A stretch of 51,162 bases of DNA from Thiotrichaceae bacterium (lineage in GTDB: Bacteria; Pseudomonadota; Gammaproteobacteria; Thiotrichales; Thiotrichaceae): the NCBI GenBank assembly GCA_026989145.1, contig JALSJU010000089.1:1-51162 (forward strand), given 5' to 3'. Below the pieces are notes generated by a model. It had not been told where the DNA came from and made no database searches. It was given only the letters and a program-made list of their open reading frames with translations. Within the stretch, counting starts at the first letter, position 1, and each line of letters begins with the position of its first letter. Below, piece after piece: positions 1-51,162 of this stretch. A program made the translations under genes and the position numbers.

Positions 1-88
1 TTCCAGACATTTAAATCCCTTTTGATTTAACACATCTGAATATTACTAAAAACCGGCCAAGCTAGTTGTCGCTAGGCGGTCAAGTTAA

Positions 89-574
89 TTGTCGTCTAAT
101 AACAAGCAAAAGCATCAGCTCAAAGCTTTAACAATTTTAAGAAACAACTCAAAAGAGCGCCCCGAAATCCTACTAAGAGCAAACTTACTTGCAACAACCC
201 ATCAACTTAAAAAAGCACAGAACCTGTTAAAACAATTAGCTGTTAACGCCCCCCAAAGTGAAGCAATTTCGATAGCGTTAGCGGAAGTTTATATTGCTTC
301 AAATCAAGCTCAAAAAGCATGGAAAATCTTAGAACGAATAAAGGTATCAGAGCAAACAAGCCTGCTATTTTTTGAAACAATGCAAAAAGCAGCACGTCTA
401 ACACAGAAAGCTTCTCTCGTATATTTCACCTCAGCACAGCATAATCTACGAATTTCAAAATATAACATCGCAAAAACTCAACTCAAAAGAGCAATTAAGC
501 TGCGTGGCAATGACAAAAACCACTATAAAATGCAGAAAATGTTATCCCTGTTAAATAATTTAATCAAACCCTAA
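89..574 (+). CDS. Small TPR-like helical repeat protein of unknown function
   Basis: The product is about 161 residues, helical and rich in Lys, Gln and Ala. Its central part (roughly residues 25-90) reads like two or three degenerate tetratricopeptide repeats, with phrases such as AQNLLKQLA and AQKAWKILERI. No signal peptide or catalytic motif is visible, so a cytoplasmic or scaffold role is the most that can be inferred. The start is a TTG directly after an in-frame TAA, with AGGCGG about ten bases upstream as a plausible ribosome binding site; no ATG occurs early in this frame. It lies 260 bp upstream of soxX on the same strand. Whether the two are functionally linked cannot be told from the sequence. 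Confidence 0.6.
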   Translation: MSSNNKQKHQLKALTILRNNSKERPEILLRANLLATTHQLKKAQNLLKQLAVNAPQSEAISIALAEVYIASNQAQKAWKILERIKVSEQTSLLFFETMQKAARLTQKASLVYFTSAQHNLRISKYNIAKTQLKRAIKLRGNDKNHYKMQKMLSLLNNLIKP

Positions 575-729
575 CAGGCGATTAAAATTTTAATAACACC
601 GGTTTTAACCATTTATCTCCTACCACTTGAGGCATAAAATTCAATGAAATCAGCCAACATCTGAATATTAAAATGTACTTATATTCTTATACTGCATTGA
701 TTTATAAAGTATTTTTTGCATCGCAAGAT

Positions 730-758
730 TTATTGGAGTATGCTGAACTTCAGATAAT
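730..758 (+). promoter_or_regulatory. Candidate sigma-70 promoter for the sox cluster
   Basis: TTATTG (730-735) and GATAAT (753-758) are separated by 17 bp, an acceptable sigma-70 arrangement about 80 bp upstream of soxX. The soxX ATG is preceded by a strong AGGAGG. No operator could be recognised. The assignment is by motif only. Confidence 0.3.
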
Positions 759-837
759 TTTACGGTGTTGCATATTTAAGCAAGCCTATAAAAGTAAAAA
801 TATCTGCTTATAAGTATTTTTTAATTAGGAGGTTAAT

Positions 838-1197
838 ATGCGAGAAAATTTTCGCATCGTGTCGACAGCATTATCTGCTTTGGCACTTATAGGAGCCATA
901 GGATTTTCAGCAACCGTTAGTGCTGACGATATGGAAGAAGGCAAGAAACTTGCTTTTAACAAGAAAAAAGGTAACTGCCTAGCCTGTCACCTTATTCCAG
1001 GAGGCGATCAACCAGGCAATATTGCACCACCATTAATTGGTATGAAGGCTCGCTTTCCAGATAAAGCAAAACTGCGTACTCAAATAGAAGAACCCCGAAC
1101 AGCAAACCCGAACTCCATGATGCCTCCATTTAAAGCACATGGCGTTCTATCAGAAAAAGAAATTGATAAGGTTGTAGATTTTATCTACAGCCTTTAA
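838..1197 (+). CDS. soxX: SoxX, monohaem cytochrome c subunit of the SoxAX thiosulfate-oxidising complex
   Basis: SoxX partners SoxA in the periplasm, where SoxAX joins thiosulfate to the SoxY carrier cysteine oxidatively. The 119-residue product has a Sec signal peptide (hydrophobic core 10-25, likely cleavage after VSA at 29), one haem-binding CLACH at 47-51, and a C-terminal SMMPPF at 93-98 whose Met 94 or 95 would be the distal haem ligand. The sequence between them (GNIAPPLIGMKARFPD) is typical of SoxX. It is the first gene of soxX-Y-Z-A and has a very strong AGGAGG ribosome site. No soxB or soxCD is present in this window. Confidence 0.93.
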   Translation: MRENFRIVSTALSALALIGAIGFSATVSADDMEEGKKLAFNKKKGNCLACHLIPGGDQPGNIAPPLIGMKARFPDKAKLRTQIEEPRTANPNSMMPPFKAHGVLSEKEIDKVVDFIYSL

Positions 1198-1247
1198 CAA
1201 TATCTTCGATATTTAAACCAAACTAATTTTCAATAGAGGAAAATTTA

Positions 1248-1712
1248 ATGAAACGTAGAAGTTTTCTAAAAAGCACTATCGTAGCAAGCGCAACCGGCGT
1301 TGCTGTTAGTGCGGGCATTTTAAGCCCAAACATGGCGTTAGCTGAAAAGCATGGTAACGACCCTTTTAAAGCAAAGTCCGTTGATGAAGTATTAAAAATG
1401 CTTGGTGCAACAGATGCCGAAGCATCTGACAAGATTAAAATTAAAGCACCAGAAATTGCAGAAAATGGCGCGGTTGTGCCCGTTACCATCACGTCTGAAA
1501 TTGAAGGTACGACTGAAATTATCTCAATTTCTTCAAAGAACCCAACACCACTTGCAGCAAAGTACACGTTTGGAGAAGGAGCTGCACCTTCAATTAAATC
1601 TCGTTTAAAAATGGGTAAATCAGGTGATGTTATCGCGCTAGTAAAAGCAGGTGACAAATTCTACACAGCGAAAGCAGGTGTTAAGGTAACTAAAGGCGGC
1701 TGCGGAGGCTAA
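1248..1712 (+). CDS. soxY: SoxY, sulfur-carrier subunit of SoxYZ
   Basis: SoxY carries sulfur intermediates covalently on a C-terminal cysteine during periplasmic thiosulfate oxidation. The 154-residue product starts with a Tat-type signal (MKRRSFLKS, then a hydrophobic stretch to about residue 32). It ends in the diagnostic KGGCGG, in which Cys152 is the swinging-arm carrier residue. The start follows a GAGGA ribosome site. It lies 50 bp after soxX, and soxZ begins 4 bp after its stop, so the two are co-translated. SoxYZ heterodimers are normally exported together on the SoxY Tat signal, which fits the absence of a signal in SoxZ here. Confidence 0.94.
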   Translation: MKRRSFLKSTIVASATGVAVSAGILSPNMALAEKHGNDPFKAKSVDEVLKMLGATDAEASDKIKIKAPEIAENGAVVPVTITSEIEGTTEIISISSKNPTPLAAKYTFGEGAAPSIKSRLKMGKSGDVIALVKAGDKFYTAKAGVKVTKGGCGG

Positions 1713-1716
1713 TATC

Positions 1717-2037
1717 ATGGCAAAATCAACAATTAAATTACGTACAAAAGATAAAGGTGGCAAGATTCAAGTTAAAGCTTTAATCACGCACCCTATGCAT
1801 ACTGGTCTTGTAAAAGATAAAAAAACTGGCAAAAAAATCCCCGCACAATACATTACAGAAGTACTTGTAGAAGCGAATGGGAAACCAGTTTTAACCGCTA
1901 ACTGGAGTGGTTCTATCTCAAAAAACCCATTCCTTTCTTTTAAATATGCGGGTAAAGAAGGCGATAAAATCAAATTGAGCTGGAAAGACAATACCGGTAA
2001 AAGTGATTCAATTGAAAAGACTGTTGGCAAAAAATAA
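1717..2037 (+). CDS. soxZ: SoxZ, partner subunit of the SoxYZ carrier
   Basis: SoxZ is the small Ig-like beta-sandwich partner of SoxY. The 106-residue product has no signal peptide, as expected for a protein co-exported with SoxY. It shows typical SoxZ phrases: an N-terminal IKLRTK, THPMHTGLVKD near residue 24, and NPFLSFKY around residue 70. Its ribosome site (GGAGG) lies inside the end of soxY, four bases separate the genes, and translational coupling is likely. The reading frame is complete and of normal family length. Confidence 0.93.
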   Translation: MAKSTIKLRTKDKGGKIQVKALITHPMHTGLVKDKKTGKKIPAQYITEVLVEANGKPVLTANWSGSISKNPFLSFKYAGKEGDKIKLSWKDNTGKSDSIEKTVGKK

Positions 2038-2113
2038 TTGCTAATCACTAACTTTTAATATGTATGCTACTTTCTGCTATCAAATGATGGCAGAAGGTTG
2101 TTTAGGAGGAATA

Positions 2114-2947
2114 ATGAGAAAGATTATAGGAGCAGCTGCTCTAGTATCATTAATGCTATCTCCTCTGCTAACTGCACAGGCTTCTACGCCTGCAGAAGAC
2201 AGAGAAGCATTTAGAGAATATTTTAAAAAGAATATGCCAAGTGATGATTTGGCAGATTATAAAAACGGTATTTACGCTTTTAACAAAGATGCGCGTGCCC
2301 AGTGGGAAGAAATTGAAGAATTTCCTCCTTATGAAATTCAACTAGACGAAGGTGAAGAGCTTTGGGATAAGAAATTTGCTAACGGCAAATCATTCGAAAG
2401 TTGCTTAGGAAAACTCGATACTATTCGTGCTAAGTACCCGCACTTTGATGAAAAGAACGATACTATCGTTACGCTTGAAGGTAGCATTAATAAATGTTTA
2501 ACTGAGAATGGCGAAAAGCCACTGAAGTGGAAGAAAGGTAAAATGGCATCGTTGTCAGGTTACATTGCTCGCGCTGCCAACGGCCAAAAGATTAAGGTTG
2601 AAGTTAAAGGCGACAAAGCACTTGCTTGGTACAATAAAGGCAAAAACTTCTTTTACGCTAAACGTGGTCAATTAAATCTCTCATGTGCAGATTGTCACGT
2701 GTACAATGCAAGTAAATGGATTCGTGGCGACAACCTTGGCCCTGCGCTAGGTCACCCGACTCACTTCCCAGTTTTTCGTTCTAAATGGGGCGAGCTAGGT
2801 ACACTACACCGCCGTTATGGTGGTTGCAACAAACAGGTTAGAGCTAAACCATTTAAAGCACAAAGTGACGAGTACAAAGCTTTAGAGTACTTCCAAGCTG
2901 TTATGTCTGATGGATTAGAAATAAACGGACCAGGCGCACGAAAGTAA
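2114..2947 (+). CDS. soxA: SoxA, catalytic cytochrome subunit of SoxAX (single-haem type)
   Basis: SoxA with SoxX forms the c-type cytochrome that couples thiosulfate to SoxY. The start at 2114 is chosen because AGGAGGA precedes it at 2104-2110 and it opens a clean signal peptide (MRKIIGAAALVSL, cleavage near QAS); an ATG 54 bases upstream would add an unlikely tail. One CXXCH is present (CADCH at residues 191-195). The active-site cysteine lies in RRYGGCNKQ (Cys238), which normally carries the cysteine persulfide ligand. The N-terminal domain keeps two cysteines (ESCLG and NKCL) but has no haem motif there, so this is the monohaem SoxA class. It is the last gene of the cluster. Confidence 0.93.
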   Translation: MRKIIGAAALVSLMLSPLLTAQASTPAEDREAFREYFKKNMPSDDLADYKNGIYAFNKDARAQWEEIEEFPPYEIQLDEGEELWDKKFANGKSFESCLGKLDTIRAKYPHFDEKNDTIVTLEGSINKCLTENGEKPLKWKKGKMASLSGYIARAANGQKIKVEVKGDKALAWYNKGKNFFYAKRGQLNLSCADCHVYNASKWIRGDNLGPALGHPTHFPVFRSKWGELGTLHRRYGGCNKQVRAKPFKAQSDEYKALEYFQAVMSDGLEINGPGARK

Positions 2948-2970
2948 CGTAGCCTAGAAAGTTGATTAAA

Positions 2971-2997
2971 AAGCCCGAGCTAATCGGGCTTTTTTTC
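2971..2997 (+). terminator. Rho-independent terminator of the sox cluster
   Basis: AAGCCCGA (2971-2978), a five-base loop, then TCGGGCTT (2984-2991) run into a T tract ending at 2997. It lies 24 bp after the soxA stop and separates the sox cluster from the next gene. Confidence 0.9.
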
Positions 2998-3069
2998 GCC
3001 TGTTTCTTGCCTTAATGAAGAATTCTTCGTACTCTAAGCCTACACTCCTTACAAGCAACTGGTGTAACA

Positions 3070-3720
3070 ATGGATTTAGAACAAGCACGTTTTAATATGA
3101 TCGAACAGCAGATCCGCCCGTGGTCAGTATTGGATAAAACCGTACTACAAACAATGAGTGATATTCCTCGTGATATATTTACCCCTGAGTCATTAGTTTC
3201 AATGGCGTATGCTGACGTCGAAGTCCCTATTGGTCATGATGAGACGATGATGTTTCCTCGCATTGAAGGCCGCATGTTACAAGAATTAGAGATAGATATT
3301 GATGATGAATGTCTAGAGATTGGTACTGGCAGTGGCTTTGTTACAGCTTGCATGGCAACAATGGCGAATCATGTCGAGAGCATTGATATTTATGATGATT
3401 TTCTAGAAAGTGCAACGCAAAAATTTGAGAAAGTTAATATCTCAAATATTCAACTAAGCAATCAAGATGCCTTATCTATGGACAACGCCAGTAAACAATA
3501 TGATGCCATTGCGGTAACCAGCTCACTACCTGAATATATACCAATATTCGAACAACTCTTAAAACCTAATGGGCGGTTATTTATTATTATCGGGATAGAT
3601 GAAACGATGCATGCTTTAAAAGTCGTACGGAAAGACAATTCTTTTATTCGTCAAAGCTTATTTGAAACAAAACTTAAAAAAATGGTGGGTGCAAAAGAGA
3701 TTACGAAATTTTCATTTTAG
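3070..3720 (+). CDS. Protein-L-isoaspartate O-methyltransferase-like (PCMT family) protein
   Basis: This is a 216-residue SAM-dependent methyltransferase of the PCMT fold. The SAM-binding motif I is CLEIGTGSGFVTA at about residues 81-93, followed by an acidic loop (SIDIYDDF). The stretch IGHDETMMFPRIEGRMLQEL replaces the G-Q-T-I-S-Q-P substrate loop of classical Pcm, as in the divergent PCMT-like proteins encoded next to tolC in many Proteobacteria. The true substrate is therefore uncertain. It stands 66 bp upstream of the TolC-type gene on the same strand, a recurrent pairing that hints at an envelope-related role. Confidence 0.8.
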   Translation: MDLEQARFNMIEQQIRPWSVLDKTVLQTMSDIPRDIFTPESLVSMAYADVEVPIGHDETMMFPRIEGRMLQELEIDIDDECLEIGTGSGFVTACMATMANHVESIDIYDDFLESATQKFEKVNISNIQLSNQDALSMDNASKQYDAIAVTSSLPEYIPIFEQLLKPNGRLFIIIGIDETMHALKVVRKDNSFIRQSLFETKLKKMVGAKEITKFSF

Positions 3721-3786
3721 TTTAAGGTTCTTCTGCTTTAATGTTTAATTGTCGTATAATTACCCATACTCTTAATCGCCAATTTT

Positions 3787-5190
3787 ATGGATTATATAAT
3801 GTTACAATCAAAAAATCGTCGCTCACTTGGTCGCCTACTTAACCTATCCATTGCAACAAGCGTCCTGATGCTTCCTTTAAAAGCTGAAACTTTATTTCAA
3901 GTTTACCAGCAAGCAAAACAAAGTGACGCACAATTAAAAGCCAGTGAAGCGGGCTATTTGGCAACACTAGAGAAGAAGGCGCAAGTGCTATCTGCATCAA
4001 AACCCCGTGTTGATTTGGGCGGATCGGCTACTTACAACCTGCAGCAAATTGAAAGAACCGGCAGAGGTGATGGTGGCGGGGCTTTTCTGAACTTTGGTTA
4101 CGACTTAACCCTCACCAAACCATTAATTCGTCGAGAATTAAAAGCCCAAGAAAACCAAGTTGACGCGGTTATACTACAAGCAAAGGCAGGTTTAGAAGCT
4201 GAACGACAAAACCTAATCATCCGTGTAGCAGAGGCTTATTTCCAGTTTTTAAAAGCAAAAGACTCCTACGCCTTTGCTAATACTGAGAAAGACGCTGTAA
4301 GTCGCCAGTTACACCAAGTTAAGGCCTATTTTGATGCGGGACGTTCAGCAATTACCGATGTTAAAGAAGCTCAAGCTCGCTACTTTCAATCAAATGCTCA
4401 AGTTGTAATCGCTAAACAACAAATTGATTTAGCCCGCGAAAATTTACGCTCAATCACCAATAAGTACTACAAAAGCCTAAGTGGCGCGGCTCAAAATACA
4501 CCTTTATTAATTCCAAAACCCAACAATATTGATCTATGGTCTAAGTCGGCGATTGAAAATAGCAAACAAGTCCTCGCTGCAAAGCACGCTGTATCGGTTG
4601 CTCAAAGAAGCATAGATATTGAGCGTGCTGCTAAATCAGCAACATTAGATCTATTTGCCAAGCATGCCGGTAATTCAACCCATGGGGAGACACAGTTTGA
4701 TCGTGATAAGTTTGATGCATCTATCGGGGTGCAGTTTAAAATGCCAATCTACAGAGGCGGAAATATATCCTCAAAGATTCGTGAAGCCCGCCACAAACTT
4801 CACCAAGCTCAACAACAACTAGAAGCACAAAAACGCGCGGTGACTCAACAATCACGCGCAGCTTACACCACAATAATATCTGGACTATCACAAGTTAAAG
4901 CATTTAAACAAGTGCTAAACTCCAACCAAGTTGCGGCACGTGCAACCCAAGCTGGCTTTGAGGCTGGAACCCGTACCGCTGTTGATGTACTGCTAGCTTT
5001 ACGTGAATCCTTCAGAGCCAAACGGGATTATTCTAGCGCACGTTATGACTTTTTATTGAACACACTTAAGCTAAAACAAGCGACTGGCACTCTTTCAGAA
5101 GCTGACTTACAGTCTTTAAGCAAATTGTTAAATAAAAAAGTGATTGATAAAAAAGCTAAAACTGCATTTAAACACAAGAAAAAGAAATAA
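3787..5190 (+). CDS. tolC: TolC-family outer-membrane efflux/type I secretion channel
   Basis: The 467-residue product has an N-terminal signal (MLPLKAETLFQVY marks the mature start) and the alternating long helices typical of TolC. Two repeated halves each contain an AYF/AYT helix and motifs such as AGRSAITDVKEAQARYFQS (about 190-210) and AGTRTAVDVLLALRE (about 396-410). TolC trimers form the outer-membrane and periplasmic duct for RND, ABC or type I exporters. The Lys-rich tail (KAFKHKKKK-like) is common in TolC. A second ATG lies 12 bases downstream of the chosen start. No exporter partner is encoded in this window, so its substrates are unknown. Confidence 0.88.
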   Translation: MDYIMLQSKNRRSLGRLLNLSIATSVLMLPLKAETLFQVYQQAKQSDAQLKASEAGYLATLEKKAQVLSASKPRVDLGGSATYNLQQIERTGRGDGGGAFLNFGYDLTLTKPLIRRELKAQENQVDAVILQAKAGLEAERQNLIIRVAEAYFQFLKAKDSYAFANTEKDAVSRQLHQVKAYFDAGRSAITDVKEAQARYFQSNAQVVIAKQQIDLARENLRSITNKYYKSLSGAAQNTPLLIPKPNNIDLWSKSAIENSKQVLAAKHAVSVAQRSIDIERAAKSATLDLFAKHAGNSTHGETQFDRDKFDASIGVQFKMPIYRGGNISSKIREARHKLHQAQQQLEAQKRAVTQQSRAAYTTIISGLSQVKAFKQVLNSNQVAARATQAGFEAGTRTAVDVLLALRESFRAKRDYSSARYDFLLNTLKLKQATGTLSEADLQSLSKLLNKKVIDKKAKTAFKHKKKK

Positions 5191-5194
5191 TAAC

Positions 5195-5231
5195 CTAGTT
5201 AGGTTTGAAACTTACGGAGTTTCAGACCTAG
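5195..5231. repeat. Imperfect hairpin between the convergent tolC and gatB genes
   Basis: AGGTTTGAAACT (5201-5212) pairs with AGTTTCAGACCT (5218-5229) around TACGG, with a single G-T pair, and both arms are flanked by CTAG. There is no T tract, so it is not a classical terminator, though it could stop transcription in either direction. AATAACCTAGTT at its left edge is identical to part of the family A element termini found at 9306 and 18511. The following 90 bp also contain AAGCTCATAAAGCATC, resembling the family A interior. It may be a degraded relative of that family. Confidence 0.45.
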
Positions 5232-5326
5232 ATTCTTTCAAGTTCAAGACAGCCTACGAGCTTACCCACTCCAAACCTCTCGTTATTAGCTAGGCAAGCT
5301 CATAAAGCATCCATACTTGAATTATC

Positions 5327-6763
5327 TCACCCTTTGAGCTTATCTTTTAACAAGTCATTCACCTGTGCTGGGTTTGCCTTACCTTGCGATGCTTTCATCA
5401 CTTGACCCACAAAAAAACCAAAGACTTTTTCCTTACCACTGCGGTATTGTTCTACTTGTGCAGGATTATTTGTAATAATTTCATCAATTAATGCCTCAAT
5501 CGCACCTGAGTCGGTAATTTGTTTTAAACCTTTGCTTTCGATTATTTCATCGGCTGTTTTGCCTTCTCCTGCCCATAGCGCTTGAAACACTTCTTTGGCA
5601 ATTTTACCTGAGATTGTTTTATCTGCGATACGGCTTACCAAACTACTCAACATTTCGGCACTAACCGGAGACTGGCTAATCTCCAAATCATCGTTATTAA
5701 GGTGGCTCGATAACTCGCCGATCACCCAGTTAGCGGATAACTTTGCCTCATTGCTACTTTTTGCCACCGCTTCAAAATAATCAGCAACCTCCCGACTTGT
5801 CGTTAGCACCCCTGCGTCATAATCAGTTAGCGCATACTCATCCATAAAGCGTTTATATTTTGCCTGTGGCAACTCTGGCATCGTTGCACGCACGGTTTCG
5901 ATAAATTCATCGGTAATTTCTATGGGTAATAAATCAGGGTCAGGAAAATAGCGATAATCATTCGCTTCTTCTTTTGAGCGCATCGAGCGAGTTTCATTTT
6001 TATCAGGGTCATACAAACGTGTTTCTTGGACAACCTCACCACCATCTTCAATAATGTCAATTTGGCGCTCAATTTCAATATTAATCGCACGTTCAACAAA
6101 ACGGAACGAGTTAATGTTTTTTAACTCGGCACGCGTGCCTAGCTCTTTTTGACCTTTGGGCCGCACCGATACATTAGCATCACAACGAAAAGAACCTTCC
6201 TGTAAGTTGCCGTCATTAATTCCTAAATATTGCACCAGTGCATGGATTTTTTTCATGTAAGCAACCGCTTCTTTTGCCGATGACATATCCGGTTCTGAAA
6301 CAATCTCTAACAACGGTGTGCCTGAGCGGTTTAAATCAATACCCGTCATACCCGCATAATCCTTGTGTAACGACTTCCCCGCATCTTGCTCAAGATGCGC
6401 GCGCGTCACACCTATGCGTTTAGTTTCTCCATTCTCTAACAGAATATCCATATGACCCAGCTCTACAATTGGCTTATCAAACTGACTAATTTGGTAACCT
6501 TGTGGCAAATCAGGGTAGAAATAGTTTTTACGCGCAAACACATTACCACGTCCAATAGGTGCATCAATCGCCAAACCAAATAACGTCGCCATGCGTACCG
6601 CCTCAGTATTTAGCACGGGCAATACACCAGGCATCGCAAGGTCAACCACATTCGCTTGAGTATTCGGCTGTTGCCCGTACTCGGTAGATGAACCTGAAAA
6701 AAGTTTTGATTTTGTTGAGAGCTGGGCATGTATTTCTAGCCCGATGACTGTTTCCCATTCCAT
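5327..6763 (-). CDS. gatB: Aspartyl/glutamyl-tRNA amidotransferase subunit B
   Basis: GatB activates Glu-tRNA(Gln) and/or Asp-tRNA(Asn) by ATP-dependent phosphorylation and transfers ammonia supplied by GatA. The start at 6763 ([15 protein letters not shown]) is chosen because GGAGAA precedes it and the length becomes 478 residues, typical of GatB; a longer frame would add 15 Arg-rich residues read from the end of gatA. Family hallmarks include [28 protein letters not shown] and the C-terminal YqeY-like domain with [11 protein letters not shown]. It is the last gene of gatC-gatA-gatB, beginning two bases after the gatA stop. Its presence suggests an indirect route to Gln-tRNA or Asn-tRNA. Confidence 0.95.
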
Positions 6764-6765
6764 TT

Positions 6766-8235
6766 CTATTCTTCTCCTGCGTAGGCGCTGGGCATTTTTA
6801 TATGCCAATCGGTCACCTGCTGGTATTGATGTGCAACATTAAGAATTTTAGCTTCTTCAAAGTAATTGCCGATAATTTGTAAACCCACCGGCAATCGATT
6901 TTCAGCCGAAAAACCTGCCGGCACGGACATACCGGTTAGCCCTGCTAAATTTAACGATAAAGTATAAATATCGGATAAATACATACTGATAGGATCATCC
7001 GACTTTTCACCAATCTTAAATGCCGTTTCTGGCGCGACAGGCCCCATAATCACATCTACTTTTTCAAACGCTTGTTTAAAGTCTTCGCTAATTAAGCGAC
7101 GGATTTTCTGTGCTTTTAAGTAATAAGCATCGTAGTAACCTGCTGAAAGCGCATAAGTACCCGTCATAATTCGACGCTTAACCTCACTACCAAAGCCTTC
7201 ACCACGGGAACGCATATACATATCAGTCAGATCTTTTGGCTCATCACAACGGTATCCATAACGCACCCCATCAAAACGAGATAAGTTAGAAGAGGCTTCG
7301 GCTGGCGCGATCACATAATAGGAAGGAATCGCTAAGTGAGTATTAGGCAGACTAATTTCAATAATTTCTGCACCAAGTTTTTTGTAAGCTTTAATCGCTT
7401 CATTCACCACATCAGTAACGTTTGAGTCCAAGCCTTTATCAAAAAACTCCTTTGGCAAGCCAATTTTTAAGCCTTGCAAAGAGTCGTTTAAGTTTGCAGA
7501 AAAATCAGGCACATCCTGCTCTACCGAGGTTGAATCTTTGTCATCAAATCCAGACATTGCACTTAAAACTAAGGCGCAATCTTCGGCCGATGTTGCGAAC
7601 ACACCTCCTTGATCCAAACTCGAAGCATAGGCGATCATCCCAAAGCGTGAAACTCGCCCATACGTTGGTTTGATGCCCGTAATCCCTGTTAATGAGGCAG
7701 GTTGGCGAATGGAACCTCCGGTATCTGTACCTAATGATACTGGAGCTAACTTTGCCGCCACCGCAACTGCACTCCCTCCAGATGAACCACCCGGTACACG
7801 CGCTAAATCCCACGGATTTTTACTAGCACCATAAAAAGAATTCTCATTGGATGAACCCATCGCAAACTCATCCATATTGGTTTTACCTAACATCGGCATG
7901 CCCGCTTGGGTAAGCTTTTCAACCGCCGTTGCGGTGTATGGCGCGATAAAATTATCGAGCATTTTGGAGGCGCAAGAAGTACGCACACCTTCGGTGCAAA
8001 ACAAATCTTTGTAGGCAATCGGTATGCCCGTTAAGGCAGTCGCTGATCCAGCAGCAATCTGCTCATCAGCCACTTTTGCAGCACTTAATGCTTGCTCTTC
8101 CGTCACCGTGATAAAAGCATTCAAATCTGTATCGTAGGTTGAGATGCGTTGCAAAAAATATTGAGTTAACTCAACACTGCTAAACTCGCCCGACTGTAAG
8201 CCCGCACTTAATTCTATTAATGATTTCTGTTTCAT
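6766..8235 (-). CDS. gatA: Aspartyl/glutamyl-tRNA amidotransferase subunit A
   Basis: GatA is the glutaminase subunit: it hydrolyses glutamine and channels ammonia to GatB. The 489-residue product is an amidase-signature enzyme with the complete Ser-cisSer-Lys triad. Lys76 lies in IAYKD, Ser151 in VPGGSSGGS and nucleophile Ser175 in [13 protein letters not shown]. Length and motifs match the family. Its ATG overlaps the gatC stop by one base (TAATG), and gatB starts two bases after its own stop, so the three subunits are translated as one coupled set. Confidence 0.96.
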
Positions 8236-8522
8236 TAGTCCAACACCTTCGGTACTAAAAATAAGCCATCTTCTGTTAATGGCGCATTCGACAATAACTT
8301 TTCACGTTGATCAATCTCGGTCACCACATCATCACGCAAGCGTTGCATCGCATCTTGCGGATGCGCCATAGGCTCAATATCATCAACTTTTTGAGCATTC
8401 ATCTGCTCGACCAAACCAAAAATACTGGAGAGATCTTGAGAGTACTCCTCAATGTTTTCTTCTTGAATGGATAACCTTGCAAGAAAGGCTATTTTTTTGA
8501 CTTCGTCGACTGTCAAAGACAT
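8235..8522 (-). CDS. gatC: Aspartyl/glutamyl-tRNA amidotransferase subunit C
   Basis: GatC is the small subunit that wraps around GatA and stabilises the GatA-GatB complex. The 95-residue product has the usual layout: an N-terminal helix ([16 protein letters not shown]), a helical linker ending [10 protein letters not shown], the PMAHP motif near residue 67, then LRDDVV and a C-terminal FLVPKVLD. It is the first gene of the gatCAB operon and overlaps gatA by one base. It is divergent from the palindrome-bearing intergenic region upstream. Confidence 0.95.
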
Positions 8523-8824
8523 AGTAAATTTACCGTTTTATTAATTAACCGGAAAGATTTTTTAAGACTGGGAATTTAGCATATTGCCGCAAAACAAGAA
8601 ATGGGTATTAATGTGTAACACAAATAAAAAATGGCGCTTATTCAGCTAGTTATAACTTAAAATATATATCGCAATACTCTTGCAAGCGATTGATTTGAAA
8701 AGAAACTATTGTTATCCCTACCTAAATATTATATCCTCTCTAACTATTAACTATCGATTAAGCATGCTTAATCAATAGTTAATATTAAAAATAAACAATA
8801 CATATTTATAAAAAGGGGACAACA
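8523..8824. other. Divergent intergenic region between gatC and the small secreted protein gene
   Basis: These 302 bp separate minus-strand gatC from the plus-strand gene at 8825 and must hold both promoters. The DNA is very AT-rich, and no convincing promoter hexamer pair could be chosen. The standout is the palindrome at 8745-8784, listed separately. No open frame of interest is present. Confidence 0.6.
8745..8784. repeat. 40-bp near-perfect palindrome upstream of the small secreted protein gene
   Basis: The sequence is self-complementary about a centre between 8764 and 8765 (GATTAAGCATGCTTAATC at the core). The two sides pair throughout, with one mismatch (8755 with 8774). It ends about 40 bp before the ATG at 8825. 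It has essentially no loop and no T tract, so it is more likely a protein-binding operator or a cruciform-forming site than a terminator. Confidence 0.8.
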
Positions 8825-9222
8825 ATGACTTTACTTAAAAAACAGCACTATCACTTTCAGTCGCAGTATTTGCATCATCTGTAGCATTTGCTGACACAGG
8901 CGCTTCAAGTGGCTCTAATTCAGGTGGGGATGATGATAACACCGTTGCTATCGTGGCTGGCCTTGGTCTATTAGCGGGTGCTGGCTACCTTTATGCAACT
9001 GGCGCTTTTTCTGGTGGGTTTGCAGGGGCTACTGCAGGAACAAGCGGAGCAACCACAGCCGCTAAAGTTGGCAAGTCTGCGGTTAAAGCAACGCAACAGC
9101 CACAGCGCACGGCTAAAAGAAATCCTTACACACATACTCACCCAGCAGTACCAGGTGTTACAAAATCTATGGCACATACACATATGGGCCCCATGCCACA
9201 TACTCATCGTTACGGAAAATAA
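8825..9222 (+). pseudogene. Small exported Gly/Ala- and His-rich protein, frame broken in an A6 run
   Basis: From ATG 8825 (after a GGGGAC ribosome site) the frame stops after 19 codons. If one base is added at the A6 run 8837-8842, the reading becomes a classic Sec signal (MTLLKKTALSLSVAVFASSVAFA) joined in frame to the downstream open frame. That frame continues through a Gly/Ala-rich hydrophobic stretch and ends at 9222 with a histidine-rich tail containing three HTH triplets. The tail suggests metal binding, but no family was recognised. The break could be a recent mutation, a sequencing error, phase variation, or -1 slippage on the A run. An intact terminator and ribosome site argue that the gene was recently functional. 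A GTG at 8953 opens the downstream frame but lacks the signal. Confidence 0.65.
8837..8842 (+). other. A6 run at the frame break of the small secreted protein gene
   Basis: In zero frame the codons are CTT AAA AAA CAG. A -1 slip of the second AAA, or insertion of one A, gives CTT AAA AAA ACA and restores the signal peptide and the downstream frame. Runs of A are typical sites of indel, phase variation, transcriptional slippage and base-call error. The sequence alone cannot tell which applies. Confidence 0.6.
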
Positions 9223-9247
9223 CTAACTCACAATAAATTTTAAAAAA

Positions 9248-9279
9248 GGCGCGATAGCTAACCCTATCGCGCCTTTTTT
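9248..9279 (+). terminator. Strong rho-independent terminator
   Basis: GGCGCGATAG (9248-9257) and CTATCGCGCC (9264-9273) form a perfect ten-base-pair stem with a six-base loop. T6 follows, and A6 precedes it, so it could work in both directions. It ends transcription of the small secreted protein gene. Confidence 0.93.
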
Positions 9280-9305
9280 ATGAGCGTATGAAATACGTTT
9301 TAAAC

Positions 9306-9585
9306 TTAAGGAATCTCTGAATAACCTAGCTGAGTTCTGGCAACGCCAAGTTTTCAAGTTCGAGGCATTGATTTAAAGCATAGTCATTCTATGGTTAAAA
9401 CCAATAACAAAGAAATTGGAAACTTGGCTAAGCCGCGTTAGCTAATAAGAGGGGCGAGCTCACAAGGCATCAATTCCGTTGTTTTTATTTTTTGTAAAGG
9501 GAACGACCATTCTCAAAAAATACGCCTAGGATTTGACGCCTTGTAAGCTCGCAGAATTCAACTAGGTTATTCAGAGGTTCCTTAA
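9306..9585. mobile_element. Family A MITE-like inverted-repeat element, copy 1
   Basis: This 280-bp non-coding element is bounded by TTAA on both sides, and its termini are inverted repeats of about 34 bp with three mismatches (GGAATCTCTGAATAACCTAG at the left; the complement of GGAACCTCTGAATAACCTAG at the right). An inner inverted repeat pairs GCGAGCTCACAAGGC with GCCTTGTAAGCTCGC. A second copy lies at 18511-18832. Terminal inverted repeats plus a 4-bp TTAA duplication fit a MITE mobilised by a DNA transposase; the GGAACCTCTGAATAA ends resemble those of IS5-type elements, from memory and unchecked. It lies between the small protein gene and rapA. Confidence 0.8.
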
Positions 9586-9673
9586 ACATAGTTAGAATAA
9601 TTTCAATAACAGGGTGTTTTCTGTTGCCTTCCGTGGCAAAATTATCTTTTATTACCCCTAGAATAATTCAACG

Positions 9674-12526
9674 ATGCAAAATAACGAATTCCACCTTGGT
9701 CAACGCTGGGTTAGCAATACCGAAGCCTCTCTTGGCATAGGCTTTATTGAAAAAATCGATGGCCGACACCTTACCATCATCTTTCCCGCAGTCGATGAAA
9801 CCCGTGTTTACGCAATGGATAATGCACCGTTAAACCGCGTTAAATACCCCATTGGTGAAGTGATTCAAACTGAAGAAGGCATGCAAATCACAGTAACGGG
9901 CTATGCTGAACATAATCACTGTATTATCTATCAATATATTGATGAATCAGGCAATGAAGTTGGCTTACACGAATTAGAACTGGATAGCTTTGCGCAATTT
10001 AGTCAACCGCAAGATCGTTTATTTGCCGGTCAGGCTGATAAGTCGAAGCGCTTCGAACTACGTGTACAAACCTTGGAACATTTCCATCGTCAACAGCAGG
10101 CCGATAGTTTCGGCTTACTTGGCCCACGTATTCAGCTATTACCACACCAGCTGTATATCGCACATCAAGTTGCTTTGCGCCATGCCCCGCGTGTTTTATT
10201 GGCAGATGAAGTAGGCTTGGGTAAAACCATTGAAGCGGGTTTGATTTTACATCAACAGTTATTAACTGAGCGGGTCAATCGCGCTTTGATTGTAGTGCCA
10301 GAAACCTTGACGCATCAATGGCTGGTCGAGATGATCCGTCGCTTTAATTTGAGCTTTACAGTGCTCGACGAAGAACGCTGTTTCGCAATTGAAGATGAAG
10401 GCGATGCTCAGAATCACATCAATCCTTTCGAAAGCGCACAATTAGTTTTATGTAGTCTATCGTTTCTAACCGAGAACCCAGTTCGTCATCAGCAAGCGAT
10501 ACAAGCAGGTTGGGATTTGATGATTGTTGATGAGGCGCATCACCTTGGCTGGTCTGAAACACATATTAGCAATGAATATTTATGCATCGAATCGCTGGCA
10601 CAAAAAATCTCAGGTTTACTTTTATTAACCGCAACGCCTGAGCAACTTGGTGTCGAGGGGCATTTTGCACGTTTGCGACTACTTGATCCAGATCGCTTTT
10701 TTGACCTTAAAAAATATATTGAAGAAGAGGCTAACTACAAGCCTGTTAACGAGCTTGTACAGTGGCTGCAGGACAAAGAAAGCAACTTAGGTGACCCAGA
10801 CAAACTGAAGCAGCTTGAAAACTACTTAGGCGCAGAAGCAGTAAAAACGTTTGATGGCTCGACAGAAAGTAGCGAGACTATGATTCAAAGCTTGTTGGAT
10901 CGTCACGGTACAGGCCGTGTACTTTATCGCAATACGCGCGATTCTGTCGGTGGCTTTCCCAGCCGCGAATTACACCGCTACGAGCAAGAACTACCTGAAA
11001 TTTATGTGACTGAGATGTTTGATCTTAATAGCCAGCTCCACCCAGAAGTAAATCTACCTGCCGAACTATGGCTCAGTGAAGACCCGCGCGTAGCATGGCT
11101 AGAAGAATGGCTAAGCAGTCATCCCAATGAAAAAGTCTTATTAATCTGTGCCAGCGCGGAAACCGCATTAGCATTAGAAGAGCACCTACGCCTGCGTACT
11201 ACCTTTAATGCCAGTGCTTTTCATGAAGGCTTGAGTATTATTGAACGTGACCGAGCCGCTGCTTACTTTGCTGACAATGAGCTAGGAGCACAGATATTAC
11301 TCTGCTCAGAAATTGGTAGCGAAGGGCGTAACTTTCAATTTTCACATCACCTAATTTTGTTTGATTTACCACTCAACCCCGATTTACTTGAGCAACGGAT
11401 TGGACGACTCGACCGTATTGGTCAAACCCAAACCATACAGTTACACGTACCGTATTTTGCTGGCACGGCGCAAGAAAAATTATTGCAATGGTACGACCAA
11501 GGTTTAAATGCCTTTAATCATGTTTGCTCCGTTGGGCATAGTATTTTTGAAGTCTTTCAAAATGAGGTGCAGCGCGAACTCATTGGCCAAGATGAGGCTA
11601 AATTTACGGACTTAATCAGCCGTACCAAAGCCTTAACCGATGAAACACTCCACACAATGCAACAAGGTCGTGACCGTTTATTGGAGTTAAACTCCTGTCA
11701 TAAAGAGCATGCTCAACATGTTGTATTGGACGTTATGGCGGCAAGTAATGTATCTCAACTCATGAATTTTATGGACGATGTTTTTGATCAGTACGGAGTA
11801 GATCAACAAATACATGGGGCTGATAGCTTTATTTTAAAACCAACTGATCACATGATGAATGCAAACTTCCCCGCGCTACCGGAAGACGGTATGACCATGA
11901 CCTTTCAACGAGACACTGCCTTGTCACGTGAAGATATGCACTTTATGACATGGGAGCACCCGATGGTTATTGGTGCGATGGATATGATTCTCACCAGTGA
12001 AATTGGCAATGCCACTTTTTGTGCAATGGAATTAAATTCAGATCAAGTTGTTGCCGGCACTTTAGTTCTTGAAGCCATTTTCACCATCAACTGCCCCGCA
12101 CCTAAGTTTATGCAACTGCCACGCTATTTGAGTGAATCAAGCGTTCGCATCGTAATTGATAATAACGGCAGAGATTTAAGTGAAGTGTTGTCGTATGACT
12201 TTATCAACTCCGAAGCAACTCACATCAAAAAACAAATCTTACAACAGTTGATACAACAGGCTCGCCCACAAATTCAAGCAATGGTTGATGAAGCAGAAAA
12301 ACAAGTTAAACCACAACAAAGCCAGATTATTCAACAGGCCAAAGTAGCCATGCAAGGCGAGGCAAAGGATGATATAGAACGCTTGAGAAATTTAGCAGAA
12401 GTAAATCCCAATATTCGTCAAGACGAAATCAAGCAACTCGAACAAACCGCTCAAGCACTCGAGTCGTATTTAGATAATGCGCGCTTAAAGTTAGATGCGA
12501 TTCGGGTGGCGCTAGTAACGGGCTAA
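9674..12526 (+). CDS. rapA: RapA, RNA polymerase-recycling SWI2/SNF2 ATPase
   Basis: RapA binds RNA polymerase and uses ATP to release stalled post-termination complexes. The 950-residue product is close to the E. coli length. The N-terminal Tudor-like region (GQRWVSNTEASLGIGFI) is followed by the ATPase core with Walker A GLGKT (Lys184) and DEAH at 286-289, then TATP (motif III). The second helicase lobe has GSEGRNFQF and QRIGRLDRIGQ, and a long C-terminal RapA-specific domain follows. The gene stands alone with family A element copy 1 directly upstream; its promoter must lie in the roughly 90 bp after that element. Confidence 0.95.
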   Translation: MQNNEFHLGQRWVSNTEASLGIGFIEKIDGRHLTIIFPAVDETRVYAMDNAPLNRVKYPIGEVIQTEEGMQITVTGYAEHNHCIIYQYIDESGNEVGLHELELDSFAQFSQPQDRLFAGQADKSKRFELRVQTLEHFHRQQQADSFGLLGPRIQLLPHQLYIAHQVALRHAPRVLLADEVGLGKTIEAGLILHQQLLTERVNRALIVVPETLTHQWLVEMIRRFNLSFTVLDEERCFAIEDEGDAQNHINPFESAQLVLCSLSFLTENPVRHQQAIQAGWDLMIVDEAHHLGWSETHISNEYLCIESLAQKISGLLLLTATPEQLGVEGHFARLRLLDPDRFFDLKKYIEEEANYKPVNELVQWLQDKESNLGDPDKLKQLENYLGAEAVKTFDGSTESSETMIQSLLDRHGTGRVLYRNTRDSVGGFPSRELHRYEQELPEIYVTEMFDLNSQLHPEVNLPAELWLSEDPRVAWLEEWLSSHPNEKVLLICASAETALALEEHLRLRTTFNASAFHEGLSIIERDRAAAYFADNELGAQILLCSEIGSEGRNFQFSHHLILFDLPLNPDLLEQRIGRLDRIGQTQTIQLHVPYFAGTAQEKLLQWYDQGLNAFNHVCSVGHSIFEVFQNEVQRELIGQDEAKFTDLISRTKALTDETLHTMQQGRDRLLELNSCHKEHAQHVVLDVMAASNVSQLMNFMDDVFDQYGVDQQIHGADSFILKPTDHMMNANFPALPEDGMTMTFQRDTALSREDMHFMTWEHPMVIGAMDMILTSEIGNATFCAMELNSDQVVAGTLVLEAIFTINCPAPKFMQLPRYLSESSVRIVIDNNGRDLSEVLSYDFINSEATHIKKQILQQLIQQARPQIQAMVDEAEKQVKPQQSQIIQQAKVAMQGEAKDDIERLRNLAEVNPNIRQDEIKQLEQTAQALESYLDNARLKLDAIRVALVTG

Positions 12527-12566
12527 GTACGAAACACTAAGACATAGAGAACACGGGTGCAATACA

Positions 12567-13127
12567 TTACCCCGTAAATGCTGCATCCGAATTTAGGTAT
12601 TCAATTTCCGCATCTGAGCTTGTACGCCCTAAAGCTATATTACGGTGCGGAAAACGCCCAAACTTTCTCACAATAGCACGGTGATGTTTGGCGAATTTCA
12701 CGTTGCCTTCGAGCTTGGTTTTAGTAAAACATTCTACGGCTAAGTTTTGATCAGCCATATTTTCGCTATGCATCAAAGGCATGTATAAAAAAGCTACTCG
12801 GTCGTTGTTAATCTCATCGTCAAAGCCTTTTTCAATCGCGTGTTTAGCAATTTCTACAGACTGTTGTTCGGTGCTAAAGCTTTTAGCCGTGTTACGAAAC
12901 ATGTTTAAAGGCAGTTGATCTAATAAAATACATAAGGCTAAACAGCCGTTGGCGCTGTTTTTCCAATCATCGAACTCCCCTGCTTTAGCTTGCTGCCATG
13001 TGGCCTCATAGCTAACGGTCATTTGCTGGTCAATTTCTGGGGTTGAGTTAAACCAATGATCGCTAATTGGTTTTGTAAACCAAAAATCTAAGATATTTTC
13101 AATAGTGTCGTTTATTTCTGGCTGCAT
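12567..13127 (-). CDS. DUF924 family protein
   Basis: This is a 186-residue helical protein with the hallmarks of the DUF924 family, a TPR-like alpha-helical fold of unknown biochemical role. They are ILDFWF at the N terminus, LALCILLDQLPLNMFR in the middle, RVAFLYMPLMHSE, and a C-terminal FGRFPHRN followed by ALGR. No signal peptide or membrane segment is present. It is convergent with rapA (40 bp between stops) and upstream of nothing obvious. No function can be assigned from context. Confidence 0.85.
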   Translation of the reverse strand: MQPEINDTIENILDFWFTKPISDHWFNSTPEIDQQMTVSYEATWQQAKAGEFDDWKNSANGCLALCILLDQLPLNMFRNTAKSFSTEQQSVEIAKHAIEKGFDDEINNDRVAFLYMPLMHSENMADQNLAVECFTKTKLEGNVKFAKHHRAIVRKFGRFPHRNIALGRTSSDAEIEYLNSDAAFTG

Positions 13128-13212
13128 TATGCTTCCTTAAAACCCTAGATAATACACTAATATCGAAACATACCTTACTACAACCAAAATGTGCAAACCT
13201 CAAATTAGGATT

Positions 13213-14613
13213 TTAAGTCATAAATCCAAGATTCTTGGTATCAAAATTTTTCAAATTAGGAAATATCTCATCTACATCACTCACCGACATGCCCATCCAT
13301 TGCGCTAAGGTCGCACCGTATTGATCAATGCCGTATTGTGGAATAAAGCGACCATTGTCGCGTGCATCATTTTTTCCATCAAGAATCAGCTCCGGCATAG
13401 ATCCGTGAATCTCCCCGCCTTTAACCGCGCCACCCATGACTAGATTGTGGGTCGCCCAGCCGTGGTCAGTACCATCGTCGTTGGCACTGTATGATCGACC
13501 AAACTCACTGGCGGTGAAGGTAGTTACGCTATTTGCAACGCCAAGTTCTTCGGTGGTTTTATAAAAACTTGCCATCGCGTCATTGAGTACTTTTAGCTGT
13601 ACACGATGGTCATTGACTTGATTGGCATGCTGATCCCATCCGCCAAATTTTAGGAAGAATATTTGTCGTTTCATGCCTAAGCTTTCGCGTATTGAAATCA
13701 TTTTCGCGGTCATTTTTAAGGCGCTGGCTAGATCATTCCCTTCGGGATATACCGTTGTAATTTCAGGTGCTTCTGTCATTTTACCGACTAATAAACCAAC
13801 CCGCTCTTCTGCACTAAGGTAAGATTTTGTCATGTGCTGTTGAATCAATGACGGGTTGTTTATTTTTAGGATTTTATGCCATGCGTCTGTTCTGCTAGTT
13901 TTCCAGCGAGGCCAATCATCTTTTGCAAAGGCCTTAATTTCTTCCACGCCGGTGTACGGATTGAGTGCAAAATCTAACGGATTTAAACCTCGCTGCCAGA
14001 CGCTATTGCCGGCAAAACTAAACAGCGCAGGGTCACGCGGGCGATCATTGGCAGCTGCCAGCATATCCATCATTCGCCCACCCCAACCGGGTGGGTGAAT
14101 ACTGGACTTTGCGGTGCTACAGGCTTGTAAAAATTCTTGCTGATGGCTGTGTGAAAAAAGATCAGCGGGCAACTGTGAGCTTTTATTTTGATAGTTTGCA
14201 CGTGTGGTTGGCTCAATTAACGAGCCGATATTGGCAGAAACCGCTAGTTTTTTGCTGTTATACAAGCCTTGTAATTGAGCCATTGAGGGGTGAAACGCAT
14301 AATCACTACCCGCTAAAGGTAATAAGCTGTCACGACTTAACGCAATTTTATTACGGGTTGTTTTGTATTGGTTGTAGGCATTCTGCTGATACGGAACGAG
14401 CATATTAAACGCATCATTACCGCCCGCCAAGAAGATGCAAACCAATGATTTATGATCACTCAAGCCCGCGTAGTCGCTACTTTGCGCCATGGCGGATTGT
14501 ATTAAATTGAGCTTGCCTTGCGTTGCCATCATTGAGGATGCGCCAATGCCAAAGGCCAATGATTTTAAAAATGCGCGTCGGTTGTTGTGACTAGGGGTTG
14601 TTTTCATTTTCAT
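13213..14613 (-). CDS. DUF1501 family Tat-exported protein
   Basis: The 466-residue product begins with a Tat signal (NNRRAFLKSLAFG at residues 10-22). It carries the DUF1501 pattern of an alkaline-phosphatase/sulfatase-like fold: LVCIFLAGGNDAFNMLVP (about 57-74), HSHQQEFL, GGWDQHANQ and a C-terminal TASEFGRS...DDGTDHGWATHN. The histidines and aspartates in these motifs look intact, so metal-dependent hydrolase chemistry is possible. No substrate is established for the family. It starts three bases after the DUF1800 stop, a pairing seen repeatedly in bacteria that suggests the two act together outside the cytoplasm. Confidence 0.88.
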   Translation of the reverse strand: MKMKTTPSHNNRRAFLKSLAFGIGASSMMATQGKLNLIQSAMAQSSDYAGLSDHKSLVCIFLAGGNDAFNMLVPYQQNAYNQYKTTRNKIALSRDSLLPLAGSDYAFHPSMAQLQGLYNSKKLAVSANIGSLIEPTTRANYQNKSSQLPADLFSHSHQQEFLQACSTAKSSIHPPGWGGRMMDMLAAANDRPRDPALFSFAGNSVWQRGLNPLDFALNPYTGVEEIKAFAKDDWPRWKTSRTDAWHKILKINNPSLIQQHMTKSYLSAEERVGLLVGKMTEAPEITTVYPEGNDLASALKMTAKMISIRESLGMKRQIFFLKFGGWDQHANQVNDHRVQLKVLNDAMASFYKTTEELGVANSVTTFTASEFGRSYSANDDGTDHGWATHNLVMGGAVKGGEIHGSMPELILDGKNDARDNGRFIPQYGIDQYGATLAQWMGMSVSDVDEIFPNLKNFDTKNLGFMT

Positions 14614-14616
14614 TTC

Positions 14617-16440
14617 CTACTTTTGATTTAAGTATTCGGGCGAACTGCTGATTAATAAGATCGCTTCACGTGCCTTTTCTAGCCCTTGCCTTTCATCGTT
14701 ATGAAAAATCCCTTTTTTATTTAAATGTTCACTGACAATTTGTTTAAGCGGTTGTGACATTTCACCGTTGAGCAATACTAAATTTAAGTGCTCCAATAGT
14801 GCCTCCGTGTTTTTAGCCAAGCCCGCCTCGGTTGATAAATTAAGCTTTGAGCGTTGTTTTTTACCTTTTTCATTAAGTAATGCAGCACTCATCGCTTTAC
14901 TATCACTAAAGCGAGTAATTAAGGTGTGGATTAAATTACTCGCCCCTACGGTGGTGTTTTCATTCATTATTTGAAACTCTGGAGCCGTCAAACCTGCTTC
15001 ATTAATAGCGCCTGCGGGTGAGAAATCAGAGGTGAAAAAATTAAACACCGACTTTGCTTGTAATGGCCCTTGACCGACTTTGTTTTTAAAGTCATTCATA
15101 CTCGTCCAAAAGCTATAATAAGGGTAAGTTCCTTGCCCACAGGTTTTTTCAGGCCGCCAACGATGCCCTTCTTTAAGAGTCGCTTGCATATTAAAAGCAC
15201 GCCATAAATGGCTTAATCGCAACAGTGGCTCACGCAACTTGCCAAAGTTAGCCGGTTTATTTTTTGCTAACGCTTCTTTATCTAATAAAATCGCACTGGC
15301 CACTGAGCCTAAATCACCCCGCACACCTTTACCATTATTGTTAAAAATCTGCGCGACACGCCTCACATAATCGGGACTTGGGTTGCTGGTAACTAAGCGC
15401 TGAATGAGCAACTTACTTATAAAGGGTGCTACGTTGGGATGCTTAAAAATATTATCTAAAGCAAAGCTTAAGTCTGCTTTAGCCATTTGTCCGGCAGGGC
15501 TTTTTACGCCATTCAAAAGTGTTTTTATTGTTGTGTCGTGATACTTTTCCACTGCTACCAAGGGGCGTGTTTTATCTGCATTGCCTGCGTATTGCTGCCA
15601 TTTTAGATCAGCATAGTTCCAACCGGTAAACACTTTTGCAAAGGCTTCTATGGTTTGCTGATTATATGTGGGGACAGGCTTTCCGTTCGCATCTAACTTT
15701 TCAGTACCATCAAGATTAAGCTGGTGAACACCAATACTAAATAACTGCAAAATCTCACGTGCGTAGTTTTCATCGGGGCGTATATTTTGCTTTTTATTGG
15801 TTTTTTGATTACGACTCATGCTTAAAAAATCGCCCATTGCAGGATGCAAGGTCACCTCTTCAAGCAAATCACGATAATTTCCCAAGCTATGTTTAACCAA
15901 TATATCATAATAACTAGTGACCGCTTTTTGATAATCACTCAAACCCAAGCCGTCAGAATCTGAAATTACCATGATTTCACTTAGCGCAAATGCCATGCGC
16001 TGACGAAGCTGATCTGGCGCGTGCAGCGTCGTTTCCCACCAAATTTGTAAACGCGGGTAAACAAACTCCCATGAATCTTTAAGATTAGTGCCATCATCAT
16101 CACGGTTGGCACACATTTTAGTGGCACGTTGATTCACTTTTGGCAAATGGTAGCTTGGCTTTATTGTTAATTGTTCTGCCAACCACTGCTCATAAGTCTT
16201 CTTCTTAACAAGTTGGTTGATGCTTTCTGTGGTTGGCCCAAATGTGGCTCTCGTTAAAAATGCAGCTGCACTATTTTTATCTTCAACAGGGTGCTTATTA
16301 GAAAGTACATCGTACTTATTTTGGGTTTCTTTTACAGGATCTGTTTTATTAGCATCGTCGCTAGCGTTTGTACTTCCACCGCAAGCGCTAAGTAACAGAG
16401 GGGTTAATAGCATTAATGCTATTGCCGCTTTCTTAGTCAT
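14617..16440 (-). CDS. DUF1800 family lipoprotein
   Basis: This 607-residue protein has a lipoprotein signal (LLLSACGG; Cys20 would be lipidated). The family pattern includes AAAFLTRATFGPT near the start, LRQRMAFALSEIMV, YYDILVKHSLGNYRDLLEEVTLHPAMGDFL (listed here as separate phrases YYDILVKHSLGNY and LHPAMGDFLS), NYAREILQLFSIG and a C-terminal ILLISSSPEYLNQK. DUF1800 function is not known; cell-surface localisation follows from the lipobox. It is the first gene of a two-gene operon with the DUF1501 gene. A nine-base inverted repeat stands 37 bp upstream of its start. Confidence 0.88.
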   Translation of the reverse strand: MTKKAAIALMLLTPLLLSACGGSTNASDDANKTDPVKETQNKYDVLSNKHPVEDKNSAAAFLTRATFGPTTESINQLVKKKTYEQWLAEQLTIKPSYHLPKVNQRATKMCANRDDDGTNLKDSWEFVYPRLQIWWETTLHAPDQLRQRMAFALSEIMVISDSDGLGLSDYQKAVTSYYDILVKHSLGNYRDLLEEVTLHPAMGDFLSMSRNQKTNKKQNIRPDENYAREILQLFSIGVHQLNLDGTEKLDANGKPVPTYNQQTIEAFAKVFTGWNYADLKWQQYAGNADKTRPLVAVEKYHDTTIKTLLNGVKSPAGQMAKADLSFALDNIFKHPNVAPFISKLLIQRLVTSNPSPDYVRRVAQIFNNNGKGVRGDLGSVASAILLDKEALAKNKPANFGKLREPLLRLSHLWRAFNMQATLKEGHRWRPEKTCGQGTYPYYSFWTSMNDFKNKVGQGPLQAKSVFNFFTSDFSPAGAINEAGLTAPEFQIMNENTTVGASNLIHTLITRFSDSKAMSAALLNEKGKKQRSKLNLSTEAGLAKNTEALLEHLNLVLLNGEMSQPLKQIVSEHLNKKGIFHNDERQGLEKAREAILLISSSPEYLNQK

Positions 16441-16476
16441 GGTAAAATCTCATGTGCACTGAAATAAGCAAGTCTA

Positions 16477-16507
16477 CAAACGGTTCGAATTTATAAAAAA
16501 CCGTTTG
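16477..16507. repeat. Nine-base-pair inverted repeat upstream of the DUF1800-DUF1501 operon
   Basis: CAAACGGTT (16477-16485) and AACCGTTTG (16499-16507) are perfect inverted repeats around a 13-base spacer. They lie between the DUF1800 start (minus) and pncC (plus). This could be an operator or a 5' leader hairpin; no T tract follows it. Confidence 0.5.
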
Positions 16508-16627
16508 AGAATTGCTTTACAGCTTATTTTTATTTGATACTTAGGTTTTATAACCGCTAAATTATCGACCTAAGTTACTTAACACACACTTAATTCATGA
16601 TAATAAATTAAATAAGTGATAACCGAT

Positions 16628-17101
16628 ATGACCACGCTAATACAAAAAGTTTCAAAAAGTTTACATAAAAATAATTTAACGCTGGTAACAGCTGAATCTT
16701 GCACAGGAGGCTGGATTGCAAAAAAAATGACCGACCTTTCCGGTAGCTCTGCCATTTTTGACCGAGGTTTTGTCACCTATAGCAACCAATCAAAAATAGA
16801 CATGTTGAACGTACAGGCATCAACATTGGCGGCGCATGGTGCTGTCAGCGAAGCGGTAGTAATAGAAATGACACAAGGTGCGCTATTAAATTCACAGGCA
16901 GATATTGCTGTTTCTATCAGTGGTATAGCAGGACCAGATTGCGGTAGTGCAGATAAGCCGGTAGGCACTATATGTTTTGCTTGGCAACAAAAAAATCAAC
17001 AAGCTATTGCTAAAACAAAATTCTTTGAGGGTGACCGAGATTCTATAAGGTCGCAAGCCGTTGATTATTCTTTAGATGGGATCAATCAATTAATTGATTA
17101 A
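16628..17101 (+). CDS. pncC: Nicotinamide-nucleotide amidohydrolase PncC (CinA C-terminal domain type)
   Basis: PncC deamidates nicotinamide mononucleotide to nicotinic acid mononucleotide in NAD recycling. The product has the CinA C-terminal fold: TAESCTGGW at residues 21-29 (with the catalytic Ser), YSNQSK, GAVSEAVV and SISGIAGPDCGS...KPVGT. The start is taken at ATG 16628, giving 157 residues like single-domain PncC; a GTG twelve bases upstream is an alternative, and neither has a good ribosome site. The stand-alone domain next to recA matches the common gammaproteobacterial order pncC-recA-recX-alaS. Confidence 0.9.
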   Translation: MTTLIQKVSKSLHKNNLTLVTAESCTGGWIAKKMTDLSGSSAIFDRGFVTYSNQSKIDMLNVQASTLAAHGAVSEAVVIEMTQGALLNSQADIAVSISGIAGPDCGSADKPVGTICFAWQQKNQQAIAKTKFFEGDRDSIRSQAVDYSLDGINQLID

Positions 17102-17286
17102 CAAATAAATAGTTTGCTTTATGTTCGCCTTTTAACTTACAATAGAACAAAGAGTAACTAGTCGTAATAAAATACTGATTTAAATTAATTTAAACTTTTT
17201 CATTACACCCTCACGAATTGAGGGAGTCGACCATTAAGATACTCACATCAATTAACTGAAGCTACAAAAAAGCAAGGATATTAAAA

Positions 17287-18372
17287 ATGGATGAGCAAAG
17301 AAAACAAGCATTAGCTGCAGCACTTGGACAAATCGAAAGACAATTCGGCAAAGGTACTGTCATGCGCATGGGCGACTCAGCCGCCTCACGAAACATTGAT
17401 GTGATTTCAACCGGCTCTCTAACCGTAGACTTAGCACTTGGTATAGGCGGTTTACCAAAAGGCCGAGTGATAGAAATTTACGGCCCAGAGTCATCGGGTA
17501 AAACCACCATGACCTTGCACGCCATTGCAGAGTGTCAAAAAGCAGGTGGCACAGCAGCCTTTATTGATGCCGAGCACGCGCTAGACCCAGGTTACGCAAA
17601 AAAACTTGGCGTGAATATTGATGAGTTATTAATTTCACAGCCCGATACTGGCGAACAAGCCTTAGAAGTGACCGATATGCTAGTACGCTCTGGTGGTGTA
17701 GATATGGTGGTAATTGACTCCGTTGCAGCCTTAACGCCCAAAGCAGAAATTGAAGGCGATATGGGTGACTCGCACATGGGCTTACAAGCTCGCTTAATGT
17801 CACAAGCCTTACGAAAACTAACGGCCAATATCAAACGCTCAAACACCATGGTCATCTTTATCAACCAAATCCGTATGAAAATAGGCGTGATGTTTGGTAG
17901 CCCAGAAACAACCACTGGAGGTAATGCCCTTAAGTTTTACGCCTCTGTTCGCTTAGATATTCGCAGAATTGGAGCAATCAAGAAAGGTGATGAAATAGTC
18001 GGCAACGCCACCCGAGTGAAAATTGTTAAAAATAAGATGGCACCACCTTTCAAACAAGCCGAATTTGAAATTCGCTACGGCGAAGGTGTTTCACACGTAG
18101 GTGAATTGCTAGACCTTGGCGTTGAACAAGGGCTAGTTAATAAAGCAGGTTCCTGGTACAGCTACAAAGGTGAAAAAATTGGTCAAGGTAAAGATAACTC
18201 AGGCACATACCTAAAAGAAAACCCAGAAATTGCCGATGAATTAGAAGCCTTGATTCGTGAGAAGCTACTCCCTAAGGCTGAGGCCACAGAAGCTAATGAA
18301 AAAATAGAAAAAGAAGTAATTGACAAAGAAACAGGCGAAGTTAAAAAAGCCTCTACAAAAAGCAGTAAATAA
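17287..18372 (+). CDS. recA: Recombinase RecA
   Basis: RecA forms filaments on single-stranded DNA for homologous recombination and triggers LexA self-cleavage. The 361-residue product has Walker A GPESSGKT at 66-73, the [17 protein letters not shown] Walker B region, the L1/L2 loops with [15 protein letters not shown], and an acidic/Lys-rich C-terminal tail. The ATG is preceded by AAGGA. No CTGT-N8-ACAG LexA box was visible in the 185 bp upstream, so SOS control here uses another operator sequence or was missed by eye. recX is displaced 770 bp downstream by repeat elements. Confidence 0.97.
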
Positions 18373-18388
18373 GTTATACTTATGAGTA

Positions 18389-18465
18389 GATTATTGTATG
18401 CGAATACGCGAGTTAGGAATCCCCAACACCTTCCCTACTTAGCCCGCCTTTTTCATACAATAATC
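18389..18465. repeat. 77-bp region closed by perfect 12-bp inverted repeats after recA
   Basis: GATTATTGTATG (18389-18400) and CATACAATAATC (18454-18465) are perfect inverted repeats around a 53-base centre, beginning 17 bp after the recA stop. Size and layout resemble the family D palindromic elements, but the sequence differs. It could be a mobile palindrome or the base of a structured recA 3' UTR. Confidence 0.6.
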
Positions 18466-18489
18466 GCTACATTTCAGCCCTCCCCTTCC

Positions 18490-18512
18490 CCTCTTTGAGG
18501 GGATTGCTTTTT
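18490..18512 (+). terminator. Weak terminator-like hairpin after recA
   Basis: CCCCTC and GAGGGG pair around a TTT loop, and after ATTGC a T5-6 tract follows. The gap between stem and T tract makes it imperfect. It lies immediately before family A element copy 2 and probably ends recA transcription. Confidence 0.45.
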
Positions 18513-18832
18513 AAGGAACCTCCGAATAACCTAGCTGGATTCTGGCAACGCCAAGTTTTCAAGTTCGAGGCATTGATTTAAAGCATAGTTATTCTGCATG
18601 CGCTTTTAAGTCATTTTGTAAGCAAAGCACTGAATATGGTTTAAATCAATAACGAAGAAATTGGTAACTTGGCTAAGCCGCGTTAGCTAATAAGAGGGAC
18701 GAGCTCACAAGGCATCAATTGCGTTGTTGTTATTTTTTGCGAAGGGAGCGACCATTCTCAAAAAATACGCCTAAGACTTGATGCCTTGTAAACTCGCAGA
18801 ATCCAACTAGGTTATATTCAGAGGTTCCTTAA
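18511..18832. mobile_element. Family A MITE-like inverted-repeat element, copy 2
   Basis: This 322-bp element is bounded by TTAA and shares both termini and most of its interior with the copy at 9306-9585. Against copy 1 it has an extra segment of about 40 bp near 18595-18640 and scattered substitutions, so both copies have diverged for some time. Its right-hand TTAA (18829-18832) is also the left-hand TTAA of the family B element, so the two are directly adjacent. It lies between recA and recX, which are usually close together. Confidence 0.8.
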
Positions 18833-18992
18833 GGAGAACCTGATTAAGTCGATTAGAATTTAGCGCAGAAAAATCTGTCGCTATTTTTCATGAAGTGAGA
18901 CGTAATAGTTATTCTATTGCGCCGATCTTCGTGGAAAATATCAGCGGATTTGGCAAGCTAAAAATAGTTGGACTTGATCAGGGTTTCCTTAA
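18829..18992. mobile_element. Family B MITE-like inverted-repeat element
   Basis: Between TTAA at 18829-18832 and TTAA at 18989-18992 lie about 156 bp. The ends are imperfect inverted repeats: GGAGAACCTGATTAAGTC at the left, and the complement of GGAAACCCTGATCAAGTC at the right. The TTAA flank and a GGA-start are shared with family A, but the rest differs, so it may use the same kind of transposase. No coding frame is present. It shares its left TTAA with family A copy 2, producing a tandem composite in the recA-recX gap. Confidence 0.65.
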
Positions 18993-19141
18993 GGCTCAGC
19001 AAGAGCCAAACGTATAGGTAAAAGTAACAACGTACTTGACACTACAAAGTAAAAATGGAGATTTAATTTAAAATAACCTCAAAAATTCAATAGAGCCAAA
19101 TAAGTTAAAGCTCTAAAATAATTAAGTGAGTGAGCAATTAA

Positions 19142-19762
19142 ATGAGTAAAATAGTAAGCCTAAATGACATCCTAAAAGAAATTGAACAAAAACAAAAAAA
19201 GAAAACATCAAAAATAAAATCAGATGATAAGTACGCTCATAGCACTAAGCCAACAGAAACTTTCATCAATACTCACGCCGCACACACACAAAAGAAAAGC
19301 AGCAAACTAGGCTTCAAAAAAAGAAGTAACTACGACCGTTGTAAGAATTCAGCAATATATTCGTTGGCAATGCGTGAGCACTCACGCTTAGAAATCACCA
19401 ATAAGTTAAAAAAGAAAGACTATATCGAAGGTGTAGATTTAGAAAAGCTTCTTAATGAGCTAGAAGATAGTAACTATCTAAATGAAGAACGCTTTGTAGA
19501 AAGTTTTATCCGTTATCGAAGCGGGAAAGGTCAAGGCAGTATTAAAATTAGCAACGAATTAAGACAGCGAGGTATCAATAATTCTATGATTACTCATGCC
19601 ATGCAAGAAGCCAATATTGACTGGTTTCAACTCGCTAAAGAACAACGAGAAAAAAAGTTTGGAGAAAATAAACCCGATGAATATAAAGAAAAAGCCCGCC
19701 AAATGCGTTTTCTTTCCCGCCGAGGTTTTGATACGGATAGTATCATGCAGTCCATATCTTAA
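19142..19762 (+). CDS. recX: Regulatory protein RecX
   Basis: RecX binds RecA filaments and restrains RecA activity. The 206-residue product has the three-helix repeat layout of RecX from about residue 66 onward: AIYSLAMREHSRLEI, then LNELEDSNYLNEERFVESF with the typical YLNEERF, and the C-terminal RQMRFLSRRGFDTDSI. It is longer than usual (about 150 residues in E. coli) because of an N-terminal extension of roughly 60 residues rich in Lys and Ser. The extension has no recognised domain and could be partly non-coding if a later start is used. Its stop codon sits in TCTTAAGG, resembling a family A/B element end. Confidence 0.88.
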   Translation: MSKIVSLNDILKEIEQKQKKKTSKIKSDDKYAHSTKPTETFINTHAAHTQKKSSKLGFKKRSNYDRCKNSAIYSLAMREHSRLEITNKLKKKDYIEGVDLEKLLNELEDSNYLNEERFVESFIRYRSGKGQGSIKISNELRQRGINNSMITHAMQEANIDWFQLAKEQREKKFGENKPDEYKEKARQMRFLSRRGFDTDSIMQSIS

Positions 19763-19871
19763 GGAAAGCCTGAATATTAAAAGCCCTTTATTAAATACAA
19801 TAAGCTTGAAACTGCCCTAACATACAGAGACAATACTACTTTCGTAGTTAATGAAACTAATAGAGCTCAGC

Positions 19872-22511
19872 ATGTCATCAGAATCAAAAAATATCCCAAC
19901 CACCTCAGAAATCAGACAAGGTTTTCTTGATTTTTTTGCCAGTAAAAATCACCAAAAAGTGGCTTCAAGCCCATTAATCCCCGGCAATGATAAGACCTTG
20001 CTTTTCACTAATGCAGGTATGGTGCAGTTTAAAGATGTTTTTTTAGGTGAAGACAAACGTAGTTATAGCCGTGCAACTACTTCACAACGCTGCGTACGTG
20101 CCGGTGGTAAACATAATGATTTAGAAAATGTGGGCTACACTGCTCGCCACCATACTTTTTTCGAAATGTTGGGAAACTTTAGTTTTGGCGACTATTTTAA
20201 AGAAGATGCCATTAGTTATGCTTGGGAATACCTAACCGAAGTAGCAAAGCTGCCGCCTGAAAAGCTGTGGGTGACTGTTTACGCCGATGATGAAGAAGCG
20301 GAAAACATTTGGATTAATAAAATAGGCTTTCCAAAAGAGCGTATAAGTCGCATCGGAGATAAGCCCGGTAAAAAATACGAAAGTGATAATTTTTGGGCAA
20401 TGGGTGATACCGGTCCATGTGGTCCATGTTCTGAGATTTTTTATGATCATGGTGAGCATATCTGGGGTGGGCCTCCCGGTTCAGCAGAAGAAGATGGTGA
20501 TAGATATATCGAAATCTGGAACCTTGTATTCATGCAGTATAACCGCTCTAAAGGTGGCACTATGAATCCATTACCCAAGCCTTCTGTCGACACTGGTATG
20601 GGACTAGAACGATTAGCCGCCATACTACAGAACGGCCACAGCAACTACGACATTGATCTATTCCAAAATCTGCTTAAATTCACTGCCGGCTTAACTAAAA
20701 CTGATAATTTAAATAATGCTTCACTCAAGGTCATCGCCGATCATATTCGCTCTTGTTCATTTATGATTGTAGACGGGGTTGTCCCATCAAACGAGGGACG
20801 TGGCTATGTGTTGCGACGGATTATTCGTCGTGCCGCACGGCATGCGCACAAGCTAGGTTTAAAAGATGCATTCTTTTACAAACTGGTTAAACCATTAGTC
20901 AAGGAAATGGGAGACGCATACCCAGAACTCACCAAAGCAGAGAAAAGAGTCGAAGAAACCCTATTAAAAGAAGAAAAACGTTTCTCTGAAACACTTGATC
21001 AAGGAATGAAAATATTAAACGATGCGATCAATAGCATGAGCGGTGATACCATTGCGGGTGATGTGATCTTTAAGCTTTATGATACCTACGGATTCCCCTT
21101 CGACTTGACCGCTGATATTGCACGTGAGAAAAAACTAAAAGTTGATGAAGCAGGCTTTGAAGTTGCCATGAATGAGCAACGAGAACGCGCTCGAGCAGCA
21201 GGTAAATTCGAAACCGATTATAACGATAAACTTGATATTGATAGTATTACCAGCTTTAGTGGCTACGATAAAACCGTTGATGAAGTTGACGTTGAAGCCA
21301 TTTTTGTTACAGGAAAGAAAGTTGATTCGTTAAGCAAAGATGAGCAAGCTCAAGTAGTCTTAAAAACAACCCCCTTTTATGCCGAGTCTGGCGGCCCTGT
21401 TGGTGATACCGGTTTATTGGTCTCTGGAGAGAATGTTTTTGAAGTGCATGATACCCAAAAACAAGGCGCTACTTTTATTCATAATGGGCTAATGCAAAAG
21501 GGCACGCTGAAAGTAGGCGAAAAAGTCACCGCCACTGTAGCGGAAGAACGTCGTCAAGCAATCGTTTTAAATCATTCTGCCACGCATTTAATGCACAAAG
21601 CATTACGTGATGTCCTAGGCGAACACGTAGAACAAAAAGGTTCATTAGTCGCGCCAACGTATTTACGCTTTGACTTCGCTCATTCAGACCCAATGACAGC
21701 ACAAGAAATCAGCTTAGTCGAGCGAATGGTAAATGATGAAATTCGCAAAAATGCCAAAGCAAAATCAAACGTTACCAGTATGGATGAGGCAATCAAACAA
21801 GGTGCTATGGCATTATTTGGCGAAAAATATGGCGACGAAGTGCGGGTCGTAAATATTGGTTACTCGACCGAGCTTTGTGGTGGCGTGCATGTTAAACGCG
21901 CGGGCGATATAGGCTTATTTAAAATCACTAGCGAAAGCGGTGTAGCAGCAGGTGTTCGACGTGTTGAAGCGGTAACAGGCGCTGCGGCACTTGAATGGAT
22001 TGAGGCTCGGTCGAATCAATTAAACAACATTGCAAATCTTGTCAAATCAAGCAGTAAAGGTGCCGAAGAAAAAGTCTCATTAGTGTTAGAGAAATCGCGC
22101 TCCCTAGAAAAAGAGTTGCAGCAACTAAAGCAAAAATTAGCAGCTCAGGCAGGTTCTGATTTAGCCTCTGATGCGATTGACGTTGCAGGAATCCAAGTGC
22201 TTGCAACTAACCTAGAAGGTGCCGACCCTAAATCATTACGCGACACAGTTGATCAGTTAAAGAATAAGTTAGGTAAAGCAGTAGTAATTGTTTCAACGGT
22301 AGTAGAGGGTAAAGTAAGCTTAGTCGCAGGCGTGACTAAAGCAGAAACAGCACAAATAAAAGCGGGAGATTTATTGAAGCATGTTGCCAGCCAAATTGAT
22401 GGAAAAGGCGGCGGGAGACCCGATATGGCGCAAGGTGGTGGCAGTAATGCCGATGCACTACCAAAAGCATTAGAGTCCGTAGAAGCATGGGTAAAGGAAC
22501 AACTCGCATGA
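19872..22511 (+). CDS. alaS: Alanyl-tRNA synthetase
   Basis: AlaS charges tRNA(Ala) and removes mischarged Ser and Gly. The start at 19872 ([16 protein letters not shown]) gives 879 residues, near the E. coli length, with GAG upstream; an ATG 21 bases earlier lacks any ribosome site. The class II catalytic domain has FFASKNHQ and [17 protein letters not shown] near the N terminus. The editing domain has HSATH (zinc ligands) and CGGVH, and the C-terminal C-Ala domain ends with [12 protein letters not shown]. lysC begins inside its stop (ATGA), so the two are translationally coupled. Confidence 0.96.
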
Positions 22512-23749
22512 CTAGAAACAAACCACGACTCATTGTACAAAAATACGGCGGAACATCGGTCGGCTCGCCAGAAAGAATTCGCGAAGTTGCCAAACGAGTA
22601 GCGCGCTATAGAGATAGAGGCGACTCGGTTGTAGTAGTACTCTCAGCCATGTCGGGAGAAACCAATAAGCTGGTAGCATTAATTAACGAGCTGAACCCGA
22701 ACGGCTCCTCCCGCGAGAAGGATGTTGTTTTATCCACCGGTGAGCAAGTCACAATCGGCCTATTAAGCCTCGCTTTAGAAGCTTTAGATTACCCTGCAAA
22801 ATCATACACGGGTACGCAAGCACGATTAATAACTGACAGCGCCTTTTGTAAAGCACGTATCAGCAAAATTGACGGCAGTAAAATCCAAGCCGATCTTGAT
22901 GCGGGCAAAGTCGTGGTAGTAGCGGGTTTTCAAGGAGTTGATAGCGAAGGTAATATTACTACCTTAGGCCGTGGTGGTTCAGACACTACTGCTGTCGCAT
23001 TAGCGGTAGCGCTGGAAGCCGATGAATGCCAAATCTATACCGATGTGGATGGCGTTTACACCACTGACCCGCGAATGGTTCCAGAGGCTCGACACATCCC
23101 TAAACTCGCCTTGGAAGAAATGTTAGAGATGGCAAGTCAAGGCTCTAAAGTCTTACAAATTAGAGCCGTAGAGTTTGCCCATAAATATAATATGCCGATT
23201 CGAGTGTTATCTAGCTTTGATGACGGCGATGACGGAAAAAGTACGCTAGTAACGCGTGAGGAAGACATAATGGAAGAAGTTTTAGTACGCGGTGTAGCGT
23301 TTAATAAAGATGAAGCTCAGCTCACCATAACGGGCGTGCCTGACCAACCGGGAGTTGCATTCAAAATACTCGGTTGTATATCCGAAGCCAATATAGAAAT
23401 TGATATGATTGTGCAAAATATTGGCAAAGATGGCACAACTGACTTTACCTTTACTGTACATCGTAACGAGTACGAGCAAGCGATGAATATTCTAAAAGCC
23501 ACCGGTGAAAAGCTCGGCGCAAAGAATGTTAGCGGTGATGACAAAATTGCCAAAGTGTCCATTATCGGCGGAGGAATGCGCTCTCACGCAGGTGTCGCAA
23601 CCGATATGTTTAAAGCCTTAGCGGATGAAAATATTAATATTCACATGATATCTACTTCTGAGATTAAGGTATCTGTAGTCGTCGATGAGAAATATTTAGA
23701 ACTTGCTGTCCGCAGTTTGCATGAAACATTCGATTTAGATAAAGCTTAG
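22508..23749 (+). CDS. lysC: Aspartate kinase
   Basis: LysC phosphorylates aspartate, the first step toward lysine, threonine, methionine and diaminopimelate. The start at 22508 gives 413 residues, typical of monofunctional aspartokinase. It is preceded by AAGGAA and overlaps the alaS stop as ATGA; a frame from 22487 would add seven residues. The kinase domain begins with [12 protein letters not shown] and contains [15 protein letters not shown] and [13 protein letters not shown]. The C-terminal half holds two ACT domains ([11 protein letters not shown] and [11 protein letters not shown]), suggesting feedback control by lysine/threonine. In Pseudomonas-like order csrA follows; here an FKBP gene does. 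Confidence 0.95.
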
Positions 23750-23795
23750 ACTTTACCTAATTTCAATTTAACAATAACCTAACTTAGGAATAAAA

Positions 23796-24248
23796 ATGAA
23801 GAAAATATTAATAGCGATTTCACTAACCTCGACCTTAGCTCTTGGAAACCTCACATCACTTTACGCCGCGCCGGTAGTTGATAAAAAAGTTGCTGAAGCA
23901 CCGACAGCATTGGTTAAAAATGACGTAAAAGTCGGTAAAGGAGCAGAAGCCAAAAAAGGCCAAACCGTTGCCGTCCATTACACTGGCTGGTTATTTGATG
24001 CCAAAGCCAATGATTTTCACGGCAAACAGTTTGATAGTTCACGAACACGTGGTACGCCCTTTAAATTTCCATTAGGCGCAGGACGTGTCATAAAAGGCTG
24101 GGACCGAGGCGTGCAGGGCATGAAAGTGGGTGGGCAACGCACTTTGATCATACCCGCAAAACTTGGTTATGGTGAGCGTGGTGCAGGCGGGGTTATTCCA
24201 CCAAATTCTGTTTTGATCTTTGATGTTGAGTTAATAGGGATCGAATAA
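23796..24248 (+). CDS. Exported FKBP-type peptidyl-prolyl cis-trans isomerase
   Basis: The 150-residue product has a Sec signal peptide (to about LYAAP, residue 25) and one complete FKBP domain. The domain includes VAVHYTGWLFDA, GKQFDSS, PFKFPLGAGRVIKGWDRGVQGM and the C-terminal YGERGAGGVIPPNSVLIFDVELI. The conserved aromatic and hydrophobic active-site residues look intact, so isomerase activity in the periplasm is expected. A good AGGA ribosome site lies nine bases upstream. It follows lysC by 46 bp and could be co-transcribed. Confidence 0.92.
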   Translation: MKKILIAISLTSTLALGNLTSLYAAPVVDKKVAEAPTALVKNDVKVGKGAEAKKGQTVAVHYTGWLFDAKANDFHGKQFDSSRTRGTPFKFPLGAGRVIKGWDRGVQGMKVGGQRTLIIPAKLGYGERGAGGVIPPNSVLIFDVELIGIE

Positions 24249-24257
24249 CGTATGTGA

Positions 24258-24276
24258 GTTAGGTTACAGACCTAAC
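24258..24276. repeat. Short perfect hairpin after the FKBP gene
   Basis: GTTAGGT and ACCTAAC form a seven-base-pair stem with a TACAG loop, ten bases after the FKBP stop. No T tract follows. It shares GTTAGGTT and CAGACCTA with the hairpin at 5195-5231, as if the middle of that one had been lost. Confidence 0.5.
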
Positions 24277-24341
24277 GATTAACTCTCTGTATAATGCTTA
24301 TTTTTTAACCACTAAAATTACTTAAAGCAGCGAGCATCCTT

Positions 24342-24911
24342 ATGAAACGTACCACTTTATTGACCACGACATTATTAATAACAGCAATAGTCTTGCCACT
24401 TAGCACTCAAGCAAAAGGCTGGCAGGTTTTACCCATTACGAAGGCTGGCTATAAAACTAATACAGCTATAGCAATTGTTGGCGGTGCAATGCAGGCAAAA
24501 GATGATAACCAAGATGTTTTTTCACCCATGGGACTTGAAGTTTCAATCAACTGCCCACTATTAAAAGCACCAAACCACACTATTAGACAGCGCATAAGCT
24601 ATTTACAAAGCGATAAGAATGGTTTCAAAACCCAAGCATTCGAACTAAACCCGCACCATATGTATAAAGTAGCGCCTAAGGTTACCGCAGGCTTTGGCCC
24701 TTCAGTAGGATACACCAAGGTTAAAAATTCTTCTGGCCATGATGGTATATTCACCTTTGGTATTGGTGCGAGTGGTCGGTACGATCTACCTAATAACATG
24801 TTCCTTGGTGCAGAGGCGCGTTATGTTAAAGCACAAAAATTTGAAATAGCAGGGAAAAAGACAGGTTTTGATAATGCTAGAGCACTCGTAAAATTTGGTT
24901 ATCAATTCTAA
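24342..24911 (+). CDS. Small outer-membrane beta-barrel protein
   Basis: This 189-residue protein has a Sec signal peptide (LPLSTQA, cleavage near residue 24). It contains alternating hydrophobic/polar strands, glycine- and aromatic-rich, and ends in ALVKFGYQF; the terminal Phe is the usual signal for outer-membrane barrel insertion. Size and pattern suggest an eight-stranded barrel of the OmpA/OmpW-like size class. I do not recognise the specific family. It stands alone, with a TATAAT at about 24290 upstream and its own terminator downstream. Confidence 0.7.
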   Translation: MKRTTLLTTTLLITAIVLPLSTQAKGWQVLPITKAGYKTNTAIAIVGGAMQAKDDNQDVFSPMGLEVSINCPLLKAPNHTIRQRISYLQSDKNGFKTQAFELNPHHMYKVAPKVTAGFGPSVGYTKVKNSSGHDGIFTFGIGASGRYDLPNNMFLGAEARYVKAQKFEIAGKKTGFDNARALVKFGYQF

Positions 24912-24948
24912 TTAATCCTACACACCATTAAACGGTATGAAAAATATA

Positions 24949-24975
24949 GGGTGAAGAATATCTTCACCCTTTTTT
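24949..24975 (+). terminator. Rho-independent terminator of the beta-barrel gene
   Basis: GGGTGAAGA (24949-24957) and TCTTCACCC (24961-24969) form a perfect nine-base-pair stem with a three-base loop, followed by T6. Confidence 0.93.
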
Positions 24976-25112
24976 AACTGCGATTTACAATAAAAGAACT
25001 TATAGGAATCAATGGTAAAAATTTCATCCCTATTTACTCGTCATACCACTCGTACCAGATCGTAGTAAGTTATTCATACCACCTATCGGCTAAAACAGAC
25101 CTGAAAATAAAA

Positions 25113-25138
25113 TTAAGTTATCCTATCCAATAACTTAA
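25113..25138. repeat. Nine-base inverted repeat 24 bp before the GGDEF pair
   Basis: TTAAGTTAT (25113-25121) and ATAACTTAA (25130-25138) are perfect inverted repeats with an eight-base spacer, just upstream of the first diguanylate cyclase start. The position suits an operator or a leader hairpin that could hide the ribosome site. No regulator was identified. Confidence 0.5.
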
Positions 25139-25162
25139 AAATAAAAAAAGAGTACATGGGCA

Positions 25163-26377
25163 ATGTCACTCTTTACTTCTAATCAAGCTAATAAAAATAA
25201 AGATACTGGTATGGATAAGAAAATAGCCTCCCAAAAAGATGCTTTTCAAGCGTATATCTCAGCAGATAGATTAAAAAACTCTCGTAGCATGTGCATGTTA
25301 GGGGCTGTGTTATTCGTTCTTTTTTCTACCATTGATTTCTTTGCTTTAAGCTCATCACTATCCGATGTATTGGCTATTCGAGGCATCGTTATCGCGGGCC
25401 TTATGCTTGGCTTCGTGCTGACCTACCAAAGTTACTTTGATAAGTATTATGACTATATTATGTCCAGTATTTACTTGGTTGCAGCTGTTGGTGTTGTGGT
25501 TTCTATCTACTTAGCATTACCCACTGACTATGCCTCAAACATTTATTTAGCAACACTCCTTATTATTATAATGACGATTTTCGCATGGTCTTATTTTAGT
25601 ATTCGCACCTCTGCTTTATTAATCACAACTATTATTTCGTCATATGCTTTCGTAGCCATTCAAAAAGAAATACCTGTAACTCATATGTGGATCAATATAG
25701 CATTTTTAATGGGTGCAACCAGTATAGGTTACTTCTCACAACATATTCGTAATAACTATTTACTACAAAACTTTTTGCTACAGCAATCGTTAGAAGCTTC
25801 AGTTGAACAGAAAACCATCGAAGCTGACCAAAATGCTTTTATTGCTAACCATGATGAATTAACGGGGCTACCAAACCGTCGGCACATCACTAAATTGCTC
25901 GAAGCAATGTTAGAAACTGCGAAAAATAAAAACAAGGTTATGGCTTTGATGTTTCTAGATCTCAATGGTTTTAAGCAAGTTAATGATATTTATGGTCACG
26001 CTGCAGGTGATGAGGTATTAAAAATTGTTGCGCAACGCTTAGAACTTGCCACACGAAAAGGCGATCAAATATCTCGCCTTGGTGGCGATGAATTTTTAAT
26101 TGGTCTGTTAATGAAAGAAGGCACCTTAACTAATCTTGAAAAAATGGCTCAAAAATTTATATCTTTGATTTCACAAGATATAAATATTGACGGTGTAAAA
26201 ATAAAAATTGGGGCAAGCATAGGAGTTTCAGCCTACCCAATTCATGGTAATACCATTGAAAGTTTAATCAGAGTAGCAGATGATCAAATGTATAAGGCTA
26301 AGCATGGTCGTAAAGAACCTGTGATTCGGGCGCATCAGCCGAGTAACTCTGTGATTGTTTTTCCTAACGCCGGTTAG
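25163..26377 (+). CDS. Membrane diguanylate cyclase (GGDEF), first of a tandem pair
   Basis: This enzyme would make cyclic di-GMP from two GTP. The 404-residue product has about six transmembrane helices between residues 43 and 195, a short coiled linker, then a GGDEF domain opening with ANHDELTGLPNRR. The active-site motif is intact (GGDEF at 307-311), with a product-inhibition I-site RKGD at 298-301 in the usual position five residues upstream. The C-terminal end has the standard GASIGVSAYP and ADDQMYKAKH. The membrane module is of no recognised sensor class. The second gene follows nine bases after its stop. Confidence 0.92.
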   Translation: MSLFTSNQANKNKDTGMDKKIASQKDAFQAYISADRLKNSRSMCMLGAVLFVLFSTIDFFALSSSLSDVLAIRGIVIAGLMLGFVLTYQSYFDKYYDYIMSSIYLVAAVGVVVSIYLALPTDYASNIYLATLLIIIMTIFAWSYFSIRTSALLITTIISSYAFVAIQKEIPVTHMWINIAFLMGATSIGYFSQHIRNNYLLQNFLLQQSLEASVEQKTIEADQNAFIANHDELTGLPNRRHITKLLEAMLETAKNKNKVMALMFLDLNGFKQVNDIYGHAAGDEVLKIVAQRLELATRKGDQISRLGGDEFLIGLLMKEGTLTNLEKMAQKFISLISQDINIDGVKIKIGASIGVSAYPIHGNTIESLIRVADDQMYKAKHGRKEPVIRAHQPSNSVIVFPNAG

Positions 26378-26386
26378 CAAACTCTT

Positions 26387-27556
26387 ATGAAAAGTGATGT
26401 AAGAGAGTACCAAACTTATTTAGAGCCTGAGATGTGTAGCTCAGCACGGGCAACTGCTATATTAGGTTCTTTATTATGCATCGTTTTTTTGGCAGCTGAT
26501 GCATATGCGCTTTCTTTACCCCTTTCAGAGATGATTGTAATTCGAGGTGTAGTTGTACTATCATCGTTATCATTGTTCTTTGTTAGCTTTGCTTACCAAG
26601 AATTGTTTATTCGTTTTTACAATCCTATTATTTTTAGCATTAGCCTAATTGCCGCCTCAAGTATTATTCTAATGATTCACCTTGCTTCTCCTACAGATCA
26701 TGCGGCTACTGTCTACTTTGTTGGGTTAATTATAGTGATAATGCTGATGTTTGCTTGGCTGTTCATGCGTACGGAAGTCGCCTTGTCAGGAGTAACTATA
26801 ATTATTAGCTCATACGCTTATGTGGCTCACATAAATGGATTAGCTACCACCGATCTCTTCGTTAATATTCTATTTTTATGCAGTGGAGCAGCAACAGGAA
26901 TATTTACTCAAATCTTTCGAAATCGGCATCTTCGCCAAAATTTTCTACTTACTCAATCATTAAAAGAGTTATTAGAAGTAAAAACTGAAGAGGCAGGCGA
27001 CTATGCTCACCAAGCTAATCATGATGAACTTACAGCACTCCCAAATCGACGCTATATAATTCAAAAACTTGAAAAAAATCTGCAAATAGCAAAGCAGGCA
27101 GATAAAGTATTGTTGATTCTATTTATTGACTTAAACGGCTTTAAACTTATTAATGATACGTATGGTCATGCTAGTGGTGACGCGGTACTAGTCAAAATCG
27201 CAAGGCGTTTGGAGCAAACTATAATAAAAGGTGACTGTCTTTCACGCCTAGGTGGTGATGAATATCTCGTCGGTTTAATGCTTGATAAAGGTGGTTTGAT
27301 CGAAGCCGAAGAAATTGTTAATAAATTTACGGCTATCGTCTCTTACCCGATGAATATTGAAGGAAAAAAATTAAAAGTAGGCGCCAGTATTGGTGTTGCG
27401 GCATACCCTGAGCATGGCGATACGGTAGAGCAGCTTGTCGATTTTGCTGATAAGAAAATGTACCAAGCGAAAAATGGAGAAACCACTGTAGAAAGTGCCG
27501 AACAGTTGGGCGGTGAGAGTAATATTATCTCGTTCCCATATACTAAAAATGCTTAA
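26387..27556 (+). CDS. Membrane diguanylate cyclase (GGDEF-like), second of a tandem pair
   Basis: This 389-residue paralogue of the preceding gene has the same six-helix membrane module and GGDEF domain (ANHDELTALPNRR, GASIGVAAYP, ADKKMYQAKN). Two differences stand out. The signature reads GGDEY at 289-293, and the I-site arginine is replaced (IKGD at 280-283), so product inhibition is probably lost. The pair looks like an old tandem duplication with divergent regulation. It starts nine bases after the first gene's stop and is surely co-transcribed. Confidence 0.9.
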   Translation: MKSDVREYQTYLEPEMCSSARATAILGSLLCIVFLAADAYALSLPLSEMIVIRGVVVLSSLSLFFVSFAYQELFIRFYNPIIFSISLIAASSIILMIHLASPTDHAATVYFVGLIIVIMLMFAWLFMRTEVALSGVTIIISSYAYVAHINGLATTDLFVNILFLCSGAATGIFTQIFRNRHLRQNFLLTQSLKELLEVKTEEAGDYAHQANHDELTALPNRRYIIQKLEKNLQIAKQADKVLLILFIDLNGFKLINDTYGHASGDAVLVKIARRLEQTIIKGDCLSRLGGDEYLVGLMLDKGGLIEAEEIVNKFTAIVSYPMNIEGKKLKVGASIGVAAYPEHGDTVEQLVDFADKKMYQAKNGETTVESAEQLGGESNIISFPYTKNA

Positions 27557-27638
27557 TTCCCACATAGTCAACAAAGTTCTAAGCGCAGCGGGCTGACCAT
27601 GTAATAATTGCCACAAATAAACCCATTAGGCAATAAAC

Positions 27639-28538
27639 ATGACAAACTCTGTACAGCGCTTCACACTTGAAAATCTCCATACCCGTGGTGAATGGGTATC
27701 CTTAGAAGAAACTTGGCAAAAAATTCAAGATACCAACAGTAACTACCCTCCAGCGGTTAGAAATGTTTTAGGTGAAGCACTTGCAGCAATTAGTTTATTG
27801 GCAGAATCTCTAAAGTTCGATGGCTCATTAACACTACAAATTCGTGGTACCCAGCCGGTCACTATGCTTGTTGTACAAGCAAATTCAAACGCAGGTATAC
27901 GCGGTATCGCACACTGGCAAGGCGATATTCCTGACAAAACATCTTTTAAGCAATTATTTGGCACAGGCACACTTGTAATTAGCGTTGAAAACACCCAAAA
28001 AAAAGGTCAACAAAAGGGCGAACGCTATCAAAGCTTGGTATCTCTAAATGGTGAAAACTTGGCTGAATGCTTTAAAGAATACTTTGCTCAGTCCGAACAA
28101 CTTAAAACACAGCTATGGCTTGCTGCAGATGAAAGCCGCGTAGCCGGATTGATGTTACAAAGCTTACCTGAAAGCAAATTAGATAAGGTGGCCCAAGCGG
28201 ATAATTGGACACATGCAACCGTATTAGCAGAAACCATTAAAAAACAAGAGCTACTAACATTGGATTCAGAAACATTGTTAAATCGCCTTTATCATGATGA
28301 AGAGCTACGTTTATATGAGCCAAAAAATGTCCATTTTGAATGCAGCTGCTCTCAACAAAAAATTGAGGACACGATCTTTTCTCTTGGCGAAAAAGAAGCT
28401 AATGATATTGTTATTGAACACGGCGAAATCAGTATTAATTGTGAATTTTGTAATACAAAATACCAATTAGATGCGGTTGATGTAAATCGATTGTTTAGTG
28501 AGAGTAAAGTCACTAATAACAACAAAACCTTACACTAA
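27639..28538 (+). CDS. hslO: Hsp33, redox-regulated chaperonin
   Basis: Hsp33 is a cytoplasmic holdase switched on by oxidation of its zinc site. The 299-residue product has the normal two-domain layout and all four zinc cysteines: Cys235-S-Cys237 (ECSC) and Cys268-xx-Cys271 (NCEFCN). The substrate-binding N-terminal domain contains LTLQIRGTQPVTMLVVQA. Its stop directly abuts the stop of the minus-strand metalloprotease with no bases between them. Confidence 0.95.
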   Translation: MTNSVQRFTLENLHTRGEWVSLEETWQKIQDTNSNYPPAVRNVLGEALAAISLLAESLKFDGSLTLQIRGTQPVTMLVVQANSNAGIRGIAHWQGDIPDKTSFKQLFGTGTLVISVENTQKKGQQKGERYQSLVSLNGENLAECFKEYFAQSEQLKTQLWLAADESRVAGLMLQSLPESKLDKVAQADNWTHATVLAETIKKQELLTLDSETLLNRLYHDEELRLYEPKNVHFECSCSQQKIEDTIFSLGEKEANDIVIEHGEISINCEFCNTKYQLDAVDVNRLFSESKVTNNNKTLH

Positions 28539-30671
28539 TCACATTACATGACACTGATAACTAACTCTAAAAAATAGTCGCTTTCGTGCTATAAAACCGA
28601 CTAGCATAAGTGCAAATAAAACAAAGTCGCTTGAACCAGCTGATTTTTCCTTTTGTGCTTTCTGGTTAACTGACGTATCGAGCAAATCATTTTCAAAACC
28701 TTGCTCTGGCGCATCTGTTACATCGTTCAAAATTAACCTAATATTTCTATTTGAGATGTCAAAAAAGATATTATCGCTGCACTTCACTTTAAATCTTGCT
28801 TGGTAAACTTCAGGTAAAGTTGTCTTTAAAAATATACTGGCGCTACCCGTGTTAGGCACATGCGCAAGTAAAGCATGCGGAAAGCTATAACCACCATCAA
28901 CAGACAATGCAATATCAACGCTGTCACAATTAATTGGTGCTTTGTCCGTGTTTGCTACGTTCCACTTAACCGTGTGGCTTCTTCCTAAGGCATAGTAAGC
29001 ACGTGGTTTTTCAAGTGCAAAACGGCTTCCTGTGCGCTTTACATTAATTTTCATGGCATCACTGCGCGCTGAATTAAAGCCATCCTGAACCACAAATTTA
29101 AAATTAAGCTGACGCGTTTGTGTCGGTAGCGTTTCACCTTTTATTACTTTACGTGGCAATAAACTGTCTAAACTTGGGAAAGTACGTGTAGCATTATCAT
29201 TTAAAACATAGGCCCTAAATAATGCGTTATCCCCTTTGTCTTCCCCTTCAAAAGAGTTTGACCCTGCATCTATTTGTTGCCAACCGTAAACTAAATTATC
29301 ATAATCTGAATCTTGTGCATTTCCTGTTAGCTCAAACGGTGTACGTGATGGAATTGTATAGTCTGCTCCAGCATCAGCAATTGGAGCCTGATTTGGCGCA
29401 GTACTGCGTACGCCACAGCTTGCACCTAAACCCTGTTGGGTATAAGACCTGATTTGTTCAATGCTACCAATATGAAACATCGCATCAGAGTTTGATTGTA
29501 AATTATCCACACCACAAGAACCCGCGTAAGCCATTACCGATGAACCGCTACCCGGCTCAAATGAGCTGAATTTAGTCCGCGTACCAGAACATGAACCTTC
29601 GGTACTGTTAAAAGTATGCGTTGCTCCGAGTTGATGACCTATTTCATGCGCAACAAAATCAATATTAAAGCTATCATTGAAAGGATTAGTGATACCCGAA
29701 ACCCCTAACGCCTTGCGAGAATCGTTACAAAGGCTGGCAATGGCGGCCACTCCACCACCACTGTTTGTTGTAAATAAATGCCCAATATCATAGTTATTCG
29801 TACCAATGACTTGATCGGTATTCGTTTGATTTTGATGAATTAAGCCGACTGGGTCTGAGGCATCAAAAGGGTCAGACTGTGCATCGGTATAAATTAATAA
29901 GTCATTATTTTCAACCAGTGTTAAATGAATACCCAAATCTCTTTCATACACTTGATTAACACGTGCCAAGGTTGTAGAAATTGCGGCCAGCGCACTGGCA
30001 ACCGTTCCACCTGATTTTTTAACATATTCACCGGTTGCAGCAATTGCAATGCGGTAGTTAATTATTGATGCTGTTGTGCTGAACTTAGCTTTAATACCAA
30101 TAAGGCTATCATTATTAAACGTTGTAATACCAGACATCATGGGGGTTGTAGAATCCGCATGATCTACGCCACAAGAGTAAGCTTTATCTTGATGCTGCTC
30201 ATGCTTATTGTACGCGACATAAGTATTCTCTGTCCTTGCGGGGTCAATAAAAACGGTCTCACCATTGCGCAGTTGTAACATGCCGTGAAAACCATTTGAC
30301 GTCATATCTAAACGTCCAGAGATGAGCTGCTTGTTTGGTAAAACGCGGTATGACTGAATAGCGGGGTATTTTCTTGCTAATGCGGCAGGTAAGATATTAT
30401 CAGACTCAATAGTTACCTTAATCATTTCGCCATTTGGTAGTGGTAAACTAATTAGCTGTGGCTGCTGAAGGGCATTTTTCATGCGGACCGCATTTAGCAT
30501 CAAGGCCCTAGCATTCAAATGAGATGGATTATTATGCTGTGCTAGACCGGCAACGATTGATTGCGTATTGCTCTCAACAGGCGCAACATCTAGCCATAAA
30601 GACTCCTCAGCTGTAACGCTTAAGTTTAATGTTATTGTTGCTAGCAGTGCTAATAATTTTAATGTTTTCAT
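28539..30671 (-). CDS. Secreted reprolysin-like zinc metalloprotease
   Basis: The 710-residue product has a Sec signal (to about VTAEE, residue 22), a propeptide-like region, and a zinc protease domain. That domain has HEIGHQLGATH, an HExxHxxxxxH zinc site with His342, Glu343, His346 and His352, placing it with metzincins. A downstream SSVMAYAGSCG would be the Met-turn. Then come Ig-like/PKD-like segments (PIADAGADYTIPSRTP), and the C terminus has SAGSSDFVLFALMLVGFIARKR, a hydrophobic stretch plus Arg/Lys resembling GlyGly-CTERM-like sorting tails. An extracellular or surface role is inferred. It is convergent with hslO and divergent from the gene at 30913. Confidence 0.88.
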   Translation of the reverse strand: MKTLKLLALLATITLNLSVTAEESLWLDVAPVESNTQSIVAGLAQHNNPSHLNARALMLNAVRMKNALQQPQLISLPLPNGEMIKVTIESDNILPAALARKYPAIQSYRVLPNKQLISGRLDMTSNGFHGMLQLRNGETVFIDPARTENTYVAYNKHEQHQDKAYSCGVDHADSTTPMMSGITTFNNDSLIGIKAKFSTTASIINYRIAIAATGEYVKKSGGTVASALAAISTTLARVNQVYERDLGIHLTLVENNDLLIYTDAQSDPFDASDPVGLIHQNQTNTDQVIGTNNYDIGHLFTTNSGGGVAAIASLCNDSRKALGVSGITNPFNDSFNIDFVAHEIGHQLGATHTFNSTEGSCSGTRTKFSSFEPGSGSSVMAYAGSCGVDNLQSNSDAMFHIGSIEQIRSYTQQGLGASCGVRSTAPNQAPIADAGADYTIPSRTPFELTGNAQDSDYDNLVYGWQQIDAGSNSFEGEDKGDNALFRAYVLNDNATRTFPSLDSLLPRKVIKGETLPTQTRQLNFKFVVQDGFNSARSDAMKINVKRTGSRFALEKPRAYYALGRSHTVKWNVANTDKAPINCDSVDIALSVDGGYSFPHALLAHVPNTGSASIFLKTTLPEVYQARFKVKCSDNIFFDISNRNIRLILNDVTDAPEQGFENDLLDTSVNQKAQKEKSAGSSDFVLFALMLVGFIARKRLFFRVSYQCHVM

Positions 30672-30825
30672 TTCGCTATTCTCATGTCACACCGCTTATT
30701 TTTTATTTTATGGTGTCTTTAATGCAGTGAATAATCAGCTAAATGGCGTTAAACCCGTACTTATGAGCGCATCAAAAGACTTATTTTTAGGATGACGAGC
30801 ACGAAGAAACGCTTATTCTTTTAAA

Positions 30826-30855
30826 TTAACCGCTGGTGCCAAGCTCCGTTATAAT
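30826..30855 (+). promoter_or_regulatory. Candidate sigma-70 promoter for the zinc-ribbon/primase genes
   Basis: TATAAT (30850-30855) is a perfect -10 hexamer, with TTAACC 18 bp upstream as a weak -35. It lies in the 208-bp gap between the divergent protease gene and the zinc-ribbon gene. Confidence 0.45.
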
Positions 30856-30912
30856 GCGCACTTTGTCGGTTAAACTTGCATGAGAAATGAGCAAAAGAAA
30901 GAAGTGGGTGCA

Positions 30913-31458
30913 ATGATGAGTGAATATAAATTAATGCTTTACCCTGCTGAGCCAGATCTTGTGGTTGATTTAAATACTTTGAAGAAACACTTAAACCACC
31001 TAAAGCTGTTAGGAATGGAACTAACAAGCTCGCTTGGAAATAACCACTATGCAGTAGGCGAAAGCTTCTTATCCTATTTCACCTTTATGGGTTGCTCTCC
31101 AGATATAGAACTAGACCCCCAACCAGATAAGCCTTTTTGCTATATCGCCTTGCATAGCACTAGTGCTACACAATTTGTTTCAGGTGCTAACCTGAAAAAA
31201 AGTCGTTGCACTTCTTGTAAGAATGAGCTGAAAAACGTTAGCACCACGTTGTTATGCCCTCACTGTGATAACCCCTTAGAGCTAGATAAAATTAACTGGC
31301 GAAAGAGTGCTTTCACCGCAAAAACATGGATTACGATTGGTAATATTTACGAATTAGAAGCAATCCCCAATGACGAATTACTCGACAGTTTAAAAAAGCT
31401 CACTGGCGTACAATGGAAGCCAGCTTATATACGACACATGAAATTACTAGAAACCTAG
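30913..31458 (+). CDS. Uncharacterised zinc-ribbon protein upstream of the primase-HAD gene
   Basis: I do not recognise this family. The 181-residue protein (start taken at ATG 30913; ATGs at 30880 and 30916 are also possible, none with a strong ribosome site) has an N-terminal alpha/beta part and a central treble-clef or zinc-ribbon. The ribbon is CTSC at 99-102 and CPHC at 115-118. Its C-terminal part is helical, with a Trp-rich stretch (NWRKSAFTAKTWITI). Such ribbons commonly bind nucleic acid or structure protein contacts. It precedes the primase-HAD gene by 20 bp, and a partner or accessory role to that enzyme is inferred from position only. Confidence 0.7.
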   Translation: MMSEYKLMLYPAEPDLVVDLNTLKKHLNHLKLLGMELTSSLGNNHYAVGESFLSYFTFMGCSPDIELDPQPDKPFCYIALHSTSATQFVSGANLKKSRCTSCKNELKNVSTTLLCPHCDNPLELDKINWRKSAFTAKTWITIGNIYELEAIPNDELLDSLKKLTGVQWKPAYIRHMKLLET

Positions 31459-31478
31459 ATCAGAAACCTAATAAAAGA

Positions 31479-32720
31479 ATGGCAACCAAACACGAAATTA
31501 TCGGCGAAGAATGGAAAGAACGCGCCACTGAGCTTGCCGAATGGGCAATGCAAAATATGGTCAACCGCAAGGATGTATGGGGCCAATATTCCGTACTCAC
31601 TCCTAGTGAACGAATCAAAGAAGGTCGCGATTACAAAGCAATGACCCTACCACGCAAAGATATGCGTGGCGAAGACATGGTTACTTTAGATAAGCTTACG
31701 CGCCATTTCGCCAGTCGTCATCATCACAAGCCACAAATAATTGGTTTACATGAAAAATCCAAAGAAACAACCAGCAAATGGCTAGGCATAGACATTGACT
31801 GCCACGATAGTGACTCGGTCGCAGCCGAAGACCACGCTCGACGCAATCTAAACGGTGCCCTCAAATGGTGGCGTGATTTTCAAAAAATGGGCTATGATCC
31901 TTTACTAATAGACACTAACGGTGCAGGTGGCTACCACCTATGGGTCTTGTTTAAAGACCCCGCCCCCACCGAAGATGTATACATGCTGGCAAAAAGTTTT
32001 GTCACCCAATGGGAAAGCAATAACTTAGATGAAGAGCCAGAAACTTTTCCCAAAAAAGTGAAAGAAGGTAGTCTTGGCTCATGGTTTCGCCTGCCAGGTT
32101 TACACCACACCCGCGAACATTACGGCAAAGTTTGGAGCGGTGATGATTGGCTAGATGATCCATGGCTGGATGGGCATGCAGCGATTGATGCGATTCTTAG
32201 CGTTGTTCCTGGGCCACCTCCGCCCAAAGCAGGCAAGCAAGATTTAACCCCAAGAAAAACGCGTCGCAGCACCATAAAAGAAGAACCGGTTAAAACTAAA
32301 AAAGCCAGTGCTCGTCGAAATAGTTTTAAATCAACCGGTAAATCAACGATTTGTCTCGACCTTGATGGCGTACTCGCGGATCGAACCTACACCAAAGGAA
32401 AAACAGATATTGGCGAACCCATTGATGGCGCGGTAGACTTTACACGTGAGCTTGCTGAATTTTCAAAAATACTCATCCTCACAGCACGTTTTTCTGAAAT
32501 AAAAAACCAGCAAGAGTCAGATAAAATGGCAACATCCATCAAAGCCTGGCTCGATCAACACAATTTTAGCTACGATGAAATCTGGACAAAATCAGCCAAG
32601 CCACCCGCACAAGCCTATATTGATGATCACGGCGTTTATTGCTGTCCAAAAAAAGAAGGCATTGGGGCATTTAAGACAGCCTTAGTGTCGACTAAGTATT
32701 TATTAAAGGTGAAAGATTAA
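31479..32720 (+). CDS. Fusion of an AEP/PrimPol-like primase domain with a HAD phosphatase domain
   Basis: The 413-residue product (ATG 31479; an upstream ATG at 31413 would overlap the previous gene by 46 bases) joins two enzymes. Residues 1-245 look like an archaeo-eukaryotic primase: WLGIDIDCHD with Asp105 and Asp107 as metal ligands, GGYHLW with His153, then FPKK (190-193) and SWFRLPG (201-207), the layout seen in TOTE/PrimPol-type AEPs. A Pro/Lys linker (246-288) leads to a HAD domain: ICLDLDGVLAD with Asp294/Asp296, LTAR with Thr335, Lys371 or Lys374, and IDDHG with Asp382/Asp383. All four HAD motifs appear intact. A joint role in nucleic-acid synthesis and 5'/3'-phosphate or nucleotide processing is inferred; no exact homologue is known to me. 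Confidence 0.75.
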   Translation: MATKHEIIGEEWKERATELAEWAMQNMVNRKDVWGQYSVLTPSERIKEGRDYKAMTLPRKDMRGEDMVTLDKLTRHFASRHHHKPQIIGLHEKSKETTSKWLGIDIDCHDSDSVAAEDHARRNLNGALKWWRDFQKMGYDPLLIDTNGAGGYHLWVLFKDPAPTEDVYMLAKSFVTQWESNNLDEEPETFPKKVKEGSLGSWFRLPGLHHTREHYGKVWSGDDWLDDPWLDGHAAIDAILSVVPGPPPPKAGKQDLTPRKTRRSTIKEEPVKTKKASARRNSFKSTGKSTICLDLDGVLADRTYTKGKTDIGEPIDGAVDFTRELAEFSKILILTARFSEIKNQQESDKMATSIKAWLDQHNFSYDEIWTKSAKPPAQAYIDDHGVYCCPKKEGIGAFKTALVSTKYLLKVKD

Positions 32721-32728
32721 GAATCATA

Positions 32729-33030
32729 AGCTTTACCTGAAATACAAAAAATAAATAAAAAAATAAATTTTAACTATTCAGCTTTGATTCAGGCAAGCTG
32801 GTCTATTCTATTAACAACTTCAGCAAGTAGTCACTTTTTCAAAGGGGTTTGTGATGTGACTTGTTGGTAAGGAATTTTAACAAATAAATATAATTGAGCT
32901 ACATAAAGTGGTCATCAAATTCCTACCATGCTGAATCGTTGTTAGTTTTACGGGGGTACTGCTAACGACACGCAGAAATAATTTTATTTCTGCAAAATTA
33001 TAAAAGCGGGCATTTTTGTCCGCTTTTTTA
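32729..33030 (+). ncRNA. Candidate structured RNA downstream of the primase-HAD gene
   Basis: The 434-bp gap after the primase gene has no convincing coding frame but a run of hairpins. They are 32729-32799 (AGCTT/AAGCT plus CCTGAA/TTCAGG), 32865-32928 (TGGTAAGGAATTT with AAATTCCTACCA, one bulge), 32938-32969 (GTTGTTAG with CTAACGAC, one G-T pair) and 32972-32993 (GCAGAAAT with ATTTCTGC, perfect). A terminator follows at 33002-33029. This is the pattern of a discrete RNA or a highly folded 3' UTR. It matches no tmRNA, RNase P or 6S hallmark that I could see. Strand follows the terminator and the upstream genes. Confidence 0.4.
33002..33029 (+). terminator. Rho-independent terminator closing the primase region
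   Basis: AAAAGCGGGC (33002-33011) pairs with GTCCGCTTTT (33018-33027), including one G-T pair, and the T tract continues to 33029. It is about 280 bp after the primase stop, so it closes either a long 3' UTR or a separate RNA gene. Confidence 0.88.
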
Positions 33031-33154
33031 TTTTCTAATGTTCATGATTTAATAAAAACTAGTGTGAGCCCCCTAAGTTCTATTCAATACTCCTTCCCTA
33101 ATAAAACTTAAAACCCAAAAATCCTGACAGGATATTACAGACTAATAGCCTTAC

Positions 33155-33547
33155 TTAAGTCTCTGGCACCATTAAAAATAAATGTTTGCATCTATCCTTA
33201 TCACAACCTTTATAAAAATAGGAATCACCTGTATCTATACTAATATATGACGCTGCATTAACCACAAAGTTAATAGGCTTACCATTAAGCAAGGCTTCAC
33301 CCTCTATTTCACAAGGAAGTTGGTAAAAATGCTGGTAAAGTTGACCTTGTTTAATTTTTTTAGAGAGTTTAAAAATAGTTTTAACCTGATTTACAGTAAG
33401 CTTCCAGTCTAAGCAAGATTTGGCCAAGGGGTCTGCCTGAGAACCAGTATAAATACTTTTGTTTACTCTTAAAATATTAACCTTATCCGTAGAGTTACAA
33501 GATAAAAGAACTAAAAAAAGTATAAATATTGATATATATTTGACCAT
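33155..33547 (-). CDS. Small lipoprotein, possible immunity protein to the adjacent amidase
   Basis: The 130-residue product has a lipoprotein signal (FLVLLSCNS, Cys17 lipidated). It has a compact alpha/beta remainder with cysteines (KSCLDW, PCEIEG, YKGCDKDRCKH) that could form disulfides in the periplasm. No family was recognised. It starts 24 bases after the stop of the LysM-amidase gene on the same strand. An envelope lipoprotein directly behind a peptidoglycan amidase lacking a signal peptide is a common layout for an effector followed by its immunity protein, so that is the working idea. Confidence 0.65.
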   Translation of the reverse strand: MVKYISIFILFLVLLSCNSTDKVNILRVNKSIYTGSQADPLAKSCLDWKLTVNQVKTIFKLSKKIKQGQLYQHFYQLPCEIEGEALLNGKPINFVVNAASYISIDTGDSYFYKGCDKDRCKHLFLMVPET

Positions 33548-33571
33548 AAGACTACTTTACCTTGTTATTAT

Positions 33572-34363
33572 TTAGTCAACAACTATCTTTTCAACAGTGG
33601 CCCCCTCTCCTGCTGTTTTATAAGATACATCTTCGTGGTTATAACGATCTTCTTTTCGAAGGTTATATTCTTTTTCTAAAAAATCTATTAATTTATTTAC
33701 TGAGACCTTTTGTTTCTCCGTAACGGCCTCCCACTCTTTTGTTTTTGCGTCATAACCTCCCACAACTTCAATACCTACAGAATCATGATTAGTTGGATAA
33801 CGATCAACATAGGGTTTTATTTTTTCATGGTTATATATTTTCGCAGGATTCCAACCAAATAATTTTATTTTTTGAGCTTCTTGAGATGAACAAGTGTTAT
33901 TGGCTTTGCATTTAGATTTAATTTTACCGACATGCCAAGTTTTCTTGTTTAAACTAGCTGTCTGGTGTATTTCACCATCTTTCGAAATGTAGAAATGAGC
34001 TCCTGTTGTACCTTTTGGCTTGCTATATCCTGAAGTAGCAGTACGATGTAAAACTATAGCATTTACTTCTTTTAAAGTGCCATGCTCCAAATTAGTTGCT
34101 CGGTCTTTAGTTATATTAAGATCTGTAACAAAGCCTTCCTTATTTACATTTATTGGCTTTGCAGTATCAAGAGATTGATTTGAAATAATAGATGCTATAC
34201 CTTCGTGTGTATCTAGAGGAATAAAAAGCTTCTGGGCAACTTGAATGTTATTCATATTAATACGATTTGAAGCATTAGCAATACTTTGAGGGGAACCCCC
34301 AAAGCGTGTTGATATACTTCCAAGTGTATCGCCTGACTTTACTGTGTAAACTTGATTAGCCAT
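33572..34363 (-). CDS. LysM domain protein with an N-acetylmuramoyl-L-alanine amidase (Amidase_2) domain
   Basis: The 263-residue product begins at once with a LysM domain (YTVKSGDTLGSIS to QKLFIPL, residues 6-50) and has no signal peptide. From about residue 100 it has an Amidase_2/AmpD-like fold with likely zinc ligands His106 (IVLHRTA) and His243 (YNHEDVS), further histidines at 123 and 144, and Lys249 after it. An insertion near 150-195 contains two cysteines. It would cut the bond between muramic acid and L-Ala. Lack of a signal suggests export by a contractile or other specialised system, or action only after lysis. The adjacent small lipoprotein supports an effector-immunity reading. 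The DNA here looks more AT-rich than the flanks. Confidence 0.85.
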   Translation of the reverse strand: MANQVYTVKSGDTLGSISTRFGGSPQSIANASNRINMNNIQVAQKLFIPLDTHEGIASIISNQSLDTAKPINVNKEGFVTDLNITKDRATNLEHGTLKEVNAIVLHRTATSGYSKPKGTTGAHFYISKDGEIHQTASLNKKTWHVGKIKSKCKANNTCSSQEAQKIKLFGWNPAKIYNHEKIKPYVDRYPTNHDSVGIEVVGGYDAKTKEWEAVTEKQKVSVNKLIDFLEKEYNLRKEDRYNHEDVSYKTAGEGATVEKIVVD

Positions 34364-34534
34364 TTCATTTTCCTCTCTGTATTAGGTTTTAACTTAACAA
34401 ACCCGAGTAATTTAATATATATAACCAATAGGTAGATTATTCATTATTTAATATGGAAATGCCCCATATCATTGCCATGCCTAAACCCTTAGGCTTTTTA
34501 ATAGGTAAAACACTATAAGCCTTTCCCCTTAAAT

Positions 34535-34948
34535 TCATGCCTCTGGCAATTGGTATTGCGAGCTTTTAGGAATCACCCAACGTACCCCACCTTTGGGGTT
34601 TTCTACATCACCGTCATAACGCGGGATGATATGAATATGTAAATGAAAAACACTCTGACCAGCGACTAAGCCATTATTGATACCGATATTATAAGCATCC
34701 GGTGAATATTTCTCATCCACATACTGCTTGGCGTATAAAATCAACTCGCGAAATTGTCGGTTTTCTTCCTCGCTACAATCAAAGTAAGTCTCAATATGCC
34801 GACGAGGAACCACCAAACAATGCCCGTTACTAACAGGAAAAGAATCGGTAATTAAGACTGCATGTTCTGTTTCTTTAATAATTTCATGGGGTTTTGGGTT
34901 GCAAAATAAACAAGGATTATTGGGGTCAAACTTTTTCTTTTCAGTCAT
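34535..34948 (-). CDS. HIT family nucleotide-binding protein
   Basis: This 137-residue protein has the histidine-triad active site FHLHIHIIPR (His102, His104, His106) and an N-terminal CLFC (Cys13, Cys16) typical of zinc-binding HIT proteins of the Hint/Fhit superfamily. They hydrolyse or transfer nucleotidyl groups, such as AMP-lysine or dinucleotide polyphosphates; the exact substrate is not predictable here. It follows the NTF2-like gene by 25 bases on the minus strand and is probably co-transcribed with it. Confidence 0.92.
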   Translation of the reverse strand: MTEKKKFDPNNPCLFCNPKPHEIIKETEHAVLITDSFPVSNGHCLVVPRRHIETYFDCSEEENRQFRELILYAKQYVDEKYSPDAYNIGINNGLVAGQSVFHLHIHIIPRYDGDVENPKGGVRWVIPKSSQYQLPEA

Positions 34949-34973
34949 ATTATTTAAACCTATTAAGTATACT

Positions 34974-35426
34974 CTAAGCGATTAAACCAACGTGCTTACA
35001 TTCATCGTGCGTCATTACTCGTTCTTGAATCACACGCCAAACACCATCTTCTTCTTTCTCTAATAAAATCTCAACCCCATGACTTCTATGGCTACCATCG
35101 TTAGCAAATACTGATTCCATTGTTTTGAACATCACTTGCTTATCATTATGGGCTGACATTTTTAAGCCATCATAAGTAACTTTATCAAGAACATTATCTT
35201 TAAACTCTTGTTCAGACTGCCTCGCCCAGTCATCATAACTGATGCCCTCGTCAAAACCCGGTACACCCGTTACTCGAACCTTCTTTGAGATAAGATTAAA
35301 ATGCCCCTCAAAATCTTTATTGCTTGCCGTTTTAGCAGAAGCATTTAACCAATCTTGTGCAATTTGTTCAGGTTCTATTGCTAGCTCTTTTAAATCGTAA
35401 AATTTTATTTCTCTATTTTGAGGCAT
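34974..35426 (-). CDS. NTF2-like/SnoaL-fold protein of unknown function
   Basis: This 150-residue soluble protein has the length and secondary-structure pattern of the NTF2-like (cone-shaped alpha+beta) fold: an N-terminal helix (EQIAQDWLNAS), then FEGHFNLISKKVRVTGVPGF, YDDWARQSEQEF and strands ending RVIQERVMTH. No catalytic residues can be assigned. It is the first of a two-gene unit with the HIT protein. The call rests on overall pattern, not on a specific family motif. Confidence 0.55.
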   Translation of the reverse strand: MPQNREIKFYDLKELAIEPEQIAQDWLNASAKTASNKDFEGHFNLISKKVRVTGVPGFDEGISYDDWARQSEQEFKDNVLDKVTYDGLKMSAHNDKQVMFKTMESVFANDGSHRSHGVEILLEKEEDGVWRVIQERVMTHDECKHVGLIA

Positions 35427-35461
35427 TTATTTATCCTGATAAGTGGCGGTTGGATGATTCT

Positions 35462-35534
35462 ACCCTAATCCCCAGATAGAAACACGAACCAAAGGCTTGT
35501 ACAATCATCGTGTTTTCTATCTGGGGATTAGGGT
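35462..35534. repeat. Family D palindromic element, copy 1
   Basis: The 73-bp sequence has arms of 26-27 bases (ACCCTAATCCCCAGATAGAA at 35462-35481, continuing to CACGA, and its complement ending TCTGGGGATTAGGGT at 35534). One extra T interrupts the pairing. The middle is about 20 bases. The arms share CCCTAAT-CC-AG-TAGAAA-CACGA with the shorter palindrome at 44770-44820, so it is a small repeat family. It lies between divergent genes and could form a cruciform or long hairpin. Confidence 0.75.
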
Positions 35535-35599
35535 TCTAACGAGGTTTTTCATATAAACCAAGAACAGGCTATACTCTATTGCCAAAAGGCAGGATTTAA

Positions 35600-36226
35600 A
35601 TGGCACGATCACTCACATTCACCTTAGGCAAAGCCAGCTTTGATTGTACGATTCATAAAGTAGATCGCACAAAGCTTTATGGCTCGCGCAAGATTGAAAC
35701 GCTCGATATGGATGGCAATAAATGCAATCTAGCAACCCTGCTGGATGACGGTAAAACCCTAGTACCTTTCGGTGGAACGGCATCAGGTTATATCAACCCT
35801 GATGGTGAATGGGTTTGTCGCAAAGATATTACGCCGGTTGATTTTGATGGCAACAAACTTAAAAAAGTTCCGTCTAGCTTTGATGCGGGTATGCCTTTAG
35901 AAGAGACCATTACGGCTGAAGAATTTCTCGATCATAGCATTCGCCTTACTTACGCGTTAGAAAGTACAGATGGCATGGATGAAGATTTTTTAAAAGAAAT
36001 TAAAAGCGGCATAATCTTTAAAACATCATTCAGCTATCGTGGAGGCGTAGACCCTGATCCCGCCTTTGTGATGCAAGGTGAAGATGAAACCATTTGGTTA
36101 ATGATTGGCGCAGAAAATCGTGTCTCTTATTCTAAACTAGAACAAGCCGCAGTCATTGAAGCGACTGCAGAGAAGGATGAAGGCGCTGAAACCAGCAGCG
36201 AAGATCTCGACTTCGGCATGTTATAG
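35600..36226 (+). CDS. Conserved-looking protein of unknown function
   Basis: I do not recognise this 208-residue acidic, soluble protein. It opens with short beta-rich phrases (FTLGKASFDCTIHKVDR, then YGSRKIETLDMDGNKC) and has a glycine-rich GGTASGYINPDGEW near residue 52. It ends in an Asp/Glu-rich tail (EDLDFGML). No signal peptide, membrane helix or catalytic motif stands out. It precedes the small membrane protein at 36272 by 45 bp on the same strand, and the two may form an operon. Confidence 0.7.
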   Translation: MARSLTFTLGKASFDCTIHKVDRTKLYGSRKIETLDMDGNKCNLATLLDDGKTLVPFGGTASGYINPDGEWVCRKDITPVDFDGNKLKKVPSSFDAGMPLEETITAEEFLDHSIRLTYALESTDGMDEDFLKEIKSGIIFKTSFSYRGGVDPDPAFVMQGEDETIWLMIGAENRVSYSKLEQAAVIEATAEKDEGAETSSEDLDFGML

Positions 36227-36271
36227 GGTGAGAGCGTAACACCCACGAAAGCATTAAATCAGAGAAATATT

Positions 36272-36526
36272 ATGAATAACTTCCTCATCTATTCCATTAT
36301 TGGTTCAATCGTTTTAACCATTATCATGAATGTGCTTCCGCTATTATTTCCTAATGCAGCCGCAAAAATGCAACGCAAAATTGAAGAGAATGCACGACGC
36401 TCAATTGAACAGCATGAAGATGACAAGCAACCCAGCGTTAAAGTTTTCTTTCCTTGGAAAGCAATGTTAGCCGGTTCAATTATATTGACAGTGCTGGTTA
36501 ATATTATTGCTTATTTTTCTGCATAA
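36272..36526 (+). CDS. Small membrane protein with two transmembrane helices
   Basis: The 84-residue product has two hydrophobic helices (residues 5-25 and 61-81). Between them is a polar, charged, probably helical loop (AAKMQRKIEENARRSIEQHED). No family was recognised. It follows the unknown gene at 35600 closely. A family C element remnant lies 29 bp after its stop. Confidence 0.65.
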   Translation: MNNFLIYSIIGSIVLTIIMNVLPLLFPNAAAKMQRKIEENARRSIEQHEDDKQPSVKVFFPWKAMLAGSIILTVLVNIIAYFSA

Positions 36527-36554
36527 CTAATAAGCCACAAATATTAAAAATTCA

Positions 36555-36615
36555 GTAACTACTCCGCTAGTATAAAAGTGAACAGAAACTGTTCAGGTGT
36601 GAGCTGAGTAGTTAC
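36555..36615. mobile_element. Family C inverted-repeat element, internally deleted copy 1
   Basis: This 61-bp sequence is bounded by GTAACTACTC and its complement GAGTAGTTAC. Both ends match the full-length family C element at 39873-40023, and its right arm continues with the complement of GAACAG as in the deleted junction. About 90 bp of interior are missing relative to the full copy. It lies between the small membrane protein and the convergent gene at 36643. Confidence 0.75.
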
Positions 36616-36642
36616 AAAAATTAATTAATCTAAACACGAATC

Positions 36643-37050
36643 CTATTTCATTTTGATGACACCAATGGCCAACAATACTGTAGCTGAAACGATTGAAATA
36701 GCGCCTACCAACACTAGGTAAAAAGGTAAGCCAAAGTATAACTCAGCAAAAATACCAATAGGCATTAACAAACCAGCAAGAGCTAACCGAGAAACCCATT
36801 TTGCATAAACGGCGGGGATTGCTAACGTTAATAATAAGTAACCATAAATAATGTTTAACACACTAAATAAATTTCCATGCACATGTGCTAAACGTGCTTC
36901 AAAATGTTGCCCTGTATGACTTGCCGCTATCCAAGCTTCTTTATTAGATGAAAAATCCCTTAAATAAATTAGAACAAATCCATATACCATAAAACCTGCC
37001 ATTACTGACAAGCCCACTGCGATATTCCACTTTCCTACAGAATTATTCAT
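36643..37050 (-). CDS. Four-helix membrane protein of unknown function
   Basis: This 135-residue protein has four predicted membrane helices (about 10-30, 57-78, 83-105 and 108-130). A histidine-rich segment at the entry to helix 2 (HTGQHFEARLAHVHGNLFS) slightly recalls the ARLxxHLxG motif of small hydroxylaminobenzene-mutase-like membrane proteins, which also have four helices. That similarity is weak and rests on memory. The protein is divergent from the DUF2141 gene. Confidence 0.65.
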   Translation of the reverse strand: MNNSVGKWNIAVGLSVMAGFMVYGFVLIYLRDFSSNKEAWIAASHTGQHFEARLAHVHGNLFSVLNIIYGYLLLTLAIPAVYAKWVSRLALAGLLMPIGIFAELYFGLPFYLVLVGAISIVSATVLLAIGVIKMK

Positions 37051-37234
37051 CGTTTTATCTCCTTAATATAATTGATTAGTAATTAATTTAAATCTACTAA
37101 GAAAAGCTGAAATGAACCTTAAAACCACTATTATTAATGCTCAATATTGAGTGATTTTTAAGATTTAATTCATCTTAGCCGTTTATGCTTCAAACAAGTT
37201 CTATTACTTTTCCTATTACTTTTGGGGTCTTACG

Positions 37235-37687
37235 ATGTCATTTATAACTAAAATAGTTTTTCTCTCTTTCTTTGTTTTCTTGAGTGCAGTTTCATGGGGT
37301 GATGCTCCTGAGAAAAGCTATTCACTCACTGTGAAGGTTAATCATTTACGAAATTCAAAAGGCATTGTTCAATTCTCCTTGTACAATAAAGATGGCGCTC
37401 TTCCCGATGAAAATCACCAAAAATTCTACAAGCAGCTACAAGGTAAAATTAAATCAGGGGCTTCTGCAGTAACCTTTTCTAACCTACCCGAAGGTCGTTA
37501 TGCCATTAACATTCTGCATGATGAAAACCAAAATAAGAAAATAGACAAAGGATTTCTCTTACCTATCGAAGGTATTGGTATTAGTAATTACAAATCAATT
37601 GGTTTACGCAATCGTCCAAAATTTTCAAAAGCTAGCTTTATTCTTAATGCTGATATTACAAAACAAGTAAACGTTATCTACTTTTAA
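37235..37687 (+). CDS. DUF2141 family exported protein
   Basis: The 150-residue product has a signal peptide (FLSAVSWGDA, cleavage near residue 23) and the DUF2141 pattern. It begins with a beta-rich VKVNHLRNSKGIVQFSLYN and has GRYAINILHDENQNKKIDKGFLLPIEGIGISN, quoted here as the parts YAINILHDENQN and LLPIEGIGISN. It ends with an aromatic VIYF. The family has a prealbumin-like beta-sandwich fold and no known enzyme activity. It is followed 24 bp later by a membrane protein gene on the same strand. Confidence 0.85.
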   Translation: MSFITKIVFLSFFVFLSAVSWGDAPEKSYSLTVKVNHLRNSKGIVQFSLYNKDGALPDENHQKFYKQLQGKIKSGASAVTFSNLPEGRYAINILHDENQNKKIDKGFLLPIEGIGISNYKSIGLRNRPKFSKASFILNADITKQVNVIYF

Positions 37688-37711
37688 ACAATTTAATAAG
37701 GAGTTAGTACT

Positions 37712-38125
37712 ATGACTAATTTAAATGCAAAAAAATGTATGGGTCTTAAGATTCTTGCAGTAATCGCTATTTTATTTGGTCTGCTCACATTAAAGTCTGG
37801 TGGGGCTGTTTTATTCATTGATGGAGTTGATCGTGTTGCAGCAGGCAATTATGTTCCCTTTGTCCTATGGTCTAACTTTATTCTTGGCTTTTTCTACATT
37901 ATTGCTGGCATTGGAATCTGGCTTCATAAACGCTGGGCCACATGGTTGACAATTATTATCACGCTAGTAACGCTATTTGTTTTTGCAGCATTTGGCTTTC
38001 ATATAGCTGGTGGCGGTCTATTTGAAGACAGAACACTTAAGGCGATGATTTTACGTTCTATTGTTTGGGTTACGCTCTCTGTTGCCACCTATTTCAGGCT
38101 TATTAAGCAGAACTATGGAAGTTAA
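37712..38125 (+). CDS. Four-helix membrane protein of unknown function
   Basis: This 137-residue hydrophobic protein has four predicted helices (about 11-33, 47-67, 72-95 and 109-127). It has no recognised motif. The start has a good AAGGAG ribosome site. It probably shares an operon with the upstream DUF2141 gene. No function is offered. Confidence 0.7.
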   Translation: MTNLNAKKCMGLKILAVIAILFGLLTLKSGGAVLFIDGVDRVAAGNYVPFVLWSNFILGFFYIIAGIGIWLHKRWATWLTIIITLVTLFVFAAFGFHIAGGGLFEDRTLKAMILRSIVWVTLSVATYFRLIKQNYGS

Positions 38126-38201
38126 TTTTTGACTTTATAGATAGACCCACAGTTTTGAGGCAAGATTACTTATCGTCTAGCAACAACGAACCTATAAAAC
38201 A

Positions 38202-39098
38202 TTAATCCTTCTTACGCGCCCGAGGATGCGCTTTATCATAAATTTTCGCTAAATGCTGAAAATCTAAGTGAGTATAAATCTGCGTAGTGCTGATATCGGC
38301 ATGGCCTAGCAGCTCCTGTACCGCGCGCAAATCACCGGATGATTCTAAAATATGACTGGCAAATGAGTGACGTAATTTATGTGGGTGAATGTGTTGTTCT
38401 AAGCCTTGCTTTTTGCGCCAGTGGTTTAGTCGTTGTTGAACTGAGCGAGTGCTAATACGTGTGCCACGCTGACTAACGAATAACGCGTTTTCATTGTCTT
38501 TAGATAAAATCGTGCGGTTTTTTTTCCATTTGAGTAACGCTTCTTGGGCTTTTCTACCGATAGGTAAAATGCGGGTTTTATTGCCCTTACCGATTGCTCT
38601 TAGGGTGCCTTCATCTAAATCAATATGTTCAACATCTAAATTTGTCAATTCAGATAAGCGTAAGCCGGATGAATAGAATAGCTCCATAATTGCGCGGTCG
38701 CGTATTGCTAAAATACTGTCACCTGGGATTTCAAGCAATTGAGTGAGCATTTCGGCATCTAAAGTATCAGGCAGGGTACGACTTGTTTTTGGCGCACGTA
38801 TATCGACTGCAGGATTATTTTTTAATTGTTGCTTACGAATCAAAAATTGGTAGAAGCTGCGCAACGATGACAACTTGCGTTGTAACGTTATGCCACCTAC
38901 CCCCTGCCGATGAAGGCTAGCGACCCATTGTCGAATATCGAGGCTATCGGCTTTAACAATTACTTTTGCCGTTTCATTTTTTTTGTTAAGCCATGTTTGA
39001 AACTGCCCAAGGTCACGTTGATAGCCTGTTAAGGTATGAACAGAGTAACGCTTTTCATGCTGGAGATAATCTGCAAATTGTTGTAACGCTGTCGACAT
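38202..39098 (-). CDS. xerC: Tyrosine recombinase XerC
   Basis: XerC with XerD resolves chromosome dimers at dif. The 298-residue product has the SAM-like N-terminal domain and a full catalytic set: Arg147 (GLRLSE), Lys171, His240 and Arg243 (HKLRHSF), His266 (LGHADIST) and Tyr275 (QIYTH). The gene directly follows the DUF484 gene (14 bases apart) in the conserved order dapF-DUF484-xerC, which supports XerC over XerD. Confidence 0.95.
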   Translation of the reverse strand: MSTALQQFADYLQHEKRYSVHTLTGYQRDLGQFQTWLNKKNETAKVIVKADSLDIRQWVASLHRQGVGGITLQRKLSSLRSFYQFLIRKQQLKNNPAVDIRAPKTSRTLPDTLDAEMLTQLLEIPGDSILAIRDRAIMELFYSSGLRLSELTNLDVEHIDLDEGTLRAIGKGNKTRILPIGRKAQEALLKWKKNRTILSKDNENALFVSQRGTRISTRSVQQRLNHWRKKQGLEQHIHPHKLRHSFASHILESSGDLRAVQELLGHADISTTQIYTHLDFQHLAKIYDKAHPRARKKD

Positions 39099-39112
39099 CG
39101 TATTATTAAAAT

Positions 39113-39817
39113 CTACAAATGCCGCGACAAACTAGTAGAAATCAACTCACCCAAATGACTAAGAAACACCACACCCATGCCTGGATGAAAGCGTGACTCA
39201 TCTTTTGAGCCTAAGGCTAACAAGCCCATTTTTTCTGCACCCATAAGTGGTACGAGCGCGACTGATTCAATCAAGTCAGCATTTTTAGCAAACAAAAAAT
39301 CATCTTGTTCTGCTTGTAAACGACCGCACATGGGCCGCTTAGAATCAAATATTTTATCAAATTGTTGTAACAGAGGATTTTCATCAGCAACAAAGTGCAT
39401 CGTATCATCGCCACCAATAATCTTTAAGGTAACAAAATCAGCATTAAAGTCTTCACGTAAAATCTCTTGACAACAAGCAATAACATCATCAATGCCTTCG
39501 GCGCGCATTAGTTCCAGCGTGAAGCGTTGTAAGCGAGTAACAATTTGTTCATTACCACGTGCGGTACGAATTAAGCCATTGAGCTGCTCTTCTAAGTCTC
39601 TATTTTTTTCTTTTAACACCGAAACTTGTCGCTCAATTAATGACGCTGTTCCTGTACCGTGGGGAACTTGCATATTCAAAAGTAAGTCCGCGTGCCGTTG
39701 AAAAAAATCTGGATGGCTACTTAAATATTCTGCAAGAATATTCTCGTCCATGCTGGCATCAGCCAATATTGTACTATCTGGGTTCAACTCGGTATTTGTA
39801 TTGCTTGATGTGCTCAT
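39113..39817 (-). CDS. DUF484 family protein
   Basis: The 234-residue product is GAF-like. It starts with a disordered acidic segment and then ILAEYLSSHPDFFQRHADLLLNM, quoted as YLSSHPDFFQRH and ADLLLNMQVPH. After a coiled-coil stretch (VSVLKEKNRDLEEQL) comes an alpha/beta GAF-like C-terminal domain with ALGSKDESRFHPGMGVVFLSHLGEL (ALGSKDESRF and HPGMG are the family marks). DUF484 is regularly placed between dapF and xerC in Gammaproteobacteria; its role is unknown. A family C element separates it from dapF. Confidence 0.9.
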   Translation of the reverse strand: MSTSSNTNTELNPDSTILADASMDENILAEYLSSHPDFFQRHADLLLNMQVPHGTGTASLIERQVSVLKEKNRDLEEQLNGLIRTARGNEQIVTRLQRFTLELMRAEGIDDVIACCQEILREDFNADFVTLKIIGGDDTMHFVADENPLLQQFDKIFDSKRPMCGRLQAEQDDFLFAKNADLIESVALVPLMGAEKMGLLALGSKDESRFHPGMGVVFLSHLGELISTSLSRHL

Positions 39818-39872
39818 GCGTCCCCTTTCTTTTCAACTTTAATTTTTAAGATTTCATTAATAAATAAGATTT

Positions 39873-40023
39873 GTAACTACTCAGCGAGTACTAAAAGTGG
39901 CAGTGACTGCTCAGATTGTGCCTGAAATTCGTTAGTTCAAGGCGAAAAATGTGAGTTTACACATGTAAATGATCATTTTTTAACGCAGAAATAGCAGATT
40001 TCAGGTGCAAGCTGAGTAGTTAC
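39873..40023. mobile_element. Family C inverted-repeat element, full copy 2
   Basis: This 151-bp non-coding element has terminal inverted repeats GTAACTACTCAGC and GCTGAGTAGTTAC. Inner inverted segments (GTGCCTGAAAT and ATTTCAGGTGC) add a second palindromic layer. Most of its length recurs in inverted orientation at 44630-44765, and a deleted form lies at 36555-36615. It is inserted between dapF and DUF484 in an otherwise compact operon. No clear target-site duplication was seen. Confidence 0.85.
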
Positions 40024-40033
40024 TAAAATTTTA

Positions 40034-40888
40034 TTATAAAGTAATAATGCCTTTGAATACAGTCGCTGTTGGTCCTGTCATCATCACAGGATGATCAAAG
40101 CCTTGTGCAGAGCCAGACCAACTAATGCTGAGTTCACCGCCTAACAAATTCACCCTCACATTTTCATCTAACACACCCAATAAACGCCCTGCGACAACCG
40201 CTGCACATGCACCTGTACCACAGGCTTGAGTTTCACCGACGCCTCTTTCATAGACTCGCAGGCTGATATTGTCTTTATCATGAATTTGCATAAAGCCAAC
40301 ATTCACTGATTGTGGGAAGCTTCTATGTGCTTGCAATGCCTCGCCGATGGCCTCTACTGGAGCAGTATTAATATCATCAACAACTATGACAGCATGAGGG
40401 TTGCCCATCGAAACAGCACAAAACTCGACCACGTTTTCAGCCGAGTTAATATCAATTTTTAATTGATAAGTTAGGGACTTTTTATCACATTTAAAAGGGA
40501 TGTTTTCAGGGTGAAGAGTCGGCTTATCCATATCAACAGTAACACTTTCATCACTAGCTACTTTAAGCGTGATGATGCCCGTTTTAGTAATGACCGTGAT
40601 TTCTGTCTTATTGGTGAGTCCTTCATCTCGCACAAAACGTGCAAAACAACGTGCGCCATTACCGCATTGCTCAACTTCTCCGCCATCCGCATTGTAAATC
40701 CGGTAACGAAAATCAACCTCTGGCTTATCGCTATTTTCTATAAGTAAAAGCTGATCAAAACCAATACCCGTATGACGATTACTCAAAAAACGAATCTGTT
40801 CGCTAGCGAGAGAAATATTCTGAGATATGGCATTAATCACCATAAAATCATTACCTAAACCGTGCATTTTTGTAAATTCTATTTGCAT
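40034..40888 (-). CDS. dapF: Diaminopimelate epimerase
   Basis: DapF interconverts LL- and meso-diaminopimelate for lysine and peptidoglycan. The start at 40888 (MQIEFTKMHGLGNDF) gives 284 residues; 22 codons further upstream are open but lie outside the family alignment. Both active-site cysteines are present: Cys75 in QCGNGARC and Cys223 in QACGTGAC. It is the first gene of dapF-DUF484-xerC, with a family C element now standing between it and the next gene. lysC at 22508 belongs to the same pathway. Confidence 0.95.
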   Translation of the reverse strand: MQIEFTKMHGLGNDFMVINAISQNISLASEQIRFLSNRHTGIGFDQLLLIENSDKPEVDFRYRIYNADGGEVEQCGNGARCFARFVRDEGLTNKTEITVITKTGIITLKVASDESVTVDMDKPTLHPENIPFKCDKKSLTYQLKIDINSAENVVEFCAVSMGNPHAVIVVDDINTAPVEAIGEALQAHRSFPQSVNVGFMQIHDKDNISLRVYERGVGETQACGTGACAAVVAGRLLGVLDENVRVNLLGGELSISWSGSAQGFDHPVMMTGPTATVFKGIITL

Positions 40889-41046
40889 AATTTTTGACCA
40901 GTTTCGCTTGAAATCTACCTTTTTAACCCTAGTATATAAGGAGATGTTAATCATAACATTGAAAAGTTGATGCGTAAGACGGTTTTTAATGATAGAGTAC
41001 CAGCCGCATATCAGATTTTACTAATATACATAGGAGAAGAAGTCAA

Positions 41047-41280
41047 ATGAGCGATTTCAAAGAAGAGTTAGATGCACGCGGTTTAAACTGTCCACTACCT
41101 ATTTTACGTGCGAAGAAAGGCATTAACGGCCTAGAAGCAGGTGAAGTACTAAAAATTATTGCAACTGACCCAGGTTCAGTTAAAGACTTCGAAGCATTTT
41201 GTAAGCAGACTGGAAACGAGTTAGTTTCTACTGCCGAAGATGGCGGCGAGTACACTTTCTTTATTAAGAAAGGCGCTTAA
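41047..41280 (+). CDS. tusA: TusA-family sulfur carrier protein
   Basis: TusA proteins carry persulfide sulfur between proteins, for tRNA thiolation and, in sulfur oxidisers, for cytoplasmic sulfur transfer. The 77-residue product has the full CPxP signature, DARGLNCPLPILRAKK, with Cys15 as carrier. The rest of the small two-layer fold is normal (DPGSVKDFEAFCKQTGN). It has its own AGGAGA ribosome site and terminator. With soxXYZA in the same window this could belong to sulfur oxidation, but dsr or rhd partners are not nearby, so a housekeeping TusA is equally possible. Confidence 0.93.
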   Translation: MSDFKEELDARGLNCPLPILRAKKGINGLEAGEVLKIIATDPGSVKDFEAFCKQTGNELVSTAEDGGEYTFFIKKGA

Positions 41281-41304
41281 TTAGATAAACTAATTAAGTT
41301 CTGA

Positions 41305-41331
41305 TAAAAAAGCACCTACGGGTGCTTTTTT
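41305..41331 (+). terminator. Rho-independent terminator after tusA
   Basis: AGCACC and GGTGCT pair around TACG, flanked by A6 on the left and T5-6 on the right. The tetraloop stem is short but classical, and the flanks extend it. Confidence 0.9.
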
Positions 41332-41358
41332 ATTGCCTATCATTTATGCTTGCCTACA

Positions 41359-42519
41359 ATGCAAAACACCCCTTTAAAACTTAAAGCCTTCCTCAAAGAA
41401 AAACAATCCCAGCATCTTTATCGCGCGCCTTTAATCTCTGAGAGCGCCCAACAACCCGCCATGAAAATTAATGGCAAAGATATACTCACCTTTTGCAGTA
41501 ATGACTATCTAGGCTTAGCTAATCACCCTGATGTGATCACTGCATTTAAGCAGGCGGCCGATAAATACGGCGTTGGTAGCGGCGCAGCGCATTTAATTAA
41601 TGGGCACTCGATTGAGCATCAGTTGCTTGAAGAAGAACTTGCGGAATTCACTGGGCGCGAACGTGTACTATTATTTTCTACCGGCTATATGGCAAATATG
41701 GGGGTGGTTAATGCCATTATGGAGCGCGGTGATAGCATATTTGCAGATCGCTTAAACCACGCCTCTTTAATTGATGCCAGCTTGCTAAGTAAAGCAAAAT
41801 TACAGCGCTATGCGCATAATGATATAAATGCACTACAAAAGCGTTTTGCAAAAACAAGCAGTGACAACTCACTGATTCTCAGTGACGGCGTATTTAGCAT
41901 GGATGGCGACTGCGCACCTGTAACTGAGTTGGCGGAAATTGCGGAAAAGAATAAAGCTTGGTTAATGATAGATGACGCGCACGGCTTTGGTGTTTTAGGA
42001 AAAAATGGCGCAGGTTTGCTTGAGCAACAGAACTTATCACAACAACACGTGCCTATATTGATGGCAACGCTAGGCAAAGCCTTCGGCACAGCGGGCGCGT
42101 TTATTGCAGGTAGTGATGATTTGATTGAGTATTTAATCCAAACGGCTAGAACTTATATATACACTACCGCCATGCCACCGGCCATCGCAGCCGCTACACG
42201 AACTAGCTTAAAGCTGGTTCAACAAAAGGATTGGCGAAGGGAAAAGCTGGATTCACTCATTAAGCAATTCAAACAAGGCGCTAATCAATTAGGTTTAGAA
42301 CTTATGCCATCAGATACGCCAATTCAACCAATTTTAATCGGTGATTCAAAGAAGGCACTCAGGATAAGTAAGCAATTAAAACAACAAGGCATATTAGTAA
42401 CGGCAATTCGACCACCAACTGTTGAACAAGGCACCGCACGTTTACGGGTAACTTTATCGGCAAACCACAATAACAACCATATTAAGCTACTATTAGATGA
42501 ACTCTCAAAAGCGATTTAA
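41359..42519 (+). CDS. bioF: 8-amino-7-oxononanoate synthase
   Basis: BioF condenses pimeloyl-thioester with alanine in biotin synthesis, using PLP. The start at ATG 41359 gives 386 residues; a TTG nine bases upstream is open. Hallmarks are TFCSNDYLGLANHP (45-58), GSGAAHLINGHS, DDAHGFGVLG (205-214) and the PLP-lysine motif LGKAFGT with Lys240. No other bio gene is in the window, so the pathway is split in this genome. The MscS-like gene starts 12 bases after its stop. Confidence 0.93.
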   Translation: MQNTPLKLKAFLKEKQSQHLYRAPLISESAQQPAMKINGKDILTFCSNDYLGLANHPDVITAFKQAADKYGVGSGAAHLINGHSIEHQLLEEELAEFTGRERVLLFSTGYMANMGVVNAIMERGDSIFADRLNHASLIDASLLSKAKLQRYAHNDINALQKRFAKTSSDNSLILSDGVFSMDGDCAPVTELAEIAEKNKAWLMIDDAHGFGVLGKNGAGLLEQQNLSQQHVPILMATLGKAFGTAGAFIAGSDDLIEYLIQTARTYIYTTAMPPAIAAATRTSLKLVQQKDWRREKLDSLIKQFKQGANQLGLELMPSDTPIQPILIGDSKKALRISKQLKQQGILVTAIRPPTVEQGTARLRVTLSANHNNNHIKLLLDELSKAI

Positions 42520-42531
42520 GTATAAAATCCA

Positions 42532-44229
42532 ATGATTAAAACATATTTAAAAATACTACTGCTGATTACCTTAATTACCTCAAGTAGTCTAATCAGCACG
42601 ACTTTATGGGCTGAACAAGATAAGTTCACTGAAAACACCTTATCCACTCCTCCCCTTAAAAACACACGCAATGAAACACTCTCAACCCTGCTGAGTTTTG
42701 TTGAATTACAAGATCAATTGCGCCGCGATATTACCGACTTAAGAGCTAGCCTAAAAAGCTCCTCCACCAATACTGAAAAAGCGGATATAAAAGAGCTTCT
42801 TGAAAAAGCAGAAAAAAAGCTCAAAGGAACTACGGTTAATATTGAAAATATTGCAGCAGATACTGATCTTAGCTTATTACGAGTAAGCAAAGCACGACCA
42901 TTTAATTTACAAAAAGAACTTTTCTCTCTTATAGAGCCTGCATTAAAAGAAATGAAGCATGCCACCAGCGACGTGCGTCTAAAGTCAAATTTACGTGAGA
43001 AAATCACCTACTACAAACAACGAGAACCAATAGCAAGACAGGCATTAAAAAATATTGCCAAACTGAACCAAGCCAATAAAAACCCAAAAATAAGAAAAGC
43101 CTTGGTTAAAATGAATAAAAACTGGTCAAAACAATTGGTTTTTATCGAGAGCGAAATTCAAGCTAAAAAACTTCAGCTATTAAAACTTGAGTCACAAGAA
43201 AAAAGCTTTACCCAAAAGTCAGAAAGCTACTTTAAAGAGTTCTTTCAACGACGTGGCTGGACACTTATTCAAGCGTTACTTTCTATTATAGGCGTACTAA
43301 TCTTTTCGCGCCTTGTGCATAACTTATTTACGCGATTTATCAAAGGCTATCGCGCCGAAAAACGCGGTGTACAGCTCCGTGTGATTGATCTATTGCATCG
43401 ACTCTTTACCTTCTTACTGGTCATCATTGCACCGATGATAATTTTTTATTTAGAAGAAGACTGGGTCTTATTTAGTTTAGGCATCCTATTTTTAATAGCC
43501 TTCGCGTGGACATTACGCCTCGCAATTCCTCGTTACTGGGGTCAGTTAGAATTATTCTTAAACGTCGGCCCAGTCAGAGAAGGCGAACGGATTGAGCTAA
43601 ATGGCATTCCTTGGCAAGTTAAAAATATCAATATGTATTCTTTGCTAGAAAACCCCGTAACCGGCCTTATACAACGTATTGATATAGATGATCTGATCGA
43701 TTTACGCTCTCGCCCTATAGGCACTAATGAGCCGTGGTTTCCTTGTAAACGTGGCGATTGGGTGCATCTTAGCGATGGTATGCGCGGTAAAGTAACGGGT
43801 ATTTCTTTAGAATTTATTCAAATGATACAACGTGGTGGTGCATCAACCACCTATCAAATGGCTGATTTTTTGGCCTTGTCACCGAAGAACCTATCAAAAA
43901 GTTTTCGCATTAAAGAAACCTTTGGGATTGGCTATACACATCAAATGAAAAGCACCACCGATATTGTTGAAATTATGCAAAAATACATCACTGAACGAGC
44001 CGTTGAAGAAGGCTATAAAGAGGATGTACAAAATATTCGTGTGGAATTTGAATCTGCCGCAGACTCATCCCTAAACCTTGTCGTCGTTGCAGATTTTAAA
44101 GGCAGTGTCGCTGATATTTACATGCGCCTACGCCGAGCTATTCAACGCTGGTGTGTCGATGCTTGTACCGAGAACGGCTGGGATATTCCTTATCCGCAGT
44201 TAACAATTCATGCCGAAAATACTCAGTGA
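42532..44229 (+). CDS. Divergent MscS-like mechanosensitive channel family protein
   Basis: The 565-residue product has a signal-like N terminus (to about WAEQ, residue 28), a long periplasmic coiled-coil region with charged heptads (about 50-230), then membrane helices around 240-262, 283-308 and 315-332. The C-terminal half has a MscS-like beta-domain with NVGPVREGERIEL and GDWVHLSDGMRGKVTGI, and a final alpha/beta part. The family resemblance is to large MscS/MscK-type proteins with a degenerate pore segment. Whether it gates ions is not shown. It follows bioF closely. Confidence 0.75.
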   Translation: MIKTYLKILLLITLITSSSLISTTLWAEQDKFTENTLSTPPLKNTRNETLSTLLSFVELQDQLRRDITDLRASLKSSSTNTEKADIKELLEKAEKKLKGTTVNIENIAADTDLSLLRVSKARPFNLQKELFSLIEPALKEMKHATSDVRLKSNLREKITYYKQREPIARQALKNIAKLNQANKNPKIRKALVKMNKNWSKQLVFIESEIQAKKLQLLKLESQEKSFTQKSESYFKEFFQRRGWTLIQALLSIIGVLIFSRLVHNLFTRFIKGYRAEKRGVQLRVIDLLHRLFTFLLVIIAPMIIFYLEEDWVLFSLGILFLIAFAWTLRLAIPRYWGQLELFLNVGPVREGERIELNGIPWQVKNINMYSLLENPVTGLIQRIDIDDLIDLRSRPIGTNEPWFPCKRGDWVHLSDGMRGKVTGISLEFIQMIQRGGASTTYQMADFLALSPKNLSKSFRIKETFGIGYTHQMKSTTDIVEIMQKYITERAVEEGYKEDVQNIRVEFESAADSSLNLVVVADFKGSVADIYMRLRRAIQRWCVDACTENGWDIPYPQLTIHAENTQ

Positions 44230-44264
44230 TTTCACTAAAAATTAATTAATTAATTTGACAAACC

Positions 44265-44278
44265 TTGATCTATGTCAA
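44265..44278 (+). promoter_or_regulatory. FNR/Anr-like site upstream of the cytochrome gene
   Basis: TTGATCTATGTCAA matches the FNR consensus TTGAT-N4-ATCAA with one mismatch, 34 bp upstream of the cytochrome ATG. A -35-like TTGACA lies at 44255-44260, just before it. Oxygen-responsive control of a small cytochrome would fit. CRP-type proteins bind related sites and cannot be excluded. Confidence 0.5.
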
Positions 44279-44311
44279 ATGATGGTGATGACAATTAACT
44301 AGGAGAACTCT

Positions 44312-44626
44312 ATGTCATACTCATCCATACTTTGCCTCAGTACCTGTTTACTACTCAGTTTTACAAGCAGTGCATCTGCCGCCGATGATGCCGGCAAAAA
44401 AACCTATGAAGGAGCCTGTGCTGTTTGTCATGCAACTGGCGTTGCTGGTGCACCCAAATTTGCCGACAAAGAGGCATGGAAAACACGAATTAAAACAGGA
44501 AACGAGGCTCTTTATAACACAGCATTAAAGGGTAAAGGGGCAATGCCAGCCAAAGGCGGCCGAGCAGATTTATCTGATGATGATGTTAAAGCAGCGGTTG
44601 ACTATATGGTAAGCAACGCTAAATAA
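44312..44626 (+). CDS. Cytochrome c5-type class I c-type cytochrome
   Basis: The 104-residue periplasmic protein has a Sec signal (to SASA, about residue 23), a single haem site CAVCH at 36-40, and the distal Met in KGKGAMPAKGG (Met78). Length and the MPAKGG motif are typical of cytochrome c5 of Gammaproteobacteria, a soluble electron carrier. The ribosome site is AGGAG. An FNR-like box upstream suggests control by oxygen. It stands near the MscS-like gene but has its own promoter region. Confidence 0.92.
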   Translation: MSYSSILCLSTCLLLSFTSSASAADDAGKKTYEGACAVCHATGVAGAPKFADKEAWKTRIKTGNEALYNTALKGKGAMPAKGGRADLSDDDVKAAVDYMVSNAK

Positions 44627-44629
44627 TTA

Positions 44630-44765
44630 GTAACTCCTCAGCTTGCACCTGAAATCCGCTATTTCTGCGTTAAAAAATGATCATTTACACTTGTAAACTC
44701 ACATTTTTCGCCTTGAACTAACGAATTTCAGGCACAATCTGAGCAGTTACTGTTTACTTTTATAA
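44630..44765. mobile_element. Family C inverted-repeat element, copy 3 (inverted, right end lost)
   Basis: This is nearly the reverse complement of the full copy at 39873-40023. It starts GTAACTCCTCAGC four bases after the cytochrome stop and agrees with the other copy with few changes up to about 44765. The far terminal repeat is missing, and a family D palindrome begins five bases later. The opposite orientation to copy 2 shows that the family is mobile or was spread by recombination. Confidence 0.8.
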
Positions 44766-44769
44766 CTCT

Positions 44770-44820
44770 CCCTAATTCCAGCTAGAAAACACGATAATGC
44801 GTTTCTTTCTGGAATTAGGG
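44770..44820. repeat. Family D palindromic element, copy 2
   Basis: CCCTAATTCCAG (44770-44781) and CTGGAATTAGGG (44809-44820) are perfect inverted repeats around a 27-base centre containing TAGAAAACACGA. The same centre motif and similar arms occur in copy 1 at 35462-35534. It ends just before the stop of the minus-strand gene at 44825 and could serve as its transcription-ending hairpin. Confidence 0.75.
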
Positions 44821-44824
44821 ACTC

Positions 44825-45178
44825 TTAAAAAGTTAGTTTTTGTAAAAAATGAAAGGCTTCAGCCTCTTTGATTTTACAAAACTGATTTGTTTGCAAATCC
44901 TTATACTCATAAACCCCAGCCGATATACTTCGGCTGGAAATAACAACACGATGACGAATACCTAAAAACTCAATCACCTCAAACATATTTTTAGGTTTTT
45001 GACCACGATCATCAACAATCACTGTTATGCCGACATCAACTAACTGTTGATAAAGCTTATCTGTAGCTATTTTAACATTTAAAAAAGTGCTTGGTTGCAT
45101 TGGCGCCAAAGCAATTTGGAAGCCATATTGATCAGTTCTCTCACGCAACTCTTTAATATTTGTTTGAGATAAGTACAT
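44825..45178 (-). CDS. Stand-alone anticodon-binding domain resembling the C terminus of prolyl-tRNA synthetase
   Basis: The 117-residue protein aligns by eye with the HGTP anticodon-binding domain of ProRS: GFQIALAPM, then DKLYQQLVDVGITVIVDDRGQKP, quoted as LYQQLVDVGITV and DDRGQKP. It continues with LGIRHRVVISSRSISAGVYEYKD (GIRHRVVIS and YEYKD). No catalytic domain is attached. The start is taken at ATG 45178; a TTG at 45208 is possible, and neither has a clear ribosome site. A tRNA-binding, regulatory or trans-acting role is inferred. It follows the DUF255 gene on the minus strand. Confidence 0.72.
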   Translation of the reverse strand: MYLSQTNIKELRERTDQYGFQIALAPMQPSTFLNVKIATDKLYQQLVDVGITVIVDDRGQKPKNMFEVIEFLGIRHRVVISSRSISAGVYEYKDLQTNQFCKIKEAEAFHFLQKLTF

Positions 45179-45235
45179 GCAGAAGTCTATATAAAGGGGC
45201 AACGCCAAATATTATGGGGCTTAATCAGATTTTGC

Positions 45236-47023
45236 TCAATGCAAACTCAATAAAGATGGAAAAGAATAACTATCAACTTCCAGTGAGCGCGTCATAATAT
45301 TTTGAACCTCGCGTGCTTTTTTGATAAGTGTCTGCTGTCCAGAAAGTATGCTTGCTTTTAGTAATAATGCTTCTGCTGATATGAGTGAACTATCAGCAAT
45401 ATGTGCTTGAATCACCTGACTGGGTAACAAATTATCGGGGTCTTCAATCCAATTTCTTTTCGTATGAAATGTATTCCATGCAGTATTTGCTATCGCCTGC
45501 CCCAGTTTGCTAGCTCTGTCATCTTTGGTTGTTCTCCCCCATTCTATTAAACCTAGAGAAACAGCAGCATAGTCATACAACGTCCCAGACTTTGAGTCGG
45601 CAGCAGAACGTCGTAATGTTTTTCCATCCCATAAATTCATTAAAAACTGGGAAAGTTTGCTCCCTGTTGATTTAAGATCAGGATTGTATTCAATGCCCTT
45701 GGCAAATGCAGATAGCACTAAGCCGTTCATGCCAGCAAGTAGTTTAGTATCTCGGGGTAGAGTACGTGTTTTTTCTCGGTAATCTTTTAGTTTTTTCTTT
45801 ACTGACGTTAATAGTTTTTGCGTTGCTTCTGGCTTGTTTCCGAGTACTTTAGTGAGTTCCTTTAGCGTCATTGCTTGCCTTGGCAGATTACCGGCAGGCA
45901 ACTCATTCGAGCGATTTAAATTCCAATAGTGGTTAGCTAATTTTAATTCACCTTTATTCAAAACCTTCTTCAACTCAGTCTGTGTCCAAAGGTAAAAGCC
46001 ACCTTCTTCATTGTTATTATCCACCGCTGACAAACTGGCAATAAACGCATTGCTTGCGCCTCTCAGTGAGTTGTTTAAAAAGCCTAAGGTTTCTAGTGCC
46101 ACTATTTTGTAATTTTCATTGCCGTATTGTTCATACGCCTTAAAGTACAGTAAAGGCATCATTGCGTTGGTGTAAATCATTTTTTCAAAATGAGGTGTCT
46201 CCCAATCTGGGTCAGTGGTATAGCGATAAAACCCGCCACCTAGCTCATCATGTAACCCTTTGCTTGCCATTTGCTTAAGAGTCAGCTGGATAAAGTCATC
46301 AACTTCTTTATCTTTATTGTATTTAGCATTAAGTTTTAATAAGGCAAGCAGTTGTGGTATCTGTGGGAACTTACGTTGCTCTCCAAAGCCACCTTGCATT
46401 TTATCTGCATATTGCATCGCAGTGGCTACATAGCTTTTTTGCAACTGTTGTAGCGTTTTACCCTTAGTTATACGCTCTTGCTTGTTTAGCATCGTGCTAA
46501 GGGTTTTACTCATATCCAGCGCTTGTGCTTTAAGAGATACTTGCTCCTTTTTCCATTTCTGGTCAAGCTGACCCAGTACGCTAGAAAACTGATTGCGCGG
46601 CATATAGGTAGCGCCCACCAAAGGATGACCTTCAGGTGTAACAAATACATTTAATGGCCAACCTGCTGTACCATTGGTAATTTGCACAAACTCAATCAGT
46701 TGCTTATCTAAAACAGGATTTAGCTCTCGATCCACTTTCACAGAAATATAATTTTTGTTTAATTTTTTAGCAATACCTTTGTCAGAGTAACTCTCCCGTT
46801 GCATCACATGACACCAGTGACAAGAGAAATAGCCAATGGAAATAAACAATAATTTATTTTCTTTACGCGCTTTTTCTAAAGCAGGCTTACCCCACTCCAT
46901 CCAGTTAACGGGGTCGTTGCCGTGCAAGGCTAGGTAGGGGGAAGAATGATCTTTTAAATCATTGGCAGCAACAGGGGTTTGAAGCGTAAACACCAATAGC
47001 AAAAAAACAAAAACATTTTTCAT
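45236..47023 (-). CDS. DUF255 thioredoxin-fold protein (YyaL/SPATA20 type), exported
   Basis: The 595-residue protein has a signal peptide if started at 47023 (MKNVFVFLLLVFTL, cleavage near AND). It then has the DUF255 domain: HGNDPVNWMEWG, GYFSCHWCHVM (Cys68-x-x-Cys71), KVDRELNP and TNGTAGWPLNVFV. A long helical C-terminal region of six-hairpin glycosidase-like type follows, with GGGFYRYTTDPDWETPHFEKM (GGGFYRYTTD and PHFEKM are the marks). A frame from 47086 would add 21 residues without a signal-like start. Function is unknown; redox or sugar roles have been proposed for the family. Confidence 0.85.
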   Translation of the reverse strand: MKNVFVFLLLVFTLQTPVAANDLKDHSSPYLALHGNDPVNWMEWGKPALEKARKENKLLFISIGYFSCHWCHVMQRESYSDKGIAKKLNKNYISVKVDRELNPVLDKQLIEFVQITNGTAGWPLNVFVTPEGHPLVGATYMPRNQFSSVLGQLDQKWKKEQVSLKAQALDMSKTLSTMLNKQERITKGKTLQQLQKSYVATAMQYADKMQGGFGEQRKFPQIPQLLALLKLNAKYNKDKEVDDFIQLTLKQMASKGLHDELGGGFYRYTTDPDWETPHFEKMIYTNAMMPLLYFKAYEQYGNENYKIVALETLGFLNNSLRGASNAFIASLSAVDNNNEEGGFYLWTQTELKKVLNKGELKLANHYWNLNRSNELPAGNLPRQAMTLKELTKVLGNKPEATQKLLTSVKKKLKDYREKTRTLPRDTKLLAGMNGLVLSAFAKGIEYNPDLKSTGSKLSQFLMNLWDGKTLRRSAADSKSGTLYDYAAVSLGLIEWGRTTKDDRASKLGQAIANTAWNTFHTKRNWIEDPDNLLPSQVIQAHIADSSLISAEALLLKASILSGQQTLIKKAREVQNIMTRSLEVDSYSFPSLLSLH

Positions 47024-47136
47024 AATGACTAATTTCGTGAAATGGATAACCTTCATTATACGCAGATAAAGGCGAATTGGTTTCAATGCTGATATAATCG
47101 TCTTAATACGTCATTATTAGAGATTGAAGAAGCGCT

Positions 47137-48222
47137 ATGTCTGGAAATTCTTACGGAAAAATATTTACAGTAACGTCATTTGGCGAAAGCCACGGTCCTG
47201 CCATTGGCTGCATTGTGGATGGCTGCCCTCCTGGAATGGCGCTATCCGAAACGGATATTCAAGGCGATTTAGACCGTCGCAAGCCAGGCACTAGCCGGCA
47301 CACCACGCAACGCCGTGAGCAAGATGAAGTGCAAATACTTTCGGGCGTGTTTGAAGGTAAAACCACCGGCACACCAATAGCGATGATTATTCATAACACC
47401 GATCAGCGCTCAAAAGACTACGGCGATATTATGAACAGCTTTCGCCCTGGCCATGCCGACTACACCTACTATAAAAAATATGGTTTTCGTGATTACCGTG
47501 GTGGCGGTCGTTCGTCTGCACGTGAAACAGCGATGCGCGTTGCAGCTGGTGGCGTAGCTAAAAAATATTTAAAAGAACGCTATGGAATTGAAGTCAAAGG
47601 CTACTTATCTCAACTTGGCCCAATTAAAATTGAAACCGTTGATTGGGACGTGATTAACACCAACCCTTTCTTCTCGCCCGATGAAAGTAAAGTTGCTGAA
47701 ATGGAAGATTATATGGATGCCTTACGTAAAGAAGGTGAGTCCATTGGTGCGAAAATTACCACGGTAGCAACAGGTGTGCCACCTGGGATAGGAGAGCCCA
47801 TTTTTGATCGTTTGGATGCTGAAATCGCGCATTCAATGATGAGCATTAATGCCGCTAAAGGGGTAGAAATTGGCGCAGGATTTGACTCTATTACACAAAA
47901 AGGCACAGTCCACCGTGATGAAATAACGCTAGATGGTTTTATTGGTAATAATGCAGGCGGCGTACTAGGTGGTATTTCATCGGGTCAAGATATTGTCGTA
48001 CATACTGCATTCAAACCCACCTCTAGCCTACGGCTACCTGGGCGAAGCGTGAACCTTCAAGGCGAAGAAGTGGAGGTTATCACCAAAGGCAGACATGACC
48101 CATGTGTAGGAATTCGCGCAACACCTATTTGCGAGGCCCAATTAGCAATCACCTTAATGGATCAAATATTAAGGCATCGTGCTCAAAATATGGACGTTAC
48201 GACTGATTTAAAAGATATATAG
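47137..48222 (+). CDS. aroC: Chorismate synthase
   Basis: AroC makes chorismate from EPSP, the last shikimate-pathway step, and needs reduced FMN. The 361-residue product is of normal length with the family signatures: [18 protein letters not shown] near the start, [14 protein letters not shown], and [18 protein letters not shown] (about 122-139). The C terminus has [16 protein letters not shown]. It has its own promoter region and is divergent from the DUF255 gene. Confidence 0.96.
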
Positions 48223-48257
48223 TCAAGCCACCCTCATAAATCTAATTGGAATTCCAG

Positions 48258-49676
48258 ATGCTTACCAAACTTAGACGCTATTTGTTTGTTTCATGGCTGG
48301 TTTTTATCATCGCAACCTTAGCCGCTTGTGGCGGGAGTGACAATGCCCCTAAAATAAAAACAATTAAAAACCTTACCTTATTTGTACATGGCTTTGATAA
48401 AGATGGTTATAAAGCGTCTGGCACTTTTGGGGATAAACATCCTGACGAAGCCTTAGAAAAATTTCAAGCCTTAGGTCAAAACTACCCATCCAGTAAAGAC
48501 AAGGTCGTTATCAATATTACCCAAGCAACGACTTACTATGGTGATACCCCTCCCGATTATTATAGTGAACAAGACAAACAAGATTTAAAAGAAGTCACCG
48601 CACAATGGGATGGTGGCATCCCTCGTTATGCGATGATTGTTGAAAAATATGCGAAACACTTAATGATACAAGAAAAAGTAGAGCGCATTAATATCGTCAG
48701 TGGCAGCATGGGTTCTTTAGTTACCCGCTGGATGATTGAAAAGGATGTAGAAGGCTTAGCCAGTCATAAAAAGATAGCCAAATGGTATAGCCTTGAAGGG
48801 GTGATTACTGGCAACTACGCAGCCGATCGAAAGCAATACATCGAAAAAATTTACGGCGGAAGTGCGCTCGACAGTATTGATATTACCCACATGACTTCAG
48901 ACTGGATTGAAGAAAACTTTCAAAACCCTGTCAGCAATGCAACCAGCCCCTATTACAAAAATATTTTATTAGGTCAACAAGCCTCAACGGATGATGGTTT
49001 AGGCCACGGCGCATTAACCAAATTGCTATTTTTAAATGGTCAATTCTCAGCTAATGACGGTACACAGCGGGTTAAAGATTGTCGCTTTGATGATGTACTC
49101 CCAGAAGCACAGTTTCATGACCAAGCACCAACATTCACCTTGATTCATAAAGATCATTTGAGTTTAAAGGATCATAAAGGAGCTTGGGCAAATGTAATGA
49201 TTTTTTTAAATGCGAAAAAACGTGTCAAAGTTACGCTAGCCGATGCCAAAGTTGAAGACATAAAAGAAGACTATCCTTGGTACAGCACCAATGATAGAGC
49301 AGAAATTGTTTTTGCCAGTAAGGTATATTCTCCAAAGCTTGAAGACCTCTGGGGAATCAAAGAAGCAATCGCAGAAAATACACGAAGTGGTGCGACCTTA
49401 ACCGTACACCACTACAATGAAAATGGTGATGAAAAAGAATTAAACCAATTCATCTTAGATCAATTTGTAGCCGCTGATGAAACCAAACTCAACATTGATT
49501 TTAAGGTCGAAGAAATCGACTATGCGGCAAAGTATGGAGTCTACGAGCGAATAAATCATCACTATGATTTAATTGATGAAACTCAGGTTAGCGTGCCGTT
49601 AGAGAATGGTACATATCCTTTTAAAGGTGATAATTGGAGTTTTAATTTAAAGGTCGTAGTGATCAATTATCCTTGA
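48258..49676 (+). CDS. Alpha/beta-hydrolase (lipase-like) lipoprotein
   Basis: The 472-residue product has a lipobox (TLAACGG, Cys24). The start is ATG 48258 with GGA upstream; a TTG twelve bases earlier is open. A hydrolase core shows LFVHGF (oxyanion region, 41-46) and INIVSGSMGSLVTR around Ser150 as the nucleophile elbow (S-G-S-M-G, with Ser instead of the usual first Gly). A candidate catalytic His is in the phrase LGHGALT or further C-terminal. A C-terminal beta-rich segment resembles an added domain. Function is inferred to be cell-surface esterase or lipase. It follows aroC by 35 bp. Confidence 0.72.
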   Translation: MLTKLRRYLFVSWLVFIIATLAACGGSDNAPKIKTIKNLTLFVHGFDKDGYKASGTFGDKHPDEALEKFQALGQNYPSSKDKVVINITQATTYYGDTPPDYYSEQDKQDLKEVTAQWDGGIPRYAMIVEKYAKHLMIQEKVERINIVSGSMGSLVTRWMIEKDVEGLASHKKIAKWYSLEGVITGNYAADRKQYIEKIYGGSALDSIDITHMTSDWIEENFQNPVSNATSPYYKNILLGQQASTDDGLGHGALTKLLFLNGQFSANDGTQRVKDCRFDDVLPEAQFHDQAPTFTLIHKDHLSLKDHKGAWANVMIFLNAKKRVKVTLADAKVEDIKEDYPWYSTNDRAEIVFASKVYSPKLEDLWGIKEAIAENTRSGATLTVHHYNENGDEKELNQFILDQFVAADETKLNIDFKVEEIDYAAKYGVYERINHHYDLIDETQVSVPLENGTYPFKGDNWSFNLKVVVINYP

Positions 49677-49678
49677 TG

Positions 49679-49856
49679 TTAACCTGAATCCCTGACTTCA
49701 ATGCGGATAACAAGGTGTAAAATATTGGTTTAGCAAGGTTTTAAAAAATATTAGCTTCACCCTTAGGTTAAGCGGGCATTTTTTAACCGAATGCGATAAA
49801 GGATGAATCAATAGCTTTCGTACTGTGCCGTAGTGAAGTCACGGATTCAGGGTTAA
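49679..49856. mobile_element. Family E inverted-repeat element (178 bp)
   Basis: The ends are imperfect inverted repeats of about 28 bp: TTAACCTGAATCCCTGACTT at the left, and the complement of TTAACCCTGAATCCGTGACT at the right. The interior has no coding frame. It fills the gap between the lipase-like gene and the convergent vWA/TPR gene. No second copy was found in this window. The ends resemble families A and B in starting TTAA followed by a CCTGA-type core, without being the same. Confidence 0.65.
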
Positions 49857-49865
49857 ACTAAGAAC

Positions 49866-51162
49866 TCACCAAGGTTTTACCCCGGGTATACTTTTAGGCT
49901 TTTTGAGCTTACCGGGAAAGCCCTCCTCTATTTCAAATAAACGCTTCCAGAGTTGATTAGATTGCTGCTCTGCTAAACCCATAAAATAAATTTTGGCTTG
50001 TTCAAGATCATATTGCTGTTTTTCTTTTTGTTTATGGGTCTCCACATCACCTTGCAGCAATTTAAATTGAGCCATATTTTTTGCAAGTAGCTGATTCAAG
50101 TCTGAATCGGGCAATTTGGGCAAGCTTGCCTTTAATAGATTCACCGCTTTAGTATTAAGCATATAAGGTATTTGCTCGGGTAAATCAAAAAGGGGGGAGC
50201 TATCATTCGGCACATTATAATTGCCACGCTTCGCTAATTGTTGACGGCGTTTTTCTAATTCAATACTAATAGCGATACTGAGCTTTTGATTATTAATACT
50301 TTGTTGCTGCTTAGGTGCATAGCGCAACGCATCTGTAAACACTTCAGCCGCGCGCGCATAGTCGCTGCCTTGAAAAAGCGCATTCCCTAGATTGTGCAAC
50401 GCTACAGCACGTTGTTGTTTTGTTTTCGCGTTTAAAACGGCCTCAATAAATTGGCTTTTAGCTGCTTTAAACTTTTTATTTTTATAGGCGTTTATGCCCT
50501 GTTCAAGGGATGACTGATAACTCGTTTTATCGCCAAACTGTTCTGCATAAGTAGAAGAGTGAGGCATGAAAATTGCCAAAAAAAGTAGTAATCCTAATAT
50601 CGAATTAAGCGATTTTTTTGGTAGACCTGTTGAAAACAGAGCAAACACAAGTAAAAATATGGCAGGAAGAAGTGGCCATTGATACAGCTCATGCCATTGC
50701 CCTGCTTTTTCATTATTGACGGGTTTTATGTTTTTCATCATGCCTTGTTGGTACAGTGCTTGCCATTCGCTCTCATCCTTTTTAACACGACTAAAGCGAC
50801 CATTACCTGCTTTAGCCAATCTTTTTAAGAGCTCTTTATTAAGTTTTGAAATAATGGCTTGACCGTTTTCTTCCAGCCAGTTGCCATCACCCAGAGGAAT
50901 CGCCGCACCTTCTTCAGTCGCCAAAGCCAGAATATAAGTATCTAACCCTTTGGCACTAAAATTCTGAATATTCTTTTCAAGTGCGTTTGATTGCGCCGTT
51001 GAAACATCCCCATCAGTCATCCAAATTATTGCCTGTTGATAGCCGGGCTTATTGGCTAATAATTCATCCTTTGCAAAGTTTAATGCTTGCATCGCCTCAC
51101 TGCCACGCGTGGGAAGTTGCAAAGTATCCAGAGATTTCAAATAAAACTTTAGTGCTTTAAAA
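49866..51162 (-). CDS. vWA/TPR membrane protein, 3' part only (runs off the window edge)
   Basis: The frame is open from the window edge; the apparent start at 51140 is a TTG inside the gene, so the N terminus is missing. The visible part begins in a von Willebrand A domain with IIWMTDGDVSTA (MIDAS threonine and aspartate), followed by two membrane helices (LLPAIFLLVFALFSTG and the next segment, GLLLFLAIFMPH). A TPR region follows (GINAYKNKKFKAAKSQFIEAVL and ALHNLGNALFQGSDYARAAEVF; marks GNALF and YARAAEVF). This fits the BatB/BatC-type proteins of the Bat (aerotolerance) operon, with vWA and TPR parts fused. The downstream neighbour is the family E repeat. Confidence 0.8.
   Translation of the reverse strand, partial: FKALKFYLKSLDTLQLPTRGSEAMQALNFAKDELLANKPGYQQAIIWMTDGDVSTAQSNALEKNIQNFSAKGLDTYILALATEEGAAIPLGDGNWLEENGQAIISKLNKELLKRLAKAGNGRFSRVKKDESEWQALYQQGMMKNIKPVNNEKAGQWHELYQWPLLPAIFLLVFALFSTGLPKKSLNSILGLLLFLAIFMPHSSTYAEQFGDKTSYQSSLEQGINAYKNKKFKAAKSQFIEAVLNAKTKQQRAVALHNLGNALFQGSDYARAAEVFTDALRYAPKQQQSINNQKLSIAISIELEKRRQQLAKRGNYNVPNDSSPLFDLPEQIPYMLNTKAVNLLKASLPKLPDSDLNQLLAKNMAQFKLLQGDVETHKQKEKQQYDLEQAKIYFMGLAEQQSNQLWKRLFEIEEGFPGKLKKPKSIPGVKPW

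Follow-up and report, generated by a model that had tools for sequence, protein, structure and literature searches.

The DNA analysed here, called the window in the following, is a stretch of 51,162 nt; it corresponds to contig C89 of the genome G000, which belongs to a gammaproteobacterium and has a size of 2.63 Mb. Its plus strand carries a gene for a zinc-ribbon-like protein of 181 aa (30913..31458), a gene for a fusion protein of 413 aa which we refer to as AEP-HAD (31479..32720) and, downstream of it, a structured intergenic element (32800..33036) which ends in an intrinsic terminator. Further downstream on the same strand, at 35600..36226, lies the gene of a 208-aa protein, P208. In a preliminary description of this DNA, the zinc-ribbon gene, the AEP-HAD gene and the hairpins following it were proposed to form one unit, preceded by a TATAAT and closed by a terminator. 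Both ORFs are present as described, the intrinsic terminator at 33002-33027 is a good one, and the region after AEP-HAD is more structured than expected by chance (folding z-score of -5.78). A TATAAT indeed exists at 30850-30855, with a spacer of 18 nt to a TTAACC; however, the number of promoter-like matches in the region is not above chance (8 versus 5.9 ± 2.4). The zinc-ribbon motif can be recognized in the ORF, but the protein did not reach the cut-off of any family. Beside the locus, a reprolysin-like metalloprotease is encoded (window 28539-30671), of which two tandem paralogues are present in the genome G006 (L012 1-1902 and 2039-4288).

The AEP-HAD fusion protein

The best start for the 413-aa protein is position 31479, and the same start is found in the homologues. 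Pfam matched residues 68-213 (31680..32117, plus strand) to the AEP-TOTE family (PF22548) with an E-value of 6.2e-7 and 29.7 bits, the curated cut-off being 27. The closest solved AEP is the CRISPR-associated Prim-Pol (CAPP) of Marinitoga (7nqd/7p9j), which was detected at the level of profile (5e-5) and fold (1.7e-5); the polymerase of LigD is a weaker fold match. The DID, GYH, FPK and LPG motifs of the domain align with CAPP, and DxD, GYH and FPK are regarded as the shared motifs, but the match to CAPP does not extend to the HAD domain, and the partner genes described below differ from those of CAPP.

The HAD phosphatase domain comprises approximately residues 288-413 (32340..32717, plus strand). 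It matched phrog_1238 (5e-13) and, with 7e-6, the phage polynucleotide kinase family phrog_415. Heptose- and arabinose-bisphosphate phosphatases are included in its matches, and the 3'-phosphatase of T4 Pnkp is also found among those at the level of fold; the likeness to polynucleotide 3'-phosphatases is weak in family as well as in fold. The domain shares its small HAD fold and the four HAD motifs with T4 Pnkp and phrog_1238, but in contrast to T4 Pnkp, AEP-HAD is devoid of a kinase domain and is fused to an AEP.

Homologues of AEP-HAD were found in 10 other genomes, nine of them complete and the tenth truncated by the end of its contig. In the 11 sequences compared, whose identity goes down to 49%, the catalytic DxD (D105 and D107) and the histidine of GYH (H153) are invariant, as are the four HAD motifs DxD, T/S, K/R and DD (D294, D296, T335, K374, D382 and D383). 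The catalytic residues are kept across Gammaproteobacteria, Alphaproteobacteria and Verrucomicrobiia, and in every homologue the HAD domain is fused to the polymerase domain. Judged from its sequence, AEP-HAD truly joins an archaeo-eukaryotic primase domain to a HAD phosphatase, and may represent the primase-polymerase plus phosphatase subunit of a repair module. Comparison of its two halves by HMM and structure recovered an AEP family and a HAD phosphatase, in line with the domains initially recognized by their motifs alone. The nearest named relatives possessing AEP-HAD are metagenome-assembled genomes (MAGs) of Thiotrichaceae, and all carriers with record titles shown are MAGs.

Shared distribution of five genes and properties of the partner proteins

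P208 is considered a partner of AEP-HAD by co-occurrence and neighbourhood. In the window, the two genes are separated by 2,879 nt with four genes on the opposite strand between them. A P208 homologue of 208-211 aa is encoded directly downstream of AEP-HAD in four loci (L113 in G001, L014 in G782, L015 in Hellea and L016 in a Thiotrichales genome) and nearby in others. In Hellea and other genomes, P208 is followed by a gene for a protein designated '236' and by a gene for an ATP-dependent DNA ligase; such P208-236-ligase clusters are found in L015, L110 and L143. In four genomes, the gene of an ExoIII-like nuclease adjoins the ligase gene or is found close to it.

Whole-genome searches for all these proteins covered the same 57 related genomes, six of which harbour an intact AEP-HAD. 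P208 and the ligase were each found in all six carriers and in G013 (Fisher 1.9e-7 in both cases), '236' in five of the carriers and in G013 (8.5e-6), and the nuclease in five of the carriers as an intact gene and in the sixth as eroded fragments (1.4e-6); the carriers are mostly close relatives, so that their independence is overstated by all of these values. Two further weak matches in the ligase search correspond to other ligases, one of which adjoins a canonical Ku in G040. Neither a canonical (Pfam-detectable) Ku nor a second ligase was matched in any AEP-HAD carrier among the 57 genomes, and the '236' gene was not detected in 397 other genomes sampled from the phylum.

The five genes are dispersed. 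AEP-HAD and P208 of G000 are located on C89, '236' and the ligase on C80, and the nuclease on C76; the module genes of G004 are spread over three contigs, and in G025 AEP-HAD is found on C206, with the remaining genes on C53. The association thus goes beyond simple linkage. In the genome G003, AEP-HAD is decayed (L112 ~2131-2715 on C168), with stops, frameshifts and loss of residues ~96-303, and P208, the ligase, '236' and the nuclease are all absent. A divergent (~35%) P208-236-ligase operon is present in G013 (L108 6401-9187 on C50), a genome which lacks AEP-HAD and the ExoIII-like nuclease. AEP-HAD, P208, '236' and the ligase are all found in G783 (Hellea, Alphaproteobacteria), G270 (Thiotrichales) and G785 (Verrucomicrobiia), the last of which has AEP-HAD on one contig and the other three genes together on another of similar G+C content. 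A second Hellea genome contains AEP-HAD and P208, and no '236' or ligase was found in it; its contig stops just beyond P208. The identity matrices of the four proteins from seven genomes are correlated (r 0.89-0.99), and for all four proteins G270 is no more distant from Hellea than from G000, in agreement with a joint transfer of the whole set. Based on gene content, joint membership of AEP-HAD, P208, '236', the ligase and the nuclease in one module is well supported.

Other genes were found at these loci. In several genomes, a HIT hydrolase gene (window 34535-34948) and a SnoaL-like gene (34974-35426) are kept in the interval from AEP-HAD to P208. They were considered as module partners and rejected: both are still present at this locus in G003, a genome that has lost the module, and are thus treated as mere neighbours. 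Within the Hellea P208-236-ligase operon there is an Imm33-like gene (L015 7857-8198), and between '236' and the ligase a DUF559-type endonuclease gene is located in G011 (L114 182-613) and a HEAT/UPF0149/SEC-C gene in G006 (L012 9314-10651).

AEP-HAD was not found in phage or plasmid records, P208 not in plasmids or viral contigs, and '236' not in plasmids, phages or viral contigs. A phage or plasmid origin was dismissed, since none of these three proteins was found in the records searched and viral contigs contain only HAD domains. Approximately 50 IMG/VR viral contigs (L024-L076) carry these related HAD domains, either stand-alone or fused otherwise.

At the level of sequence, P208 matched no Pfam or NCBIfam family, and neither P208 nor members of '236' matched the Pfam Ku family (PF02735) at E-values up to 10. 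When scored with a profile built from 17 Ku members, P208 stayed below shuffled controls and '236' was close to them, and profile-profile comparison of P208 with Ku detected nothing. A single AlphaFold model of P208, based on a shallow alignment, has a pLDDT of 66 and a pTM of 0.58 and is confident over residues 1-20 and ~64-173. When this model was compared to the PDB with Foldseek, all 50 listed matches were Ku (best E-value 5.6e-7), and in a viral library just two matches had an E-value below 1e-3, both of them to phage Ku. The superposition with Ku gave TM-scores below 0.5 and an rmsd of ~19 Å over the full alignment, which means that the order of strands and domains is matched and not the exact shape. 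We conclude from this one model of moderate confidence that P208 is predicted to have the Ku core fold. A partial match to a phage head-closure protein (E-value 0.008) was dismissed as chance in view of the Ku-fold result. The C-terminal tail of P208 is conserved and ends with D-F-G/D-M-L/M.

The tail of '236' is rich in lysine in G000, G004 and G025, with 32 K/R in 80 residues in G000. In a comparison of the P208 and '236' profiles, the real alignment was better than 57 of 60 column shuffles and 180 of 200 block shuffles, a weak and non-significant likeness; on account of the block-shuffle control, the idea that profiles identify '236' as another subunit of Ku was rejected.

The ligase has the KxDG motif, motifs III-V and an OB domain, as is characteristic for ATP-dependent DNA ligases, and its residues K68, D70, G71, E119, E214, K227 and K229 are invariant. 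It matched DNA_ligase_A_C (1.8e-10), and its matches in the PDB are archaeal and eukaryotic DNA ligases. The nearest model is the NHEJ ligase TIGR02779, matched with 2.5e-13 and far below its cut-off. The nuclease is nearest to ExoIII/Xth and the LINE-1 endonuclease but does not reach the curated cut-off for Xth (56 versus 99 bits); the EEP residues N7, E35, D141 and N143 are invariant.

Possible function in DNA break repair and alternative explanations

We favour the explanation that these dispersed genes encode a Ku-dependent, NHEJ-like module for the repair of DNA breaks, in which LigD is replaced by AEP-HAD and a separate ligase, and assign to it a probability of roughly 0.6. According to this explanation, P208, perhaps together with the basic-tailed '236', would bind the DNA ends and hold them; the ExoIII-like nuclease would trim blocked 3' ends, the HAD domain would remove 3'-phosphates, its presumed substrate, the AEP domain would fill short gaps and the ligase would finally seal the break. 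We infer these activities, the 3'-phosphate as the HAD substrate, the formation of a complex and the order of events. Repair was one of the roles guessed in the preliminary description, and this guess agrees with an end-joining-like function.

LigD combines a polymerase, a phosphoesterase (PE) which makes 3'-hydroxyl ends and a ligase, and works with Ku (PMC8656161); split, operonic forms of LigD-type domains are known in other species (PMC5663958). With bacterial NHEJ, which relies on a Ku homodimer and LigD, the module would share a protein of predicted Ku-like fold, an AEP polymerase, a domain for cleaning of 3' ends and an ATP-dependent ligase. It differs in that the polymerase is fused to a HAD domain instead of a PE and a ligase of the LigD type and that the ligase is encoded elsewhere, so that AEP-HAD does not qualify as a LigD, classically a single protein with polymerase, PE and ligase domains. 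Further, the Ku-like protein is invisible to sequence search, an ExoIII-like nuclease and '236' are additionally present, and the genes are dispersed. New here are the HAD fusion in the place of the PE, the type of the AEP, the Ku-like protein not visible in sequence, the two extra proteins and the gene dispersal. We did not find this gene set described in the literature searched, the coverage of which was partial.

If the proposed function is true, it would be of interest for several reasons. Bacteria scored as negative for end joining by Ku/LigD searches may still possess it: since the Pfam Ku model misses this set, end joining could be overlooked. The module would represent a second way to assemble the activities of LigD, with a HAD phosphatase replacing the PE domain, and P208 would be an example of a Ku-like protein which has diverged beyond the reach of sequence search. 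Last but not least, the gene set provides a testable case for the evolutionary exchange of Ku-like proteins and end-processing enzymes.

It is tempting to speculate that two diverged Ku-like proteins, P208 with its conserved short tail and '236' with its lysine-rich tail, form a heterodimeric end-binding complex resembling Ku70/Ku80 which serves AEP-HAD, the ligase and the nuclease; we regard this as possible and hold it only tentatively.

The nearest rival to end joining is an excision repair complex similar to mycobacterial LigC/Prim-PolC, which would act on short gaps or in base excision repair. In this case the ExoIII-like enzyme would incise abasic sites, the HAD domain would clean 3' ends, AEP would fill and the ligase would seal, and P208 would serve as a clamp or scaffold which has a Ku-like barrel but does not form an end-binding ring. 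The gene set covers each step after base removal, and an ExoIII-like nuclease suits both excision repair and end joining. Moreover, in ref. PMC5663958, mycobacterial LigC/Prim-PolC is described to perform such repair with base excision repair enzymes, among them ExoIII paralogues examined in vitro, and, as in our module, a separate AEP and an ATP-dependent ligase go together with ExoIII-type enzymes. However, the HAD fusion, P208 and '236' are not among the components named for it in the passages considered, and the AEP described here is nearest to the CAPP and TOTE types. In addition, the P208 model matches Ku specifically, and G013 keeps P208, '236' and the ligase without AEP-HAD or the nuclease, a set which looks like a minimal core of Ku plus ligase and slightly favours end joining. 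We consider an excision repair complex rather unlikely.

A conflict or defence system, as suggested by the Pfam name "TOTE conflict system", is much less probable. AEP-TOTE is the nearest AEP family, PADLOC gave weak matches to UG10 reverse-transcriptase proteins, and the distribution is patchy with apparent transfer between classes; these points are in line with defence. On the other hand, PADLOC gave no strong match, phage and plasmid records contained nothing closely related, the viral contigs carrying the HAD domain only, and the components are dispersed among core genes and include a ligase, a nuclease and a protein of predicted Ku-like fold. The partners seen for the AEP-TOTE domain are genes of the repair type. 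Equally little credence can be given to the idea that the HAD domain is a small-molecule phosphatase for sugar or nucleotide phosphates and that nucleotides or primers, and not DNA ends, are the substrates of the fusion. The heptose- and arabinose-bisphosphate phosphatases among its matches would agree with such a function, but the domain is polymerase-fused in every homologue and tied to a DNA ligase, and the 3'-phosphatase of T4 Pnkp is among its fold matches.

Finally, the three-part unit of zinc ribbon, AEP-HAD and downstream RNA, suggested by adjacency in the window and by a zinc-ribbon gene adjoining AEP-HAD in G004 too, can practically be dismissed, since the zinc ribbon is distributed independently of AEP-HAD and the RNA belongs to another locus in G004. 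Members of the zinc-ribbon family were found in 20 of the 57 related genomes at varied loci, mostly away from AEP-HAD, and in only four of the six intact carriers (Fisher 0.17). A survey of the neighbourhoods of AEP-HAD homologues revealed that neither the zinc ribbon nor the downstream hairpins co-occur consistently with it, and both were judged to lie outside the module; on this ground, which the preliminary description had itself named as refuting, the idea of a three-part system fails. The structured element matched no Rfam family at the gathering score, and weak sub-threshold matches were disregarded. A single relative of the element was detected, in G004 (L111 5190-5428), beside the HIT, SnoaL-like and P208 genes, and AEP-HAD is on a different contig there. 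The G004 copy has a folding z-score of -5.67. Among the 64 consensus pairs compared between the two genomes, 56 are the same in both, seven are changed on one side, one is changed on both sides in a compensatory manner and none is broken. The element is thus best regarded as a candidate independent ncRNA, linked in G004 to the HIT/P208 locus.
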